From Bacteroidales bacterium (GTDB lineage: Bacteria; Bacteroidota; Bacteroidia; Bacteroidales; UBA932), in contig JAFXNQ010000048.1 in the NCBI GenBank assembly GCA_017529425.1, forward strand, positions 1-58,651: DNA of 58,651 nt, given 5' to 3'. Position 1 is the first letter of the stretch. Each line of letters starts with the position of its first letter. Positions 1 through 58,651 of this stretch are shown here, in pieces. The position numbers and the translations under genes were made by a program. The notes beneath the pieces are model-generated. The model was not told where the DNA came from, ran no database searches, and saw only the letters and a list, made by a program, of their open reading frames with translations.

Positions 1-348
1 GAGAAACTTGTAGCCAGCCTTGGCCTGCCTTTCCGCATCGTACGCCTGTGTGGTGGTGACATGAGTTTCACATCTGCAATTACCTACGACTTTGAGGTGT
101 TCAGTGCAGCCCAGAAACGCTGGCTGGAGGTAAGCTCCGTATCCAACTTTGAATCTTATCAGGCAAACCGTCTCAAACTCCGCTACAAAGACGAGAATGG
201 AAAGATTCAGCTTGCCCACACCCTGAACGGCAGTTCGCTGGCACTCCCCCGCATCGTGGCAGCGCTGCTGGAGAACAACCAGACACCAGAGGGCATCGTG
301 GTACCCGAGGTGCTGCGCAAGTGGACCGGATTCGATATCATAGACTAA
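1..348 (+). CDS. serS: Seryl-tRNA synthetase, C-terminal fragment
   Basis: Charges tRNA-Ser with serine in the cytoplasm. The window opens inside the gene: frame 1 is open from base 1 (E-K-L-V-A-S-L-G-L-P-F-R) to TAA at 346-348, giving the last 115 residues. The visible part is the end of the class II synthetase catalytic domain, including the motif 3 region LNGSSLALPRIVAALLEN and the typical C-terminal stretch ending VPEVLRKWTGFDIID. The ATG at 61 is internal, not the start. The N-terminal tRNA-binding coiled coil and motifs 1 and 2 lie upstream of the window. ruvC follows 28 nt later on the same strand. Confidence 0.95.
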   Translation, partial: EKLVASLGLPFRIVRLCGGDMSFTSAITYDFEVFSAAQKRWLEVSSVSNFESYQANRLKLRYKDENGKIQLAHTLNGSSLALPRIVAALLENNQTPEGIVVPEVLRKWTGFDIID

Positions 349-376
349 CCCGTCTGGCGGCTTAAAGGCTACCGCA

Positions 377-940
377 ATGGACTTTGGCGGTCAGAGAGTA
401 ATAATGGGAATAGACCCCGGCACCCAGATTATGGGCTACGGGGTCATTCTTGTTGATGGCAAGAAGGTTCACTTCGTTGACCTGGGCATCATAGACCTGC
501 GCAAAGAGAAGGACCATTTTGACAAGCTGCAGCGGATTTTTGTTGAGGTTGGGAAGTTGTATGACCAGTATAAGCCTGACGACCTGGCTATCGAGGCCCC
601 TTTTTACGGAAAGAACCCTCAGGTGATGCTCAAGCTGGGAAGGGCGCAGGGAGCCGCCATTGCTGCAGCCCTGCAGCGAGGCATCCCAATCTTTGAATAT
701 GCTCCGAGAAAGGTCAAGATGGCGATTACCGGCAAGGGCGCGGCCTCTAAGGAGCAGGTGAAGGCGATACTTGAACGCACGATGGACGTGCAACTGGATA
801 TCAAATACCTGGACGCCAGCGACGCCATTGCAATAGCGATGTGCCACTTCTACCAGCTTACCAATCCGATGACAGACACCAAGGCCTCCACCAACTGGAA
901 GAGTTTTGTGGCAGCCCACGCAGACCGTATAGTTAAATAA
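377..940 (+). CDS. ruvC: Crossover junction endodeoxyribonuclease RuvC
   Basis: Resolves Holliday junctions as a dimer together with RuvAB during recombination and repair. The 187-residue protein has the RNase H-like fold signature: first catalytic Asp in MGIDPGTQIMGYG (about residue 13), catalytic Glu in LAIEAPF, and the C-terminal Asp pair in DASDAIAIAMCHF. Length matches the family. The ATG at 377 is chosen because family members usually carry a few residues before GIDPG; ATG 404 would begin exactly at MGIDPG and is the alternative. No Shine-Dalgarno sequence is evident, which is normal for Bacteroidota. It lies 28 nt behind serS and 6 nt ahead of a small membrane protein gene, so co-transcription is likely. 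Confidence 0.95.
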   Translation: MDFGGQRVIMGIDPGTQIMGYGVILVDGKKVHFVDLGIIDLRKEKDHFDKLQRIFVEVGKLYDQYKPDDLAIEAPFYGKNPQVMLKLGRAQGAAIAAALQRGIPIFEYAPRKVKMAITGKGAASKEQVKAILERTMDVQLDIKYLDASDAIAIAMCHFYQLTNPMTDTKASTNWKSFVAAHADRIVK

Positions 941-946
941 CAAAAT

Positions 947-1483
947 ATGGAACTTGAACAGTTAAGAGATGACTGTGCATGCCGTCAGAAAAGGGGGCTG
1001 CACTTTATTATGGCTTCTGTAGCAATCTGGGGGATGATACTTGCCGTACATCTTTCAAAGATGACCATAGAGCAGAAGAACCTTATAACCTTCTGCTGCT
1101 CTGCCGTTCTGTTCCCCCTGGCGTGGGGCCTGTCCAAAGTGTTTGGGATTGACTTTGAAGGGAAAGGCAATCCGCTTACCAAGGCGGGCATACTGTTCAG
1201 CATCAACCAGATGCTCTATATATTGATTGCGATGTGGGTATATGCTGCCGTTCCGGAAAAGATGCTGATGGTGTATGCCATGATTTTCGGTGCCCATCTT
1301 ATGCCCTTCTCCTGGCTCTATAAGTCCAATAGCTATTTGGTTCTCTCAATTGCCATTCCAATTGCAGCCCTTGTTCTGGGCCTGCTGTATCCACCTTATC
1401 TGCTGGCCATCGTGATGCTTGTGACAGAGACGGTTTTTTCAGTATGCCTCTATCTTGAGTGTAAAAAATCAGCGAGTGCTTAA
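947..1483 (+). CDS. Small integral membrane protein (DUF7010-like)
   Basis: Function unknown. The 178-residue product has a short charged N-terminus (ELEQLRDDCACRQKRG) and then five to six hydrophobic segments, roughly residues 19-36, 46-64, 86-102, 105-120, 130-150 and 152-170. It ends in a Cys-Lys-Lys tail. The pattern RDDxxxRQKRGLxFI followed by an even spread of membrane helices resembles the DUF7010 family from memory; this could not be verified by a search. Neither enzyme nor transporter motifs are visible. It begins 6 nt after ruvC and ends convergent with the acetyltransferase gene, leaving only 13 nt between the two stop codons. Confidence 0.75.
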   Translation: MELEQLRDDCACRQKRGLHFIMASVAIWGMILAVHLSKMTIEQKNLITFCCSAVLFPLAWGLSKVFGIDFEGKGNPLTKAGILFSINQMLYILIAMWVYAAVPEKMLMVYAMIFGAHLMPFSWLYKSNSYLVLSIAIPIAALVLGLLYPPYLLAIVMLVTETVFSVCLYLECKKSASA

Positions 1484-1496
1484 GTAACGCAAGAAA

Positions 1497-1922
1497 CTAT
1501 AACTGTAGCTTATAGTAATTTGTCTCGTAACGATAGAAACCGAGGGTTTGATACAGTCGGTTTGCAGTTTCGCGTACGGGTCGCGACGTCAGATGCAGTT
1601 CGACGGGGGAGAACTCCCTGCGGGCATAATCAATAATATGCTCCATCAGCATCCGTCCGATATGGCGGCCACGGAAGGCGCTGCCCACTACCACATCTTC
1701 AATGCTCCCCTTAGCCCCGGTCGGGGTGTGGGAGACGCACAGGCTGGCACAACCGATAATCAGGCCATCCTCTACCGCTGCAAACAGATGGGTGGAGGGG
1801 TCCGAAACAGTTGCCTGCAGCATCTCCGAGGTGACCGTCTTCTCATTTGTCAGCTCTTTCATAAGAGAAGCCAGGCTCTCTGTGCCGGTCTCGGAAAGGG
1901 TTTTGAGTTCAATTATCTCCAT
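1497..1922 (-). CDS. GNAT-family N-acetyltransferase
   Basis: A 141-residue GCN5-related acetyltransferase; substrate unknown. The acetyl-CoA-binding motif A is visible as IEDVVVGSAFRGRHIGRMLMEHIIDYAR (key element R-G-R-H-I-G), and the motif B region ends NRLYQTLGFYRYETNYYKL, typical of amino-acid or small-molecule acetylases. The open frame extends upstream to 2096, but the start at 1922 (MEIIELKTL) is chosen because the upstream part only makes sense as the rluD frame. With this start the gene overlaps the end of rluD by 14 nt, implying translational coupling in the PASTA-rluD-GNAT operon. Confidence 0.9.
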   Translation of the reverse strand: MEIIELKTLSETGTESLASLMKELTNEKTVTSEMLQATVSDPSTHLFAAVEDGLIIGCASLCVSHTPTGAKGSIEDVVVGSAFRGRHIGRMLMEHIIDYARREFSPVELHLTSRPVRETANRLYQTLGFYRYETNYYKLQL

Positions 1923-2985
1923 AGGCTTGAACAATGTCGCGGTCACCCGCATAATTGCGCCACTTTGCCAGTAAGGCGGTGAAATCTTCCGGAATCTCGC
2001 TGTCAAAGAAAATCTCCTTTCCGGTGCCGGGATGGATGAATCCAAGCGTCTTGGCGTGCAGCGCCTGGCGGGGCATAATGGCAAAGCAGTTGTCAATAAA
2101 CTGTTTATACTTGGCGTAGAGGGGCCCTTTCAGCACCCGGTCGCCGCCGTACCGGTCGTCGTTGAATAGCGGATGACCTATATGGTTCATATGGACGCGG
2201 ATCTGATGGGTGCGGCCTGTCTCCAGGTTGCACTCCACCAGGGTAGTATAGCCAAACCGCTCCAGTACCCTGTAATGGGTCACGGCGGTCTTGCCCTGGG
2301 AGCCGTCTTCAAATACCTTGAAACGCATCCGGTCATTGGGGTCGCGTCCGATATTCCCCTCAATGGTGCCCGAATCGGAGGCTACGTTGCCCCAAACCAG
2401 CGCCCAATATGTGCGCTTGATGGTGTGCTCGAAGAATTGCCCCGCCAGTTTGAGCTGGGAGACATCGTTCTTGGCAACCACCAGCAAGCCTGAAGTGTCC
2501 TTGTCTATGCGATGCACAAGTATTCCCATACGCTCATCGGCGGCGTCGGCATCCTGGCTGATACCGAGATGGAATGCCAGCGCATTTATGAGAGTCCCGC
2601 TGAAATGGCCAAATCCGGGGTGCACCACCATCCCGGCCGGCTTGTTTACTATAAGCAGGTCGTCGTCCTCATAAACGATATTGAGGGGGATAGGTTCCGG
2701 ATGCACCTCAAAGCCCCGCCTTTGATAGGGGAGCATGATGGTAATCACATCTTCTGGCTTCACTTTGTAATTGGCCTTTACCGGCCGGTCGCCGACCCGC
2801 ACGTACTGAGCCTCCAGCGCCAGCTGCACGCGGTGACGCGAGGTCTGTTCCATCTTGCTGGCGATGTAGCGGTCAATCCGCAGCGGCGCCTGTCCTTTGT
2901 CCACCACAAAGCGATAGTGTTCGAACAAAGGCTGTTCCTCGTCGCCCTGCTCGAGGTCGCTCACCAGAGAGTCATCTTCCAGCAT
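1909..2985 (-). CDS. rluD: RluA/RluD-family 23S rRNA pseudouridine synthase
   Basis: Converts uridines of 23S rRNA to pseudouridine; for RluD the targets are in helix 69. The 358-residue protein has an N-terminal S4 RNA-binding domain (about residues 25-85, LRIDRYIASKMEQTSRHRVQ), then the catalytic domain with VNKPAGMVVHPG and the active-site signature HRIDKDTSGLL, where the Asp at about residue 161 is the nucleophile. The assignment within the RluA/C/D group is by overall layout, so the exact target uridines are not certain. The ATG follows the upstream PASTA gene's stop codon directly (TAG then ATG on the minus strand), and its end overlaps the GNAT gene, so the three genes form one operon. 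Confidence 0.92.
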   Translation of the reverse strand: MLEDDSLVSDLEQGDEEQPLFEHYRFVVDKGQAPLRIDRYIASKMEQTSRHRVQLALEAQYVRVGDRPVKANYKVKPEDVITIMLPYQRRGFEVHPEPIPLNIVYEDDDLLIVNKPAGMVVHPGFGHFSGTLINALAFHLGISQDADAADERMGILVHRIDKDTSGLLVVAKNDVSQLKLAGQFFEHTIKRTYWALVWGNVASDSGTIEGNIGRDPNDRMRFKVFEDGSQGKTAVTHYRVLERFGYTTLVECNLETGRTHQIRVHMNHIGHPLFNDDRYGGDRVLKGPLYAKYKQFIDNCFAIMPRQALHAKTLGFIHPGTGKEIFFDSEIPEDFTALLAKWRNYAGDRDIVQAYGDN

Positions 2986-3765
2986 CTATTTGTTCTTTTC
3001 CGGATTAACGGTGAGCCAGATGTCCACATTGTTCCCCATCTGGACGCTAGTGGCAGCTTCGGGAGCCTGGGTGTAGACCACGGCATGGAGACTGTCGGCA
3101 TAATTCTTTACGCTCTCGTCGTAGCGGACCCGACCCACGTTGAGTGAATTCTCAATTATGTTGGATGCCGCAACGCTGTATGTGAAACCTTTCAGGTTGG
3201 GGACGTCGGTGGAGTTATCTTCATAATCCAGCCCCAGCACAAGGTCTATCTTGCTTTCGGTTTCAAGCTTTTTGCCAGCTGCTATATCCCGCCCCTTGTA
3301 TTGCTGCCGCAGCACATTGTTGGTGGCAATATCGCTGACGTATGTGAGTTTGCCCACATTCAGGCCGCTGGAAGAGAGTTCGGCAGCTGCCTGGCGCAGT
3401 GAATAACCGATGACAGAAGGTACGGTGACCATGCGCGGCACGGTGGAGTTTATGGTGATGAAGATGCGGCGGTTCTTCTTGACCCGGCTGCCGGCGGGTG
3501 GATTCTGTGAGAACACGACTCCGAGCGGGAGATGCTTTACAAATACAGAGTCGGCAACTTCTACCCGGAGGTTGAGTTTATTGGCTACCCTGTACACAGT
3601 CTGCATATCCAATGCGGTAAAGTCAGGAACCGTAAGCTCTTTGTTGTGGCGGGTGAACAGAGCCAGCAGCAACTGCAGCACCAATACCATCGCAATAACG
3701 AAAACGATGCCTCCGATAAAATTGCGCAGCAGCGATTTATCTTTTCTATAACGGTTATATGCCAT
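2986..3765 (-). CDS. Membrane-anchored protein with three PASTA domains
   Basis: A 259-residue envelope protein with a short basic N-terminus, one transmembrane segment (about residues 16-36, FIGGIVFVIAMVLVLQLLLAL) and three consecutive PASTA repeats (about 40-110, 113-185 and 190-255). PASTA domains bind muropeptides or peptidoglycan; no kinase domain is attached, as is common for the stand-alone PASTA proteins of Bacteroidota. The start at 3765 (MAYNRYRKD) is preferred over 3813 because a -7 promoter element lies between them at 3773-3780. The gene abuts rluD and heads a PASTA-rluD-GNAT operon. Confidence 0.88.
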   Translation of the reverse strand: MAYNRYRKDKSLLRNFIGGIVFVIAMVLVLQLLLALFTRHNKELTVPDFTALDMQTVYRVANKLNLRVEVADSVFVKHLPLGVVFSQNPPAGSRVKKNRRIFITINSTVPRMVTVPSVIGYSLRQAAAELSSSGLNVGKLTYVSDIATNNVLRQQYKGRDIAAGKKLETESKIDLVLGLDYEDNSTDVPNLKGFTYSVAASNIIENSLNVGRVRYDESVKNYADSLHAVVYTQAPEAATSVQMGNNVDIWLTVNPEKNK

Positions 3766-3772
3766 GATAAAG

Positions 3773-3780
3773 CAAAGATA
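3773..3780 (-). promoter_or_regulatory. -7 promoter element of the PASTA-rluD operon
   Basis: TATCTTTG on the minus strand matches the Bacteroidota housekeeping -7 consensus TAnnTTTG. Only 7 nt separate it from the ATG at 3765, so the transcript would have little or no leader. No convincing -33 TTTG was seen. Confidence 0.6.
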
Positions 3781-3900
3781 GTAAAATCTGGTTGCATCAT
3801 TTCTTTTTTTCATAACTTCTTTCCTGGCTCCTGTCGATGAGGCGGTTAATGCCTCCCAGACTATGCGCCGGTTTATGCTCTCTCAGACAGATGTCATATA

Positions 3901-3937
3901 ACAAAAATACCGGCCTGAAAAAGGTCGGTATTTTTGT
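3901..3937 (-). terminator. Intrinsic terminator of rpmH
   Basis: A near-perfect 15-bp stem (3901-3915 with 3923-3937, one G-U pair) encloses a 7-nt loop. A-rich and T-rich flanks make it usable in either direction. It lies 17 nt beyond the rpmH stop codon. Its stem sequence AAAAATACCGGCC recurs in the tpiA terminator. Confidence 0.85.
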
Positions 3938-3953
3938 ATATCCGGTTCAGATA

Positions 3954-4106
3954 CTAGAATCTGTCTTCAGAAGAAACGGTGAGTTTCTTACGCCCGTGAC
4001 GGCGACGTGCTGCGAGCACGCGGCGGCCGTTGGGAGTGGACATACGCTCGCGGAAGCCGTGTTTGTTACGACGCTTGCGAATCGAAGGTTGAAATGTACG
4101 TTTCAT
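3954..4106 (-). CDS. rpmH: 50S ribosomal protein L34
   Basis: A 50-residue, very basic component of the large ribosomal subunit, too short for routine ORF listing. The translation starts [20 protein letters not shown], the classic L34 beginning, followed by [19 protein letters not shown] and a short C-terminal tail ([11 protein letters not shown]) of the kind seen in Bacteroidota L34. The start ATG is at 4104-4106 and the stop TAG at 3954-3956. It has its own strong promoter (4145-4176) and a terminator just beyond the stop, so it is a single-gene transcription unit, although read-through from rsmG on the same strand is possible. Confidence 0.97.
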
Positions 4107-4144
4107 ATTTATAGATTTTTATTACTTCTATTTTTTGGGGACTG

Positions 4145-4176
4145 CAAAAGTAAATAGTCTTTAGCAAAATACCAAA
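4145..4176 (-). promoter_or_regulatory. Complete -33/-7 promoter of rpmH
   Basis: On the minus strand a -33 TTTG (4173-4176) is followed after exactly 20 nt by the -7 element TACTTTTG (4145-4152). Both boxes and spacing fit the Bacteroidota housekeeping sigma consensus. The A/T-rich leader to the ATG is 38 nt and lacks a Shine-Dalgarno sequence. Confidence 0.85.
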
Positions 4177-4181
4177 TTTAC

Positions 4182-4805
4182 TTACGAAACAGTAACAACT
4201 TTTTTCCCCTCGAACCACCCTTCTTTGAAAAAAATGCTTATGTCGCTGACCATGACCTTCTTGGGGTCGAGCAGGCGCTTGCTTATGCAAAGCTCGATTT
4301 CGCTCTCTACGTCGCCCCCTTTTAGACAAATCACCCCTCTGGTCCATTTGCTGCGGACCCAGCCCAGAATCTTGTCGAGCGGGGCGACTGCGCGAGAAAC
4401 CACCCAGTCGAAACGTCCCTCGAGACTCTCCGCCCGGGCATTCATGCACTGTACGTTATCAAGTTTAAGCGATTCCGCCACCGAGCCTGCTACCTTTATC
4501 TTCTTGCCAATCGAGTCGCAGAGGACAAACTCATTCTGAGGATAGCGGATTGCCAGCGGAATGCCGGGGAAGCCGCCGCCTGTGCCAAGGTCCAGGATTC
4601 TCTGCCCGCCGGCGCTGAGCACATTGTCCATCACTGCCGATATGGCCAGCGAATGGAGCACGTGGTGGGTGTAGAAACTATCCATATCCTTGCGGGAGAT
4701 GACGTTTATCTTGGAATTCCAATCGGAATACAGGCTATCGAGGGCAGAGAGCCGCTCTTTGCAGAGAGGGTCCAGGCCGGGGAAATATTTCAGTATCTCT
4801 TCCAT
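4182..4805 (-). CDS. rsmG: 16S rRNA (guanine-527-N7) methyltransferase RsmG
   Basis: Methylates G527 of 16S rRNA using S-adenosylmethionine. The 207-residue protein shows the SAM-binding motif I (LDLGTGGGFPGIPLA, residues 71-85), preceded by the family hallmark WNSKINVISRKD near residue 30-40 and followed by NARAESL and VVSRAVAPL. Length fits the family. The gene starts 3 nt after the polA stop codon on the same strand, indicating a polA-rsmG operon. The older gene name is gidB. Confidence 0.96.
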   Translation of the reverse strand: MEEILKYFPGLDPLCKERLSALDSLYSDWNSKINVISRKDMDSFYTHHVLHSLAISAVMDNVLSAGGQRILDLGTGGGFPGIPLAIRYPQNEFVLCDSIGKKIKVAGSVAESLKLDNVQCMNARAESLEGRFDWVVSRAVAPLDKILGWVRSKWTRGVICLKGGDVESEIELCISKRLLDPKKVMVSDISIFFKEGWFEGKKVVTVS

Positions 4806-4808
4806 TGG

Positions 4809-7433
4809 TTAATGTGCTTCCAGCCAGTTTTTACCGGCGTTGCAGTCTACAACTACCGGGACGGCAAGCTTACATACGTTTTGCATCTCTTCCACCACCA
4901 TGGCCATCAGCTTTTCCCGCTCATCCTCGTACACGTCAAACAGCAGTTCGTCGTGTATCTGCAAAACCATTTTGCTGCGGTATCCATCCTCTTTGAGGCG
5001 GCGGTGGATGTTTATCATAGCCAGCTTGATTATGTCAGCACTGCTCCCCTGGATGGGGGCGTTCACGGCGTTGCGTTCTGCCAGGCTGCGGACGGTAAAG
5101 TTCTTTGACTTGATGTCGGGCAAATAGCGCCGGCGACCAAAGATAGTCTCTACGTAGCCATTTTCCGATGCCTGGGCGATAACTTTATCTATATACGTGC
5201 GGATGCCGGGGAAAGTGCGGTAATAGTCATCTATCAGGTTTTTGGCGTCGGAGCGGGAGATGCCCAGCCGCTGCGCCAGCCCGAACGATGATATGCCGTA
5301 CATTATGCCAAAGTTGGCGGTTTTGGCCTGCCTGCGCTGGTCTTTGGTGACCTCGGCTACCGGTACCCGGAAGATTTTTGCAGCGGTGGCTGCGTGTATG
5401 TCATCGCCCGTTTGGAAATCGGCCACAAGTGAGGGGTCGCCACTAAGGTGTGCCATAATGCGCAACTCAATCTGTGAATAGTCGGCCGCCACTATCCAGT
5501 CGGCGCCCGGCACAAACGCGCGGCGGATCTCCTGCCCCAGGGATGTCCTCACAGGGATATTCTGCAGATTTGGCTTGATGCTGCTCAGGCGGCCGGTGGC
5601 GGTGAGCGCCTGGGTAAAGGTGGTGTGGACTCGCCCGTCGGCGGGGTTGATATAACCCGGGAAAGGGGCGATGTAGGTGGTCATCAGCTTCTTGAGGCCG
5701 CGGTATTCCAGAATCATCTCTATAACGGGATGCCTGTCGCTGAGGGCCTGGAGGGTCTCCTCGTCGGTGGGGTAGGCTCCGGTACGGCTCTTTTTAACCT
5801 TGGGGTCCAGTTTGAGCTTATCAAAGAGGAGTGCCCCTATCTGCTTGGGAGACTGGATGTTTAGGCTCTGGTCTTCTGCGATGTCGCGGATCTGGCTCTC
5901 CAACCGTGCGATATCGCCCTCCAGAGAAGCACCGAATGCCGCCAGTTGTGCGGTGTCTATCATGACGCCGTTGGTTTCTATGTCGAAAAGTACCTCTACG
6001 AGCGGCATCTCAATGGATTCATAAAGATGCCAGAGGCCTGCCTTGCGGAGCTCTTCCTCTATTACAGGTGCCAGCCGTCCCGCAGCCACGCAACTGCGGC
6101 AGGCGGTTTCGTTCTCTTTAGCCTGAGTGTCCGCAGATGCCATGGAAAAGAGGTCCAGCTGCACGGCCTGTGGTTGCTCTTCGAGAGCATCTTCCGCCTC
6201 AAGCACCATGTCCAGATAGCTGCGCAGCAGATAGTCGGTTTTGTGGCTGACTTCAGGGTTCAGCAGGTAGTGCATTATTTCGATGTCTTTCAACTGACCG
6301 GCAATGAGGCCTCCCGACTTTGTCAGGTTGTGCATGCTCTCCTTGAGGCCGTGGCCGCATTTGACAATGGTCTTGTCGGCCAGCAGTGCCTGTGCTGCAG
6401 CGTCATCGAGGCTGAAAGTGGCGTAACGGTCGCCTGCGGCGAATATTATCTCGTTGTTCACACTGACCGCTACACAGCCGTTGTTGCGCGCCAGGCCTAT
6501 TATCTCGTCTCCGGAAGCCCGGGTGCACTCCAGATGGTTAATCTGAGGTCCTTTTGCGGAGCCCTCGCCCTCCGGCAACATCTTTATCAGGCTGGGGAAC
6601 TCGTATTTGTCAAACAGTTCTCGTACCTGTGCGTTGCAACTTGCTGTCAGACGCAGGTCACTGAGGTTTACGCCTACATCGATGTCGTCCTTGATGGTGA
6701 CCAGGAATTTGCTCATGGCAATGTGGTCCCGCGCCGCCTCAAAACTCTCCCGCATCTTGGGTGTAAGTTCGTCCAGATGGGCATATATGTTCTCTACGGT
6801 GCCGTATTTGCCAATCAACTTCTTGGCGCCGACCTCACCCACGCCCGCTACGCCCGGTACATTGTCGGAGGCGTCGCCCCAGATGGTGAGGATATCAATA
6901 ACCTGGCGGGAGCTCGCGATGCCGTAGTTGGAGCAGATCGCGGCTTCGTCCAGAACGGTGTCGTCACCGCCGGCCTTGCCCGGCTTGTACTGGAATACGT
7001 TGCCGTGCACCGCCTGCCCAAAGTCCTTGTCCGGGGTCACCATGTATACCTGCAGATTCTCCCCCGCAAAATGCTTCGCGGCGCTGCAAATCACATCGTC
7101 CGCCTCAAATCCGGGGCGCATCAGCACCGGAATCTCCATAGCCTTCATCAGCTCGCAGAGGGGCTCCAGCGCTTCGTGTACCAGTTCCGGGGCTGCACTG
7201 CGGTTGGCTTTATATTGAGGGTACGCCTCGTGGCGGAAAGTGGCCGCATGCGGGTCAAACGCCACCGCCAGGTGGGTCGGCTGCTCGCGGGCGATAATCT
7301 CCAGAAGGTATTTGGTGAATCCGTAGAGTATCGATGTGTCCTCTCCCTTGGAATTGATCATCGGACGCCGCATGAATGCGTAGTACATCCTGAAAATCAA
7401 GGAGTGACCATCTATTAAGAATAATTTATCCAT
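4809..7433 (-). CDS. polA: DNA polymerase I, proofreading domain apparently inactive
   Basis: Fills gaps and removes RNA primers in replication and repair. The 874-residue protein has an N-terminal 5'-3' exonuclease (about 1-290, starting MDKLFLIDGHSLIFR), a central exonuclease-like domain (about 300-470) and a family A polymerase domain with motif A DYSQIELR, motif B RRQAKTANFGIMYG and motif C QIHDELLF. The central domain lacks the DEDDy residues: the Exo I DxE is replaced by VAVSVNN, Exo II reads GHGLKES instead of the usual GxNxKxD pattern, and no YxxxD Exo III is seen. The start at 7433 is chosen over 7490 because a -7 element lies between them. rsmG follows 3 nt downstream. Confidence 0.96.
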   Translation of the reverse strand: MDKLFLIDGHSLIFRMYYAFMRRPMINSKGEDTSILYGFTKYLLEIIAREQPTHLAVAFDPHAATFRHEAYPQYKANRSAAPELVHEALEPLCELMKAMEIPVLMRPGFEADDVICSAAKHFAGENLQVYMVTPDKDFGQAVHGNVFQYKPGKAGGDDTVLDEAAICSNYGIASSRQVIDILTIWGDASDNVPGVAGVGEVGAKKLIGKYGTVENIYAHLDELTPKMRESFEAARDHIAMSKFLVTIKDDIDVGVNLSDLRLTASCNAQVRELFDKYEFPSLIKMLPEGEGSAKGPQINHLECTRASGDEIIGLARNNGCVAVSVNNEIIFAAGDRYATFSLDDAAAQALLADKTIVKCGHGLKESMHNLTKSGGLIAGQLKDIEIMHYLLNPEVSHKTDYLLRSYLDMVLEAEDALEEQPQAVQLDLFSMASADTQAKENETACRSCVAAGRLAPVIEEELRKAGLWHLYESIEMPLVEVLFDIETNGVMIDTAQLAAFGASLEGDIARLESQIRDIAEDQSLNIQSPKQIGALLFDKLKLDPKVKKSRTGAYPTDEETLQALSDRHPVIEMILEYRGLKKLMTTYIAPFPGYINPADGRVHTTFTQALTATGRLSSIKPNLQNIPVRTSLGQEIRRAFVPGADWIVAADYSQIELRIMAHLSGDPSLVADFQTGDDIHAATAAKIFRVPVAEVTKDQRRQAKTANFGIMYGISSFGLAQRLGISRSDAKNLIDDYYRTFPGIRTYIDKVIAQASENGYVETIFGRRRYLPDIKSKNFTVRSLAERNAVNAPIQGSSADIIKLAMINIHRRLKEDGYRSKMVLQIHDELLFDVYEDEREKLMAMVVEEMQNVCKLAVPVVVDCNAGKNWLEAH

Positions 7434-7434
7434 C

Positions 7435-7467
7435 TTGACAAAGGTAAAAATTATATTCGTATCTTTG
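7435..7467 (+). promoter_or_regulatory. Promoter of tpiA
   Basis: The -7 element TATCTTTG is at 7460-7467, with a possible -33 TTG at 7435-7437 (22-nt spacing, slightly long). The ATG is 43 nt downstream at 7511. It overlaps the divergent polA promoter. Confidence 0.65.
7439..7446 (-). promoter_or_regulatory. -7 promoter element of polA
   Basis: TACCTTTG on the minus strand, only 5 nt from the polA ATG at 7433, implying a nearly leaderless mRNA. It lies back to back with the tpiA promoter, so the two divergent promoters overlap. Confidence 0.65.
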
Positions 7468-7510
7468 CCACCCGCGAAAGCTGATATCAAACAAATTAAT
7501 ACCTAACAAT

Positions 7511-8266
7511 ATGCGTAGAAAAATAGTTGCAGGCAACTGGAAAATGAATACCACAGTTGCAGAAGGCGTGGCACTGGCCAAAGAACTGGTAGCTGCCATG
7601 AGCCAAGTTCCCTCTGACGTTAACCTGGTGGTGGCACCGCCGTTTGTACACCTCACCAGCGTGGGCGAAGCTATCAAAGGCAGCAAGATCGCCCTCAGCG
7701 CGCAGAACTGTGCAGACCAGCCCAAGGGCGCTTTTACCGGTGAGGTTGCAGCCAACATGCTTGCCGACATCGGTTGCCAGTATGTAATTCTCGGTCACTC
7801 AGAGCGCCGTCAGTATTATGGTGAGACCTCCGCTACCCTGGTGGCAAAGATGGCTCTTGCACTCGAGAACGGCCTGCAGCCCATCTATTGCGTAGGCGAG
7901 ATGAAAGATGAGCGTCTGGATAATAAGCATTTTGACGTGGTTAAGGCTCAGATAGAGGAGGTTCTCTTTGGCCTTACCCCCGAGCAGATGGGTCACGTGG
8001 TGATTGCATACGAGCCCGTTTGGGCTATCGGCACCGGCCTCACCGCAACCAGCGAGCAGGCAGAGGAGATTCACGCATTCATCCGCAAACTCATTGCAGA
8101 TAAGTTTGGAAAGCAGATTGCAGAAGACTGCACCATCCTCTACGGCGGCAGCTGCAAACCCTCCAACGCCAAGGAGCTCTTCGCTTGCCCCGATATCGAC
8201 GGTGGTCTGATTGGCGGCGCCAGCCTCAAGGCAGCAGACTTTATCGCAATCGCGCAGTCTTATTAA
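7511..8266 (+). CDS. tpiA: Triose-phosphate isomerase
   Basis: Interconverts dihydroxyacetone phosphate and glyceraldehyde 3-phosphate in glycolysis. The 251-residue protein has all family hallmarks: Asn9 and Lys11 in GNWKMN, the electrophilic His96 in ILGHSERR, the catalytic Glu168 in AYEPVWAIGTG (start of the mobile loop 6), and the phosphate-binding YGGS and GGLIGGASL motifs near the end. Length is standard. It is transcribed alone, divergent from polA, and ends just before a strong bidirectional terminator shared with the converging LolA-like gene. Confidence 0.98.
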   Translation: MRRKIVAGNWKMNTTVAEGVALAKELVAAMSQVPSDVNLVVAPPFVHLTSVGEAIKGSKIALSAQNCADQPKGAFTGEVAANMLADIGCQYVILGHSERRQYYGETSATLVAKMALALENGLQPIYCVGEMKDERLDNKHFDVVKAQIEEVLFGLTPEQMGHVVIAYEPVWAIGTGLTATSEQAEEIHAFIRKLIADKFGKQIAEDCTILYGGSCKPSNAKELFACPDIDGGLIGGASLKAADFIAIAQSY

Positions 8267-8282
8267 GCAGACACACAACATG

Positions 8283-8322
8283 AAAAAATACCGGCCCGAA
8301 AACGAAGGGCCGGTATTTTTTT
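8283..8322 (+). terminator. Bidirectional terminator between tpiA and the LolA-like gene
   Basis: A perfect 15-bp stem (8283-8297 with 8307-8321) around a 9-nt loop, with an A tract on one side and a T tract on the other. It sits in the gap between convergent genes and can stop both transcripts. The stem core is nearly identical to that of the rpmH terminator. Confidence 0.9.
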
Positions 8323-8340
8323 GTGCCGTAAGTGGCGGGT

Positions 8341-8964
8341 TTACCTCTGGTCGATGATTTTCACGCCGGGATATTTGGCGGGATCGAAGGTAACTTCTTC
8401 TTCTGTTACGCCGATTACGACATTTTCAAGAGATACGGTGATGCCTTTCTCCTTGCATCTGTGGTAGATGGGGAGGTAAGTGGCTTTGCTCACAGCAAGC
8501 TGAATCTTCTTGGGATCGTCTTTATTGGTGTTGGTCTTGGATTTCTTGCCGGTCATATACCAGGCTTTGTCGTCCTCGCGTTCTATCTTGAGGTCGTAGT
8601 CACGGTCAAGGCCTTCGAGATGTTTGACCTCGCCGTCTTTGCTGTCGGAGGATTTTGTGTGATTCTTGATGGTGATGGTGTTCTCCGTCGGATCATATTT
8701 CCATTCGGTGTCGCTGTTGTACCAGGAGACGGGGGAGTCTTCTTTACCGAGAACTATTATTTTGTAGCTGTCGCCGAGAAGCCAGGTCCGCCCGCCGGCT
8801 TTGCCTATGATGGGTATGTTCAACACCAAATCAAAAGCCTGACCAAGGGTGTCGCCTTTGGCAAGTTCTTGTGACATTCTGGTTACTATCTCAGAAGGGG
8901 TCTGTGCCTTTACTGAGAAGGTTGCTGCAACTATAACGGCAGCAATTAAAAGGATTCGTTTCAT
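8341..8964 (-). CDS. Exported LolA-like protein
   Basis: A 207-residue protein with a Sec signal peptide (MKRILLIAAVIVAATFSVKAQ, cleavage likely after KAQ). The mature part is beta-rich with the pattern ...SWYNSDTEWKYDPTENTITI..., which resembles LolA-type periplasmic lipoprotein carriers (a groove-shaped half-barrel) common beside metabolic genes in Bacteroidota. No catalytic motif is seen. The ATG at 8964 is used; an upstream TTG at 8970 is less likely. It begins 22 nt after the purB stop codon and is probably co-transcribed with purB. The LolA assignment rests on overall pattern only; a generic secreted beta protein is the alternative. Confidence 0.8.
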   Translation of the reverse strand: MKRILLIAAVIVAATFSVKAQTPSEIVTRMSQELAKGDTLGQAFDLVLNIPIIGKAGGRTWLLGDSYKIIVLGKEDSPVSWYNSDTEWKYDPTENTITIKNHTKSSDSKDGEVKHLEGLDRDYDLKIEREDDKAWYMTGKKSKTNTNKDDPKKIQLAVSKATYLPIYHRCKEKGITVSLENVVIGVTEEEVTFDPAKYPGVKIIDQR

Positions 8965-8986
8965 TTTCAATAATTGGGTTTCTATA

Positions 8987-10330
8987 TCAAAGTCCTGTGT
9001 AGGATTCCGGGGATATTGCCCGCAGCTCTGCTTTGACGCTGTCGCTCACCTCGAGAGTTTCGATGAATCGGGCTATGGTCTCGCGGCTGACGCCTTCGCC
9101 GGTGCGGGTGAGGGCCTTGAGAGTCTCGTAGGGATTGGGATAGCCCTCGCGGCGGAGTATGGTCTGGATGGCTTCTGCCACCACTGCCCAGTTGTTCTCC
9201 AAATCAGCGGCGAGCTTGCTCTCGTTGAGTATGAGTTTGCCGAGCCCCTTCTTAAGAGATGCCAGGGCGATGAGAGAATGAGCTACCGGTACTCCCACAT
9301 TGCGAAGTACAGTGGAGTCGGTGAGGTCGCGCTGCAGGCGGCTGATGGGGAGTTTCTCTGCCAGATGGCGATATACGGCGTTTGCTACGCCCAGGTTGCC
9401 CTCTGCATTCTCAAAGTCTATGGGGTTGACCTTGTGCGGCATTGCCGAGGAACCCACCTCGCCGGCAACGACCCTCTGGCGGAAATACTCCATGGAGATG
9501 TAGGTCCAGATATCGCGGCAGAGGTCCATCAGTATGGTATTGATGCGTGCCAGGCAGTCGAACAGGGCCGCCAGGTTGTCATAATGCTCAATCTGGGTGG
9601 TGGGCCAGGAGCGTTTCAAAGCGAGTTTATCATTTACAAACCGGTCGCCAAAAGCCTTCCAGTCGATGGCGGGATAGGCCACATGGTGGGCGTTCATATT
9701 GCCGGTGGCGCCGCCGAACTTTGCGGGATAGGTGCATGCTTCCAGCTGCCGGCGCTGCTCTGCCAGGCGGGCGGCGAAGACGCCAAACTCTTTGCCCAGA
9801 CGGGTGGGGGAGGCGGGCTGTCCATGGGTGCGGGCCAGCATCGGAACATCTTTCCACTGTTGCTCAAACCCCTCGATAATGCCGCAAACCTCGTCCAGTG
9901 CGGGCAGGAACACATCTGAAATGCCCTCTTTCAAAGAGAGCGGCACGCTGGTGTTGTTGATGTCCTGCGAAGTGAGGCCAAAGTGGACGAACTCACCAAA
10001 GCGGGCGTCAATGCCCAGCGCTGCGAATTTCTTCTTGATGAAGTATTCCACCGCCTTGACATCGTGGTTGGTAGTGCGCTCAATCTCTTTCACCGCGGCG
10101 GCATCGTCCTCTGAAAAATCGCCGTAGATAGCGCGCAAATCGGCAAACCGGCTATGGTCAAATCCCGCCAGTTGAGGCAGGGGAATCTCGCAAAGCGCTA
10201 TGAAATACTCTATCTCTACCTTTACGCGGTAGCGGATAAGGGCAAATTCAGAGAAGTACTGTTCCAGTTTTTCTGTTTTTGACTGATAGCGGCCGTCTAT
10301 TGGGGATACGGCGGTGAGCGGAGTTAACAT
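8987..10330 (-). CDS. purB: Adenylosuccinate lyase
   Basis: Cleaves SAICAR and adenylosuccinate, releasing fumarate, in purine synthesis. The 447-residue protein belongs to the fumarase/aspartase superfamily: it carries the flexible-loop signature SSAMPHKVNPIDFENAEG with the catalytic Ser, the HFGLTSQDINNT region, and ARTHGQPASPT. Length fits the E. coli-like branch of PurB. The start MLTPLTAVSPIDGRYQ matches family N-termini. Its -7 promoter lies 29 nt upstream, back to back with the dipeptidyl peptidase promoter. Confidence 0.97.
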   Translation of the reverse strand: MLTPLTAVSPIDGRYQSKTEKLEQYFSEFALIRYRVKVEIEYFIALCEIPLPQLAGFDHSRFADLRAIYGDFSEDDAAAVKEIERTTNHDVKAVEYFIKKKFAALGIDARFGEFVHFGLTSQDINNTSVPLSLKEGISDVFLPALDEVCGIIEGFEQQWKDVPMLARTHGQPASPTRLGKEFGVFAARLAEQRRQLEACTYPAKFGGATGNMNAHHVAYPAIDWKAFGDRFVNDKLALKRSWPTTQIEHYDNLAALFDCLARINTILMDLCRDIWTYISMEYFRQRVVAGEVGSSAMPHKVNPIDFENAEGNLGVANAVYRHLAEKLPISRLQRDLTDSTVLRNVGVPVAHSLIALASLKKGLGKLILNESKLAADLENNWAVVAEAIQTILRREGYPNPYETLKALTRTGEGVSRETIARFIETLEVSDSVKAELRAISPESYTGL

Positions 10331-10359
10331 ATTTTCAGAATAATGTTAGAAATGAGCCC

Positions 10360-10367
10360 CAAAGTTA
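10360..10367 (-). promoter_or_regulatory. -7 promoter element of purB
   Basis: TAACTTTG on the minus strand, 29 nt before the purB ATG. No clear -33 box. Confidence 0.6.
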
Positions 10368-10368
10368 C

Positions 10369-10376
10369 TATTTTTG
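10369..10376 (+). promoter_or_regulatory. -7 promoter element of the dipeptidyl peptidase III gene
   Basis: TATTTTTG, 22 nt before the ATG at 10399, one base away from the opposing purB -7 element. Confidence 0.55.
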
Positions 10377-10398
10377 ACAACACTAATTATTGATTTTT

Positions 10399-12390
10399 AT
10401 GAGAAACCTTACAATTATGGCTGTAGCAACTGCAATGTGTGCTCTGTTTTCTGCCTGCAACCGCGACCAGAAGCAGGGCGATTTCAAGTATTGTGTGGAC
10501 GAGTTTGCCGACATCGGTGTGATCAAGTATCAGATTCCCGATTGGGACTCGCTCTCGCTGCAGGAGAAGGAGTATGTCTATTATCTGGCGGAAGCTGCCA
10601 AGTATGGCCGTGACATTATCTGGGCGCAGAATTACCAGTATAACCTGCCTATCCGCAAGGCCTTGGAGACCATCATCAAAGATTATAAAGGTGAGCGCGA
10701 AGGGGAGCAGTGGGAACAGTTTCTGGTATATGCCAAGCGCGTCTTTTTCTCTAACGGAATACACCACCATTATGGCGAGCATAAGTTTTTCCCCGATTGC
10801 GGGCGCGACTACATGGCGGGTCTTTTTACCGCCTGCGGCCTTAATGGCGACCTGGTAGAGATTATCTATAACCCCGACATCGCCCCCGTGCGCAAATATC
10901 AGGGTACCGACAAGGATATTATCCTGGCCTCTGCCAACCATCTCTATGAGGGTGTGACCCAGGCCGAGGCGGAGAAGTTCTATGCCGATATGGAGGATCC
11001 CGCCGACCCGCACCCCATCTCTTATGGTCTGAACAGCAGGCTGATTAAGGATGCTGACGGTAAGCTGGTTGAGCTGAAATATACCACCGGTGGCCTTTAC
11101 GGAGAGGCGCTCACCAAGATTTGCGAGAATCTGGAGCGCGCTGCCCAGGTGGCGCAGAACGACGTCCAGAAGCAGACTATAGCAGACCTGGTGGATTATT
11201 TCCGCACCGGCGACCTGCGTACCTGGGATAAATACAGCGTAGAGTGGGCCGATGACACGGTTTCCAGAGTCGATTTCATCAACGGATTCATAGAGGTTTA
11301 CGGCGACCCGCTGGGTCTGAAGGGCAACTTTGAGGCAATGGTCAATTTCAAGGACATCGAGGCTTCCCGCCGCACCGAGATAATCAGCGCCAATGCGCAG
11401 TGGTTCGAGGATAACTCGCCGATAGATGACCGGTTCAAGAAAGCCAAGGTGAAGGGCGTATCCGCAAAGGTTATCAACGCTGCGGTGATTGCGGGGGATA
11501 CATATCCCTCCACCGCTATCGGTATCAACCTGCCTAACGCCGACTGGATCCGCAAGGAGCACGGCAGCAAGTCGGTGACAATAGCCAATATAACTGAGGC
11601 TTACGACAAGGCGAGCCTGGAGAAACCCAACAGCGCGCTGGCGGAGTTTGCATGGGACGATGCAGAGCGTACCCGCATAAAGAAGTACGGTTATATCACC
11701 AGCAACCTGCACACCGACCTGCACGAGTGTCTGGGTCACGGCTCCGGCCAGTTGCTGGAAGGTACAAACCCCAATGCCCTTAAGGAGTACAGTTCTACTC
11801 TGGAGGAGGCGCGTGCCGACCTGTTCGCCCTCTATTATCTGGCAGATCCTAAGCTTCTGGAACTGGGCCTTCTCACCGACCCCGAGGCTTACAAGGCAGA
11901 ATACGACAGCTATATCCGCAACGGTATCTTCACCCAGTTTACCCGCATCGAGTTGGGTAAGCAGAACACAGAGGCTCACATGCAGAACCGCAAACTCATT
12001 GCCGACTGGTGCTTTGAGAAAGGCGCAGCAGACAATGTGATTGAGATGAAGCAGCGCGACGGCAAGACCTATTTCGTCATAAACGATTATGAGGCGCTGC
12101 GCGGCCTGTTTGCCGATTTGCTGGCAGAGATTCAGCGCATCAAGAGTGAGGGCGATTATGCTGCCGGCCGCGACCTTGTAGAGAAGTATGCGGTGAATAT
12201 CGATCCGTTCCTGCATAAAGAGGTGCTGCAGCGCTACGCAGCCCTGGACCTGAAACCCTACCGCGGCTTCGTGAACCCCTCCATCGTGCCCGTAGTTAAG
12301 AAGGGCAAGGTAGTGGACTACCGCATCGAATATTGCGACGACTTCCTGGCCCAGCAACTGGAATACGGCGAGAAGTATGCAACGCTATAA
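10399..12390 (+). CDS. Dipeptidyl peptidase III, lipoprotein (peptidase family M49)
   Basis: Zinc aminopeptidase that removes dipeptides from oligopeptide N-termini. The 663-residue protein has the bacterial M49 zinc motif HECLGH (residues 442-447; HELLGH in eukaryotes) and the second zinc-ligand motif EEARAD (about 469-474). A lipoprotein signal peptide with lipobox LFSAC near residue 17-20 predicts attachment to an envelope membrane, probably facing the periplasm. The ATG at 10399 is chosen over an in-frame TTG at 10390 because it starts the signal peptide. It is a single gene, followed by a non-coding gap. Confidence 0.96.
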   Translation: MRNLTIMAVATAMCALFSACNRDQKQGDFKYCVDEFADIGVIKYQIPDWDSLSLQEKEYVYYLAEAAKYGRDIIWAQNYQYNLPIRKALETIIKDYKGEREGEQWEQFLVYAKRVFFSNGIHHHYGEHKFFPDCGRDYMAGLFTACGLNGDLVEIIYNPDIAPVRKYQGTDKDIILASANHLYEGVTQAEAEKFYADMEDPADPHPISYGLNSRLIKDADGKLVELKYTTGGLYGEALTKICENLERAAQVAQNDVQKQTIADLVDYFRTGDLRTWDKYSVEWADDTVSRVDFINGFIEVYGDPLGLKGNFEAMVNFKDIEASRRTEIISANAQWFEDNSPIDDRFKKAKVKGVSAKVINAAVIAGDTYPSTAIGINLPNADWIRKEHGSKSVTIANITEAYDKASLEKPNSALAEFAWDDAERTRIKKYGYITSNLHTDLHECLGHGSGQLLEGTNPNALKEYSSTLEEARADLFALYYLADPKLLELGLLTDPEAYKAEYDSYIRNGIFTQFTRIELGKQNTEAHMQNRKLIADWCFEKGAADNVIEMKQRDGKTYFVINDYEALRGLFADLLAEIQRIKSEGDYAAGRDLVEKYAVNIDPFLHKEVLQRYAALDLKPYRGFVNPSIVPVVKKGKVVDYRIEYCDDFLAQQLEYGEKYATL

Positions 12391-12400
12391 GACTTCTTTA

Positions 12401-12431
12401 TTTGTAGGAATGAGAATGATTACTATCTTTG
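12401..12431 (+). promoter_or_regulatory. Complete -33/-7 promoter of the candidate ncRNA
   Basis: The -33 TTTG (12401-12404) and -7 TATCTTTG (12424-12431) are separated by 19 nt, one of the best promoter matches in the window. No protein gene follows it on this strand, since proA runs the other way; it must drive a non-coding transcript. Confidence 0.85.
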
Positions 12432-12434
12432 CAT

Positions 12435-12608
12435 AAACACCCGAAAGGGGCTGTGTTTTGCAAATATTGAACAGCCCCACGGATAGATGGTTACCGTTTA
12501 ATTATGATAATCACTATCCGAATAAGGAATAGTTTGAACATAACGTTCATAAAAGGAGGATTCGGGTACCTTCCCATTAGGGGTCGGCTTGTCCGGCTCC
12601 TTTTGTTT
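12435..12608 (+). ncRNA. Candidate stand-alone structured RNA, about 175 nt
   Basis: Identity not recognised; 6S-type RNA is one possibility. It starts just after a strong promoter and holds four hairpins in a row: GGGGCTGT 12447-12454 with ACAGCCCC 12471-12478; CGGATAG 12480-12486 with CTATCCG 12514-12520, extended inward by TGGTTA with TAATCA; TGAAC 12535-12539 with GTTCA 12545-12549; and AAAAGGAG 12551-12558 with CTCCTTTT 12597-12604, which with the following TTTTGTTTT works as a terminator. The 5' end (AAACA, then AAAGGGGC after a CCCG bulge) can also pair with the 3' end (GCTCCTTT, then TGTTT), a closing stem as in 6S RNA that would compete with the outer hairpins. There is no SRP or tmRNA signature. 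Confidence 0.6.
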
Positions 12609-12772
12609 TGCACTATTACTTCTATTTTTCGAGTGTAAGCAAAGAGCTGACAAGTATGTCAGCGGCAAATATATATGCAGAATATGCCTTCAACTGCGAC
12701 AAATTCTCAAAATCTCAGATTTTGACGCAGGAAAACTATTTAGAAAAAGAAGTATTTTTTGAAAAACAGCAC

Positions 12773-14017
12773 TTACCACCTTACCTGGCCGTTGCCGCGG
12801 ATGATGTATTTGTAGGTGGTGAGTTCCGGGAGGGCCATGGGACCGCGGGCATGGAGTTTCTGGGTGCTGATGACGATCTCTGCGCCAAATCCAAACTGGG
12901 CGCCGTCGGTGAAGGCGGTGGAGACATTGACATACACGCATGCGGCATCGACCCTGGCGGTGAACATGTCGGCGGTCTCCTGGTCGCGGGTAACGATGCT
13001 CTCGCTGTGGCCGCTCCCGTAGCGGGCAATGTGCGCTATAGCCTCTTCCACGCCGGTTACTGTGCGGATGCTCATCTTATAGTCCAGCCATTCCCGGCCA
13101 AAGTCATCTTCAGTGGCGTGTTGCAGCAACTCTGCGGGGTATTTCCCGGCAAGTGCCGCGAAGGACTCTTCGTCGGCATAAATTATGACGTTGCTATCGG
13201 AGAGACGCTTGCAGATTTCGGGCAGGTCGGCGAGCCTGTCGCGTGCAATCAGCAGGCAGTCGAGGGCGTTGCATACGCTCACGCGGCGGGTCTTGGCGTT
13301 GTAAACAATCTCCTTGCCCATAGAGGTGTTGCCGTCTGAATCGAAGTAGGTATGGCATACCCCGGCACCGGTCTCAATCACCGGTACGGTGGCGCTCTGG
13401 CGCACGAAATTGATCAGGGAAGAGCTTCCACGGGGGATGATGACATCAATCAGGCCGTTGGCGTGGAGCATCTCTGATGATGCTTCGCGCCCTGTGGGCA
13501 GCAGGGTGCAGGCTTCGCGAGGGAGGCCGCTGAGCACCAGCACGTCGCGGATAACATCGGAAATTGCGCGGTTGGAGGTGTCGGCTTCGTGACCCCCTTT
13601 GAGAACAGCTACGTTGCCGCTCTTGAAGCACAGCCCAAAGACATCGGCTGTCACATTGGGCCTGGCCTCATAGATGACGCCCACTACGCCGAAAGGGACG
13701 CTCACCTTGTCTATCTGCATCCCGTTGGGACGGACGCGACTGTCCAGAATTTTGCCCAGGGGAGAAGAGAGACCGGCAACCGCACGCATATCGGAGGTGA
13801 TGCCGGCTATCCTTTCCGGGGTCAGTTTGAGCCGGTCGTACTTGGGGTCTTCCGGATTCATCCTGAACAGATCCTCCTTGTTGGCGTTCAGTATATAACG
13901 CGTATTGGCGTCGATAGCGTCGGCCACCTGCAGCAGCACCTTGCTACGCTGATGGTCGCTAAGGCCCGCAATGGTGCCGGCAGCCTCTTTGGCCTGTGAA
14001 AGTATATCCTGGATCAT
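12773..14017 (-). CDS. proA: Glutamate-5-semialdehyde dehydrogenase (gamma-glutamyl phosphate reductase)
   Basis: Second step of proline synthesis: NADPH-dependent reduction of gamma-glutamyl phosphate to the semialdehyde. The 414-residue protein shows the aldehyde dehydrogenase-type fold with the ProA signature: [39 protein letters not shown], and the catalytic cysteine in [12 protein letters not shown]. The start at 14017 ([14 protein letters not shown]) is chosen because ATGA overlaps the proB stop codon; longer upstream readings are proB sequence in another frame. It is the last gene of the proC-proB-proA operon. Confidence 0.97.
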
Positions 14018-15093
14018 ATCTGCTCGATATAAAGATAATCGTAGTGTATAAACTCCCTTGCGTTGCGGCGGCCCATCTGGCTGCGGACGGTGTCGGCGTC
14101 GCAATTGGCTTTGCCAACCGCAATGCAGCGCCCGTCGGGGTCGAGAATCTTCACGATATCGTCCTTTTCAAAGTCCCCTTCCACGGCTGTTATGCCGACC
14201 GGGAGGAGCGATGTGGCGCCGTCACCCAGAAGTGCTTCGGCCGCCCCGGCGTTGACGGTGACGCTGCCCTTTGCGAACCCGCCGCTGTGGGCTATCCACA
14301 TCTTGACGCCGGAAATAGGCTTCTCCGCCGCCCTGAAGAGGGTGTAGGGGAGGTCGCTGCTGCCCGCTGCAACGGCGTTCAGGATGCCGTCCCGCTTGCC
14401 GCACGCAATGGCCACCGGAATCCCCTCCAGCGCCAGTTTGCGGGCGATTGCATATTTGGTGCGCATCCCGCCGCGGCCGCGCGACGATTTGGTGCCGAGT
14501 ATGAACTGCTCTGCCTCATCGCTGCCGGGGGCTATCTCGCGAATCAGTTCGCTTCCGGGTTCGCTGGGGTCGCCGGTAAAGATGCCGTCTACATCAGAGA
14601 GGATAATCAGCATGCGGGCCTCCATCATTGTGGCCACCATCCCGGAGAGTTCGTCGTTATCTGTAAACATCAACTCCGTGAGGGAGATGGTGTCGTTCTC
14701 ATTTACGATGGGGATAACTCCCGCCGAGAGCATCACCTCCATGCAGTGCTTCTGGTTGAGGTAATGATGACGTGTAGAGAGCCCCTCTTTGGTGGTGAGC
14801 ACCTGTCCGCACTCCAGGCCGCGCTCCTTAAATAGCTGGTAATAGGTGTGCATCAGCTTGGTCTGACCCACGGCAGAGAAGAGCTGACGGGCCGATACGG
14901 TGTCCAGCGGAGCGCTTACATTAAGCGAATCACGTCCGAACGCCACTGCACCGGATGAGATCATTATCACCTCGATCCCCTGCCGGCGAAGGTCGCACAC
15001 CTGGTCTACCAGCGCCGAGATGCGGGTAAAATCGATGCTCCCGTCGCGGCGGGTGAGCACATTGCTGCCTATCTTTATCGCTATGCGGTCCAT
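14014..15093 (-). CDS. proB: Glutamate 5-kinase with PUA domain
   Basis: First, normally proline-inhibited step of proline synthesis: ATP-dependent phosphorylation of glutamate. The 359-residue protein has the amino acid kinase domain (about 1-250: [47 protein letters not shown]-like [26 protein letters not shown]) and a C-terminal PUA domain (about 270-345), as in E. coli ProB. It starts 6 nt after proC and overlaps proA by 4 nt (ATGA), indicating coupled translation. Confidence 0.97.
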
Positions 15094-15099
15094 GCGGAA

Positions 15100-15885
15100 T
15101 TATTTGCTCTGGCTGGCTTTCAGGCCGGCAATGACTGCGTTGCTGAAGCCCTGCTCTTCCATCTTGTTGAGGCCTTTGATGGTGATGCCGCCCGGGGTGG
15201 TGACTTTGTCAATTTCCTCCTCGGGGTTTGCACCGGTGGCTGCAAGCAGGTCAACTGCGCCCTTCATGGTGTTCATCACAATCCGCTGCGCATCCTTTGC
15301 TGGGAAACCGAGTTCCACGCCGCCTTCTGTTGCTGCGCGTACATAGCGCATGGCATATGCAATGCCACACGATGCCAGGGCAGTGCCGGCACTCATCTTA
15401 TCCTCCGGAATCAGCATCGCGCTGCCCAGTGCGTCAAACATCTCCACAACCTTTGCGGTACGCTCTTCTGAAGCGTTGAGCGCCGATACGAAGGTCATGC
15501 TGCTCCCCACCGCAATGGCGGTGTTGGGAATCACGCGGAACAGGGTGGCGTCGCTGCCCAGCCATTCGCTGAGCATGCTGAAAGTGATGCCGGCGGCTAT
15601 AACTATCAGGTTCTGCTTCTTGAGGTCCAGCAGGTCTTTGAAATCGGCCAGGGTGCTTTCAACCGCCCAGGGTTTTACCGCCAGCACTATGCAGTCGGCA
15701 CCCTTTACGGCTTCGCGGCTGCTGGTGGTGGTTTTGATGCCGGGGCAGGAGAGTTGCATACGCTCCAGTGAGCCGGTCATAATATCGCAGCAGGTCACGT
15801 CCCCCGCCGCCAGAATATTTTTAGAAATGAGGCCTCGCGCCACTGCGCCGCCAATATTTCCGGTTCCTATAAATGCTGCTTTCAT
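15100..15885 (-). CDS. proC: Pyrroline-5-carboxylate reductase
   Basis: Last step of proline synthesis: NAD(P)H reduction of pyrroline-5-carboxylate to proline. The 261-residue protein begins with a Rossmann motif MKAAFIGTGNIGGAVARGL and carries the ProC signature near the C-terminus (VTTPGGITIKGLNKMEEQGF) and IPNTAIAVGSSMT. It leads the operon, so that all enzymes from glutamate to proline come from one transcript in the order proC-proB-proA. A -7 element 4 nt upstream of the ATG implies a leaderless message. Confidence 0.97.
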   Translation of the reverse strand: MKAAFIGTGNIGGAVARGLISKNILAAGDVTCCDIMTGSLERMQLSCPGIKTTTSSREAVKGADCIVLAVKPWAVESTLADFKDLLDLKKQNLIVIAAGITFSMLSEWLGSDATLFRVIPNTAIAVGSSMTFVSALNASEERTAKVVEMFDALGSAMLIPEDKMSAGTALASCGIAYAMRYVRAATEGGVELGFPAKDAQRIVMNTMKGAVDLLAATGANPEEEIDKVTTPGGITIKGLNKMEEQGFSNAVIAGLKASQSK

Positions 15886-15889
15886 ACTG

Positions 15890-15897
15890 CAAAGTTA
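15890..15897 (-). promoter_or_regulatory. -7 promoter element of the proCBA operon
   Basis: TAACTTTG on the minus strand with only 4 nt (CAGT) to the proC ATG: a leaderless-transcript arrangement. No -33 box recognised. Confidence 0.65.
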
Positions 15898-15909
15898 TCT
15901 TTTTCTTCT

Positions 15910-15917
15910 TAAATTTG
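15910..15917 (+). promoter_or_regulatory. -7 promoter element of the GH78 gene
   Basis: TAAATTTG, 20 nt before the ATG at 15938, divergent from the proC promoter. Confidence 0.55.
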
Positions 15918-15937
15918 TCCGTATAATACAATTAATC

Positions 15938-18556
15938 ATGATAAAAAGGCTCCTTGCAATCGTGCTTCTGGCGGTGACGGTTCCCGCAGCGGCAAAAGTT
16001 GACGTTCTTTCACTTAAGGTTAACCATATGACATCCCCTGCGGGGGTGCTGGGTAATCCCACATTCAGTTGGATTGCGGTGAGCGACAGGCAATGCGACA
16101 GCCAGAGCGCTTACGAGATCAAAGTGACCGATTCCGGCGGACGCCCAGTCTGGAGTACAGGTAAAGTGCTTTCAAACAATTCAATCGCCGTAAAATACAC
16201 CGGGAGCGAGTTGAAGCCGGCATCCACTTATTTCTGGCAGGTTCGTGTTTGGGACGCTGCAGGGAAGGCGGGCAGTTGGAGCCAGAAAGGCTCTTTTGTT
16301 ACCGGATTGCCTCGTGAGGATTGGAAGGCCACGTGGATTGCTCCCGCAATGAGCGAGGCATCGCCGCTTGTGCGAGGCAGTTTTACAGTGAAGAAACCAG
16401 TGAAAAGCGCTGTGGCATATTTCACGGCTCACGGAGTGTATGAGGCTTTTTTGAACGGAGAGAAGATAGGCATAGCATATATGGCTCCGGGCTACACCAG
16501 CTACAATCACCATCTGATGTATCAGACATACGATGTTACGGAGATGCTGAAGCGTGGCGAGAATGTCGTGGGTGCAGAACTTGCCCGCGGCTGGCATCTG
16601 AGCAATATGGGGTGGAGCGACCCTACGCAGTACAAGCTTAACTTTGAAGGTGACAGGATGGCCTTCCTTGGCCAGATTGTGATAACATATAAGGATGGTT
16701 CTCAGGAGGTTGTGGCTACCAACGGCAGCTGGAAGGCCTCGACCGGCGGCGTGCTGCACAGCACGATCTACGACGGCGAGACGTTCGACGCCCGCAAGGT
16801 GCCGGAAGGGTGGTGCACCGCATCTTTCGACGCCTCCGGGTGGAAATCTGTCGAGACTCTGGATTATGGCTACGACAACCTCGCCCCTCAGACCTGCGAG
16901 CCTGTTTTGACCCACGAACTGATGCCAGCAAAGGAGCTGATAGTGACCCCTAAGGGGGAGCTTGTGATAGATTTTGGCCAGAACCTGGTGGGGAGCGAGG
17001 TGCTATCTTACTCCGGAAAGCCGGGGCAGGAGATAACCGTATCCCACGCGGAGGTGCTGGATGAGAACGGCAATTTTTACACCCATAACCTGCGCAGTGC
17101 CAAGGCTCAGAGCAAGTATATCTGTGACGGGAAGCGGCGTGACTATACCACCCGTTTCACCTTCTACGGATTCAGGTACATCAAACTGGAGGGTATTCCC
17201 AAGGATGAAATAAATCTTGACGATATAGAGGCTCACGTGCGTTATTCCGACCTGGACGCCACCGGCGTTTTTGAGTGTTCCAACCCGCTGGTGAACCAGC
17301 TCCAGAGCAACATACAGTGGGGCCTTCGCGGCAATTTCGTGGATATACCCACCGACTGCCCCCAGCGTGACGAGCGTCTGGGCTGGACGGGTGACGCGGA
17401 GATTTTTGCCCGTACCGCAACATTCAACCGTGCCACTTATGCCTTTTACAGCAAATGGCTAAAGGACCTTGCATTTGACCAGCTGCCCGACGGACAGGTG
17501 ACAGATATCGTCCCTATGGTGCACGGCCTTGTGGGCGCAGGTCACGTCGGCTGGGCCGATGCCGCCACCATAATCCCCTGGACGCTGTATATGGCATACG
17601 GAGACCCCCAGGTGCTTGAGGATCAGTATGACAGTATGAAGAAGTGGGTGGATTACATTATCGGTGCCGCGGGCGAAAGCTACCTTTGGAACACCGGTTG
17701 GCACTATGGTGACTGGCTTGCCTTTGATGTGGACAATGATGTGGCCGGCCGCTCTTCTGTGACTTACGTCCCGCTGCTGCAGCAGTGCCACTTTGCAAAT
17801 TCGGCAACAATTATGGCCGATGCCGCCAGGGTATTAGGTCATACAGATGACGAACTCTACTACCGCAATGTCGCAGCAAAGGCCCGCGAGGCTTTCTGCA
17901 AGACATATATGACCGCCGACGGCTATTTGGTTTCGCACACCCAGACCGCCTATGTGGTGGCGCTGGCATACGATATGATTCCTGAGGAGATGCGCCCGCT
18001 GGTGGCTTCAAGACTCAAAGAGAGGGTAGAAAGCTATGGTCACATTACCACAGGTTTCCTTGGTACATCCCACGTTACCACAGCCCTTTCATTATGCGGG
18101 CTTGACGATGTGGCTTACAATCTTCTGCTTCACGAAGGGTATCCCGGCTGGCTCTATCCCGTGAAGATGGGGGCAACTACCATCTGGGAGAGGTGGAATT
18201 CCATGATGCCCGACGGTACCATCCCGGACAATGGTATGAACTCCTTTAATCACTACTCCTACGGCGCGATAGGGGATTGGCTGTACCGCGAGGCGGCGGG
18301 GCTGAAAGAGGCTGAGCCTGGCTTCAAGAAAATATGCATCAAACCCCATCCGGGCGGTGGCTTTACCTTCATGAAGGCACAGCAGAACACCCCGTATGGT
18401 TGGGCGGTATCATCCTGGAGGATAGAGGGCAATATCTTTACGCTGGAGGTTGAAGTTCCGTTCAACGCCACTGCGGATGTTTATGTCCCCTCTTCCGATG
18501 GCTATACCCGCCACGAGGTCGGCAGCGGCCATTATGTTTTTTCAAGTGAAATATAG
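15938..18556 (+). CDS. Alpha-L-rhamnosidase, glycoside hydrolase family 78
   Basis: Releases terminal alpha-L-rhamnose from plant or bacterial glycans. The 872-residue protein has a Sec signal peptide (MIKRLLAIVLLAVTVPAAAK), beta-sandwich N-terminal domains (fibronectin-like WxAxSxRxxxQSAYEIKV region and a Bac_rhamnosid_N region with GPGYTSYNHHLMYQTYDVT), the (alpha/alpha)6 catalytic domain and a C-terminal beta domain. The GH78 signature DCPQRDERLGWTGDAE lies at about residues 473-488, with the general acid Glu in DER; the second Glu is in TTIWERWNS. The reading frame continues far upstream into proC antisense, but the ATG at 15938 begins the signal peptide. The enzyme is predicted periplasmic. 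No SusC/SusD pair is adjacent. Confidence 0.95.
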   Translation: MIKRLLAIVLLAVTVPAAAKVDVLSLKVNHMTSPAGVLGNPTFSWIAVSDRQCDSQSAYEIKVTDSGGRPVWSTGKVLSNNSIAVKYTGSELKPASTYFWQVRVWDAAGKAGSWSQKGSFVTGLPREDWKATWIAPAMSEASPLVRGSFTVKKPVKSAVAYFTAHGVYEAFLNGEKIGIAYMAPGYTSYNHHLMYQTYDVTEMLKRGENVVGAELARGWHLSNMGWSDPTQYKLNFEGDRMAFLGQIVITYKDGSQEVVATNGSWKASTGGVLHSTIYDGETFDARKVPEGWCTASFDASGWKSVETLDYGYDNLAPQTCEPVLTHELMPAKELIVTPKGELVIDFGQNLVGSEVLSYSGKPGQEITVSHAEVLDENGNFYTHNLRSAKAQSKYICDGKRRDYTTRFTFYGFRYIKLEGIPKDEINLDDIEAHVRYSDLDATGVFECSNPLVNQLQSNIQWGLRGNFVDIPTDCPQRDERLGWTGDAEIFARTATFNRATYAFYSKWLKDLAFDQLPDGQVTDIVPMVHGLVGAGHVGWADAATIIPWTLYMAYGDPQVLEDQYDSMKKWVDYIIGAAGESYLWNTGWHYGDWLAFDVDNDVAGRSSVTYVPLLQQCHFANSATIMADAARVLGHTDDELYYRNVAAKAREAFCKTYMTADGYLVSHTQTAYVVALAYDMIPEEMRPLVASRLKERVESYGHITTGFLGTSHVTTALSLCGLDDVAYNLLLHEGYPGWLYPVKMGATTIWERWNSMMPDGTIPDNGMNSFNHYSYGAIGDWLYREAAGLKEAEPGFKKICIKPHPGGGFTFMKAQQNTPYGWAVSSWRIEGNIFTLEVEVPFNATADVYVPSSDGYTRHEVGSGHYVFSSEI

Positions 18557-18577
18557 CGGAATATCAATTTAGTTTGA

Positions 18578-18585
18578 TAAATTTG
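18578..18585 (+). promoter_or_regulatory. -7 promoter element of the cytochrome/FGE-like gene
   Basis: TAAATTTG followed after 4 nt (CACG) by the ATG at 18590; leaderless arrangement. It indicates that the cytochrome, Gfo/Idh and isomerase genes form their own operon separate from the GH78 gene. Confidence 0.6.
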
Positions 18586-18589
18586 CACG

Positions 18590-20101
18590 ATGCGCAATAA
18601 GAAAACAGTCTGGTTTACATTAGGTGGCTTTGTCGTGGGGTTCGCCCTGATGATAGTGCTCAACTCTTTTTATGTAAAGAGCTCGTCAAACGAGAGTTGC
18701 ATGTCGTGCCACGTGCACACCGAGGCAGACTCGTTATGGATGCTCTCAATGCATTATCGCAACTCCAGCGGCGTGGTCACAGATTGCGCGGAGTGCCACC
18801 TGCCCGCCGATACCCCTTCCGAGCATTTCATAGCCAAGGCTAAGATGGGGACTAAGGACCTCTTCAGCTATATCTTCAAGGATAAGAGCAAGATCAACTG
18901 GGAGGCAAAGCGCGAGCTTGATTATGCATCAAAGATAGTTTTCAACTCCTCCTGCAAGAAGTGTCATCAGGATCTTTTCCCTGAGGGAATCTCAGACGAT
19001 GCACTCATCAGCCACCTCTATTACGAAGATCACGAAAAAGACTATAACCTGCAGTGTATCAACTGCCATCTGGATGCAGGGCACTTCAACCCCAGCTACC
19101 GGCACGGACACAGTATCTCTGCTAATGACGTGAGTCTGCCCGATATGGACCCTTATACCGAGGCGGCTACCGTGACCGGCTTTGCCAGCTTTACCGAGAC
19201 AGTACCCGGTACGGTCTGCGCCATTAGTATGATAGCCGTTCCCGGCGGTACGTTTGAGATGGGGTCTCCGGAAAAAGAGCCGTTCCACAAGGCCGACGAG
19301 GGCCCGGTGCGCAAAGTCACCGTATCGGACTTCTTTATGTCCGAGATTGAAGTTACCTGGACGCAGTACTGGTCGTTCTTCCTGGAAACCCAGTCTCCCG
19401 GAAGGACTGCACCGGAGAAGATATACGCCAACAACACCCGCGATGATATCGATGCCGTCAGCGGCCCCACGCCTCCTTACGGAGCGCCCGACCAGGGTTG
19501 GGGCAAGGGAGACCGCCCGGCTATCACAATGACTCACTATGGGGCTGAGACCTTCTGCCAGTGGCTGTCGCTCAAGACCGGTCGCAAGTACCGCCTCCCT
19601 ACCGAGGCGGAGTGGGAGTATGCAGCCCGTGGAGGTACATCGACCCCGTATTATTTTGAGGGCAACCCCAAGAAGTTTACCTCAGGACGCCTGTTCGGCG
19701 CTGATACGGCAGTGATTGCCAGCAATGTGGTCTATGCGCTCAACAGTCATAACCGTACCGGCCTTCCCGACAAGATGGCGTCCAATCCGTTCGGCCTGAA
19801 GAATATGCTGGGTAACGTGATGGAGTACTGCTCCGACTGGTATGCGGAGGATGCCTACAGCAAGATGGCCGATGGCGCGGTTGACCCCAAAGGTCCTGAC
19901 AGCGGTGAAGAGCACGTCGTGCGCGGTGGTTATTACCTTTCCGATGCCGCCGATCTGCGGTGCGCAGCCCGCGCCCATACAGAGCACGACGCCTGGTTGA
20001 AGACCGACCCTCAGGTGCCCAAGAGTATCTGGTGGTATTCCGACATCAAAGGAATCGGCTTCCGCGTAGTGTGCGAAGTTCCGGAAGAAATAAAACAATA
20101 A
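18590..20101 (+). CDS. Tetraheme cytochrome c (NapC/NrfH type) fused to an FGE/SUMF1-like domain
   Basis: A 503-residue two-domain protein. Residues 8-28 form an N-terminal membrane anchor. Four CxxCH heme motifs follow at residues 37-41, 66-70, 122-126 and 156-160, spaced as in NapC/NirT/NrfH quinol dehydrogenases facing the periplasm. From about residue 212 the sequence is a formylglycine-generating-enzyme (SUMF1/EgtB/PvdO) fold: IAVPGGTFEMGS, RLPTEAEWEYAARGG, NVMEYCSDW, VVRGGYY, and GIGFRVV at the end. The Cys pair that binds copper in true FGE is missing: the region reads RGGYYLSDAADLRC. So it is not expected to activate sulfatases, and no sulfatase is nearby. It lies 12 nt upstream of the Gfo/Idh gene. 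The substrate is unknown. Confidence 0.9.
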   Translation: MRNKKTVWFTLGGFVVGFALMIVLNSFYVKSSSNESCMSCHVHTEADSLWMLSMHYRNSSGVVTDCAECHLPADTPSEHFIAKAKMGTKDLFSYIFKDKSKINWEAKRELDYASKIVFNSSCKKCHQDLFPEGISDDALISHLYYEDHEKDYNLQCINCHLDAGHFNPSYRHGHSISANDVSLPDMDPYTEAATVTGFASFTETVPGTVCAISMIAVPGGTFEMGSPEKEPFHKADEGPVRKVTVSDFFMSEIEVTWTQYWSFFLETQSPGRTAPEKIYANNTRDDIDAVSGPTPPYGAPDQGWGKGDRPAITMTHYGAETFCQWLSLKTGRKYRLPTEAEWEYAARGGTSTPYYFEGNPKKFTSGRLFGADTAVIASNVVYALNSHNRTGLPDKMASNPFGLKNMLGNVMEYCSDWYAEDAYSKMADGAVDPKGPDSGEEHVVRGGYYLSDAADLRCAARAHTEHDAWLKTDPQVPKSIWWYSDIKGIGFRVVCEVPEEIKQ

Positions 20102-20113
20102 AACAGATATAAT

Positions 20114-21487
20114 ATGAGCAAGATTTCAAGACGCGACTTTTTTGGCTGCACCGCAGCTTTGGGCGGTTCGGCATTGCTGGCTTCAAGCCCGCTGCTGGCT
20201 TCATGCAGTGGTGACAAATCTGCAAAGATGGTCCCCCTGCGCAGCCCCGAAGAGTACTACATCCCTGTTATGGACGACAAGGCCGCTGACGGCCGCGAAC
20301 TCAAGGCCGGCCTGGTCGGTTGCGGCGGACGCGGTACCGGTGCCGTTGCAAATATGCTGGAAGCCGCATCTGGCATCAAATTCACCGCTTTTGGCGACGT
20401 GTTTGCCGACAGGATAGAAGAGGCCATCTCGGATCTCACAGAATGGGGTTACGATGTATCCGGAGTCCAGAAGTTTGTGGGTTTTGACGCATATAAGAAG
20501 GTGATTGACAGCGGTGTGGACGTTGTAATCCTAACTACGCCCCCGTTGTTCCGTCCCTATCATTTTGAATATGCCGTTTCCAAGGGTGTCCACGCATTCC
20601 TTGAGAAACCGGTGGCTGTTGATGCAAAGGGTTGCCGTACTGTGATCAAGGCTGCCAAGCAGGCTCAGGCCAAAAAGCTGGCTGTAGTGACCGGTACCCA
20701 GCGTCACCACCAGCGCGGTTACGTGGCCGGATTTGAAAAGATTCAGCAAGGTATGATTGGTGAAATCACCGGCGGTAACGTATATTGGAACCAGGGTATG
20801 CTCTGGTATCGCGAGCGTGAAAAGGGCTGGAGCGATATGGAATGGGCTATCCGCGACTGGGTCAACTGGAAGTTCCTCTCAGGTGACCACATCGTGGAGC
20901 AGCACGTACACAATATCGATGTATTTATGTGGATGATGGGTGGTGCCCACCCGATCAAGGCGACAGGTTTCGGAAGCCGTCAGAGACGCGTTACCGGCGA
21001 CCAGTACGACAATTTCTCCATCGATTTCGAGTTCGAGAACGGCGTGCACCTGCACTCTATGTCCCGCCAGATAAATGGTTGTTCAAACAACGTGAGCGAG
21101 GTTGTCCGCGGTACCAAGGGATGGTGGAATTCGGAGGACGGCGCTATCCGCGATTACAGCGGCAACGTGCTGTGGCAATATGATACCAAGGCAGAAGAGG
21201 CCAACTACAAGCAGTACAGCGCTTATGTGCTCGAGCACGTGGATCTTATCAACCATATCCGCAAGGGTGAGGGGATAGACCAGGCCACCGAGACCGCTAT
21301 GTCGACACTTGCCGGCGTGATGGGCCGTGAGGCGGCTTATACAGGCAAGACCATTACCTGGGACGAGATTATGGGTATGGATATGGATTACCTCCCCGGC
21401 GAACCCGATACTCTGACTCTCTGCACCCTCGATGCCGTGCAGCATCCGGTAATAGCCGTTCCCGGCGATAACAATTCAGAAGAATAA
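20114..21487 (+). CDS. Tat-exported Gfo/Idh/MocA-family oxidoreductase lipoprotein
   Basis: Predicted periplasmic NAD(P)-dependent sugar or glycoside oxidoreductase. The 457-residue protein starts with a twin-arginine signal (SRRDFFG) and a lipobox (LLASC near residue 34). The Rossmann motif VGCGGRGTGA is at about residues 73-82, the EKPVA cofactor/catalytic Lys motif follows at LEKPVAVDAKG, and the C-terminal alpha/beta domain contains GDHIVEQHVHNIDVFMW. Tat export suggests that the enzyme folds with its nucleotide bound, as for glucose-fructose oxidoreductase. GH109-type NAD-dependent glycosidases are an alternative from the same superfamily. It sits between the cytochrome fusion and a TIM-barrel gene whose start overlaps its stop (TAATG). 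Confidence 0.92.
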   Translation: MSKISRRDFFGCTAALGGSALLASSPLLASCSGDKSAKMVPLRSPEEYYIPVMDDKAADGRELKAGLVGCGGRGTGAVANMLEAASGIKFTAFGDVFADRIEEAISDLTEWGYDVSGVQKFVGFDAYKKVIDSGVDVVILTTPPLFRPYHFEYAVSKGVHAFLEKPVAVDAKGCRTVIKAAKQAQAKKLAVVTGTQRHHQRGYVAGFEKIQQGMIGEITGGNVYWNQGMLWYREREKGWSDMEWAIRDWVNWKFLSGDHIVEQHVHNIDVFMWMMGGAHPIKATGFGSRQRRVTGDQYDNFSIDFEFENGVHLHSMSRQINGCSNNVSEVVRGTKGWWNSEDGAIRDYSGNVLWQYDTKAEEANYKQYSAYVLEHVDLINHIRKGEGIDQATETAMSTLAGVMGREAAYTGKTITWDEIMGMDMDYLPGEPDTLTLCTLDAVQHPVIAVPGDNNSEE

Positions 21488-22398
21488 TGCGCGCTATGAA
21501 CAGAAAAGAATTCTTCAAGACCTCCCTTTTCGGAGCGGCAGCGGTAGCTGCGGCCCCCTCGCTTCTGGCTTCCTGCTGCAACGCGGAGAAAAAACCTGAT
21601 ACCGGCGCTGTTCTGAACATTTCGTTCCAAACCGGCAAGGCCCTGGGCGAGAGTTATGCAGAGAAGATGGATTATTGCGAATCCCTTGGCGTTACAGGTT
21701 TTGAGCCGGGCGGATGGGACCTCGTAAATGATTTCGATGCTATATCAAAGGCTATCGAAGGGCGCAACCTCAAGATTTCTGCAATCTGCGCCGGCTTCGA
21801 GGGGTTTATCCTTGCCGATGATCCTGTTCAGAAAGAGGCGTTTGATACCTCTATGCGCCGCATCGTGGAGGCTGCCGGAGCAATAGGCTCTACCGGTGTC
21901 ATCATGGTGCCGGCATTCTCCCGCCAGGAGCCCTGCAAGCCCAATAATCAGGAGACTTACGACTACTTGTGCAATGAACTCCATGAACTTGGCGAGTTTG
22001 CCGTTAAATGCGGTACTACCGTAATCCTGGAGCCGCTTAACCGCCGCGAGTGCTTCTACCTCCGCCTGGTTCCTGCTGCAGCTGCTATCTGCCGTGATGC
22101 CAAGAGCGAGGGTGTCAAGTGCATGGGCGATTTCTGGCACATGCAGGAGGAGACCAGCGATTATGCAGCGCTGATCTCTGCACGTGACTATCTGCAGCAC
22201 ATCCACATCGCAAGCCGTGCAAACCGTTGCAATCCTGGCGAAGACGGCGACGTGGATAACTACGTGGAAGGTTTCCGCGCTCTCAAGGAGATGGGTTACG
22301 ACAAGTACATCAGCCTTGAATGCGGCAGCATCGGCGATCCCGCTGTCACAACCCCCGCTGCCGTAGAGCTCATCCGTAACCAGTGGGAACAGGCGTAG
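21487..22398 (+). CDS. Exported sugar phosphate isomerase/epimerase-like TIM-barrel lipoprotein
   Basis: A 303-residue member of the xylose isomerase-like TIM-barrel superfamily (AP_endonuc_2 fold). It has a lipoprotein signal resembling a weak Tat signal (NRKEFFK) ending at LLASCC. The metal-site residues expected in the family are present: Glu in VILEPLNRR, Asp in MGDFWHM, His in HIHIASR, and Glu in SLECGS. The start at 21487 is chosen because the ATG overlaps the upstream TAA (TAATG coupling); ATG 21496 (MNRKEFF) is a good alternative. In other Bacteroidota, enzymes of this family act with Gfo/Idh partners on 3-keto-sugars; that role is inferred here from context only. Confidence 0.88.
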   Translation: MRAMNRKEFFKTSLFGAAAVAAAPSLLASCCNAEKKPDTGAVLNISFQTGKALGESYAEKMDYCESLGVTGFEPGGWDLVNDFDAISKAIEGRNLKISAICAGFEGFILADDPVQKEAFDTSMRRIVEAAGAIGSTGVIMVPAFSRQEPCKPNNQETYDYLCNELHELGEFAVKCGTTVILEPLNRRECFYLRLVPAAAAICRDAKSEGVKCMGDFWHMQEETSDYAALISARDYLQHIHIASRANRCNPGEDGDVDNYVEGFRALKEMGYDKYISLECGSIGDPAVTTPAAVELIRNQWEQA

Positions 22399-22404
22399 AG
22401 CCCG

Positions 22405-24312
22405 CTACCATAACTTACAGGTAAGGCCGGCAACGAGCCAGAAGCCGGGCTGGGGGATGTCTCCAAAATCATAATATGTGCGGTTCAACAGGTTGTTGAG
22501 TCGCACATATATGTTGTAGTGAGGTGCATCGTAACCGAGACGGGCATCCAGAAGCCAGTATGGTTTGATGAGTTGTGACTCTGTGGCGCGGTCTATATAA
22601 CGTGCAGATAGGTTTGCGGAAAGTCTCCGCCAGATATGTATGTCACTGCTGGCAGTAAACTTGTGCCGTACATATTCCATAGAGTAGAGGCTCCGCAAAT
22701 TCTCGTCCAAAACCTTATTCTGGCTGATGTGGCTGTATCCGAGATTTATCTCGCGCACGGGGAAGCTGTTTATGCGCAGCATGGATGCGGGTGAGATCCT
22801 GAGCGTTATCTCCTGGCCAAAGGTGTTCAGCACCGTGTGGTTGACGCTTGTCCACGGGGCGTCTTCGCCGGCGGTGGTGTCCATTATCCAGTCTATCATA
22901 TCATAGCCGCGGTTGTAGTAGATTGTCGCCACGGCGCGCAGCCCGGTGGCCAGATACTTGATCCCGCCCTCGGCAGAGTGCAACTTCTCTGCTTTCAGGT
23001 TGGGGTCGGCTTTGTGCCCGCCTACAGAGTAGTAGAGTTCCGTAAAGGTCGGCATACGGTACGATGTGTTGTATGAGCCGTATAGCCTCAGGTTTTCGTT
23101 TACTTTGAAACTGATGTCGGCGCCGGGAAAGATTCTTATCCCCTCGCTGTTTCCGGTGTTGTAAACTGCGGTAAGACCGGCAGAAGCACTTAACCGTTCA
23201 AGTGTGATATTGTGTTCGAGGAACAGGTTGAATGCCGTGCGTTGTAGGCCGCAGACATACTTTCCATCCGGAGTCTCCAGTTTTTCGCCAAGGTTGGTGC
23301 TCTGGATGGCTTCGTGACGGGCTTCTGCGCCAAAGGCCGTACGCCCCAGACGGGTGTCGGTGTTGAAGTTGAGGTTTGCTCCTAACACGTTGGTCCGGTG
23401 ATAGTTGAACGGATATAAGTCAGCCGCGCCGCGAAACAGTTCAAAACGGTCTTCCCCGTGATTCCAATACAGGGCCGGGGAGAAGTGCAATTTGCCACCC
23501 CCTTCGCTCTTTATCGCCGCAAATGTTTTGAGTGTATGCTCAAACTGGTCGTCGTATTTGGGACTGTAGAATGTGCTAGAGCCGAAATCTTTGTTGCTGA
23601 CGCCCACTTGCCATTCAAGAGAGCGGGTTTCGAACAGGTGGCTGCCGTGATAGAATGCCTTGAAGGCTCCAAAATCGTTGTTGGGAGTCCCTTTTGCGTT
23701 GCGCTTGAAGCCGTCGCTTCTCTGATAACCGACTGAAAGCATGTTGGTTGTATGGTGCCCTCCCAACGCCGCCGACATATTGGCGTTGACATAGTTGAAA
23801 GAGCCGCCCTCAAGGTTTATTGAAGCCGATGTGGCGGGATTCTGCCTGGTTACGATGTTAATGGCCCCCAGCAGGGACGATGTCCCATATATGCGCGCTG
23901 CAGGCCCCTCCAGCACCTCAATGTGGTCTATATCGCACATGTTGACCGGGAAATCAACCGAGTTGTGCCCTGTCTGCGGGTCGGTGACATTGATTCCGTT
24001 CAGCAGTACCGCAACCTGGTTGTAGGTACCGCCGCGCATACTGACATCGGTCTGCATTCCGAATGCGCCACGCTGTCGCACATCTACTCCGAGTGCGTAT
24101 TTGAGCAGGTCGTTCACGTTTTCGGCGGGTGAAGACGCGATTGCCACGCTGTCCATAACTGTCACAATCCTGGCGCTTTGATGCATCGCAATCGGCACCC
24201 TGGCCGCCGTCACCGCCACGGAATCGATGGAATACTCCTGTGCCGCCGCCCGCGGGCTCCAGAGCGTCGCGGCCGCCATCGCCACTACAATGCAAATAAC
24301 AAGCCTCCTCAT
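22405..24312 (-). CDS. TonB-dependent outer-membrane receptor (BtuB/FepA-like)
   Basis: A 635-residue outer-membrane transporter energised by TonB. It has a Sec signal peptide (to about residue 24, AAAQEY), a TonB box-like start YSIDSVAVTA, the plug domain (about 35-150: VNDLLKYALGVDVRQRG, VSMRGGTYNQVAVLLNG, IEVLEGPAARIYG, GAINIVT) and a 22-stranded-type barrel ending in aromatic Trp (LTCKLW). It lacks the N-terminal carboxypeptidase-like and SusC signatures, so it is more like a cofactor or metal-chelate receptor than a glycan importer. The substrate cannot be told. It is convergent with the isomerase gene, only 6 nt apart, and is transcribed alone from a promoter 8 nt upstream of its ATG. 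Confidence 0.93.
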   Translation of the reverse strand: MRRLVICIVVAMAAATLWSPRAAAQEYSIDSVAVTAARVPIAMHQSARIVTVMDSVAIASSPAENVNDLLKYALGVDVRQRGAFGMQTDVSMRGGTYNQVAVLLNGINVTDPQTGHNSVDFPVNMCDIDHIEVLEGPAARIYGTSSLLGAINIVTRQNPATSASINLEGGSFNYVNANMSAALGGHHTTNMLSVGYQRSDGFKRNAKGTPNNDFGAFKAFYHGSHLFETRSLEWQVGVSNKDFGSSTFYSPKYDDQFEHTLKTFAAIKSEGGGKLHFSPALYWNHGEDRFELFRGAADLYPFNYHRTNVLGANLNFNTDTRLGRTAFGAEARHEAIQSTNLGEKLETPDGKYVCGLQRTAFNLFLEHNITLERLSASAGLTAVYNTGNSEGIRIFPGADISFKVNENLRLYGSYNTSYRMPTFTELYYSVGGHKADPNLKAEKLHSAEGGIKYLATGLRAVATIYYNRGYDMIDWIMDTTAGEDAPWTSVNHTVLNTFGQEITLRISPASMLRINSFPVREINLGYSHISQNKVLDENLRSLYSMEYVRHKFTASSDIHIWRRLSANLSARYIDRATESQLIKPYWLLDARLGYDAPHYNIYVRLNNLLNRTYYDFGDIPQPGFWLVAGLTCKLW

Positions 24313-24320
24313 AGCGGCTG

Positions 24321-24328
24321 CAAAGATA
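24321..24328 (-). promoter_or_regulatory. -7 promoter element of the TonB-dependent receptor gene
   Basis: TATCTTTG on the minus strand, 8 nt from the ATG at 24312; very short leader. Confidence 0.6.
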
Positions 24329-24348
24329 AACTTTTCAATACATTAGAA

Positions 24349-24379
24349 TTGGTATTTCTGGCAAAAACGCTTAACTTTG
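24349..24379 (+). promoter_or_regulatory. Promoter of the 42-residue peptide/fimbrillin-like operon
   Basis: -33 TTG at 24349-24351 and -7 TAACTTTG at 24372-24379, spaced 20 nt. The second fimbrillin-like gene has the same architecture (27136-27166). An 8-bp inverted repeat overlaps the -7 element. Confidence 0.75.
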
Positions 24380-24395
24380 AAAAAACCAGTTAAGC
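24369..24395. repeat. Perfect 8-bp inverted repeat over the -7 element
   Basis: GCTTAACT (24369-24376) and AGTTAAGC (24388-24395) are exact inverted copies separated by 11 nt. The left arm overlaps the start of the -7 element and the right arm falls in the leader. This could be a repressor operator; a hairpin at the RNA 5' end is less likely because the left arm would lie upstream of the transcription start. Confidence 0.7.
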
Positions 24396-24404
24396 AAAAT
24401 TACG

Positions 24405-24533
24405 ATGAAAAGTACAAGCAAAGAACGCTACGATATGCCGCAGGTGACTGTAATGCAAATTGGCGGCGATAATTGCATCCTTAACGGATCGGGGTATGTT
24501 GTTGTTGGTCCTGGCGATATTTTTCCGGACTAA
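24405..24533 (+). CDS. 42-residue peptide upstream of a fimbrillin-like gene
   Basis: A small open frame from ATG 24405 to TAA 24531-24533, preceded by a good promoter. The product begins MKSTSKERYDMPQVTVMQIG, continues GDNCILNGSG and ends in a Gly/Val/Asp-rich tail (GPGDIFPD). It is neither a signal peptide nor a transmembrane segment. The layout (basic start, Y-x-x-P, alternating hydrophobic residues, then I-L-x-G-S-G) resembles short peptides frequently seen next to fimbrillin or surface lipoprotein genes in Bacteroidales, as I remember them; no function is known to me. It lies 36 nt upstream of the fimbrillin-like gene and probably shares its transcript. Confidence 0.65.
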   Translation: MKSTSKERYDMPQVTVMQIGGDNCILNGSGYVVVGPGDIFPD

Positions 24534-24569
24534 CAAATCATTTTTATGAAATATGGAATAAGATATATT

Positions 24570-25529
24570 ATGAAAAAAGATATAATAGTCTCCGCATTTG
24601 CCCTTTTTATGCTGATGTCTGTCTTTGCCTGTGACAAGGAAGTTCAAGATGCGCCGGAAGTTTCAGATGTAGTTCAGAGATTTACAGTGGTGGGGCCTGA
24701 CCCCGTCCTGTTTGAGAGCGTCAATGGCAGTGCCCAAACTAAAGGGACGGCTGTCCAGGATGGAAACGCGCTGGTCTTCAACTGGGCAGTGGGGGACACG
24801 CTGGGAATTTTCCCAAACAAGGGTAATCAAGTTGAATTCCCTATCACTGAAGTCCAGGGCTCCACGAGCGCCACTTTTGACGGCGGCGGCTGGGCACTGA
24901 GAAACGATGCCTCATACGCGGCATACTATCCCTTCAGCGTGTGGGATTACCACAAGAGCAACAAAACTATCCTTATGGATTATACCGGGCAGGTGCAAAA
25001 CGGCAACGGCGGTTTTGCGCACCTTTCTGCATACGATTTCCTGGCTTCTGACAAGGCTACGCCTCAGAACAATGCCGTGACATTACAGATGGACAGGCAG
25101 GGTTCAATCCTCTATATAGACATTGTAACGCCCCAGGCGGGAGAGTTAAGTTCTCTGGTTATATCCTGCAGGGAGGCCATCTTTGTGGAGAAAGCTGAGC
25201 TGGATATCTCAGGCGATACTCCGCAAGTGTCGCCCACCAAGATGACGGACAAGCTTACGCTCTCGTTTGTAAATACTTCGGCAGCCAGCGCCAACGAAAC
25301 GGTCCGCGCATATATGGCCGTCCAGCCGGTGGATTTCAGCGAGAAAAACGTGACGGCAACGATTACTATATCAAATCATAATTACTGGGCTTCGGTAACG
25401 CCCCGTGCAGTGGACAAAGGAAGAGCTGCATTCCTGCGCTTCTCCGGCGGTTTCAATGACGAGTCTGTCATAGCTAATCCTACAGCAAGTATAACTGACT
25501 TCGAGTACGACGACACAGTTACACATTAA
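24570..25529 (+). CDS. Fimbrillin-like surface lipoprotein (first paralogue)
   Basis: A 319-residue lipoprotein with signal peptide and lipobox VFAC (MKKDIIVSAFALFMLMSVFAC). The mature part matches the Mfa-like/fimbrillin clan layout: ESVNGSAQTKGT, FNWAVGDTLGIFP, ATFDGGGWALRNDASYAAYYPF, and VTLQMDRQGSILYIDI. Such proteins are structural or tip subunits of Bacteroidales fimbriae or related surface adhesins. The start at 24570 is preferred to 24546 because it begins the signal peptide. A close paralogue lies at 27186-28118, with a VWA lipoprotein gene in between on the other strand. No minor-fimbrial or assembly gene is adjacent. Confidence 0.85.
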   Translation: MKKDIIVSAFALFMLMSVFACDKEVQDAPEVSDVVQRFTVVGPDPVLFESVNGSAQTKGTAVQDGNALVFNWAVGDTLGIFPNKGNQVEFPITEVQGSTSATFDGGGWALRNDASYAAYYPFSVWDYHKSNKTILMDYTGQVQNGNGGFAHLSAYDFLASDKATPQNNAVTLQMDRQGSILYIDIVTPQAGELSSLVISCREAIFVEKAELDISGDTPQVSPTKMTDKLTLSFVNTSAASANETVRAYMAVQPVDFSEKNVTATITISNHNYWASVTPRAVDKGRAAFLRFSGGFNDESVIANPTASITDFEYDDTVTH

Positions 25530-25575
25530 TGTGACGAGCCGTCATTTTCCGGTCCCAAAGTATATTCAGCCCTTT

Positions 25576-27072
25576 TTACTGCTTGTTGGCTATATTCTGA
25601 GCCTTTGTGATGAGTTCGACAAGTTCTGTGCGGTACTTGTCCTGATTTTTGTTGGACGCTGTTACGAGTTCTCTGGCCATGTTGTAAGAGGCCGTGCCTT
25701 TGTACTGCGAGCCGCGGAGCACAAGGCCGTAGGCGGCGATGCCGGAGGCAAGATTCATATTGGCAGAGGCGGCTGGGCTTTGCGCCGGCACAGTGACGTT
25801 CAGATTGAGCGGGCGGCTCTCTGCTCCGAGTGATTTCTTATATCGCACATTGTAGCTAGCAATGGAAGCATTGGCAGTAAATCCTTCTGAAGGTACAATC
25901 TCATAGAGTGCGGTGATTGTCTGCCCTGCGCCAATCTCGCCGGCGTCCTTGGTGTCGTCTTCGAAATCTTCATTGTTCATCACGCGGTTCTCGTAGCCTA
26001 TCAGGCGGTAGCTCTCAACCGCTTCTGGGGCAAAAGTAATCTGGCACTTGGTGTCATTGGCTATGCTGTAGAAATTACTGCGCTCGTCAACAAACACTTT
26101 GAGCATCTCCTGTTCGCAGTCGATGTATGTGTAAGTTCCGTTGCCGTGGTTTGAGAGGCTCTCCATGCGGGCATCTGCGTAGTTGCCGGTACCAAAGCCC
26201 ATGATGCTCAGGTAGATGCCCTTGTCCAGATAACTCTCTACCATCTTCACAAGTGCGTCTGTGTCGGTCACGCCTACATTAAAGTCGCCGTCGGTACACA
26301 TGATGATGCGGTTATTGCCGCCTGTAATGTAATGCTCAACAGCCTCGTCGTAGGCCATCTTCATGGCTGCTCCGCCGGGGGTGTAGCCGTCTGTATTGAG
26401 CTGCTTGATAGCGTTCTTGATCTTCTGGGCATTCTTCACCTGAGTCGATTCCAGCAGCTTCTTGACTTCGCCGGAATAGGTGATAATTGCTATGCGGTCG
26501 GTCTCCTTCATATGGTCTATCATGCTGCAAAGTCCCTTTTTGACCAGGCCGATGCGGTCGTCGCCGGTCATGGAGCCCGATACGTCTATCAAGAGTATGT
26601 AGTTTGCGTCGGGAATATCGCTGTCGGGGATGGATTTGCCCTTGAGTCCGAGGCGGAGCAGTTTGTGGTCAGCATTCCAGGGGCAGTCGCCAAGTTCTGC
26701 ATTTATTGCAACTGTCTCTTCTCCTGTAGGGTCTGCATAGTCAAAGGTGAAGTAGTTCAGGAACTCTTCTATCCGGACGCTGTTGGGGTTGGGCAGGATG
26801 TTGTTTTTGACAGCCCGTCGCATATATGCGTAGGCAGCACCGTCGGCATCAATGGAAAAAGTCGAGGTGGGCTGCTGGCTGGTCTGGATAAAGTCGTTCT
26901 CAACAATTTTGTCAAAGTCGTCGCCGTCGAAGGGGACTTCTTCATGCTCCATGTCCATGTTATTACCGTCGTATATGGCTTCGCGATAGTTGTCCATATA
27001 ATAACCCTTGGTGCAAGAGGCGCAGGTGGCGAGAACAGCAACCACTGCTGCAATAGAAGTGATTTTTTTCAT
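25576..27072 (-). CDS. VWA-domain lipoprotein of the YfbK type
   Basis: A 498-residue lipoprotein (lipobox TCASC at about residues 16-20) with an N-terminal YfbK-like region (FSIDADGAAYAYMRRAV, PNPNSVRIEEFLNYF, DYADPTGEE), a von Willebrand factor A domain with an intact MIDAS start (LLIDVSGSM at about residue 165) plus TPGGAAM and TDGDFNVG, and a C-terminal DUF3520-like region (SYNVRYKKSLGAESRPL, ASGIAAYGLVLRGS). VWA domains bind metal and protein partners, so a role in adhesion or envelope protein assembly fits. It is encoded between two fimbrillin-like genes and reads in the opposite direction. No -7 element was found upstream. Confidence 0.93.
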   Translation of the reverse strand: MKKITSIAAVVAVLATCASCTKGYYMDNYREAIYDGNNMDMEHEEVPFDGDDFDKIVENDFIQTSQQPTSTFSIDADGAAYAYMRRAVKNNILPNPNSVRIEEFLNYFTFDYADPTGEETVAINAELGDCPWNADHKLLRLGLKGKSIPDSDIPDANYILLIDVSGSMTGDDRIGLVKKGLCSMIDHMKETDRIAIITYSGEVKKLLESTQVKNAQKIKNAIKQLNTDGYTPGGAAMKMAYDEAVEHYITGGNNRIIMCTDGDFNVGVTDTDALVKMVESYLDKGIYLSIMGFGTGNYADARMESLSNHGNGTYTYIDCEQEMLKVFVDERSNFYSIANDTKCQITFAPEAVESYRLIGYENRVMNNEDFEDDTKDAGEIGAGQTITALYEIVPSEGFTANASIASYNVRYKKSLGAESRPLNLNVTVPAQSPAASANMNLASGIAAYGLVLRGSQYKGTASYNMARELVTASNKNQDKYRTELVELITKAQNIANKQ

Positions 27073-27135
27073 ATCAGATGTTTTCTTTTGTTAGTGAAAT
27101 GCAGCAAACGCGGAAATCTCACATCTAAATGGCAA

Positions 27136-27166
27136 TTGTATTTACGGACATAATTATTTAACTTTG
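27136..27166 (+). promoter_or_regulatory. Promoter of the second fimbrillin-like gene
   Basis: -33 TTG at 27136-27138, 20-nt spacer, -7 TAACTTTG at 27159-27166; ATG 19 nt on. The boxes and part of the spacer (AATTG then GTATTT) match the promoter at 24349-24379. Confidence 0.75.
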
Positions 27167-27185
27167 TTATAAATCGGGTTATATT

Positions 27186-28118
27186 ATGAAAAAAGAGATA
27201 TTATTGTCCTTGTTGGCCATTACCGCCATGTTGTCGTTGCCTGCTTGTGATAAGGAACAGGAGAAAACGGCAGAGGTGCAGACTATTAATGTGCTGGCCC
27301 CTAAGGATGTCATGTTTGAAGCCGCCTCTACCAAAGGGGCTTCTGTCCGGGACGGAAGTTCATTGGTTTTCAACTGGACAGCCGGAGACATCATTGGTGT
27401 TTTCCCTGGCGATGGCGATCAGCTACAACTCCCCATCACCGCTGCTAAGGGCTCAACGAGCGCTACTTTTGATGTCGGCGGCAGGGCGTTGAAGAACGAT
27501 GCATCCTATGCTGCGTATTATCCCTTCAGCGGAGTTTATCACAAAGTCAATGAGGCTATAGTGATGGATTACACCGGTCAGGTACAAGATGGTAACGGGA
27601 GCTTTGCGCACATTTCTGCTTACGATTTTCTGGCTTCAGCCAAGGTTTCTCCTAAGAATAATGCCGTGACATTACAGATGGTACGGCAGGGTTCAATTCT
27701 ATGTATGGATATACCAGTGCCCCAGCCGGAAGAGGTCAAATCTCTGACTATCTCATGTGACGAGGTCATTTTCGTGGAAAAGGCAACTCTGGATATCTCC
27801 GGTAATAACCCGGTGGTGACGCCAATCCAGATGACAGATAAGCTCACGCTCACGTTTGTCAATACCACGACAACCGCCGCCAATCAGACGGTGAGGGCAT
27901 ATATAGCCATTCAGCCGGTCGATTTCAGCAAGAAAACCGTAACCGTCAAGTTTGTTACATCTGACCATAAATATTCGGCTCCGGTCGCACCCGGCGCGGT
28001 GGAAAGGGGAAAGGCGGCAACCCTCCGCTTCTCAGAAGATTTCAAAGACGACACTGTCGTATCCAACCCTTCAGCCACGATATCTGACTTCGAATTCGAC
28101 GGAGAGGTTACTACTTAA
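27186..28118 (+). CDS. Fimbrillin-like surface lipoprotein (second paralogue)
   Basis: A 310-residue lipoprotein, signal MKKEILLSLLAITAMLSLPAC. It is clearly paralogous to the product at 24570-25529 along its whole length: VFNWTAGDIIGVFPGDGDQ, ATFDVGGRALKNDASYAAYYPF, HISAYDFLASAK, VTLQMVRQGSI, VRAYIAIQPVDFS and a closing SATISDFEFDGEV. Stretches are also nearly identical at DNA level, pointing to a fairly recent duplication followed by divergence. Unlike the first copy it has no small peptide gene in front. It ends 10 nt before the convergent guaA stop codon. Confidence 0.85.
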   Translation: MKKEILLSLLAITAMLSLPACDKEQEKTAEVQTINVLAPKDVMFEAASTKGASVRDGSSLVFNWTAGDIIGVFPGDGDQLQLPITAAKGSTSATFDVGGRALKNDASYAAYYPFSGVYHKVNEAIVMDYTGQVQDGNGSFAHISAYDFLASAKVSPKNNAVTLQMVRQGSILCMDIPVPQPEEVKSLTISCDEVIFVEKATLDISGNNPVVTPIQMTDKLTLTFVNTTTTAANQTVRAYIAIQPVDFSKKTVTVKFVTSDHKYSAPVAPGAVERGKAATLRFSEDFKDDTVVSNPSATISDFEFDGEVTT

Positions 28119-28128
28119 TGCGTACGGT

Positions 28129-29703
28129 CTATTCCCACTCGATCGTTGCCGGGGGTTTGGAGGAGATGTCGTAGCAGACGCGGTTCACGCCGCGGACTTT
28201 GTTGATGATGTCGTTGGAGACCTTGGCCATAAAGTCGTAGGGGAGGGGGAACCAGTCGGCGGTCATGCCGTCGGTGGATACCACCGCACGCAGGGCCACG
28301 GTGTATTCATAAGTACGTTCGTCGCCCATCACGCCTACGCTGCGCACCGGCAGCAGAATTACGCCCGCCTGCCAGATGGCGTCGTATAGGTTGGTGGCAC
28401 GGCGCAGGGGCTCGCTTGCCGATGGAAGGTCGCACTGATACGCGCGCAGGCTGCGGATGTATATATCGTCGGCATTGCGCAGTATCTCAAGTTTCTCTTC
28501 TGTGACTTCTCCCAGTATGCGGATACCCAGCGAGGGGCCGGGGAAAGGATGGCGCCCGATCAACTCTTCTTTGATGCCGAGGGCGCGCCCTACGCGGCGG
28601 ACTTCGTCTTTAAAGAGGCTGCGGAGCGGCTCCACTATCTTCAGGTTCATCTTCTCTGGCAGTCCGCCCACGTTGTGGTGCGACTTGATTTTGGCAGAAG
28701 GGCCATTCACCGAGCAGGACTCTATCACGTCGGGATAGATGGTGCCCTGAGCCAACCACCGGGCGCCGACAACCTTCTGAGCTTCGGTGTCGAACACCTC
28801 TATGAAGGCCTTGCCGATGGCTTTGCGCTTGGCCTCAGGCTCGGTGACACCCGCCAGGGCGCCCAGGAAACGTGTGCCGGCATTGACGCCAATCACGTTA
28901 AGCCCCATATCCTTGTAGGATTCCAGTACGTCTGAAAATTCGTTTTTGCGGAGCAGGCCGTTATCCACAAATATGCAGTGCAGCTGGCTTCCGATGGCTT
29001 TATGGAGCAGTACGGCTGCAACGGTGGAATCTACACCGCCGGAGAGGCCGAGTATCACCTTGTCTTCTCCGATTCTCTCTCTCAGCGCCGCTACGGTGGT
29101 GTCTATGAAACTTTCGGCGGTCCAGTCGCCGCTGCAGCCGCAGATCCCCTTCACAAAGTTTTCGAGAATCTTGGGACCCTCCTTGGAGTGGAACACTTCC
29201 GGATGGAACTGCACGGCATAGGTCTGCTCGCCGCGGATGTGATATGCGGCATTGGCCACATCCTCCGTAGAGCCGATAATCTCGGCACCTTCGGGGAGGC
29301 GGGTGATGGTGTCGCCGTGAGACATCCAGACCTGCGAAACCTCGCTCACGCCGGCAAACAGCGGTGAGGCGGGATCCACGACATGCAGCATGGCGCGGCC
29401 ATATTCGCGGCTGCCGGAATTCTCTACGTTGCCGCCGAATTTATATGCCATATACTGAGCGCCATAGCAGATGCCCAGCAGCGGCAGGCGGCCCTTGATG
29501 CCGGTGAGGTCAATCTGAGGCGCATTGGCATCGCGCACCGATGCGGGACTTCCTGAGAGTATCACTCCACGCACGTCCGGTCCAATCTCGGGCATCTTGT
29601 TGAAAGGGTGGATTTCGCAATAAACGTTCAGTTCCCGGACCCGGCGGCCGATCAGTTGGGTAACCTGAGAGCCGAAGTCCAGAATGAGTATCTTCTCTGT
29701 CAT
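28129..29703 (-). CDS. guaA: GMP synthase (glutamine-hydrolysing)
   Basis: Converts XMP to GMP using glutamine ammonia. The 524-residue protein has the class I glutamine amidotransferase domain (about 1-190; nucleophile Cys in [10 protein letters not shown], catalytic His in [10 protein letters not shown]), the ATP pyrophosphatase domain (PP-loop [15 protein letters not shown]) and the C-terminal dimerisation domain ending [13 protein letters not shown]. The start at 29703 ([13 protein letters not shown]) is used; the frame stays open upstream, but that part is typA read backwards. It is divergent from typA. Confidence 0.98.
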
Positions 29704-29727
29704 AATAGATAAGGGGTGTGGAGTGCG

Positions 29728-29735
29728 CAAAAGTA
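29728..29735 (-). promoter_or_regulatory. -7 promoter element of guaA
   Basis: TACTTTTG on the minus strand, 24 nt before the guaA ATG; no clear -33 box. Confidence 0.55.
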
Positions 29736-29747
29736 TAAAAAATGTTG

Positions 29748-29755
29748 TATTTTTG
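29748..29755 (+). promoter_or_regulatory. -7 promoter element of typA
   Basis: TATTTTTG, 21 nt before the typA ATG at 29777; divergent from the guaA promoter. Confidence 0.55.
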
Positions 29756-29776
29756 CGCCCTGTTTTGAAAACGACT

Positions 29777-31576
29777 ATGCAGAATATTAGAAACATAGCT
29801 ATTATAGCCCACGTCGACCACGGCAAAACTACCCTGGTGGACAGATTGATACAGCAAACCACCCATATGCGCGAGGTGGAGAAGATGGGAGACCTGATCC
29901 TGGACTCCGGCGACCTGGAGCGGGAGCGCGGCATCACTATCCTGGCCAAGAATGTATCGGTTACTTATAAGGGCGTTAAAATCAATATCATAGACACCCC
30001 CGGCCACGCCGATTTCGGAGGCGAGGTAGAGCGCGTGCTCAATATGGCCGACGGCGTGCTGTTGCTGGTGGATGCCTTTGAAGGGACTATGCCCCAGACC
30101 CGTTTTGTGCTGCAGAAGGCCATCAGCATGGGCAAGAAGCCTATCGTGGTGATAAACAAGGTGGACAAGCCCAACTGCCGTCCGGATTTTGTGAACGAGC
30201 AGGTGTTTGACCTGATGTTTACACTGGATGCTACTGAAGAACAGCTCGATTTCAAGACTGTCTATGGCAGTGCAAAGCAGGGGTGGATGTCGCTCGACTG
30301 GCGCCAGCCCACCGATAACATAACTCCGCTGTTGGACGTTATCCTTAGCGAAATTCCCGAACCTGAGGTGGTGGAGGGTACTCCCCAGTTGCTGATATCC
30401 TCACTGGAGTACTCCCCGTATGTGGGACGTATCGCTGTGGGACGCATCACAAGGGGCACCCTGCATAAAAACGACAACATATCGCTCTGCAAGCGCTACG
30501 ATATAATTGAAAAGCAGAAGATAAAAGACCTGATGGTTTTCAACGGGCTGGAAAAGACTCCGGTAGAGAGCGTCCAGTGCGGTGATATCTGCGCTGTTGT
30601 GGGTATCAACGGCTTTGAGATTGGCGATACCATTGCAGATTATGAAAATCCTGAGGCGTTGCCGCCAATTGCCGTGGATGAGCCCACTATGAGCATGCTG
30701 TTCAGCATCAACGATTCCCCCTTCTTTGGCAAGGACGGCAAGTTTGTAACCAGCCGTCACCTCAAGGAGCGTCTGGACCGCGAGCTTGAGAAGGACTTGG
30801 CGCTGCGTGTGAAACCTGGCGTCGGTACCGACTCTTTCGTGGTTTACGGTCGCGGCGTGCTGCACCTCTCAATCCTGATTGAGACTATGCGCCGCGAAGG
30901 TTTCGAACTGCAGGTGGGTCAGCCAAAGGTGCTGGACAAGACCATCAACGGCCAGCGTTGCGAACCTGTCGAGAATCTGACTATCGACGTCCCGGACGAG
31001 TTTGTAGGGCGAGCTATTGAGATGGCAACCCGTCGCAAGGGGGCCCTGGTTCACATGGATTCCCGCGACGGCCGCACCCATCTCGATTTTGATATCCCTT
31101 CCCGCGGTATGATGGGTCTCAGGAGCAACCTGCTCACCGCATCTGCAGGAGAAGCTGTGGTTTCGCACCGATTCAAGGATTACGAACCTTACAAGGGTGA
31201 CATCGAGAAACGTATCAACGGTTCCCTGGTATCACTTGACACAGGCACAGCAATCGCCTATGCAATGGACAAACTGCAGGATCGCGGCCGCTTCTTTGTG
31301 GAGCCTGGCGAGGAGATATATGCCGGTCAGGTGGTGGGCGAGCACACCCGCGAGCGCGACCTTAACATCAATATCTGCAAGACCAAAAAGCTCACCAACG
31401 TCCGCGCCGCCGGCAGCGACGAGAAGGTGATGCTCCCTCCCGCCATAAAATTCAGCCTCGAAGAGGCGCTGGAGTATATTCAGGAGGACGAACTGGTTGA
31501 GGTTACGCCACACTCGATGCGCCTGCGCAAGATACTGCTGGACGAGACGGCACGCAAACGCGCTGCCTTAAAATAG
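29777..31576 (+). CDS. typA: Ribosome-associated GTPase TypA/BipA
   Basis: Translational GTPase that binds the 70S ribosome and helps 50S assembly and stress adaptation. The 599-residue protein has the G motifs of the EF-G family ([43 protein letters not shown]), then domains II, III and V and the BipA-specific C-terminal domain ([31 protein letters not shown]). The start [19 protein letters not shown] at 29777 matches family N-termini. Alternative symbol bipA. Confidence 0.97.
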
Positions 31577-31577
31577 G

Positions 31578-31607
31578 TTGCAAACCAAAAAAATATTGCT
31601 ATATTTG
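31578..31607 (+). promoter_or_regulatory. Promoter of the DUF177-rpmF operon
   Basis: -33 TTG at 31578-31580 and -7 TATATTTG at 31600-31607 with 19-nt spacing. It begins 2 nt after the typA stop codon; the leader to the ATG at 31638 is 30 nt. Confidence 0.75.
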
Positions 31608-31637
31608 CACCCCCTAATCTGCAGAAGTTAGAAGATA

Positions 31638-32162
31638 ATGGAGATTGTCATTCCACTTCACGGGCTTACACGAGGCGGTCAGGAGTTTGAATTCTCGCTG
31701 GGCGACGATTTTCTGGAGAGATTCTCGCGCGACTTGATTCAGGGCTTGGATGCACGTGCAGACCTTGTTGCAGAGCAGAAAGGGGGGTGGATTGAAATAC
31801 ACTGCAAGGTAGTGGGGGAGGCTAAGGTCGAGTGCGACAGGTGTCTGGAAGAGCTTCAGATGCCAATCGGGATAGACCAGCGTCTTACCGTCCGTTTTGA
31901 TGCCGAGCCGGAAGATGTCGTTAATGAAGACGACAACATAATCATCCTCCGCGAAGGTACCTCAGAGGTGGATCTGGCGCAGACGATATACGATTTGATA
32001 TGCGTCTCGCTCCCCATGCAGAAGGTTCATCCTCAAGGGCAGTGCAGCCCGGCAGCCCTTTCGCGCCTTAGCGACGAGGCAAATGCAAAAAAAGATGCTC
32101 CGGCAAACACCCCCTTCAGCGGATTGAAGGATTTGTTGAAACAGAAAAATAATAAAGATTAA
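31638..32162 (+). CDS. DUF177 (YceD) family protein
   Basis: A 174-residue cytoplasmic protein of the YceD/DUF177 family, linked in other bacteria and plants to 23S rRNA accumulation and large-subunit assembly. The family marks are CKVVGEAKVECDRCLEEL with the paired cysteines, the acidic DxxxEDVVNEDDNIIIL stretch, VDLAQTIYDLICVSLPM and the end segment NTPFSGLKDLLKQK. As in most bacteria it is directly followed by rpmF (12 nt gap), forming the classic yceD-rpmF pair. It has its own promoter. Confidence 0.93.
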   Translation: MEIVIPLHGLTRGGQEFEFSLGDDFLERFSRDLIQGLDARADLVAEQKGGWIEIHCKVVGEAKVECDRCLEELQMPIGIDQRLTVRFDAEPEDVVNEDDNIIILREGTSEVDLAQTIYDLICVSLPMQKVHPQGQCSPAALSRLSDEANAKKDAPANTPFSGLKDLLKQKNNKD

Positions 32163-32174
32163 AAATTATAAACA

Positions 32175-32354
32175 ATGGCACATCCTAAACGAAAAGTCTC
32201 CAAGCAGCGCAGAGACAAAAGAAGAACCCACGATGTAGCTCCCGTCCCCACTATGGCGACTTGCTCTAACTGTGGCGCAACCGTAATGTATCACCACGTT
32301 TGCCCTGAGTGCGGCTACTATCGCGGACGTCAGATCATTGCCAAGAAGGCGTAA
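32175..32354 (+). CDS. rpmF: 50S ribosomal protein L32, zinc-binding form
   Basis: A 59-residue component of the large ribosomal subunit, too short for routine ORF listing. It begins MAHPKRKVSKQRRDKRRTHD and carries two CxxC pairs (CSNCG and CPECG, Cys 30, 33, 43, 46), so it is the zinc-binding version. The start is ATG 32175 and the stop TAA 32352-32354. It is translated from the DUF177 transcript and followed by a GC-rich terminator at 32389-32416. Confidence 0.97.
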   Translation: MAHPKRKVSKQRRDKRRTHDVAPVPTMATCSNCGATVMYHHVCPECGYYRGRQIIAKKA

Positions 32355-32388
32355 TCTGATTTCACAGGGCTTTTAGCCCGGAATGAAT

Positions 32389-32416
32389 TGGGGGTATCTT
32401 TCAGGCCCCTTTTTCA
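32389..32416 (+). terminator. Terminator after rpmF
   Basis: GGGG (32391-32394) pairs with CCCC (32406-32409) and is followed by six T residues. A second small hairpin (GGGC-TTTTA-GCCC) lies just upstream at 32368-32380. Confidence 0.65.
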
Positions 32417-32422
32417 TTATAA

Positions 32423-32494
32423 GGCCCCTTAGTTCAACGGATAGAACGGAGGTTTCCTAAACCTTAGATAGTGGTTCGATTCCACTAGGGGCTA
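32423..32494 (+). tRNA. tRNA-Arg (anticodon CCT)
   Basis: A cloverleaf can be drawn: acceptor GGCCCCT with AGGGGCT (first pair G-U), D stem GTTC with GAAC, anticodon stem GAGGT with ACCTT, anticodon loop TTCCTAA with CCT at 32456-32458, T arm AGTGG-TTCGATT-CCACT and discriminator A. It reads AGG codons. The terminal CCA is not encoded, as is common in Bacteroidota. It lies between two terminators, so it is an independent unit or is processed from the rpmF transcript. Confidence 0.95.
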
Positions 32495-32530
32495 CGAAAA
32501 AAGATTGACGCCAGTCAATCTTTTTTTCGT
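32495..32530 (+). terminator. Terminator after tRNA-Arg
   Basis: Strong hairpin: AAAAAAGATTGAC (32497-32509) pairs with GTCAATCTTTTTT (32514-32526) across a 4-nt loop, with the T tract forming the right arm. Its end overlaps the next promoter. Confidence 0.9.
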
Positions 32531-32537
32531 AAATTTG
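32530..32537 (+). promoter_or_regulatory. -7 promoter element of the TamB/TamA-like gene
   Basis: TAAATTTG, starting at the last base of the tRNA terminator; a TTG at 32505-32507 inside the terminator stem could serve as -33 (22-nt spacing). The leader is 20 nt to the GTG start. Confidence 0.5.
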
Positions 32538-32557
32538 TTGGGGTTGATGGACAGGCT

Positions 32558-35500
32558 GTGAGTAAAAAGAAACTCATCTGGAAGATTCCCGCCGCCGTTG
32601 CGGGCGCTCTGTTAGGGATAGTGCTGATACTGTTAATAGCGTTAACGGTAATCATTTCTACGTCAAAAGCCCGCGTGGCTGTCCTGCAAAGGTGCGTGAC
32701 GGAAATCAATAAAAGAACCAGCCTGGACGTAGATTTGGGAAGACTTTATTTCTCTCCTTTCCACCATTCTGTGAAGAGTTTATACTATGCATACAGGGGC
32801 AGAGGAGATCTGCCGCTGGACATGGATATAGACAAGCTGTTCATCGGCCATCGCGGGCAGGATACGTTGCTCTTTGTGGATGCATTGCGCCTGCGCGGCT
32901 ACATGCAGGGAGATCCGGACGCCGACCTTATGCCCCTCACCGACATCGCCTCCCTCACGGCCCGTAACATAGTTGTGGAGCAGCTTCATCTGGACAGGGT
33001 AACCGTACACTCGGATACCCTTTTATCCTCTATCGGCATTGACGCCATAGTGGATTATCTGCAGTTAAAGAGCCCCGGAATCAATTTGACCAGAGGGGAG
33101 TACCCGCTTCACGGACTCAGAATAGCCGATGCAGATATCGGCATAGAGCTGCAGGAAAAAACCTCTGAGGAGGAGCCGGAGGATACAACATCCACCCCCA
33201 TGGCCTTCCATATTCCGGACGGGCAGATAAGCAATGTGCGCTTTGTCCTCAACCCCAGGGGCCTGGTCTTGCGTGCAGATTCTCTGGATGTAAACGTGCT
33301 GGCAGATGTAGGGAACAACCTCTACGATGTACACCATGTCGCCATTGGTAACTCTTCCCTTGCACTTAAATCTCTGTTCCTGCCTTTTGAGGCAATAGAA
33401 GGAGACGTGCTGGTGGATCTGGACGCCGATCTTCTCCAGTCACGCAACCTGTATGCCCGCTGCGATGCGTTCGGAGCAAATGCAAATCTGCAAGACACAA
33501 GGCTGGACATGGAAACCATGCGCGTAGACCTTGACGGCACTGCCGGTTACCGTGGGAGCAAGGCAAATGTTAAGGGCTTCTATGACATTGACGATGAGCG
33601 CTATGACATGCTGGTGAATCTCCTCAAGATTAACGCCGGCCCCTTCCTGAAGGGGAGCCATAAAGTGAAAGTGACGGGCAATATCCATGCGCAGGGTCAG
33701 GGAATAGACATCCATTCCCCCGCCATAAAGAGTAAAGTGCACGCTCATCTGGCCGATTGTATATATGACGATATCAACGTCTCCGGCCTGGAGCTGGACG
33801 CTTTACTTACCGGCAAAAAGGTGGAGGGGGACCTGAACCTGCCACTCTCCATGACCGGCGACAGCCTGCAAGTATGTGCCCTTTCAAAGCACCGCTTCTC
33901 TGTCAGGAATTTCTTCACACCAAAGCATATAGGCGTAGACTACCATTCGCAGATAAATGACCTGTTGGCACACGTTGCCGGTGAAGACTTGGACATAGAG
34001 AGCCTGAACCTGGACTTCAGCACCGATTCCAGCACCGCTTTCCATGCGGTAACGCAGGGGCTTGACATGGATTTGCAGAGCCCCATGCACGCTATCACGC
34101 TGCTGGATATGGTTAAACCGCTGATGGGCGTGGTCAGGGATTCAAGCTTTGTAAGGTCTATCACCTCCCTGCAGGATCTTACAAGATTGGATACGCTAAG
34201 GCACCTTATTCCTGACCTCAGGGCCGATATCAAGCTTGCGGAGAACAGTCCAGTTCACCCTTTTATCCGGAGTAACGGGCTGGATATCGATAAACTGAAC
34301 CTGTTTTTTGATACCGATTCCCTCCGAACCAATATGATACTGGAAGCCGCCATCCCGGCAATCGGCAATCCGGCCGACAGTGCCGCCCTGCATTTACCCG
34401 CCGCCACGGCGTCAATGCTGCTGAATATGACGGAGGGCAAAACCGCGGCCTCCATCAAGGCCAATTCCAATATCACGGGCGACTTGATGAGTCTGGACAG
34501 GCTTAATACGGACGCCGCGTTCAATCTCGATCTGGTGCGCACAGACAGGAATCTTGGCGGAACGGGACACCTTTCCCTGGACGGCCTGCGCTACAATGAC
34601 ATGGACTTTGGGAACCGTACGGCTGATATCCTCATTTCACCGTCAGAGGCCTATGACAACGCCCTCAGGGCCGATTTGCGTCTGGACGATATCCCCATTG
34701 AAATTGTTGCCGGCATTCTTCACAGGGACGATGTAGACATGACCGGTTTTATCCAGGCAGAAGCTGTAGCTGACGGCCTGCCGGGAAAAATGGATTTATC
34801 GGCCGAATTCGTGCCGCGTGACGTCAGCGTGTTGTATAAGCCGTATAACGTCAAGTTTGGCATTGGAGAGACCCCGGTGGTGATGTCCCATAACGACATA
34901 GATCTTGCTGGCTTGCGTATCTATGGCGCGGACAGTACCTATCTGGCTCTCTACGGCGGCATGAACCTTAATACCAGGCTTATCGATGTCGTACTTTCCG
35001 CCGATAATTTCTCCCCGATGGAGCTGCCTAAGGACGGCCTCATCCCTGTATATGGCCACCTGGCAACTGATGTCAGCGGTCGTGTTACCGGTCCGCTGGA
35101 CGATATCCTTGCCGATGTTGACGTCACCGTACTACCCGCTACGGACATCACCTATCCCATAGACAATAAGAATCTTGCGCAGGTGAGGCCCAGCGGTAAG
35201 GTCAACGTAAAGTACACCTATCCCGACAACCAGACGAACCTTGGCGGAACAATCAACGTGGATGACGGTGTGGTACGCTATTCGCCCCGTCTCTATCCCA
35301 TGATGCCTTTCCTCGTGGATCCTGGAAGCAACGTCACATTCAACGGCCCTTTTAAGCGTACAATGATTGATGTCTCCGCTTCGCAGCAGGTAAAGGCCGA
35401 TGTGGAATCGGTAGAAGAGGAAACCCGCCGCGTGACCTTCAATACCGGAGTGCGCGTGAAGGGGGAGCTTGACTCTCTTGGCCTTGGCGTCATCGGCTTC

Positions 35501-37345
35501 TTTCTTGAAGCCCCTGACGATGAGGTCGTAACGCGTGAGTTAGCTTCCATGGACCAGGAGACCAAAGAGGGCGTGGCGGCGGCGCTTCTGGCCACCGGTA
35601 TGTACATGGGAGCAAGCAATGTAGCCGCGCAAAGGGACGGATACGCATTCTCCAGCATAGTCAACAGCCGCATCAACGCCGCCATGGCCAATTCCAAGAT
35701 GGGAAAGGTCATAGACGTGGATATCAGCAGCGGACAGACGGAGCACGCATCCGGCAGGACCAACGATACCAACATCTCCATCGGCAAATCCCTGTTCGAC
35801 GACAGACTGCGTATCACCGTGGGGTCCGTCATATCCGACAATCCGGATGTGAATAAGGCCAACGGCCTTTTAAGTCAGGTTTCGGCCGATTATAAAATCA
35901 ACAAGTCCGGAAATGTAGTGATGAGAATGTTCTCCCAAAGGGATTACAACAATGTCTTTGAAGGAGAACTTGTCAAGTCTGGTTTGGGCGTGGTGACAAC
36001 AAATGAGTGGAAGAAGGGCATGCATACATACAAGTTCACTACAGATGCAGATATAGCCTATCGTTCCAATAAGAGTATCGGCCCCAACCTTACCCTGACC
36101 CATTCCATCCGCAACCTGCTGGGTCATGGGGAGACGTTCTCCCTGAAGGGCCACGGGGCATACTACTGGTCCCTGCGCGACCGGATGCCCGGTGACTCCC
36201 AGAAAACGGATACGTACAAGATTGGCTTGGACGCCGCCCTGGTTTTCCCGTATCTGCACTGGCCAGGTGACAACAAACCGGACGGCGACACCCGCTACCG
36301 CCTTGGATATAAGTATGAAAACGTTGCCGGCGGATATGGCGTCCACAAGTTATCCGGAGCGCTCTCCTATTTTATCAAGCCCGGAGGCTACGTCACGCAT
36401 ACGTTCACGCCCCTCTATCTTTCCCTGGCGAAGATCAAGGTGTCGGACGATGTCATGTATACCATAGCGGATAATCCTGAAGTCCTCAAGCTGCTGGCCG
36501 GCAACGAACTTATACCTGCCGTCGGCTATGGCGTTACATATAACGATTACCGCTCCTCTCGCGCGGTAAATACCATGATTGACTTTGAAATCAAGGAGGC
36601 GGGTAATCTGACCAATGCCATTTACAGCGCCTTTGGCCACAAGTGGAACGAACTTAACAAAACTATAGGCAATCTGCCTTTCAATCAGTTTGTGAAGCTC
36701 ACGGCTGAGCTGTGGAACAAATTCAATTTCACGGAGCGGGTATGCATCGCAACGCGTCTTTACGCCGGTGCCAATGTGCCGCTTGGAAATTCCGACTCAT
36801 CCCCGCTTTCCGAGGCTTTCTATGCAGGCGGCCCCAACAGCCTGCGTGCGGCGGAGCCTTACGCCTACGGCCCGGGTAACTACCGTAGCACCAAGTTCAA
36901 CCAGTACTACTTCCATTCCGGCGAAGTCAAGATGGAGGCTAACATAGAGTTGCGCTTCCCGCTGGTCTGGAAAATCAACGGTGCTGTTTTCGTTGATGCC
37001 GGTAACGTTTGGAATTTGCGCAATTCCTCAGAGCTGATTCCAGAAGAGGATTATGAGATACTCGCAGAGTTTTTGGGCCTTACGGAGATGATGTATGACG
37101 GCTTTATCAACAATCCCTATCTTGCAAAGCAGATTGCACTTGGCACCGGCGCCGGAATCCGTCTTGACCTTGACGGCCTGGTCATCCGCCTTGACCTTGG
37201 GGTTGGCATTCACGAACCTTACCAGACCTACAAATACGACAAGGAGCTCAAGCCGGATTATACCCAGCCAATCAACACCTATTACAATTTGCCCTCAGTC
37301 CTTGACGGCCTGCGTCTCAACTTTGGTGTAGGATATCCCTTCTAG
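32558..37345 (+). CDS. Giant envelope protein: TamB-like region fused to a TamA/BamA-like outer-membrane barrel
   Basis: A single 1595-residue frame. Residues about 8-33 form an inner-membrane anchor, then an AsmA-like start (STSKARVAVLQRCVTEINKRTSLDVDLGRLYFSP) and a long beta-helical TamB-type region. The TamB C-terminal domain is visible at about 875-1110 (GGTINVDDGVVRYSPRLYP, VDPGSNVTFNGPF, MIDVSASQQVKADV, TNDTNISIGKSLFDDRLRITVGS). From about 1150 an Omp85/TamA-like barrel follows (LTLTHSIRNLLGHGETFSLKG, YAGGPNSLRAAEPYAYGPG at about 1421, VFVDAGNVWNL at about 1478) and ends in aromatic FGVGYPF. No POTRA domain is seen between them. The start is GTG; no in-frame ATG exists nearby. It probably spans the periplasm and helps outer-membrane protein or lipid delivery. 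Confidence 0.9.
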   Translation: MSKKKLIWKIPAAVAGALLGIVLILLIALTVIISTSKARVAVLQRCVTEINKRTSLDVDLGRLYFSPFHHSVKSLYYAYRGRGDLPLDMDIDKLFIGHRGQDTLLFVDALRLRGYMQGDPDADLMPLTDIASLTARNIVVEQLHLDRVTVHSDTLLSSIGIDAIVDYLQLKSPGINLTRGEYPLHGLRIADADIGIELQEKTSEEEPEDTTSTPMAFHIPDGQISNVRFVLNPRGLVLRADSLDVNVLADVGNNLYDVHHVAIGNSSLALKSLFLPFEAIEGDVLVDLDADLLQSRNLYARCDAFGANANLQDTRLDMETMRVDLDGTAGYRGSKANVKGFYDIDDERYDMLVNLLKINAGPFLKGSHKVKVTGNIHAQGQGIDIHSPAIKSKVHAHLADCIYDDINVSGLELDALLTGKKVEGDLNLPLSMTGDSLQVCALSKHRFSVRNFFTPKHIGVDYHSQINDLLAHVAGEDLDIESLNLDFSTDSSTAFHAVTQGLDMDLQSPMHAITLLDMVKPLMGVVRDSSFVRSITSLQDLTRLDTLRHLIPDLRADIKLAENSPVHPFIRSNGLDIDKLNLFFDTDSLRTNMILEAAIPAIGNPADSAALHLPAATASMLLNMTEGKTAASIKANSNITGDLMSLDRLNTDAAFNLDLVRTDRNLGGTGHLSLDGLRYNDMDFGNRTADILISPSEAYDNALRADLRLDDIPIEIVAGILHRDDVDMTGFIQAEAVADGLPGKMDLSAEFVPRDVSVLYKPYNVKFGIGETPVVMSHNDIDLAGLRIYGADSTYLALYGGMNLNTRLIDVVLSADNFSPMELPKDGLIPVYGHLATDVSGRVTGPLDDILADVDVTVLPATDITYPIDNKNLAQVRPSGKVNVKYTYPDNQTNLGGTINVDDGVVRYSPRLYPMMPFLVDPGSNVTFNGPFKRTMIDVSASQQVKADVESVEEETRRVTFNTGVRVKGELDSLGLGVIGFFLEAPDDEVVTRELASMDQETKEGVAAALLATGMYMGASNVAAQRDGYAFSSIVNSRINAAMANSKMGKVIDVDISSGQTEHASGRTNDTNISIGKSLFDDRLRITVGSVISDNPDVNKANGLLSQVSADYKINKSGNVVMRMFSQRDYNNVFEGELVKSGLGVVTTNEWKKGMHTYKFTTDADIAYRSNKSIGPNLTLTHSIRNLLGHGETFSLKGHGAYYWSLRDRMPGDSQKTDTYKIGLDAALVFPYLHWPGDNKPDGDTRYRLGYKYENVAGGYGVHKLSGALSYFIKPGGYVTHTFTPLYLSLAKIKVSDDVMYTIADNPEVLKLLAGNELIPAVGYGVTYNDYRSSRAVNTMIDFEIKEAGNLTNAIYSAFGHKWNELNKTIGNLPFNQFVKLTAELWNKFNFTERVCIATRLYAGANVPLGNSDSSPLSEAFYAGGPNSLRAAEPYAYGPGNYRSTKFNQYYFHSGEVKMEANIELRFPLVWKINGAVFVDAGNVWNLRNSSELIPEEDYEILAEFLGLTEMMYDGFINNPYLAKQIALGTGAGIRLDLDGLVIRLDLGVGIHEPYQTYKYDKELKPDYTQPINTYYNLPSVLDGLRLNFGVGYPF

Positions 37346-37368
37346 CCCTTTTGCCCATCACAAATTAG

Positions 37369-38301
37369 ATGAATCGTCTCTGCAAATTAATCTCCGACTA
37401 TATGGGGGTGCTGGTGCTGCTAGCGGCTGTGCTGGCGCTCTTGTTTCCGGGCTTTTTCTGTCATATTAAGCCCAGTCTTATCAATCCGCTTCTGGGTGTG
37501 ATTATGTTTGGGATGGGCCTTACGCTTCGCGCAGATGATTTTAGGGTCGTGTTCATGCGGCCAAAGGATGTCATTGCAGGCTGCCTGACCCAGTTTACCG
37601 TTATGCCGTTGTTGGCTTTTGCCCTTTCAAAACTATTCTCCCTTGACGAAGCGCTTACCGTGGGAATGATACTGGTGGGCTGTTGCCCGGGCGGCACAGC
37701 TTCCAACGTCATCACATATCTGGCCAAGGGCGATCTGGCACTTTCAGTGGGGATGACGGCGGTTTCTACACTGCTGGCTCCCCTGTTGACGCCGCTGCTG
37801 GTGTTGTTGCTGGCCGGCAAGACGGTGGATGTTGATGTAGTAGGGATGCTTTTGAGTATTCTCTGGGTGGTTATCCTGCCGATAGTTCTGGGGTTGCTGG
37901 TAAAGCGGTTCCTGCCAAAGGCCAGCGACAAGGTGTCCGATTATCTCCCGGCAGTGTCGTCTCTTGCTGTATGTGTCATAGTACTGATAGTGATAGCGGC
38001 CAACGCCCAAAAGCTGCTTTCGAGCGGGCTTGTCATCATGTTTGCGGTAGTACTCCACAATGTCTGCGGACTCGCAATAGGCTATCTCATAGGCGTGGTG
38101 CTGCATATGACGCAGGCCAAGCGCCGGGCTGTCAGTATCGAGGTGGGGATGCAGAACAGCGGTCTGGCGTCATCGCTCGCCAACACCCATTTTGCCGCCC
38201 TTCCGATGGCCACCATCCCCGGCGCCCTGTTCAGCGTATGGCACAACATCAGTGGCGCTATCGTCGCCAGGATTTTCGCATCCGCAAACAGACGCCCGTA
38301 A
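37369..38301 (+). CDS. Bile acid:sodium symporter (BASS) family transporter
   Basis: A 310-residue inner-membrane protein with about ten transmembrane segments. The family signatures are GMGLTLRADDF, VGCCPGGTASNVITYLAKGDLALS and SIEVGMQNSGLASSLA, corresponding to the two crossover motifs that bind sodium and substrate. Bacterial members carry organic anions such as pantoate or other keto acids; the substrate here is unknown. It lies 23 nt after the TamB/TamA-like gene on the same strand and may be read from that transcript. It ends convergent with the next gene. Confidence 0.93.
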   Translation: MNRLCKLISDYMGVLVLLAAVLALLFPGFFCHIKPSLINPLLGVIMFGMGLTLRADDFRVVFMRPKDVIAGCLTQFTVMPLLAFALSKLFSLDEALTVGMILVGCCPGGTASNVITYLAKGDLALSVGMTAVSTLLAPLLTPLLVLLLAGKTVDVDVVGMLLSILWVVILPIVLGLLVKRFLPKASDKVSDYLPAVSSLAVCVIVLIVIAANAQKLLSSGLVIMFAVVLHNVCGLAIGYLIGVVLHMTQAKRRAVSIEVGMQNSGLASSLANTHFAALPMATIPGALFSVWHNISGAIVARIFASANRRP

Positions 38302-38313
38302 ATTCAGGAATCG

Positions 38314-38964
38314 TTATGCTGCGGGTTCTTCTGCCTCAGGAGCGGAGCAGCTTTGTTTCTCTGCCAGTATTGCGTCTGCTTTCTTGGAGAAGAAGTCGTA
38401 CATCACGCCCTGTACTGCCACGATAATTGCGGCACAGAGGAAGCAGGCTATTACTGCCAGGAACGGACCGACTTTGGGGATGACTCCCAGAATCAGACAG
38501 ATGATGAAGATACAGATGACGCAGAGCAAGTTCACAAAGAAGATGCGCCATTTGTTGCCATAGGTGCTGTCGTAGCTGAGGCCGAGCGCCTTGATTGGCG
38601 ATACCTTTTTGTCAATCAAGAAGTAGATGGCAAAAGTCCAGGCGATACCTATCACCAAAGCAGGGATGAGCATGAAAGCAGCGGCGGCAGTAACGCCCAT
38701 GGATATCAGTCCCAGCAGCAGGAAGAATTTACCCAGATTCTTGAAGTTGTCCTTGTCAAAGATGGATACGGGATCTATGACCTCCCCACGTCCGATACCT
38801 ATTACGGCTTTGTATAAGCCGATGGTAGTGCCCACATTCAGATAGGGAATCCAAAATGTGATGATATATAGAATCACCATCAGCAGCAAAGGGAAGAAGT
38901 TCTTGAGACCATACTGGACGCCATCCTTGATGGTCTTCATAATGTCGAGTTTTTCTTTATTCAT
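38314..38964 (-). CDS. Polytopic membrane protein, function unknown
   Basis: A 216-residue protein with a short soluble start (MNKEKLDIMKTIKDGVQYGLKN), four to five long hydrophobic segments (about 24-44, 73-98, 100-120, 142-165, 168-190) and an acidic Glu/Ala-rich C-terminal tail (CSAPEAEEPAA). The pattern of paired helices with GIAWTFAIYFLIDKKVSPIKALGLS resembles DUF975/DUF4013-type membrane proteins, in which the helix pair is followed by P-x-x-A-L-x-x-S. No catalytic residues are seen. The start at 38964 is preferred over 39054 because a -7 element lies between them. Confidence 0.75.
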   Translation of the reverse strand: MNKEKLDIMKTIKDGVQYGLKNFFPLLLMVILYIITFWIPYLNVGTTIGLYKAVIGIGRGEVIDPVSIFDKDNFKNLGKFFLLLGLISMGVTAAAAFMLIPALVIGIAWTFAIYFLIDKKVSPIKALGLSYDSTYGNKWRIFFVNLLCVICIFIICLILGVIPKVGPFLAVIACFLCAAIIVAVQGVMYDFFSKKADAILAEKQSCSAPEAEEPAA

Positions 38965-38989
38965 AGCTATTTGTGTTGAATTGGTAACC

Positions 38990-38997
38990 CAAATATA
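38990..38997 (-). promoter_or_regulatory. -7 promoter element of the membrane protein gene
   Basis: TATATTTG on the minus strand, 25 nt from the ATG at 38964. Confidence 0.6.
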
Positions 38998-39043
38998 CCT
39001 TATTTTGCGTGAACCTTCAAGTAATATGTGGGCTGAAAATGAA

Positions 39044-39051
39044 TATATTTG
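39044..39051 (+). promoter_or_regulatory. -7 promoter element of the CPBP protease gene
   Basis: TATATTTG, 31 nt upstream of the ATG at 39083. Confidence 0.6.
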
Positions 39052-39082
39052 CAACAGAAATTGAATAAAAGTGTATTTCTAT

Positions 39083-39778
39083 ATGGCAAAGTTTATTCTG
39101 AACAGGCCGGATGATTATCTATCCCTTTCAAAAAAGAAGATTATCGGTATTACTCTGAAATGGTTTGCGATACTGATGGTGGGAGCCGTTCTGTTAAAAA
39201 TAGTTTGTACTGCCATCTATATGTCCAAAGGCGTTAATCCTGCGGAGCTGACTAAGTTCATCGGTGATCCGACTAATTATATGGGTAATGCAACCTGGAT
39301 GACTTTACTTCATTTTATTATTGTCGCTCCACTGGCAGAAGAGCTTATGTTCCGGTTGGGACTCTCTTTCAAGCGTCAGACCGTTGCCCTTTGGATAGGC
39401 CTCCTGCCAATTGTAATCGCCTTTTTCATCTATAAATGCCGGGTTTGGTACATCTTGCTGGGACTTGCCGCTGCGGGTGCACTTTTATATTGGCTGATTT
39501 GCCGTTTCACTACCGATGAACAATGGAAAAACTGGCGGCAGAAGTATATCATTCCCGCTATGTGGATATCGGCAATAGGCTTTGGTTTGCTGCACTTGAG
39601 GGCTTTCTCTGTCCTGAACTGGCAGCTGCTTCCGTATGTGCTGGCAACAATTATGGTTCCTATGGCTGGAGGTTGTGCAATCACCTATGCACGAGTTAAC
39701 CTCGGCTTTTGGTGGGGTGTCCTGCTTCACTGCCTCTTCAATATCCCCTCAGTTTTGATGATTGCTTCATCTATGTAA
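39083..39778 (+). CDS. CPBP-family intramembrane metalloprotease
   Basis: A 231-residue inner-membrane protein of the CAAX protease/bacteriocin-processing (Abi) family. The three conserved motifs are present: EELMFRLGL (EExxxR), FGLLHLR (FxxxH) and GVLLHCLFN (HxxxN), within seven or so membrane segments. Members act in prenyl-protein processing in eukaryotes and in bacteriocin immunity or unknown proteolysis in bacteria; no bacteriocin gene is visible here. The ATG at 39083 (MAKFILNRPDDY) is chosen over an in-frame GTG at 39071. It converges on the HTCS gene, 1 nt apart. Confidence 0.93.
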   Translation: MAKFILNRPDDYLSLSKKKIIGITLKWFAILMVGAVLLKIVCTAIYMSKGVNPAELTKFIGDPTNYMGNATWMTLLHFIIVAPLAEELMFRLGLSFKRQTVALWIGLLPIVIAFFIYKCRVWYILLGLAAAGALLYWLICRFTTDEQWKNWRQKYIIPAMWISAIGFGLLHLRAFSVLNWQLLPYVLATIMVPMAGGCAITYARVNLGFWWGVLLHCLFNIPSVLMIASSM

Positions 39779-39779
39779 T

Positions 39780-42700
39780 TCAAGCCTTTCTGTATTCGTT
39801 GGGGGTGACTCCGTATTTCTTCTGGAATTCACGGTAGAACCAGGTCCTGCTTGAGAAACCGCAGGCATATATTATCTCCTGGACCGTCTTGCGTGTGGTT
39901 TTCAGCAATCGGGCGGCATTTTCAAGGCGGATGTGCCTTATGTATTCAGTAGGACTCATATTGACTGTCTCTTTCAGTTTACGGTAGAGTTTCATCTTGC
40001 TCACCGCAATTTCTGAGGCGATGTCTTCTACAGAGAGATCTTCATTGTCCATATTTGCAATAATCACATCTGTGATGTGGATAATCAGATCCTTGTCTTC
40101 GTTTTTTACCATGTTGCCCTCAAACTGCTGTACGGCCGCGTGGGCAGATTCGCTGTACTCCTTGATTATTTGGCCATGCCCGATGAGGCGGTCCACCATG
40201 GCGACGAGGTGGCGCGGGCTGAAAGGTTTGCCTATATATGCGTCGGCTCCGCTCTCAATGCCCTCTATCTGGTTTTCGAGCGAACTGCGGGCGGAGAGAA
40301 GGATGAACGGGATGTGGCGCGTGGCGGGGTTGTCTTTTACCGCCCTGAGGAGTTGGTTCCCGTCCATACCGTCCATCATAACGTCGCTTATGATGAGTAC
40401 CGGCTGCCGCCTGGATATCTGTTTCAGAGCCTCTTCTCCATCGCCGGCCTCCATTACGTTGAACCGAGAGCGGAACAGGCTGCAGATGAAATCCCGTATG
40501 TCGGGATTGTCGTCAACAACGAGAATATCCCTGTTGAAGACGGTGCCCGGGGTGTCATCTTCATCCAAAGGGGCGGCGGCGACATCTGCATCAGGCTTGT
40601 TATCTACTGTTTCAGCTATTTGAGAAGTAACCTCCTGCCACGGCAACGACACTGTGAAAGATACGTAAGAAGAGCCGTCTGAATCGGGAACGATGCTGCC
40701 GCCAAGGGCCTCTGCAAGGCTTTTGCAGAGCGACAGGCCGATGCCGTTGCTCACGTGCCCCCTGGAGATCTCTTTTTCGAACCGTTCGAGCACAGCATAA
40801 CGGTCAAAAACTCTTGCCATCTCCCTCCGCGTGATTCCTACGCTGGTATTTGTGACCTTGACCACCAGTTTGTTCCCTTTTGCCTCATAGTCCAGCGACA
40901 TTACGCCTCCTGCCGGAGTGTATTTTATGGCATTTGAGACAAGGTTGAACAATATCTTCTCAAGGCAAACGCTGTCTGTATTCCACATGAGAGGATCTTT
41001 GGCCATTTTCAGGCCGATGCCAGACTGCTCCGCCTTGTCGCGGAAAAGAGAGATGATTCTTGCTGCGAGCTGATCAACTTGGACGGGAGTAATCTTTACA
41101 GTAAGATGGCCGTTCTCCGCCTTGCGGAACATTATCAACTCGCGAATGAGCGCCTGCATCCTCTCTGAATTGGATTCTATGACATCAACGCAGTGCTTCT
41201 GGGCAGAAGTCAGTTTGCGGTCCTGATGCAGCTGCTCGCAGGGGCCGGTAATGAGTGTGAGGGAGTTGGAGAATTCATGTGCTATGTTGGTGAAGAACTG
41301 CAGCTTTCCTTCGTGGACATCTTCTATGGTCTGCATCCTTGCCTTGTAGCGGAAGAATCTCAGAATCTGCCATGCAAGAAGCAGGAATAGTATTATGTAT
41401 AAAGCCCTGGCCGGAGTGCTGGCATACCATTTGGGCAGGACTTTTACCTTCATGCGGTATGACTGTGGATTCCATCGTCCTTCTGCATTGGTGCAGCGCA
41501 CGTTGAGGGTGTAAGTCCCCGGTTTGAGATTGGAAAAAACCATCAAGTCCGATGATGATCCGAGCCTGACCCATTCTGAGTTGAATCCGTCCAGTCGGTA
41601 CGATAATTCGCACCGGTGGGAGTAGATGTAGTCCAGCGGTACAAAGCTGAAGCTCAGGGTGGTGTATTCAGGCTTTACCGTCAGGGTCCCGTCTTGCATG
41701 TTTCTGTCCATCGGAACCCTCTCGTTATCCATGTACACGGCGTAGAGGAACAGATTGGGGAACCCTCCGGCGCTTTTGAGCTCTGCAGGGTCAAAACTGC
41801 TGAAGCCATGTATGCCGCCAAAGTATATCTTCCCCCGACCCAGGAAGCACGCCCCGTCGGAGAATTCATTGTCTTGAAGACCGTCCTGGAGATAATAGGA
41901 TGAATATGCTTCTCCATCGTAAGAGATACGGCAGAGGCCGTGGCTGGTCCCGGCCCAGATGTCTCCGTCTATCTCAGCGACAATGCCGTGGATGGTGGCA
42001 TTGGGCAAGCCGTCCTCTTTGGTGTAGCGTCGCAGGACCTCTCCACTGGAGTCCATGTGATAGAGGCCAGTGGAGGAACCGGCCCAAATGGTGCCGTCGG
42101 GAGCCTCTTCGAGGCAGATGACATCGTATGCCCCTTCGTGAGAGGAGATTGTGCCGTCGGCAGATATGGATCTCAGGCCGCCGCCACGGGTGCCGACCCA
42201 GATGGTTCCGTCTGAACTCTCTTTCACAGAATAAACCACATAGCTTCCAAGCTGGCCAGCCCCGTAGTTGGTGAAGCCGGCCGGCTCCAGGGCATTGAGT
42301 GTCACTAAGTAGAGCCCGCTGCCGCTGGTTCCGGCAATCATCCTGCCGTCACGCGTGAAATGTATGGAATATACCGACCTTAGGAGCGGGTCAACCTGAA
42401 AGAGCTTCAGGCAGCCGCGTTTTATGCATGCTATTCCGACTCCGTCGGTGCCTGCCCATACATAGCCGTCGTGGTATTCGAGAGAATAAACGGAGTTATC
42501 CGGCAGGCCGTCTTCAGTAGTTATGTTCCTTACCAAATCGCCGCTTTGGGAGAATACAAAGATGCCGGAACCTTTTGTCCCGACATACAGCAACCCGTCA
42601 TCGTCCTGGGTGAAGCAGCGTACCGCGCTCCCTCCGAATAAATCTGTTACCGTGTTAAACTCGTCCCTTGCCGGGATAATCTGGGCTACGCCGCGCATAT

Positions 42701-43568
42701 CTGTGCCTGCCCAAATAATACCCTGGCTCCCGGCATATACGACAAGGACGGGCATGCCCGATATCACCGTCTCTGCTGCAGAGTCCATATCGGTGAACCT
42801 GTATAACCCGGTTGAAGTCGCCACCAGAATACCGTCATCATACTGAGATACTGCGTTGACAATTCCATCTACATCCATCCTGTGCCGTGTGCCGGATACG
42901 GGGGCAACCGACTCCAGCACTGAAGACCCGTTCCTCTGAAAGGCGATGTTTGACCCTATGCGGAAAATATCGGCGACTCCAGATGCGATATCTTTATCCT
43001 TACCCTGTATTAACCGTGAATCTTTGGTGCAAATGAACGGGATGCCATCGACGCTCACCATGAACCTGCGGATTCTCCATGGATAATCCTGAAGAAGGAC
43101 AAAAGCCCCGTTTTCGTATCTGTAAACGCCCTTGCCATCTACAGAGGCGCACACCATACCGTAGTCGAAGCAAAGGTGGAATGCCTGCTCCGATTCTACA
43201 TGCTGCGCTTCTTCTGTGAAGTAATGGGTAAAGACCCCCTGAAACGGATCGTATCGGTCAATTCCGCGGTCGGTGGAGACCCAGATAAAGCCCTGGTCAT
43301 CTTCCCCGATCTCCCTTATGACATTGTTGCATATAGAGGTCTCATCGGAAGGATCGGGCACGAAAGAAAAGAACCACCTTCCGTTCCAGCAGTTGAGACC
43401 ATCCCACGTCCCCATCCAGATTATCCCCTGGGAGTCCTGGAACAGTGCCGTCACGGAGCTGTTTGAGAGCCCGTCGGCACTTGTCAGATACTTGACAGAA
43501 TATTGCGCTGCACTTGCAAATAAAGTGTACAGAAGCAGAAAGTGTACTGTTATGAAACGTTTGTACAT
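39780..43568 (-). CDS. Hybrid two-component system sensor/regulator (HTCS) of the PUL
   Basis: A 1262-residue one-protein signalling system. In order: signal peptide (1-21), two-component regulator propeller repeats (about 25-640, many WxGTxxGL units), Y_Y_Y domain (about 643-706), one transmembrane helix (about 722-740), HisKA with phospho-acceptor His in IAHEFSNSLTLI (about 763), HATPase (NLVSNAIKYTP, about 878), receiver domain (VVDDNPDIR at about 1012; acceptor Asp in ISDVMMDGMDG) and a C-terminal AraC-type DNA-binding domain ending VTPNEYRKA. The H-box lacks the usual Pro (FSNSL instead of FRTPL). It senses a glycan fragment in the periplasm and should activate the divergent PUL genes through the repeats at 43584-43646. 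Confidence 0.96.
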   Translation of the reverse strand: MYKRFITVHFLLLYTLFASAAQYSVKYLTSADGLSNSSVTALFQDSQGIIWMGTWDGLNCWNGRWFFSFVPDPSDETSICNNVIREIGEDDQGFIWVSTDRGIDRYDPFQGVFTHYFTEEAQHVESEQAFHLCFDYGMVCASVDGKGVYRYENGAFVLLQDYPWRIRRFMVSVDGIPFICTKDSRLIQGKDKDIASGVADIFRIGSNIAFQRNGSSVLESVAPVSGTRHRMDVDGIVNAVSQYDDGILVATSTGLYRFTDMDSAAETVISGMPVLVVYAGSQGIIWAGTDMRGVAQIIPARDEFNTVTDLFGGSAVRCFTQDDDGLLYVGTKGSGIFVFSQSGDLVRNITTEDGLPDNSVYSLEYHDGYVWAGTDGVGIACIKRGCLKLFQVDPLLRSVYSIHFTRDGRMIAGTSGSGLYLVTLNALEPAGFTNYGAGQLGSYVVYSVKESSDGTIWVGTRGGGLRSISADGTISSHEGAYDVICLEEAPDGTIWAGSSTGLYHMDSSGEVLRRYTKEDGLPNATIHGIVAEIDGDIWAGTSHGLCRISYDGEAYSSYYLQDGLQDNEFSDGACFLGRGKIYFGGIHGFSSFDPAELKSAGGFPNLFLYAVYMDNERVPMDRNMQDGTLTVKPEYTTLSFSFVPLDYIYSHRCELSYRLDGFNSEWVRLGSSSDLMVFSNLKPGTYTLNVRCTNAEGRWNPQSYRMKVKVLPKWYASTPARALYIILFLLLAWQILRFFRYKARMQTIEDVHEGKLQFFTNIAHEFSNSLTLITGPCEQLHQDRKLTSAQKHCVDVIESNSERMQALIRELIMFRKAENGHLTVKITPVQVDQLAARIISLFRDKAEQSGIGLKMAKDPLMWNTDSVCLEKILFNLVSNAIKYTPAGGVMSLDYEAKGNKLVVKVTNTSVGITRREMARVFDRYAVLERFEKEISRGHVSNGIGLSLCKSLAEALGGSIVPDSDGSSYVSFTVSLPWQEVTSQIAETVDNKPDADVAAAPLDEDDTPGTVFNRDILVVDDNPDIRDFICSLFRSRFNVMEAGDGEEALKQISRRQPVLIISDVMMDGMDGNQLLRAVKDNPATRHIPFILLSARSSLENQIEGIESGADAYIGKPFSPRHLVAMVDRLIGHGQIIKEYSESAHAAVQQFEGNMVKNEDKDLIIHITDVIIANMDNEDLSVEDIASEIAVSKMKLYRKLKETVNMSPTEYIRHIRLENAARLLKTTRKTVQEIIYACGFSSRTWFYREFQKKYGVTPNEYRKA

Positions 43569-43583
43569 GGGTCCTGGCGGCTT

Positions 43584-43646
43584 TTAACCGCAATTTAGCA
43601 AGAATTAACCGCAAATGAAAAAATTGTGTACTCAAATGAAAGTAAA
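43584..43646. repeat. Three 21-bp-phased repeats, probable HTCS binding array
   Basis: Three tandem 21-bp units begin at 43584, 43605 and 43626. Units 1 and 2 share TTAACCGCAA exactly; units 2 and 3 share CAAATGAAA exactly (43612-43620 and 43633-43641). The 21-bp period equals two helical turns. The array lies 28-90 bp upstream of the -7 element at 43674, where an AraC-type activator would bind. A separate ATTGTG/CACAAT inverted repeat (43623-43628, 43650-43655) overlaps the third unit. Confidence 0.7.
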
Positions 43647-43673
43647 CTGCACAATGGTGCTGAGGCCTCTCCT

Positions 43674-43681
43674 TACCTTTG
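43674..43681 (+). promoter_or_regulatory. -7 promoter element of the PUL operon
   Basis: TACCTTTG, 27 nt before the GH130 ATG at 43709. No -33 box is visible, which fits a promoter that depends on the HTCS activator. Confidence 0.7.
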
Positions 43682-43708
43682 TTTACAGAAACATAAAACA
43701 CACGACAT

Positions 43709-44755
43709 ATGGACATAGCCAAAAGAAACCCTTCAAATCCCTTGATTAAGCCCTCTGACCTGAAGCCCTGCATTCCAGGTATGGAGATTACATGCCTGCT
43801 GAATCCCGGTGTGTTTCGCATGGATGGCAAAACATGGCTTCTTCTCAGGGTCGCTGAGCGACCTGTACAGAAAGAGGGTGTTATAAGCTTCCCCGTCTAT
43901 AATGAAAAAGGGGAGATTGAGGTTCTGAGTTTCCGCAAAGACGATCCGGACCTGGACGCGCACGACCCCAGAGTCATCGGATACAAAGGCAAGGACTACC
44001 TTACTACACTCTCATATCTCCGTCCTGTATATAGTTTGGATGACGTCCACTTCCAGGAAGACCCTGCAATCAAGCCGATCTTTGGCAAGGGTTTCCAGGA
44101 GAGTTTTGGCATTGAGGACTGTCGCGTAGCAACCATGGAAGATGGCTACTGGCTGACCTTCACAGAGGTGTCACCGGTGGCGGTCGGTGTGGGGCTTATC
44201 GCTACCACCGATTTCAGGCAGTTGCGTCGCGAAGGGATGATATTCCCGCCCCACAATAAAGATTGCGCTCTGTTCCAGGAGAAGATAGGGGATATGTACT
44301 ATGCTTTCCACCGTCCCAGCTCTCCCGAACTTGGCGGTAATTATATATGGGTGGCGGAGTCTCCCGACCGCATCCACTGGGGCCGCCATATATGTATAGC
44401 TACAACCCGTCCCGGCAAGTGGGACAGTGCACGGGTAGGGGCGGGTGCCGCTCCCATCCGCACCGCAGAGGGGTGGCTGGAGATTTACCACGGCGCCAAC
44501 AAGGAGAACCGGTACTGCCTCGGAGCGCTGCTGCTGGATATCAATGACCCCACTAAAGTCCTCGCCCGCAGCGATGAACCCATCATGGAGCCGGTTGCGG
44601 ACTACGAGAAGACGGGATTCTTCGGAAACGTCGTGTTCTCCAACGGCTTCTATATGAAAGACGAAGATACAATAGAGATGTTCTACGGCGCGAGCGACGA
44701 GGTAATCTGCAGCGCCCGCCTGAGCGTAAGTGAAATACTCAACACCCTCAAGTAA
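43709..44755 (+). CDS. Glycoside hydrolase family 130 protein (beta-mannoside phosphorylase or mannosidase)
   Basis: A 348-residue, five-bladed propeller enzyme without signal peptide, so cytoplasmic. GH130 members phosphorolyse or hydrolyse beta-mannosides (beta-1,4-mannosyl-glucose, mannobiose, beta-1,2-mannosides). Family marks are LLLRVAERP, the catalytic-acid region DLDAHDPRVIGYKGKDYL, FGIEDCRVATMEDGYWLTFT, PPHNKDCALFQEK, WDSARVGAGAAPIRTAEGWL and YHGANKENRYCLGALLLD. I cannot decide from sequence alone between phosphorylase and hydrolase. It is the first gene of the PUL, and the MFS gene begins directly at its stop codon (TAAATG). Confidence 0.93.
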   Translation: MDIAKRNPSNPLIKPSDLKPCIPGMEITCLLNPGVFRMDGKTWLLLRVAERPVQKEGVISFPVYNEKGEIEVLSFRKDDPDLDAHDPRVIGYKGKDYLTTLSYLRPVYSLDDVHFQEDPAIKPIFGKGFQESFGIEDCRVATMEDGYWLTFTEVSPVAVGVGLIATTDFRQLRREGMIFPPHNKDCALFQEKIGDMYYAFHRPSSPELGGNYIWVAESPDRIHWGRHICIATTRPGKWDSARVGAGAAPIRTAEGWLEIYHGANKENRYCLGALLLDINDPTKVLARSDEPIMEPVADYEKTGFFGNVVFSNGFYMKDEDTIEMFYGASDEVICSARLSVSEILNTLK

Positions 44756-46024
44756 ATGTTCAAGGAATTCAAATACTTTGCTTCGCAGCCGCTGAATGTC
44801 CGCACGCTGCTTGTCACGAACATGCTGTTTGCGATGGTGCTGCCGCTGGTGAATATTTTTGCGGGGGCGTATGTGCTGCGTGCCACCGGCAACGATACCA
44901 CTATACTCATCGCGTTCCAGCTCTGTATGTATATAGGGGTCGTCCTCTCCGCCTTGGGGAACGGACTCCTGATGAAATGGTTCAAATCGGCCACTCTTTA
45001 TGCTTTCGGCATCCTCATATCTTCAGTATCGCTCATCGTGCTGATGTTCCTGAAAAATCCTTCCAACGTGGTTATATGCACGGCAGGCCTTTTCATTGGC
45101 CTGGCAACAGGGTTTTTCTGGACTAACCGTTACCTGCTGACTCTGTATGCCACCGACGATGAAAACCGTAACTACTTCTTTGGGCTGGAGTCGCTGTTTT
45201 TCACCCTTTGGAATATTGTGATTCCCATAGTGGCCGGCCTTGTGATAGCTTTCACGGAAGACCACACGCTTTTCGGATGGGACCTTACTGCCGACAACGG
45301 CTACCAGTTCCTGACCATTCTGGCACTCATCATCAGCATCTGTGCCTGCTTCGTGCTCGCCCGTGGCAAATTCCAGAGCCCTGCGAACATGAATTATTTC
45401 CATTTCAGGTTCCATATACTGTGGAAGAAGATGCTGGGCCTTGCATCCCTCAAGGGGATGGTGGAGGGCTTTATTGTTACCGTTCCCACGATTCTCATAT
45501 TCAAGTTCATAGGCAACGAAGGGTCGCTGGGACTGATCCAGGGTGTAAGCGGCGCCGTGACCGCAATCGTGGTCTATATACTGGGCAGGGTGGCAAAGCC
45601 GCAGCACCGCATGGCAATCTTTGGCGCCGGCCTCGCCATCTTCTTTTTGGGTACGCTCGCAAACTGTGTCCTGTTCTCTGCCGCCGGGGCGTTTACCTTC
45701 ATTATCTGCAACGTAATGTTCCAGCCCTTGAGGGACCTTGCCTATTTCCCCACTATGATGAAGACTATCGACACGGTAAAGGTGCTTGAGGACAGGGATG
45801 AATACACATACATAATGAGCCATGAGTTTGGCTTGTTTGCCGGAAGGGCGTTCGGAATGCTCCTCTTCATAATTCTGGCTTTCGCTTTTGGCGAGGGTGG
45901 GGCAGATATCGCCCTCCGCTGGGCCGTGCTCATCGTGGGCGCTGTCCAACTCATCTCATTACCACTTGCAAAGAGTATCCTCAAAGATATCGACACTAAA
46001 TATACCCCTGCAAATGAAAACTAA
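44756..46024 (+). CDS. MFS transporter, YQGE-like
   Basis: A 422-residue inner-membrane carrier with twelve predicted helices. Recognisable stretches are LFIGLATGFFWTNRYLLTL (helix 4 region), the central loop after about residue 200 and FAGRAFGMLLFIILAF. The layout resembles the YQGE family of putative transporters. Between GH130 and the outer-membrane genes it is best explained as the importer that brings periplasmic oligosaccharides to the cytoplasmic GH130 enzyme. It starts immediately after the GH130 stop codon and overlaps the next gene by 11 nt, so translation is coupled on both sides. Confidence 0.9.
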   Translation: MFKEFKYFASQPLNVRTLLVTNMLFAMVLPLVNIFAGAYVLRATGNDTTILIAFQLCMYIGVVLSALGNGLLMKWFKSATLYAFGILISSVSLIVLMFLKNPSNVVICTAGLFIGLATGFFWTNRYLLTLYATDDENRNYFFGLESLFFTLWNIVIPIVAGLVIAFTEDHTLFGWDLTADNGYQFLTILALIISICACFVLARGKFQSPANMNYFHFRFHILWKKMLGLASLKGMVEGFIVTVPTILIFKFIGNEGSLGLIQGVSGAVTAIVVYILGRVAKPQHRMAIFGAGLAIFFLGTLANCVLFSAAGAFTFIICNVMFQPLRDLAYFPTMMKTIDTVKVLEDRDEYTYIMSHEFGLFAGRAFGMLLFIILAFAFGEGGADIALRWAVLIVGAVQLISLPLAKSILKDIDTKYTPANEN

Positions 46025-47720
46025 GATCATACTTATAATAGCTTCGGCGTTTGCGGCTGTGGCCTGTACCTCCGGCTACGGAGGCGCCCCCATTGCCCAG
46101 AAGGCTATCGGCAAGGTAGAGACAATGCCCTCCCTGCCGCAGCCTTACGCCATCTTAGACTGGCATCAGAAGGCTCTGGATTTTGATGCGTTCGCATTTG
46201 ATTTTGATAACCCTGCACCTTGCGGCCCCGTGATCTGGTGGGACGATGCCCGCCGCAATAACGGCGGACGCACGTTTGGTCTTTACACCGCTATGAAGGA
46301 TGCACGCCAGGGCGCAGATGTCAACAACGGTGAGTTTCATGAGAGTCTGAATACCCTCCATTGTCTTCTTGGCGCCGGCCTCAACGGTATCGACAAGCGC
46401 GACCAGAACGGCAACAACTGGGTGAAGATGAGCCAGAACTACTTCAATACGGAGAACGGCTGGAACATTGTGATGAACAACACTTGCCCGGAGGTGGCAC
46501 TCCTTGGCGGAGGATACGGCCGCGACTGGTGGTACGATATCTATCCCAACATACTGTTCTGGGCTGTGAGTGAGGTTTTCCCCGGAGTGGATGGGGCAGA
46601 GGAGATCCTGCGTACAACTGCAGACCAGTTTGCCCGTGCCGATTCAGTGCTTGCAGGCAACTATGACTATACCTACTTCGATTATGCAGCCATGAAGGGG
46701 TGCAACAACTGGATTCCCAAGCAGCAGGACGCTGCCGGCGGCCATGCATGGGTGCTCTACAGCGCTTACCGCCATTTTGGCGACGAGAGATATCTCAAGC
46801 ACGCCATCTCTGCGATGGAGGCACTTGAGGGCCAGACAGAGAGCCGTTTTTATGAGATACTACTGCCGATGGGTATTTACACCGCCGCCCGCCTGAATGC
46901 AGAACAGGGGTGCAGTTTTGACCTGGACAAGATGTTTTCATGGGTATTTGACGGCTGTACTGCAGCGGACGGCCGTACAGGCTGGGGTATCACCTCCGGC
47001 CGCTGGGGTGACTACGACATCGCCGGCCTTCAGGGCAGCCTGATTGACGGTGGCGGCTTCGCCTTTTTGATGAACAGCATAGACGTGGCCTGGCCATTTG
47101 TGCCGCTGGTGAAATATCAGCCCCAGTATGCACGTGCAATAGGCAAATGGATGCTTAACAATGTCAACTCCTGCCGCCTGTTCTTCCCGGATCAGATTCC
47201 CGATTCACTGCAGTGCCTTCCCGGCATGCAGGACTATACAAACAGCGTGATTGCATACGAAGGGCTCCGATATGAGGATGACCGTTACATGCCCGTGGAA
47301 CATGAGGGAAAGCATCCCATCGCTTTGGGTGACGGCCCGCTCTGGAACGAGAAGAATCCGCCGGAGAGCATGTTCAGCGTATACAGCACCTCGGCGGTAG
47401 GTATCCTCGGCGCGATTGTCCGTACCACCGATGTGGAGGGGATTCTCCGCCTGGACTGCAACGCCACCGACTTTTATGCCAGCAGGCCCTGGCCGGTATA
47501 TCTGATGTACAACCCTCATACCGATGCGCGTGAGGTGACCTATACCCTTGACGGCGACAGCCGTTGCGACCTTCTGGATGTAGTATCAGGGAAATATCTT
47601 GCCAAGGGTGTCAGCGACAGCTGCAAGATAACAATTGACGCGGATTGCGCTGCCCTCATAGCAGAGCTCCCCGCCGGAACACAGGCAAACGATAAAACAA
47701 TACTCTATAATGAAAAGTAA
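46014..47720 (+). CDS. PUL lipoprotein, putative all-helical glycosidase of unrecognised family (copy 1)
   Basis: A 568-residue lipoprotein (lipobox AVAC at about residues 15-18). I do not recognise the family. The sequence is rich in aromatic and acidic residues and has an alternating helical pattern as in (alpha/alpha)6-barrel enzymes: AFAFDFDN, GRDWWYDIYPNILFWAV, IPKQQDAAGGHAWVLYSAYRHFGDERYLKHA, ESRFYEILLPMGIYTAARLN, RWGDYDIAGLQGSLIDGGGFAF, then a beta-rich C-terminal part with LDCNATDFYASRPWPVYLMYNP. It is paralogous to the product at 53352-55037. The conserved Trp, Asp and Glu clusters suggest carbohydrate binding and catalysis. The start at 46014 overlaps the MFS gene by 11 nt; SusC overlaps its end. 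Confidence 0.8.
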   Translation: MKTKIILIIASAFAAVACTSGYGGAPIAQKAIGKVETMPSLPQPYAILDWHQKALDFDAFAFDFDNPAPCGPVIWWDDARRNNGGRTFGLYTAMKDARQGADVNNGEFHESLNTLHCLLGAGLNGIDKRDQNGNNWVKMSQNYFNTENGWNIVMNNTCPEVALLGGGYGRDWWYDIYPNILFWAVSEVFPGVDGAEEILRTTADQFARADSVLAGNYDYTYFDYAAMKGCNNWIPKQQDAAGGHAWVLYSAYRHFGDERYLKHAISAMEALEGQTESRFYEILLPMGIYTAARLNAEQGCSFDLDKMFSWVFDGCTAADGRTGWGITSGRWGDYDIAGLQGSLIDGGGFAFLMNSIDVAWPFVPLVKYQPQYARAIGKWMLNNVNSCRLFFPDQIPDSLQCLPGMQDYTNSVIAYEGLRYEDDRYMPVEHEGKHPIALGDGPLWNEKNPPESMFSVYSTSAVGILGAIVRTTDVEGILRLDCNATDFYASRPWPVYLMYNPHTDAREVTYTLDGDSRCDLLDVVSGKYLAKGVSDSCKITIDADCAALIAELPAGTQANDKTILYNEK

Positions 47721-50700
47721 ACTTCTGACCCTTCTGCTCATTTTCCTGGGCACGGCCGCATTCGCGCAGACCCGCATCGGCGGAACTGTGACCGATGCTG
47801 CATCCGGCGAGCCGCTCATAGGCGTGAGCGTCTTTGTGGAAGGCACCTCATCGGGCACCAGCACCGACATCGACGGCCGCTATGATCTCAACGTCGCCTC
47901 CGACGGCAACCTTCAATTCTTTTACATGGGTTATAAAACGGTTACCGTGCCCATTGATGGCAAAACCACTATAGACATCGCTCTTGAAGAGGACACTACG
48001 TATCTCGACGAGGTTGTCGTGGTGGGTTATTCCGTAATGAAACGCCGTGACGTGCTCGGTGCAGTGAGCAAGGTGGGTGGTGAAGAGCTCCAGAAAGTTC
48101 CTGTCTCATCCGTCCAGCAGTCGCTGCAGGGCCGCGTTGCCGGCGTGAACGTCACCTCCGAGACCGGTGCGCCTGGTGCCGGCATCTCTGTCCGTGTACG
48201 CGGTACAGGTTCTATATCGTCCAGCAACGAACCGCTCTACATCGTGGACGGTATCCCGGTAGAGGGTGCGCTCAATACGCTCGCGGCTGGCGACATCGAA
48301 GAGATTTCGGTGCTCAAGGACGCTTCTTCCGCAGCCGTGTACGGTTCACGTGCAACCAACGGTGTCGTCCTGATAACCACCAAGAGCGGTAAGGATGGCG
48401 ATGCCAAGATTACCTATAATATGCAGGCCGGCGTGCAGTTCCACGGCTATCTGCCAAAAATGACCAACACCGACCAGTACATTGCGCTCTATAACGAGGC
48501 TACACGCAACGACAATATGTACAGCGCAATCCAGAGAAAAACCATAGAAGGGGAATATGTAAAGGATTTCGCCAACGTAAACCATCTGGAGGAGATTTTC
48601 CGCGTCGCCCCCATCCATCAGCACGAACTCTCCGTGAGCGGCGGCAACGGGAAAACCCAATACCTGATTTCCGGCTCCTACTTTGGCCAGGAGGGTATCA
48701 TCCGCCATTCCGATTATAACCGTGCAGGTTTGCGTACCAGCGTCACCTCTCAGATAAAAGATTGGCTCAAGGTCGGGATAAATGTGAGCGGGTCGCTGGC
48801 AAACAACCGCCTTCTGGCAAGTTCCGGAGACGGCTATAACAATGATATGGGCGGCAGCGTCGTACGTTATGCACTCTTCCGCAATCCCGCTATCCCTGTG
48901 TATAACGCAAGCGGCGAGTACGTCGATTCTCCCTCTGAGTACTATGGCGACGCCCTGTACAACTCTTTCTTCGGTAACGGCTACAGCCCTGAAGGGCTGG
49001 CGGAATATACCGACCGCACCAACCGTACAAAGACCCTGCTCGCTACCGGCAATGTTATAATCAACTTCACGGACAATATTTTCTGGAAGACCACGATGGG
49101 TCTCGACTACCGCAACAACGATTTCCGCCTCTGGAACCGCACCTGGGGTACCGAGAACCGGATCAACTCCACCAACGGGCTCACCGTCAGAAACAACGAG
49201 AACGTGGGCTGGACCGTGAACAGCACATTCAATCATAATATACAGGCAGGACTGAGCAACATCAACTATATGATTGGTGCAGAGGCTATCCGCAACAGTG
49301 AGAAGGTGATTGCAGCCAGCAACGAGCAGTTCTCAAGCAACGACCCCGACCTGCTCTATATCGGCCTCGGCGAGGGCGCTTTGAACGCAAATAACGGCGC
49401 CAGCGCATCTTCACTGCTCTCCTTCTTCGCCAACGGCAACTACAATTACGACGGCAGATACTACCTCTCCGGAATTGTCCGTCTGGACGGATCTTCTCGC
49501 TTCTCCAAGGGCAACCGCTGGGGCCTGTTCTACTCTGCATCGGCTGGCTGGAACATTGACAAGGAGAACTTTATGAAGGATGTCAACTGGATTGAGAAGC
49601 TTAAGCTTCGCGCTGGCTACGGTGCGATCGGCAACCAGAACATCGACCTGTATGCATATTCCGACCGCTACTCCGGAAGGTACTATTACTTCTTTGGCGG
49701 CGCTCAGGACGGTTATGCACAGACTTCCCTGGGCAACACCAACCTCAAGTGGGAGACCTCCCACCAGCTCAACATAGGTTTGGACCTGGAGGTACTCAAA
49801 GGTGAACTTGGCGGCTCCATTGACTGGTATTACAAGGTCACCGACAATATGCTTGTCAGGGAATCTCTCCCCAGCTCCGTTGGATACGCATCTTCCCCGT
49901 GGATCAATAACGGCAGCGTGCTGAATACCGGTATCGACCTGGAGGTTTTCTACCGTAAGCAATATAAGGACGGCGGCTTTGACATCACCCTGAACGGCGG
50001 TTACCTTCACAACGAGGTGCTCAGCCTTGTGTCGCCTATGATAGGCGGTCTGGTAAACGACAGCGTTTATGCCACACGCACAGAAGAGGGCCATCCTATA
50101 GGATCGTTCTATATGTACGAGATGGAGGGCATCTTCCAGGATGAAATGTCGATCCTGCTCCACGCAAACCAGGGCGCAGACGTCAAGGTCGGAGACGTTG
50201 CCTATAAGGATAATTACGAAGATGGCGTGATAGACGACAAGGATCGCGCCTTTGTGGGCAGTGCAATTCCAAAATTCACCGCAGGTCTCAACCTTGGTGC
50301 CAACTGGAAGGGTTTCGACTTCTCTATGTTCTTTCAGGGTGCATTCGGACAGAAGATATATGTGCAGTACCTCAATGACTCTGAAGGTTTCTACCGTGGA
50401 TTCCCCACCACGCTGCGCTATTTCAACGAGCACTGGACTCCAGAGAACCACTCCACGACTCAGCCCCGTGCTGCCTGGAGCGCAACCCAGAACCGCAAGG
50501 TATCCACCCGATTCCTCGAGGACGGCAGTTTTATGCGTCTGAAGAACGTACAGCTCGGATACACCTTCAAGATGCCCGAGAACTGCGGAGTAAGCCACCT
50601 GAGGGCATACATCGCGGGCTCCAACCTGCTTACTTTCACCCGTTACACCGGACTTGACCCGGAAATGACTGTCAATGCCAACTCCACCTCCGAAGGCGAC

Positions 50701-50775
50701 CGTGCCAACGGTATCGACTGGGGTAACTACCCTGTCGCCAAGAGTGTAACCTTAGGTTTAAACTTAACATTCTAA
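47710..50775 (+). CDS. susC-like: SusC-like TonB-dependent glycan importer
   Basis: A 1021-residue outer-membrane transporter. It has a signal peptide (to AAFAQ), an N-terminal carboxypeptidase-like repeat domain (RIGGTVTDAASGEPLIGVSV to about residue 95), the TonB box and SusC hallmark LDEVVVVGYSVMKRRDVLGA, the plug (VPVSSVQQSLQGRVAGV, VRVRGTGSISSSNEPLYIVDG, ISVLKDASSAAVYGSRATNGVVLITTKSG) and a barrel ending SVTLGLNLTF. With the SusD-like lid protein it imports oligosaccharides of the PUL glycan. Its ATG overlaps the end of the upstream glycosidase-like gene (11 nt), and SusD follows 4 nt later. Confidence 0.98.
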   Translation: MKSKLLTLLLIFLGTAAFAQTRIGGTVTDAASGEPLIGVSVFVEGTSSGTSTDIDGRYDLNVASDGNLQFFYMGYKTVTVPIDGKTTIDIALEEDTTYLDEVVVVGYSVMKRRDVLGAVSKVGGEELQKVPVSSVQQSLQGRVAGVNVTSETGAPGAGISVRVRGTGSISSSNEPLYIVDGIPVEGALNTLAAGDIEEISVLKDASSAAVYGSRATNGVVLITTKSGKDGDAKITYNMQAGVQFHGYLPKMTNTDQYIALYNEATRNDNMYSAIQRKTIEGEYVKDFANVNHLEEIFRVAPIHQHELSVSGGNGKTQYLISGSYFGQEGIIRHSDYNRAGLRTSVTSQIKDWLKVGINVSGSLANNRLLASSGDGYNNDMGGSVVRYALFRNPAIPVYNASGEYVDSPSEYYGDALYNSFFGNGYSPEGLAEYTDRTNRTKTLLATGNVIINFTDNIFWKTTMGLDYRNNDFRLWNRTWGTENRINSTNGLTVRNNENVGWTVNSTFNHNIQAGLSNINYMIGAEAIRNSEKVIAASNEQFSSNDPDLLYIGLGEGALNANNGASASSLLSFFANGNYNYDGRYYLSGIVRLDGSSRFSKGNRWGLFYSASAGWNIDKENFMKDVNWIEKLKLRAGYGAIGNQNIDLYAYSDRYSGRYYYFFGGAQDGYAQTSLGNTNLKWETSHQLNIGLDLEVLKGELGGSIDWYYKVTDNMLVRESLPSSVGYASSPWINNGSVLNTGIDLEVFYRKQYKDGGFDITLNGGYLHNEVLSLVSPMIGGLVNDSVYATRTEEGHPIGSFYMYEMEGIFQDEMSILLHANQGADVKVGDVAYKDNYEDGVIDDKDRAFVGSAIPKFTAGLNLGANWKGFDFSMFFQGAFGQKIYVQYLNDSEGFYRGFPTTLRYFNEHWTPENHSTTQPRAAWSATQNRKVSTRFLEDGSFMRLKNVQLGYTFKMPENCGVSHLRAYIAGSNLLTFTRYTGLDPEMTVNANSTSEGDRANGIDWGNYPVAKSVTLGLNLTF

Positions 50776-50779
50776 GTCT

Positions 50780-52189
50780 ATGAAAAAGTATTTAGCAATA
50801 ATCACCATAGCTATCCTGGCGGTTTCCTGCAATTTCCTCGACGAGGATCTCAAGGGCGGTTATACCTCAGAGAACTACTATACATCTTCCAGCAAAGCGG
50901 AGATGGCTGTAAATGCTGTGTACAACTCGCTGTACAACAATATACTCTGGATGTTCGGCGACGTGGCCTCTGATGACTCCGTCAAAGGCGGCGACGCCGG
51001 CGACCAGCCACAGATCAACGAGATCAACGATCTTAACGCCACCACCGACAACGGCTCGCTCAACACCTTCTGGAGCGACACCTATGAGACAATATCAAGG
51101 GCAAACAACGTCATTGAGTATGTCGGTGAAATGGATATAGATTCTAAACTAAAGGGCCGTCTGGTGGGCGAAGCTAAATTCCTCCGGGCATATTCGTATT
51201 TCAATCTGGTGAATATCTTCGGAAGCGTGCCGCTCAAGACAAAGCCCCAGAACACCAGTGAAAACATCCACGTCGGCCTTTCAGGCATCGATAAGATTTA
51301 TGAATTGATAGATGCCGATCTGACAGATGCCGCCGGCACTCTTACCGACACAAAAGACGGCCGTGCCAACCGCAGTGCAGCATATGCGCTGCTTGCAAAG
51401 AGCAAGCTCTTCCAGGGCAAATACGCCGAGGCGGTGGAGGCAATCAATTCATTTGAGAGTGTCAACGCAGGATATGCACTTGAAACCGATTATGCCAATC
51501 TTTTCAAGACCGGTGGCGAGAATAGCAAGGAGAGCATTTTTGCAATCCGCTACGGCAACAGCAAAATAACATCCAGGGGCAACAGTCTCAATGTCTGGTT
51601 CTCCCCGGCAGTAGAGGAGGGAGGGTATCACTTTAACCAGCCCACCGACGATTATGTGGCCTGCTTCGACGAGAAGACAGCCGCAGGTGGCGACGATCCC
51701 CGTCTGGACGCATCCATAGGCCGCGATGGCAAACCTTGGTTCAACGGCACTACATTCGACGCCGCCTGGGGCAACGAGACCGGTTACCTGGTGAAGAAAT
51801 ACGATGAAGACAAGGTAGAGGGTCTGGCAAAGAGTCAGAGCACCATACCCCAGCATCGTATCCGCTATGCGGAGGTGCTGCTCCTTAAGGCAGAAGCGCT
51901 CAACGAGGCCTCCGCTTCAAATGTCGGTGCTGCTGCATCGGCCCTCAATCAGGTGCGCAACAGAGCCGGACTGGCAAATACTGCCGCCGGCACCCAGTCG
52001 GCAATGCGCGATGCGATCCGCAAGGAACGCCGCCGCGAACTGGGCTTTGAGTTCCACCGTTTCTTTGACGTGATGCGCTACGGTAAAGAATATGCAGTAG
52101 CGGCTCTTGGAACCGGTGCCTGGAGCGCCGAAAGGTATTATTTCCCTATCCCTCAAAGCGAAACAGATGCAAATGCAGCTCTGAAATAG
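50780..52189 (+). CDS. susD-like: SusD-like outer-membrane glycan-binding lipoprotein
   Basis: A 469-residue surface lipoprotein (lipobox AVSC at about residues 14-17) of the RagB/SusD family. The TPR-like N-terminal half shows the hallmarks NFLDEDLKG, AEMAVNAVYNSLY, ETISRANNVIEYV and KGRLVGEAKFLRAYSYFNLVNIFGSVPL; the C-terminal part has IRYAEVLLLKAEALNEA, AASALNQVRNRAGL and IRKERRRELGFEFHRFFDVMRYG. It forms the lid of the SusC channel. It is 4 nt behind susC, so the two are translated together. Confidence 0.98.
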   Translation: MKKYLAIITIAILAVSCNFLDEDLKGGYTSENYYTSSSKAEMAVNAVYNSLYNNILWMFGDVASDDSVKGGDAGDQPQINEINDLNATTDNGSLNTFWSDTYETISRANNVIEYVGEMDIDSKLKGRLVGEAKFLRAYSYFNLVNIFGSVPLKTKPQNTSENIHVGLSGIDKIYELIDADLTDAAGTLTDTKDGRANRSAAYALLAKSKLFQGKYAEAVEAINSFESVNAGYALETDYANLFKTGGENSKESIFAIRYGNSKITSRGNSLNVWFSPAVEEGGYHFNQPTDDYVACFDEKTAAGGDDPRLDASIGRDGKPWFNGTTFDAAWGNETGYLVKKYDEDKVEGLAKSQSTIPQHRIRYAEVLLLKAEALNEASASNVGAAASALNQVRNRAGLANTAAGTQSAMRDAIRKERRRELGFEFHRFFDVMRYGKEYAVAALGTGAWSAERYYFPIPQSETDANAALK

Positions 52190-52237
52190 ACCAAATAACT
52201 AATCATATTTATTAACAACTCAATTAATTACAAACAA

Positions 52238-53287
52238 ATGAAAAAGTTTTTTGCAATTGCAATGGTGGCCCTGACCCTTATGGCAGTGGGCTGCAACAAA
52301 GAAAAAGACCCTGCAAAGAATGTAGACAAGACAGCTCTGACTACCCTCGTGAACGAATGCCAGGGTATTATCAATGCTGCAACTACCGACAACTACCCCC
52401 AGGCAGCTATCGATGTTTTCAAGAAAGCTATCGAAGATGTCAAGGCTGCTGCGGACAACGCTGCCACTGACGCTGCTGTCGCAAGTCTGGTATCCCGTCT
52501 GACCGATGCCAAGACTACATTCCTGGCGACTGAACTCGACCAGATCAACCCGGATGACATTATCTTTGCCCTCTCTTTCGATGAAGGTAAGGGAACGGAA
52601 CTCAAGACCACCGGTAAGAACCAGTGGACCGCAGTTCTTCAGAAGGGCGCAGAAGAGCTCTTCCCTGCTACCAAGCTCCCCGAGTTCGTAGATGGTAAGG
52701 TAGGCAAAGCGCTCCATTTTGCAGACGCTTCCCACCTCTCTATCAGCGATTACGATGTGGCTAAAGTTACCGGCATCAAGAATCTGGCTATCTCCTGCTG
52801 GGTTAAGCCCGACCAGCTTCGCGCTTCCAACTACATTGTCTCCATCAACAGCTGGCATGTTTGGAAATTCCAGACCCAGGATGGTGGCAAGCCTTTCCTT
52901 ACCCTGGCTACCAACAACGGTATCACCGATATGGACAATGAGACCGACGGTTCTGTAGCAGTTGGTTCCTGGTCACATCTGGTAGTTTCCTGGGACGGTG
53001 CAACCGGCAACATCGATATGTATGTCAACGGTGAGCTTACCAAGACTTGGGAAGGTGCAGCACACGACGGCAAGCACAAAGCAGGCAGCATCATCAGCGC
53101 TCCCGAGAACGACAAGGTAGAGATTGCTATTGGTTCCGACGAAACAATCAATATGAAACGTGGTGCAGACAACGCTGAGATTTCAGCTTGGGATGCATAC
53201 TTTGCAGGTACCATTGACGAACTGGCCGTTTACAGCGCTCCCCTGACCGCAGGACAGGTCAAGAAGCTCTACAACGCTCAGAAATAA
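52238..53287 (+). CDS. LamG-domain surface glycan-binding lipoprotein
   Basis: A 349-residue lipoprotein (lipobox AVGC at about residues 16-19) in the position of SusE/SusF. The N-terminal quarter (about 25-100) is a helical FIVAR-like bundle (LTTLVNECQGIINAATTDNYPQAAIDVFKKAIEDVK) that probably acts as a spacer. Residues about 110-345 form a concanavalin-like LamG domain (FALSFDEGKGTEL, KVGKALHFADASHLSI, NLAISCWVKPD, VGSWSHLVVSWDGATGNIDMYVNGEL, FAGTIDELAVYSAPLTAGQVKKLYN). It is expected to bind the PUL glycan on the cell surface. It starts 48 nt after susD and is followed by a strong terminator. Confidence 0.9.
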   Translation: MKKFFAIAMVALTLMAVGCNKEKDPAKNVDKTALTTLVNECQGIINAATTDNYPQAAIDVFKKAIEDVKAAADNAATDAAVASLVSRLTDAKTTFLATELDQINPDDIIFALSFDEGKGTELKTTGKNQWTAVLQKGAEELFPATKLPEFVDGKVGKALHFADASHLSISDYDVAKVTGIKNLAISCWVKPDQLRASNYIVSINSWHVWKFQTQDGGKPFLTLATNNGITDMDNETDGSVAVGSWSHLVVSWDGATGNIDMYVNGELTKTWEGAAHDGKHKAGSIISAPENDKVEIAIGSDETINMKRGADNAEISAWDAYFAGTIDELAVYSAPLTAGQVKKLYNAQK

Positions 53288-53300
53288 TACTGTGCCTTTA

Positions 53301-53339
53301 GGCAGGCGGCGGCTGACCCTGCCGCCTGTCACTTTTTTT
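53301..53339 (+). terminator. Terminator after the LamG gene
   Basis: GGCAGGCGGC (53301-53310) pairs with GCCGCCTGTC (53321-53330), nine of ten positions matching, followed by seven T residues. It would reduce read-through into the second glycosidase-like gene 13 nt downstream, which has no obvious promoter of its own. Confidence 0.88.
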
Positions 53340-53351
53340 AACTAACATCAA

Positions 53352-55037
53352 ATGAAGAGATTAGCCACTGTGGCGGCATTGTTTGCCGCTCTTCTGTCCT
53401 GTGATAAACCCAATCCCGGGGAAAATCCCCTTGCTGAGGCTATCCTCGGCTTCCCGATATCCCAGAAAAGTATCGACAGGGTCGATAATATGCCGGCAAT
53501 CCCGCAGCCATATAAGATGCTCGACTGGCGGCAGAAGGCGCTTGACTATGACAGCTATGTGTTTGACTGGGACGCCAGGGATGATGTCCGTCCGCTGATC
53601 TGGCTGGACAACTCCAAGCGCAACGGCGACCAGGAGGCGTTCGGCCTCAAGACCACGGTTGGCGACAACCGCTCCGGCCCCGACCACGAGGCTATCAATA
53701 CTATGGCGGCGGTGATGGGCGCCGGCCTGGTAGGCATCGACAAGGTTTCAGGTGACGGGCACAACTACCCTAAAATGCTGCAGAAATACTTTGCCAGCGA
53801 CGAGCGGTGGAATATTATGCTCAACAACACCGCCGGCACAGCCACAGACTGGTGGTACAATGTCCTTCCCAATCTGCTTTACTGGGGAGTATGTGATATC
53901 TTCCCCGGTGTAGAAGGCGCCGACCAGATACAGAAGACCATCGCCAACCAGTTCGCTACTGCCGACGAGACACTGGGCGACAACTACAGCTACAGTTTCT
54001 TCAATTATTACTCGATGCACGGTTTCTCTAACAAGATTCCTAAGCAGGAAGACGCGGCGGCCGGCCACGCCTATGTCCTGCTGCAGGCCTGGCGCAAGTT
54101 TGGCGACCAGCGTTACCTGGACCGTGCCATCAACGCTATGAACGTACTTAACGCGCAGCCTCAGAGCCGTTTTTATGAGATTCTTATGCCTTTTGGTGCC
54201 TATTGCGCCGCTTGGTTGAATACATATAAAGGCACAGAGTATGATTTAGGCAAGATAATAAGTTGGTCGTTCGATGGCTCACGGGGCCGATGGGGATGGG
54301 GTGTGATATGCGACCGCTGGGGAGACTATGACGTGTACGGGCTCCAGGGCAGCATCACCGACGGCGGTGGTTACGCCTTTCAGATGAACTGCTACGAAAT
54401 GGCCTGGCCATTGGTGCCGATGGTGAAGTATGCTCCGGAATATGCCACGATGATAGGGAAGTGGATGCTGAACAACGCCAATGCTTCCAGATTATTTTTC
54501 CCTCTTGAGATAGACGACGCCCATCAGGCCTGCCCCGAGCTGAAGGATATCACAGGCAACATAATAGGTTATGAAGGGTTGCGCAAGACCGACAGATATG
54601 GCAAAGTGGGAGGCGTACCCGTGGCAGAAGGTGACGGCCCCTCCTGGAGTGCCAGCAATCCACAGAGCACGATGTTCAGCCTCTACAGCACATCACCGGT
54701 GGGGATATTCGGGTCCATTATCTCAACTACCGACGTGGAGTGCATACTGTCTCTGGATTGTAATGCCACCGACTTCTATGCAGACCGCAGATATCCCTGC
54801 CACCTGATGTATAACCCATACGAAGAGGATAAAGTAGTGACATATACCTGCAGCGCCGCGTGCGACTTGTTTGATGCAGTAGGATGTGACTTTGTGAGTA
54901 AAAACGTCTCCGGCACCATACAGGTCACAGTTCCGGCTCAGGGCTCGGTTCTGCTTTACGAGCTGCCGAAGGGTACTACGCTATATTATATCGGTACCAA
55001 AATCGGCACCAGAGATGGCCTGATTCTCACACACTGA
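53352..55037 (+). CDS. PUL lipoprotein, putative all-helical glycosidase of unrecognised family (copy 2)
   Basis: A 561-residue lipoprotein (lipobox LLSC, residues 14-17), paralogous along its length to the product at 46014-47720. Shared blocks include LDWRQKALDYDSYVFDWD, DWWYNVLPNLLYWGVCDIFPG, IPKQEDAAAGHAYVLLQAW, SRFYEILMPFGAYCAAWLN, RWGDYDVYGLQGSITDGGGYAF, IGKWMLNNANASRLFFP and LDCNATDFYADRRYPCHLMYNP. I do not recognise the family; invariant acidic residues in KQEDAAAGHA, DRWGDYD and TDGGG are candidates for catalysis. It is downstream of the LamG terminator and is probably fed by partial read-through. Its stop codon abuts that of the convergent neighbour. Confidence 0.8.
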   Translation: MKRLATVAALFAALLSCDKPNPGENPLAEAILGFPISQKSIDRVDNMPAIPQPYKMLDWRQKALDYDSYVFDWDARDDVRPLIWLDNSKRNGDQEAFGLKTTVGDNRSGPDHEAINTMAAVMGAGLVGIDKVSGDGHNYPKMLQKYFASDERWNIMLNNTAGTATDWWYNVLPNLLYWGVCDIFPGVEGADQIQKTIANQFATADETLGDNYSYSFFNYYSMHGFSNKIPKQEDAAAGHAYVLLQAWRKFGDQRYLDRAINAMNVLNAQPQSRFYEILMPFGAYCAAWLNTYKGTEYDLGKIISWSFDGSRGRWGWGVICDRWGDYDVYGLQGSITDGGGYAFQMNCYEMAWPLVPMVKYAPEYATMIGKWMLNNANASRLFFPLEIDDAHQACPELKDITGNIIGYEGLRKTDRYGKVGGVPVAEGDGPSWSASNPQSTMFSLYSTSPVGIFGSIISTTDVECILSLDCNATDFYADRRYPCHLMYNPYEEDKVVTYTCSAACDLFDAVGCDFVSKNVSGTIQVTVPAQGSVLLYELPKGTTLYYIGTKIGTRDGLILTH

Positions 55038-56345
55038 TCATTTGGTCTCGATCAGCAGGCCCTGATTTGGTTTGATCGGGATTTCGTACCAGCCCCCGCA
55101 TTTGCGTTTGGCCGGTATGGGACCGTCGCCGCCGGTGATGCGCACCCTGCGGCGCGATTTGAAGCGCAGCGTAAAGTTCAAATCCCCGACATCATAGGGG
55201 TCGCCCGCGGGGCAGATGAACAATGCGCGCTTGCGGCCGCCGTTGCGGGCGCTCATCTTGCCAACCAGCAGCGGGCAGCCTCCTGCATCTATGTCAGAGA
55301 AGACGCCGTCGTCGTATCTTTCGCTGTTCACCATTCCGCTCCCCTCTATCATAGTTTCTGCAAGGCCGGTAAAGCCTGTGCAATATGTTGAGTCGTTGCG
55401 GTATTTCATATACCTTTCGCCCAGGGTGTGAATCTCTGCATTGACCTTTTTCAGCTTATCGTACTGCTGGGTTTTGCTCCCGTCCCCGTACAGGACCTGG
55501 TTGTACCACCATCCGAAACAGTAGCAGGCCCAGGTGATGTTTTCGGCTCCGTATGCCATCGCAGAGTAGGCCTGGAAGCGGAGCTGGTTCTCGGATATCC
55601 ACTCCTCCAGTTTGGCGCTGTTCACCTGCACGGTGACCCACATGCTGCGGCCGGTGCGCCGGCACGCTTCTGAGACTATCCGCATATTGGCATAGTCCTG
55701 CTGCACTCCGCCATTCTGGTAGTAGAAATCGTATGATATGAAGTCGGTTGGTACATACTTGCAATACTGGTCGATATAGTCCTGATAGGACGCCGTGCCC
55801 AGGGCTCCCCTGGCCGGGTCGTTGCCGGTGCGCGGTCCGGGTGCGTATATGGGGTGCAGATTGATGTGTGTGAACTGGTTGGGGAAGAGTGCCTCCATCC
55901 TGGTCGTGACTTCCCCTATGTACGGAAAGTCCAGGCACGACGGTTCGTCCACTATACAGATGCCCCATATTGCAGGATGGTCGGTGAATTTGGCCGCTCC
56001 AGCCTCATATTCACTTATGGGGTGCTGCGTCTGAAGGGTGCCGGCATTGTCTCCGAATCCGCCCCACCACAGCGGAACGGTGCCGACCAGGATAGCCCCG
56101 ACACCGTATTTGGAGAACAGATTCAGTGCGGCGGTATCGTTGTTCATATACATCATAAAGTCAATCCCGCAATCGGCCACGTCTTTGATATGGGCCTCGC
56201 TGCGGGAATTGCCCTGCAGGATGTAGGCTCCGACATTGAGCTTGCTGCGGTCCATACGGCCGTGCTTGGTTACAAAAGAGGTGTTCTGCCCCGTGAGGGT
56301 TGCGGCCGACAAAGCCAGAGCCAGTATTATGATGAGCTTTTTCAT
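55038..56345 (-). CDS. Exported TIM-barrel protein, putative glycoside hydrolase
   Basis: A 435-residue protein with a Sec signal peptide (MKKLIIILALALSAATLTGQ). The central part reads like a TIM barrel of clan GH-A type: LNVGAYILQG, CGIDFMMYMN, VGAILVGTVPLWWGGF, AIWGICIVDEPSCLDFPYIGEV (Glu in a beta-4-like strand, a typical acid/base position), FISYDFYYQNGG, MWVTVQVN and a final beta domain (LNFTLRFKSRRRVRITGG). It resembles DUF4434 or GH42-like enzymes, but I cannot name the family. It converges with the second glycosidase-like lipoprotein gene: the stops are adjacent in the palindrome TGATCA. It follows the nuclease gene after 12 nt. Confidence 0.75.
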   Translation of the reverse strand: MKKLIIILALALSAATLTGQNTSFVTKHGRMDRSKLNVGAYILQGNSRSEAHIKDVADCGIDFMMYMNNDTAALNLFSKYGVGAILVGTVPLWWGGFGDNAGTLQTQHPISEYEAGAAKFTDHPAIWGICIVDEPSCLDFPYIGEVTTRMEALFPNQFTHINLHPIYAPGPRTGNDPARGALGTASYQDYIDQYCKYVPTDFISYDFYYQNGGVQQDYANMRIVSEACRRTGRSMWVTVQVNSAKLEEWISENQLRFQAYSAMAYGAENITWACYCFGWWYNQVLYGDGSKTQQYDKLKKVNAEIHTLGERYMKYRNDSTYCTGFTGLAETMIEGSGMVNSERYDDGVFSDIDAGGCPLLVGKMSARNGGRKRALFICPAGDPYDVGDLNFTLRFKSRRRVRITGGDGPIPAKRKCGGWYEIPIKPNQGLLIETK

Positions 56346-56357
56346 CGCTTCGCTTGT

Positions 56358-57122
56358 TTACCAGTCTTTCAGGTTTGCGTGTTCTTCTATGATGCGGCGG
56401 TCCCGCGAGGAGAGATTGGGGAAAAAGTCTATGCCTGTGGCGCGCTCGACCTCCTCTATTGTGACAACGCACTGCTTCATTGTCTGCTTGCGCTCGCTGT
56501 TGTCGCAGACGAAGCCGATTCCGCGCCTGGTGCCGTTCATACAGACCACAACCTTGAAGAAAGCGTCCGGAACCGCAACATCGTTGGAGCCGATGGTCTC
56601 GTGATTCTTGCCTAATATGGGGCCGCTTACGATATAGATGTCGTCATATTCCCTGGCCCACTCGCGGCACATCATCTCGATACTGTTCCAAACCCCGGAA
56701 TTGCAGCGCTCCGTCTGGGGACAGATGTTAGAATATGCAAACGTATCGTACATCGCGGTGCGGTTCCATTTGTTGTCGCCCGCAAGGCACATATGACCCC
56801 GGGTATAGCCGCTGCGGCGGTAGTCGGCATTCGTGGCGCGGGGTTTGGGTACCTTGCTGTCTTCGTGGTAGGCATTGCCGGGGCGGACGGCGTCGCCGTT
56901 GGCCCTCTCCTGTGTCAGATGCCAGAATACCCAGTTGGGCAGGCGGGTGTCGCAATTATATGACAGGATATAGCCTTTCCTCTCTATGATCTGCTCTTTC
57001 ACCCCGCGGATCTCGGCGGGGATCAGTTTGCGGTAAGTGGCTTTGGAGGTTCTGCTGAAGATGCCGCAGGAGGTGAGCATCAACAGTAACGCTACTGCAA
57101 AATACTTTAAAAAGCGCTTCAT
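56358..57122 (-). CDS. Secreted DNA/RNA non-specific endonuclease lipoprotein (NUC1 family)
   Basis: A 254-residue lipoprotein (lipobox LTSC at about residues 16-19) of the beta-beta-alpha-metal nuclease family. The active-site region reads SGYTRGHMCLAGDNKWN, with the catalytic His in RGH and the Asp of the canonical DRGH replaced by Thr; the metal-binding Asn is in YSNICPQ. Other marks are LPNWVFWHLT, EYDDIYIVSGPI and VPDAFFKVVVC. It probably degrades nucleic acids in the envelope or at the surface for nutrient use. It is the first gene of a two-gene unit with the TIM-barrel protein. Confidence 0.92.
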   Translation of the reverse strand: MKRFLKYFAVALLLMLTSCGIFSRTSKATYRKLIPAEIRGVKEQIIERKGYILSYNCDTRLPNWVFWHLTQERANGDAVRPGNAYHEDSKVPKPRATNADYRRSGYTRGHMCLAGDNKWNRTAMYDTFAYSNICPQTERCNSGVWNSIEMMCREWAREYDDIYIVSGPILGKNHETIGSNDVAVPDAFFKVVVCMNGTRRGIGFVCDNSERKQTMKQCVVTIEEVERATGIDFFPNLSSRDRRIIEEHANLKDW

Positions 57123-57145
57123 AATATTTATGTTTTATTCTATCG

Positions 57146-57153
57146 CAAATATA
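57146..57153 (-). promoter_or_regulatory. -7 promoter element of the nuclease operon
   Basis: TATATTTG on the minus strand, 23 nt from the ATG at 57122. Confidence 0.6.
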
Positions 57154-57244
57154 ATAATCTTTCACTAATCATCTTCTGACAATTTGGCAGAAAAATGCGG
57201 ATGGCAAATATGTTGATTATTATGCAGGCAAAGGAGAAAAAACA

Positions 57245-58651
57245 ATGAATCAGAATATTCAAGAATTGGAAAAGTACGCCGTGAACCTCAACGAGAGGGC
57301 GCGTGCGTCAAAACTGGATCCTGTGATCGGCCGTGACGACGAGATCCGCAGGGTGCTTCAGATTCTTAGCCGGAGAACTAAGAACAACCCGATTCTGGTG
57401 GGCGAGCCCGGTGTGGGCAAGACCGCCATCAGCGAGGGCATCGCGCAGAGGATCATAAACGGCGATGTGCCTGAGAACCTTAAGACAAAGACCATCTACT
57501 CGCTGGATATGGGTGCGCTGATTGCAGGTGCAAAATACCAGGGCGAGTTTGAAGAGCGGCTCAAAGGGGTGGTCAAAACCGTATGCGAGAGCAACGGCGA
57601 GATAATCCTCTTCATAGATGAAATCCACACACTGGTCGGCGCAGGACGTACTTCCGGTGCGATGGATGCCGCAAACATCCTGAAGCCGGCGCTTGCCCGC
57701 GGCGAACTGAGGGCCATCGGCTCCACCACCCTGGATGAGTACCAGAAGTATTTCGAGACCGACAAGGCGCTGGAGCGCCGTTTCCAGATGGTGATGATTG
57801 ACGAGCCATCTCCCGCTGAGTCCATTTCGATCCTGCGTGGCCTGAAGGAGAAGTATGAGAATCACCATAAGGTACGTATCGAAGACGATGCGATTATCGC
57901 GGCCGTACAACTGTCCCATCGCTATATCACCAACCGTTTCCTCCCCGACAAGGCGATTGACCTGGTGGATGAGGCGGCCAGCAAGCTCCGTCTGGAGATG
58001 AACTCCGTGCCCGAGCCCATCGACGACCTGAACCATCGTATCAAGCAGCTGGAGATAGAGAAGGCTGCCATCAAGCGCGAGGGTGAGGGTACCAAACTCG
58101 ACAAGATAAATGAAGAGCTCGCAGCTACCAAAGCCGAGCAGGAACGCCTGATGTCCAAGTGGAACAGCGAGAAGGATGTCCTGAGCGACCTTAGCAACAA
58201 GAGACAGGAGCTTGAGAACCTGCGCCACGAGGCGGAGACGGCAGAGCGCAGCGGCGACTATGGACGTGTGGCTGAAATCCGCTACGGCCGCATGCAACAG
58301 GTGCAGAGTGATATAGACCGCCTTACCAAAGAGAAGGAGGGCTGGGAGAACCCCATCATGAACGAAGCTGTAAGCGAAGATGATATCGCGGAGGTTGTTG
58401 CCCGCTGGACCGGTATCCCCGTGAGCAAGATGATGCAGAGCGAAAAAGAGAAGTTGCTTCATATCGAAGAGGAGTTGCACAAGAGGGTAGTGGGGCAGGA
58501 GGAGGCCATCAGCGCGGTAGCCAATGCGGTTCGCCGCAGCCGTGCCGGCCTGCAGAACGAGAAGCGTCCCATAGGCTCTTTCCTCTTCATGGGTACCACC
58601 GGCGTGGGCAAGACAGAGCTGGCCAAGGCGCTGGCTGAGTATCTGTTCGAC
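57245..58651 (+). CDS. clpB: ClpB-type disaggregase lacking the N-domain, 5' part only
   Basis: AAA+ unfoldase that rescues aggregated proteins with DnaK. The frame is open from ATG 57245 to the end of the window (469 residues). It begins [20 protein letters not shown], which corresponds to the linker just before the first AAA+ domain; the roughly 150-residue Clp_N domain found in most ClpB proteins is absent, and only 122 nt separate this start from the divergent nuclease gene. Visible parts are Walker A GEPGVGKT (53-60), Walker B ILFIDE, the ClpB coiled-coil M domain (about 265-380), [16 protein letters not shown] and the second Walker A GTTGVGKT (450-457). A GGAG 9 nt upstream of the ATG is an unusually clear Shine-Dalgarno sequence here. 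Confidence 0.93.

Follow-up and report, generated by a model that had tools for sequence, protein, structure and literature searches.

Can the two halves of a TAM, a TamB protein and an Omp85 barrel, be combined in a single polypeptide and, if so, where does such a protein come from and what would it do? As a rule, these partners are two distinct proteins, one located in the inner and the other in the outer membrane. This question is raised by a gene at 32558..37345 (+) in a 58,651-nucleotide contig of a Bacteroidales bacterium (JAFXNQ010000048.1, assembly GCA_017529425.1), the whole of which was analysed and is called the window below. The gene starts with GTG and comprises 1595 codons with 0 internal stops. 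Judged by its sequence, it is a single intact gene for an anchored TamB-type part (residues 1 to ~1151) that continues into a TamL-type Omp85 barrel (1156-1595). The N-terminal hydrophobic segment (residues ~4-36; 32567..32665, +) aligns with the N-terminal anchor of TamB2 proteins, the hhalign match starting at residue 3, and is followed by the predicted periplasmic TamB-type part (residues ~37-1151; 32666..36010, +), delineated by alignments and a profile, and most strongly conserved from residue ~840. The barrel (36023..37342, +) is of the TamL2 type, ends with the residues GYPF, and was recognised by Pfam, NCBIfam and profile comparison.

The initial annotation had described TamB and a TamA-like barrel, covalently linked in one chain of 1595 amino acids, with a continuous frame and no POTRA domain, and these points were borne out. 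In a Pfam scan the sole match of the window protein was the Omp85 barrel PF01103 (residues 1376-1593, E 2e-18, 67.5 bits versus a gathering threshold of 24), which was also found at E ≤0.1 in all 13 fusion proteins scanned (best E 1.2e-24). The NCBIfam model for TamL, NF052279, aligned with its positions 334-747 to residues 1156-1595 (E 3.7e-97), and the score of 326.6 bits is lower than the curated threshold of 400, the first 333 positions of the model being unmatched; the TamA model NF047950 gave 11.8 bits, below its cut-off of 625. The Omp85 signature positions were invariant in 13/13 fusions, i.e., GG, N, S, R and A of GGPNSLRA, and D, A, G, N and W of DAGNVW. When the barrel half was compared with 8 TamL2 proteins by hhalign (E 2.2e-85), residues 1156-1595 corresponded to residues 360-771 of the TamL2 of locus L085, in which a POTRA match is located at 293-355, just ahead of the aligned portion. 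The Pfam POTRA model (PF07244) matched 0/13 fusion proteins versus 3/3 separate TamLs scanned as controls (L004, L085, L126), and a lipoprotein signal (lipobox) before the barrel was absent, as the barrel directly follows the TamB part.

The TamB half was detected in another way. PF04357 (TamB) gave no match in the window protein and matched only 2/13 fusion proteins (best E 5.1e-20), with strong matches in 4/4 separate TamBs scanned (L075, L085, L091, L126). However, an hhalign comparison of a profile of 13 fusions with 8 separate TamB2 proteins gave a probability of 100 and an E-value of 1.6e-88 over 1101 columns, running from residue 3 up to template column 1558 of 1590, almost the whole length, by which alignment the TamB half is a genuine TamB homologue. 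Of the Pfam searches suggested in the initial annotation, those for the barrel and for POTRA therefore came out as expected, and the one for TamB did not; since PF04357 misses the window protein, this check alone would have overlooked the TamB half. A search of solved structures returned only weak BamA/TamA matches, and an AlphaFold2 model of residues 840-1595, built from an alignment of 6 sequences, was unusable (mean pLDDT 30.1, pTM 0.26), so that the barrel, its strand number and the strand pairing rest on homology.

The genome that contains the window is a draft of 68 contigs with 92% completeness, and the fusion was seen in 0/25 same-genus genomes, although one of this genus, G014, holds a 96-residue piece at a contig edge that matches the barrel end and is too short to judge. 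Both facts would fit a missed stop, a frameshift, a chimeric assembly or a contaminant contig. Against such an artefact, the identical type of fusion was present in 17 other loci. A scan of species genomes yielded five loci (L010-L014) that are 60-74% identical; the match spans residues 1-1595 in four of them and residues 47-1595 in L011, whose fusion is truncated by the contig end. All are recorded as Bacteroidales or Bacteroidia MAGs, two of them from goat or yak rumen. A family survey with the TamB part gave strong matches in 9/398 genomes, the window's own counted, and in the 8 others the fusion occupies a single frame of 1499-1590 residues that aligns through to the end of the barrel with 29-62% identity. 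In an order survey with a model of the junction, 5/393 genomes, again including the window's own, contained the junction in one frame, and the fusion frames of the other four (G613, G497, G680 and G639; 1592-1691 residues) belong to three families other than that of the window. This brings the total to 18 fusion sequences. Surveys of the class and the phylum (395 genomes each) revealed no fusion beyond the window's own; these are samples that overlap the others in part, and the model was built from this fusion group, so that an unrelated fusion could escape it. Among the sampled genomes, the fusion was thus found solely within the order of the window.

In codon comparisons with L010, L011, L012, L077 and L121, dN was much lower than dS for every part of the gene in all five pairs, with synonymous sites near saturation in the more distant ones (window versus L010: dN 0.159 and dS 1.19 overall, dN 0.117 and dS 1.36 for the barrel). 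TypA, encoded nearby on the contig, shares 99% identity with the TypA of two same-genus genomes, which indicates that the contig belongs to its genome, and the contig is collinear with that of the sister genome G025 on both flanks. These results argue against an artefact, which we regard as virtually out of the question, and confirm that the fusion is real and conserved rather than a sequencing slip.

The junction (35960..36070, +), located by the TamB end-strand motif, consists of the last TamB strand (~1135-1151), a short turn, and barrel strand 1 (~1157-1171), strand assignments that derive from a comparison with the termini of TamB2 and TamL2 as separate proteins. The TamB end-strand motif is present here in 18/18 fusions and the barrel motif pattern in 16/18; L122 and L123 lack the latter pattern, yet are aligned there. 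In the 16 fusions that match both patterns, the motifs are 23 to 33 residues apart. In 8 separate TamB2 proteins examined, the last strand is followed by an extra tail of variable length. The weld would accordingly lie between the two strands that make up the hybrid barrel in the cryo-EM structure of E. coli TamAB, namely the last one of TamB and the first one of the barrel.

To trace the origin of the fusion, a barrel tree was built with 50 rows, leaving out duplicate locus copies, the truncated L089 and the partial match L041, with midpoint rooting only. The 18 fusions formed one clade (100/100) and grouped with the TamL2 of 6/8 adjacent TamB2-TamL2 pairs (100/100), apart from 23/24 TamLs labelled canonical. 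Outside this group fell the TamL2 of L088 and L090, as well as L020, which carries a canonical label and whose neighbour was unchecked; the two pairs L088 and L090, 2/8, count against a reading of such pairs as the nearest relatives. In a TamB tree (33 rows, without frames of <1000 residues, and with L089 labelled TamB1 though it is an adjacent pair), the fusions again came out as one clade (100/100) whose main inner groups repeat those of the barrel tree; the TamB2 proteins from L088 and L090 were placed among canonical TamBs, with a long-branch warning. Since the fusions are one clade in both trees, they are most simply explained by a single join event, after which both halves would have travelled together. 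TamB-side relatives are not confined to fusions, as 57/393 genomes of the order survey, counted by hand from the survey listing, contained a strong match to this side (E below 1e-29) that stays on one side of the junction. Of 9 adjacent TamB2-TamL2 pairs that were read, 7 overlap or abut (L085-L089, L125, L127) and two have gaps (L090, L126), with start codons taken mechanically. As the reading frames mostly overlap or abut, the fusion would require just an in-frame loss of the TamB2 tail and the first ~360 residues of TamL2. These data support a descent of the fusion from the Bacteroidota TamB2-TamL2 operon, in which the TamB2 tail and the TamL2 signal and POTRAs would have been lost. The derivation from TamA and TamB implied in the initial annotation is thereby revised: the Omp85 barrel stands, but belongs to the TamL2 type, and the partners are those of a TamB2-TamL2 pair.

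A survey of related genomes for the same fusion and for an absence of separate tamA and tamB genes had also been suggested. The fusion was found in relatives, as described above, but the absence was not. A canonical TamL above the curated cut-off was present in 13/13 fusion genomes tested; other matches to the TamL model in these genomes were the fusion itself and weak ones of ≤31 bits, mostly in frames of BamA size. A separate TamB was found in 8/9 fusion genomes, that is, in all 8 besides the window's own (in G394 in a 1264-residue frame); this test covered the nine fusion genomes of the window's family, whereas the TamL test also included the four of other families, and the L010-L014 records lie outside both. 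The window genome holds a separate canonical TamL and a BamA-like protein as well, and no separate TamB was seen in this draft with the Pfam model, a same-genus TamB or a 5-row TamB model, which may reflect a draft gap or a real loss. Replacement of the canonical TAM by the fusion was therefore ruled out for the fusion group, and the fusion is an extra system.

The fusion lies directly downstream of a tRNA-Arg (CCT) gene (32423..32495, +). In 8 same-genus loci (L103 was left out), the match to the window breaks off within 32495-32509, at the tRNA 3' end or shortly beyond it, and only in G025 is it regained, at 39057; the tRNA gene thus marks a variable site. The stretch 32496..39056, unmatched at the corresponding site of G025, contains three genes: the fusion, an SBF-family transporter (37369..38301, +) that starts 24 bases past the fusion stop and is perhaps co-transcribed with it, and an EI24/CysZ-like protein (38314-39054) that scores below the Pfam cut-off. 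There is no integrase among them, and the GC content is unremarkable. Upstream of the fusion, TAAATTTG at 32530..32537 (+) weakly resembles the consensus of the Bacteroidales -7 promoter box. By eye, the T-stem of the window tRNA-Arg differs from that of all 8 relatives by paired changes. The 3' part of the tRNA gene may have arrived with the inserted element, for which an altered but paired T-stem would be expected. In L012, the fusion likewise follows shortly after a tRNA-Arg (CCT).

No conserved genomic partner was seen, as neighbours vary by locus except among close relatives, and none of the other fusion loci in the comparison showed a relative of the SBF transporter or the EI24/CysZ-like protein. 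In L122 (3821-6409) and L123 (3333-5921), both of one family, a large gene adjoins the fusion, encoding MscS-type mechanosensitive channel domains in the case of L122. The site that holds the fusion in the window is occupied in G025 by a 233-residue protein (L097, 4043-4744), a relative of which adjoins the L010 fusion and gives no Pfam match. Further along the window, 39780-43568 (-) encodes a 1262-residue protein that, by sequence, looks like a hybrid two-component regulator. A plasmid collection contained 12 matching records; among the 8 listed, none covers >80% of the query, and some of the matches listed have a TamB gene beside an Omp85 gene. Plasmid entries of Phocaeicola, Bacteroides and Parabacteroides (OY725984.1, NZ_OY725944.1 and NZ_OY725768.1) match both halves of the fusion, and in the two annotated entries among them the match spans a TamB gene and an Omp85 gene.

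Several comparisons bear on the spread of the fusion. Across families within the main group, fusion barrels share 62-77% identity, against 30-38% for the canonical TamL barrels of the same genomes, and in four genomes of genus g46 the fusions are 71-79% identical versus 43-54% for TamL. Because conservation is generally higher in fusions than in TamL, the reverse case is the telling one: G317 and G347, both of genus g46, share 54% identity in TamL and only 49% in their fusions, and the G317 fusion has 77% identity with the fusion of G613, a member of another family. In AU tests, trees with the six g46 fusions together were rejected (p-AU 1.1e-66), as was a single clade for the nine fusions of the window's family (p 0.0011); the groups match taxonomy but were picked after inspection of the tree. 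The simplest reading of these sequence relationships is that the fusion has been transferred horizontally between lineages and families, though an old duplication followed by many losses might also account for them.

How would such a protein work? We propose that the fusion is a covalently locked hybrid-barrel TAM of a single chain and one origin, accessory to the ordinary system and horizontally spread, and assign this reading a probability of about 0.6. An in-frame deletion across a TamB2-TamL2 pair would have occurred once, removing the C-terminal tail of TamB2 together with the lipoprotein signal and POTRAs of TamL2. By homology, the chain would then run from an inner-membrane anchor through the periplasm as a TamB-type groove into an outer-membrane Omp85 barrel, presumably bridging both membranes, with the last TamB strand joined via the short turn to strand 1. 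Strand 1 of an Omp85 barrel begins at the periplasmic side, so that a TamB last strand leading into it via a few residues would make a periplasmic hairpin.

According to the cryo-EM report, E. coli TamAB adopts two states, one of which is a hybrid barrel of TamA strand 1 and the last strand of TamB that is suggested to serve phospholipid transport (PMC12800296). Because these two strands pair there, the fusion most likely fixes the hybrid state; in the fusion they are adjacent in the sequence and would be paired as well. A permanent hybrid state could make both POTRAs, for docking, and the lipid anchor dispensable. Deletion of POTRA 2 of TamA was lethal in E. coli in the assay described in the same text (PMC12800296), so that a POTRA-less TAM must function differently. 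A permanently occupied lateral gate would favour lipid transfer along the TamB groove over insertion of client barrels, with lipid as the probable cargo, and the fusion would act beside ordinary TamL/TamB as an accessory system. Counting against a locked strand 1, a predicted TamL-TamB hybrid barrel has TamB paired with the last TamL strand, unlike the E. coli structure (PMC12045153). The further-reaching version, a gate-locked, dedicated lipid bridge that is rooted in both membranes, inserts no proteins and is passed horizontally among Bacteroidales, is offered tentatively, at somewhat short of even odds.

Alternatively, the linkage might serve as a tether only, ensuring 1:1 delivery from the TamB part, and the barrel, closed on itself, would be a TAM insertase of the ordinary kind with a small number of clients (outer-membrane proteins or lipoproteins). 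The invariance of the Omp85 signature positions in 13/13 fusions is in line with this, as is the assembly of outer-membrane proteins by TAM in vitro, reported in PMC11341756. However, the last TamB strand is just a short turn away from strand 1, where clients would pair (PMC12800296), and POTRA was not found, which makes a self-closed insertase unlikely in our view. A periplasmic cut, after which TamB and the barrel would meet as in the two-gene system, would agree with the variable length of the joint, but no conserved cleavage motif was apparent there by eye, and the freed barrel would have neither a lipobox, nor POTRAs, nor the TamB tail, so that the two-gene form would not be recreated; we consider such a precursor highly improbable. 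The locked hybrid barrel is thus the reading that we prefer.

Compared with known systems, the fusion is closest to the TamB2-TamL2 operon of Bacteroidota (described in PMC12045153), which encodes both protein types in the order seen here and is the nearest kin in both trees. Yet, this operon comprises two genes, with a lipoprotein signal and POTRAs in TamL2 and a C-terminal tail in TamB2, all of which the fusion lacks, and the TamB2 proteins examined exceed the TamB part of the fusion by ~370-480 residues. The E. coli TamAB hybrid state resembles the fusion in that the strands that pair there are those joined here, but TamAB has two chains, three POTRAs and two states (PMC12800296), whereas the fusion has one chain, no POTRA and presumably one state. 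Canonical Bacteroidota TamL and TamB share the same kinds of domains, but are separate proteins that coexist with the fusion, and are essential in F. johnsoniae according to PMC12045153. There was no report of a fused TamB-TamA or TamB-TamL among the open-literature matches listed, a scope that leaves subscription papers and preprints aside, and the fusion is a variant of TAM for which no published report was found in the open literature examined. Outside bacteria, TIC236-TOC75 of chloroplasts likewise combines a TamB-type bridge with an Omp85 barrel, but these are two proteins, with POTRAs, that form a protein import system.

The role of TAM is debated, the candidates being lipid movement, protein insertion, or both in two states. 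A natural, POTRA-less, single-chain TAM, joined at the strands that define one of these states, amounts to a ready-made locked mutant. It reveals which parts a TAM can lose and provides a 1:1 construct for structural work. The fusion is also a handle on TamB2-TamL2, on whose function the authors of PMC12045153 report no insight, and as a single protein it would physically span the inner membrane, the periplasm and the outer membrane.
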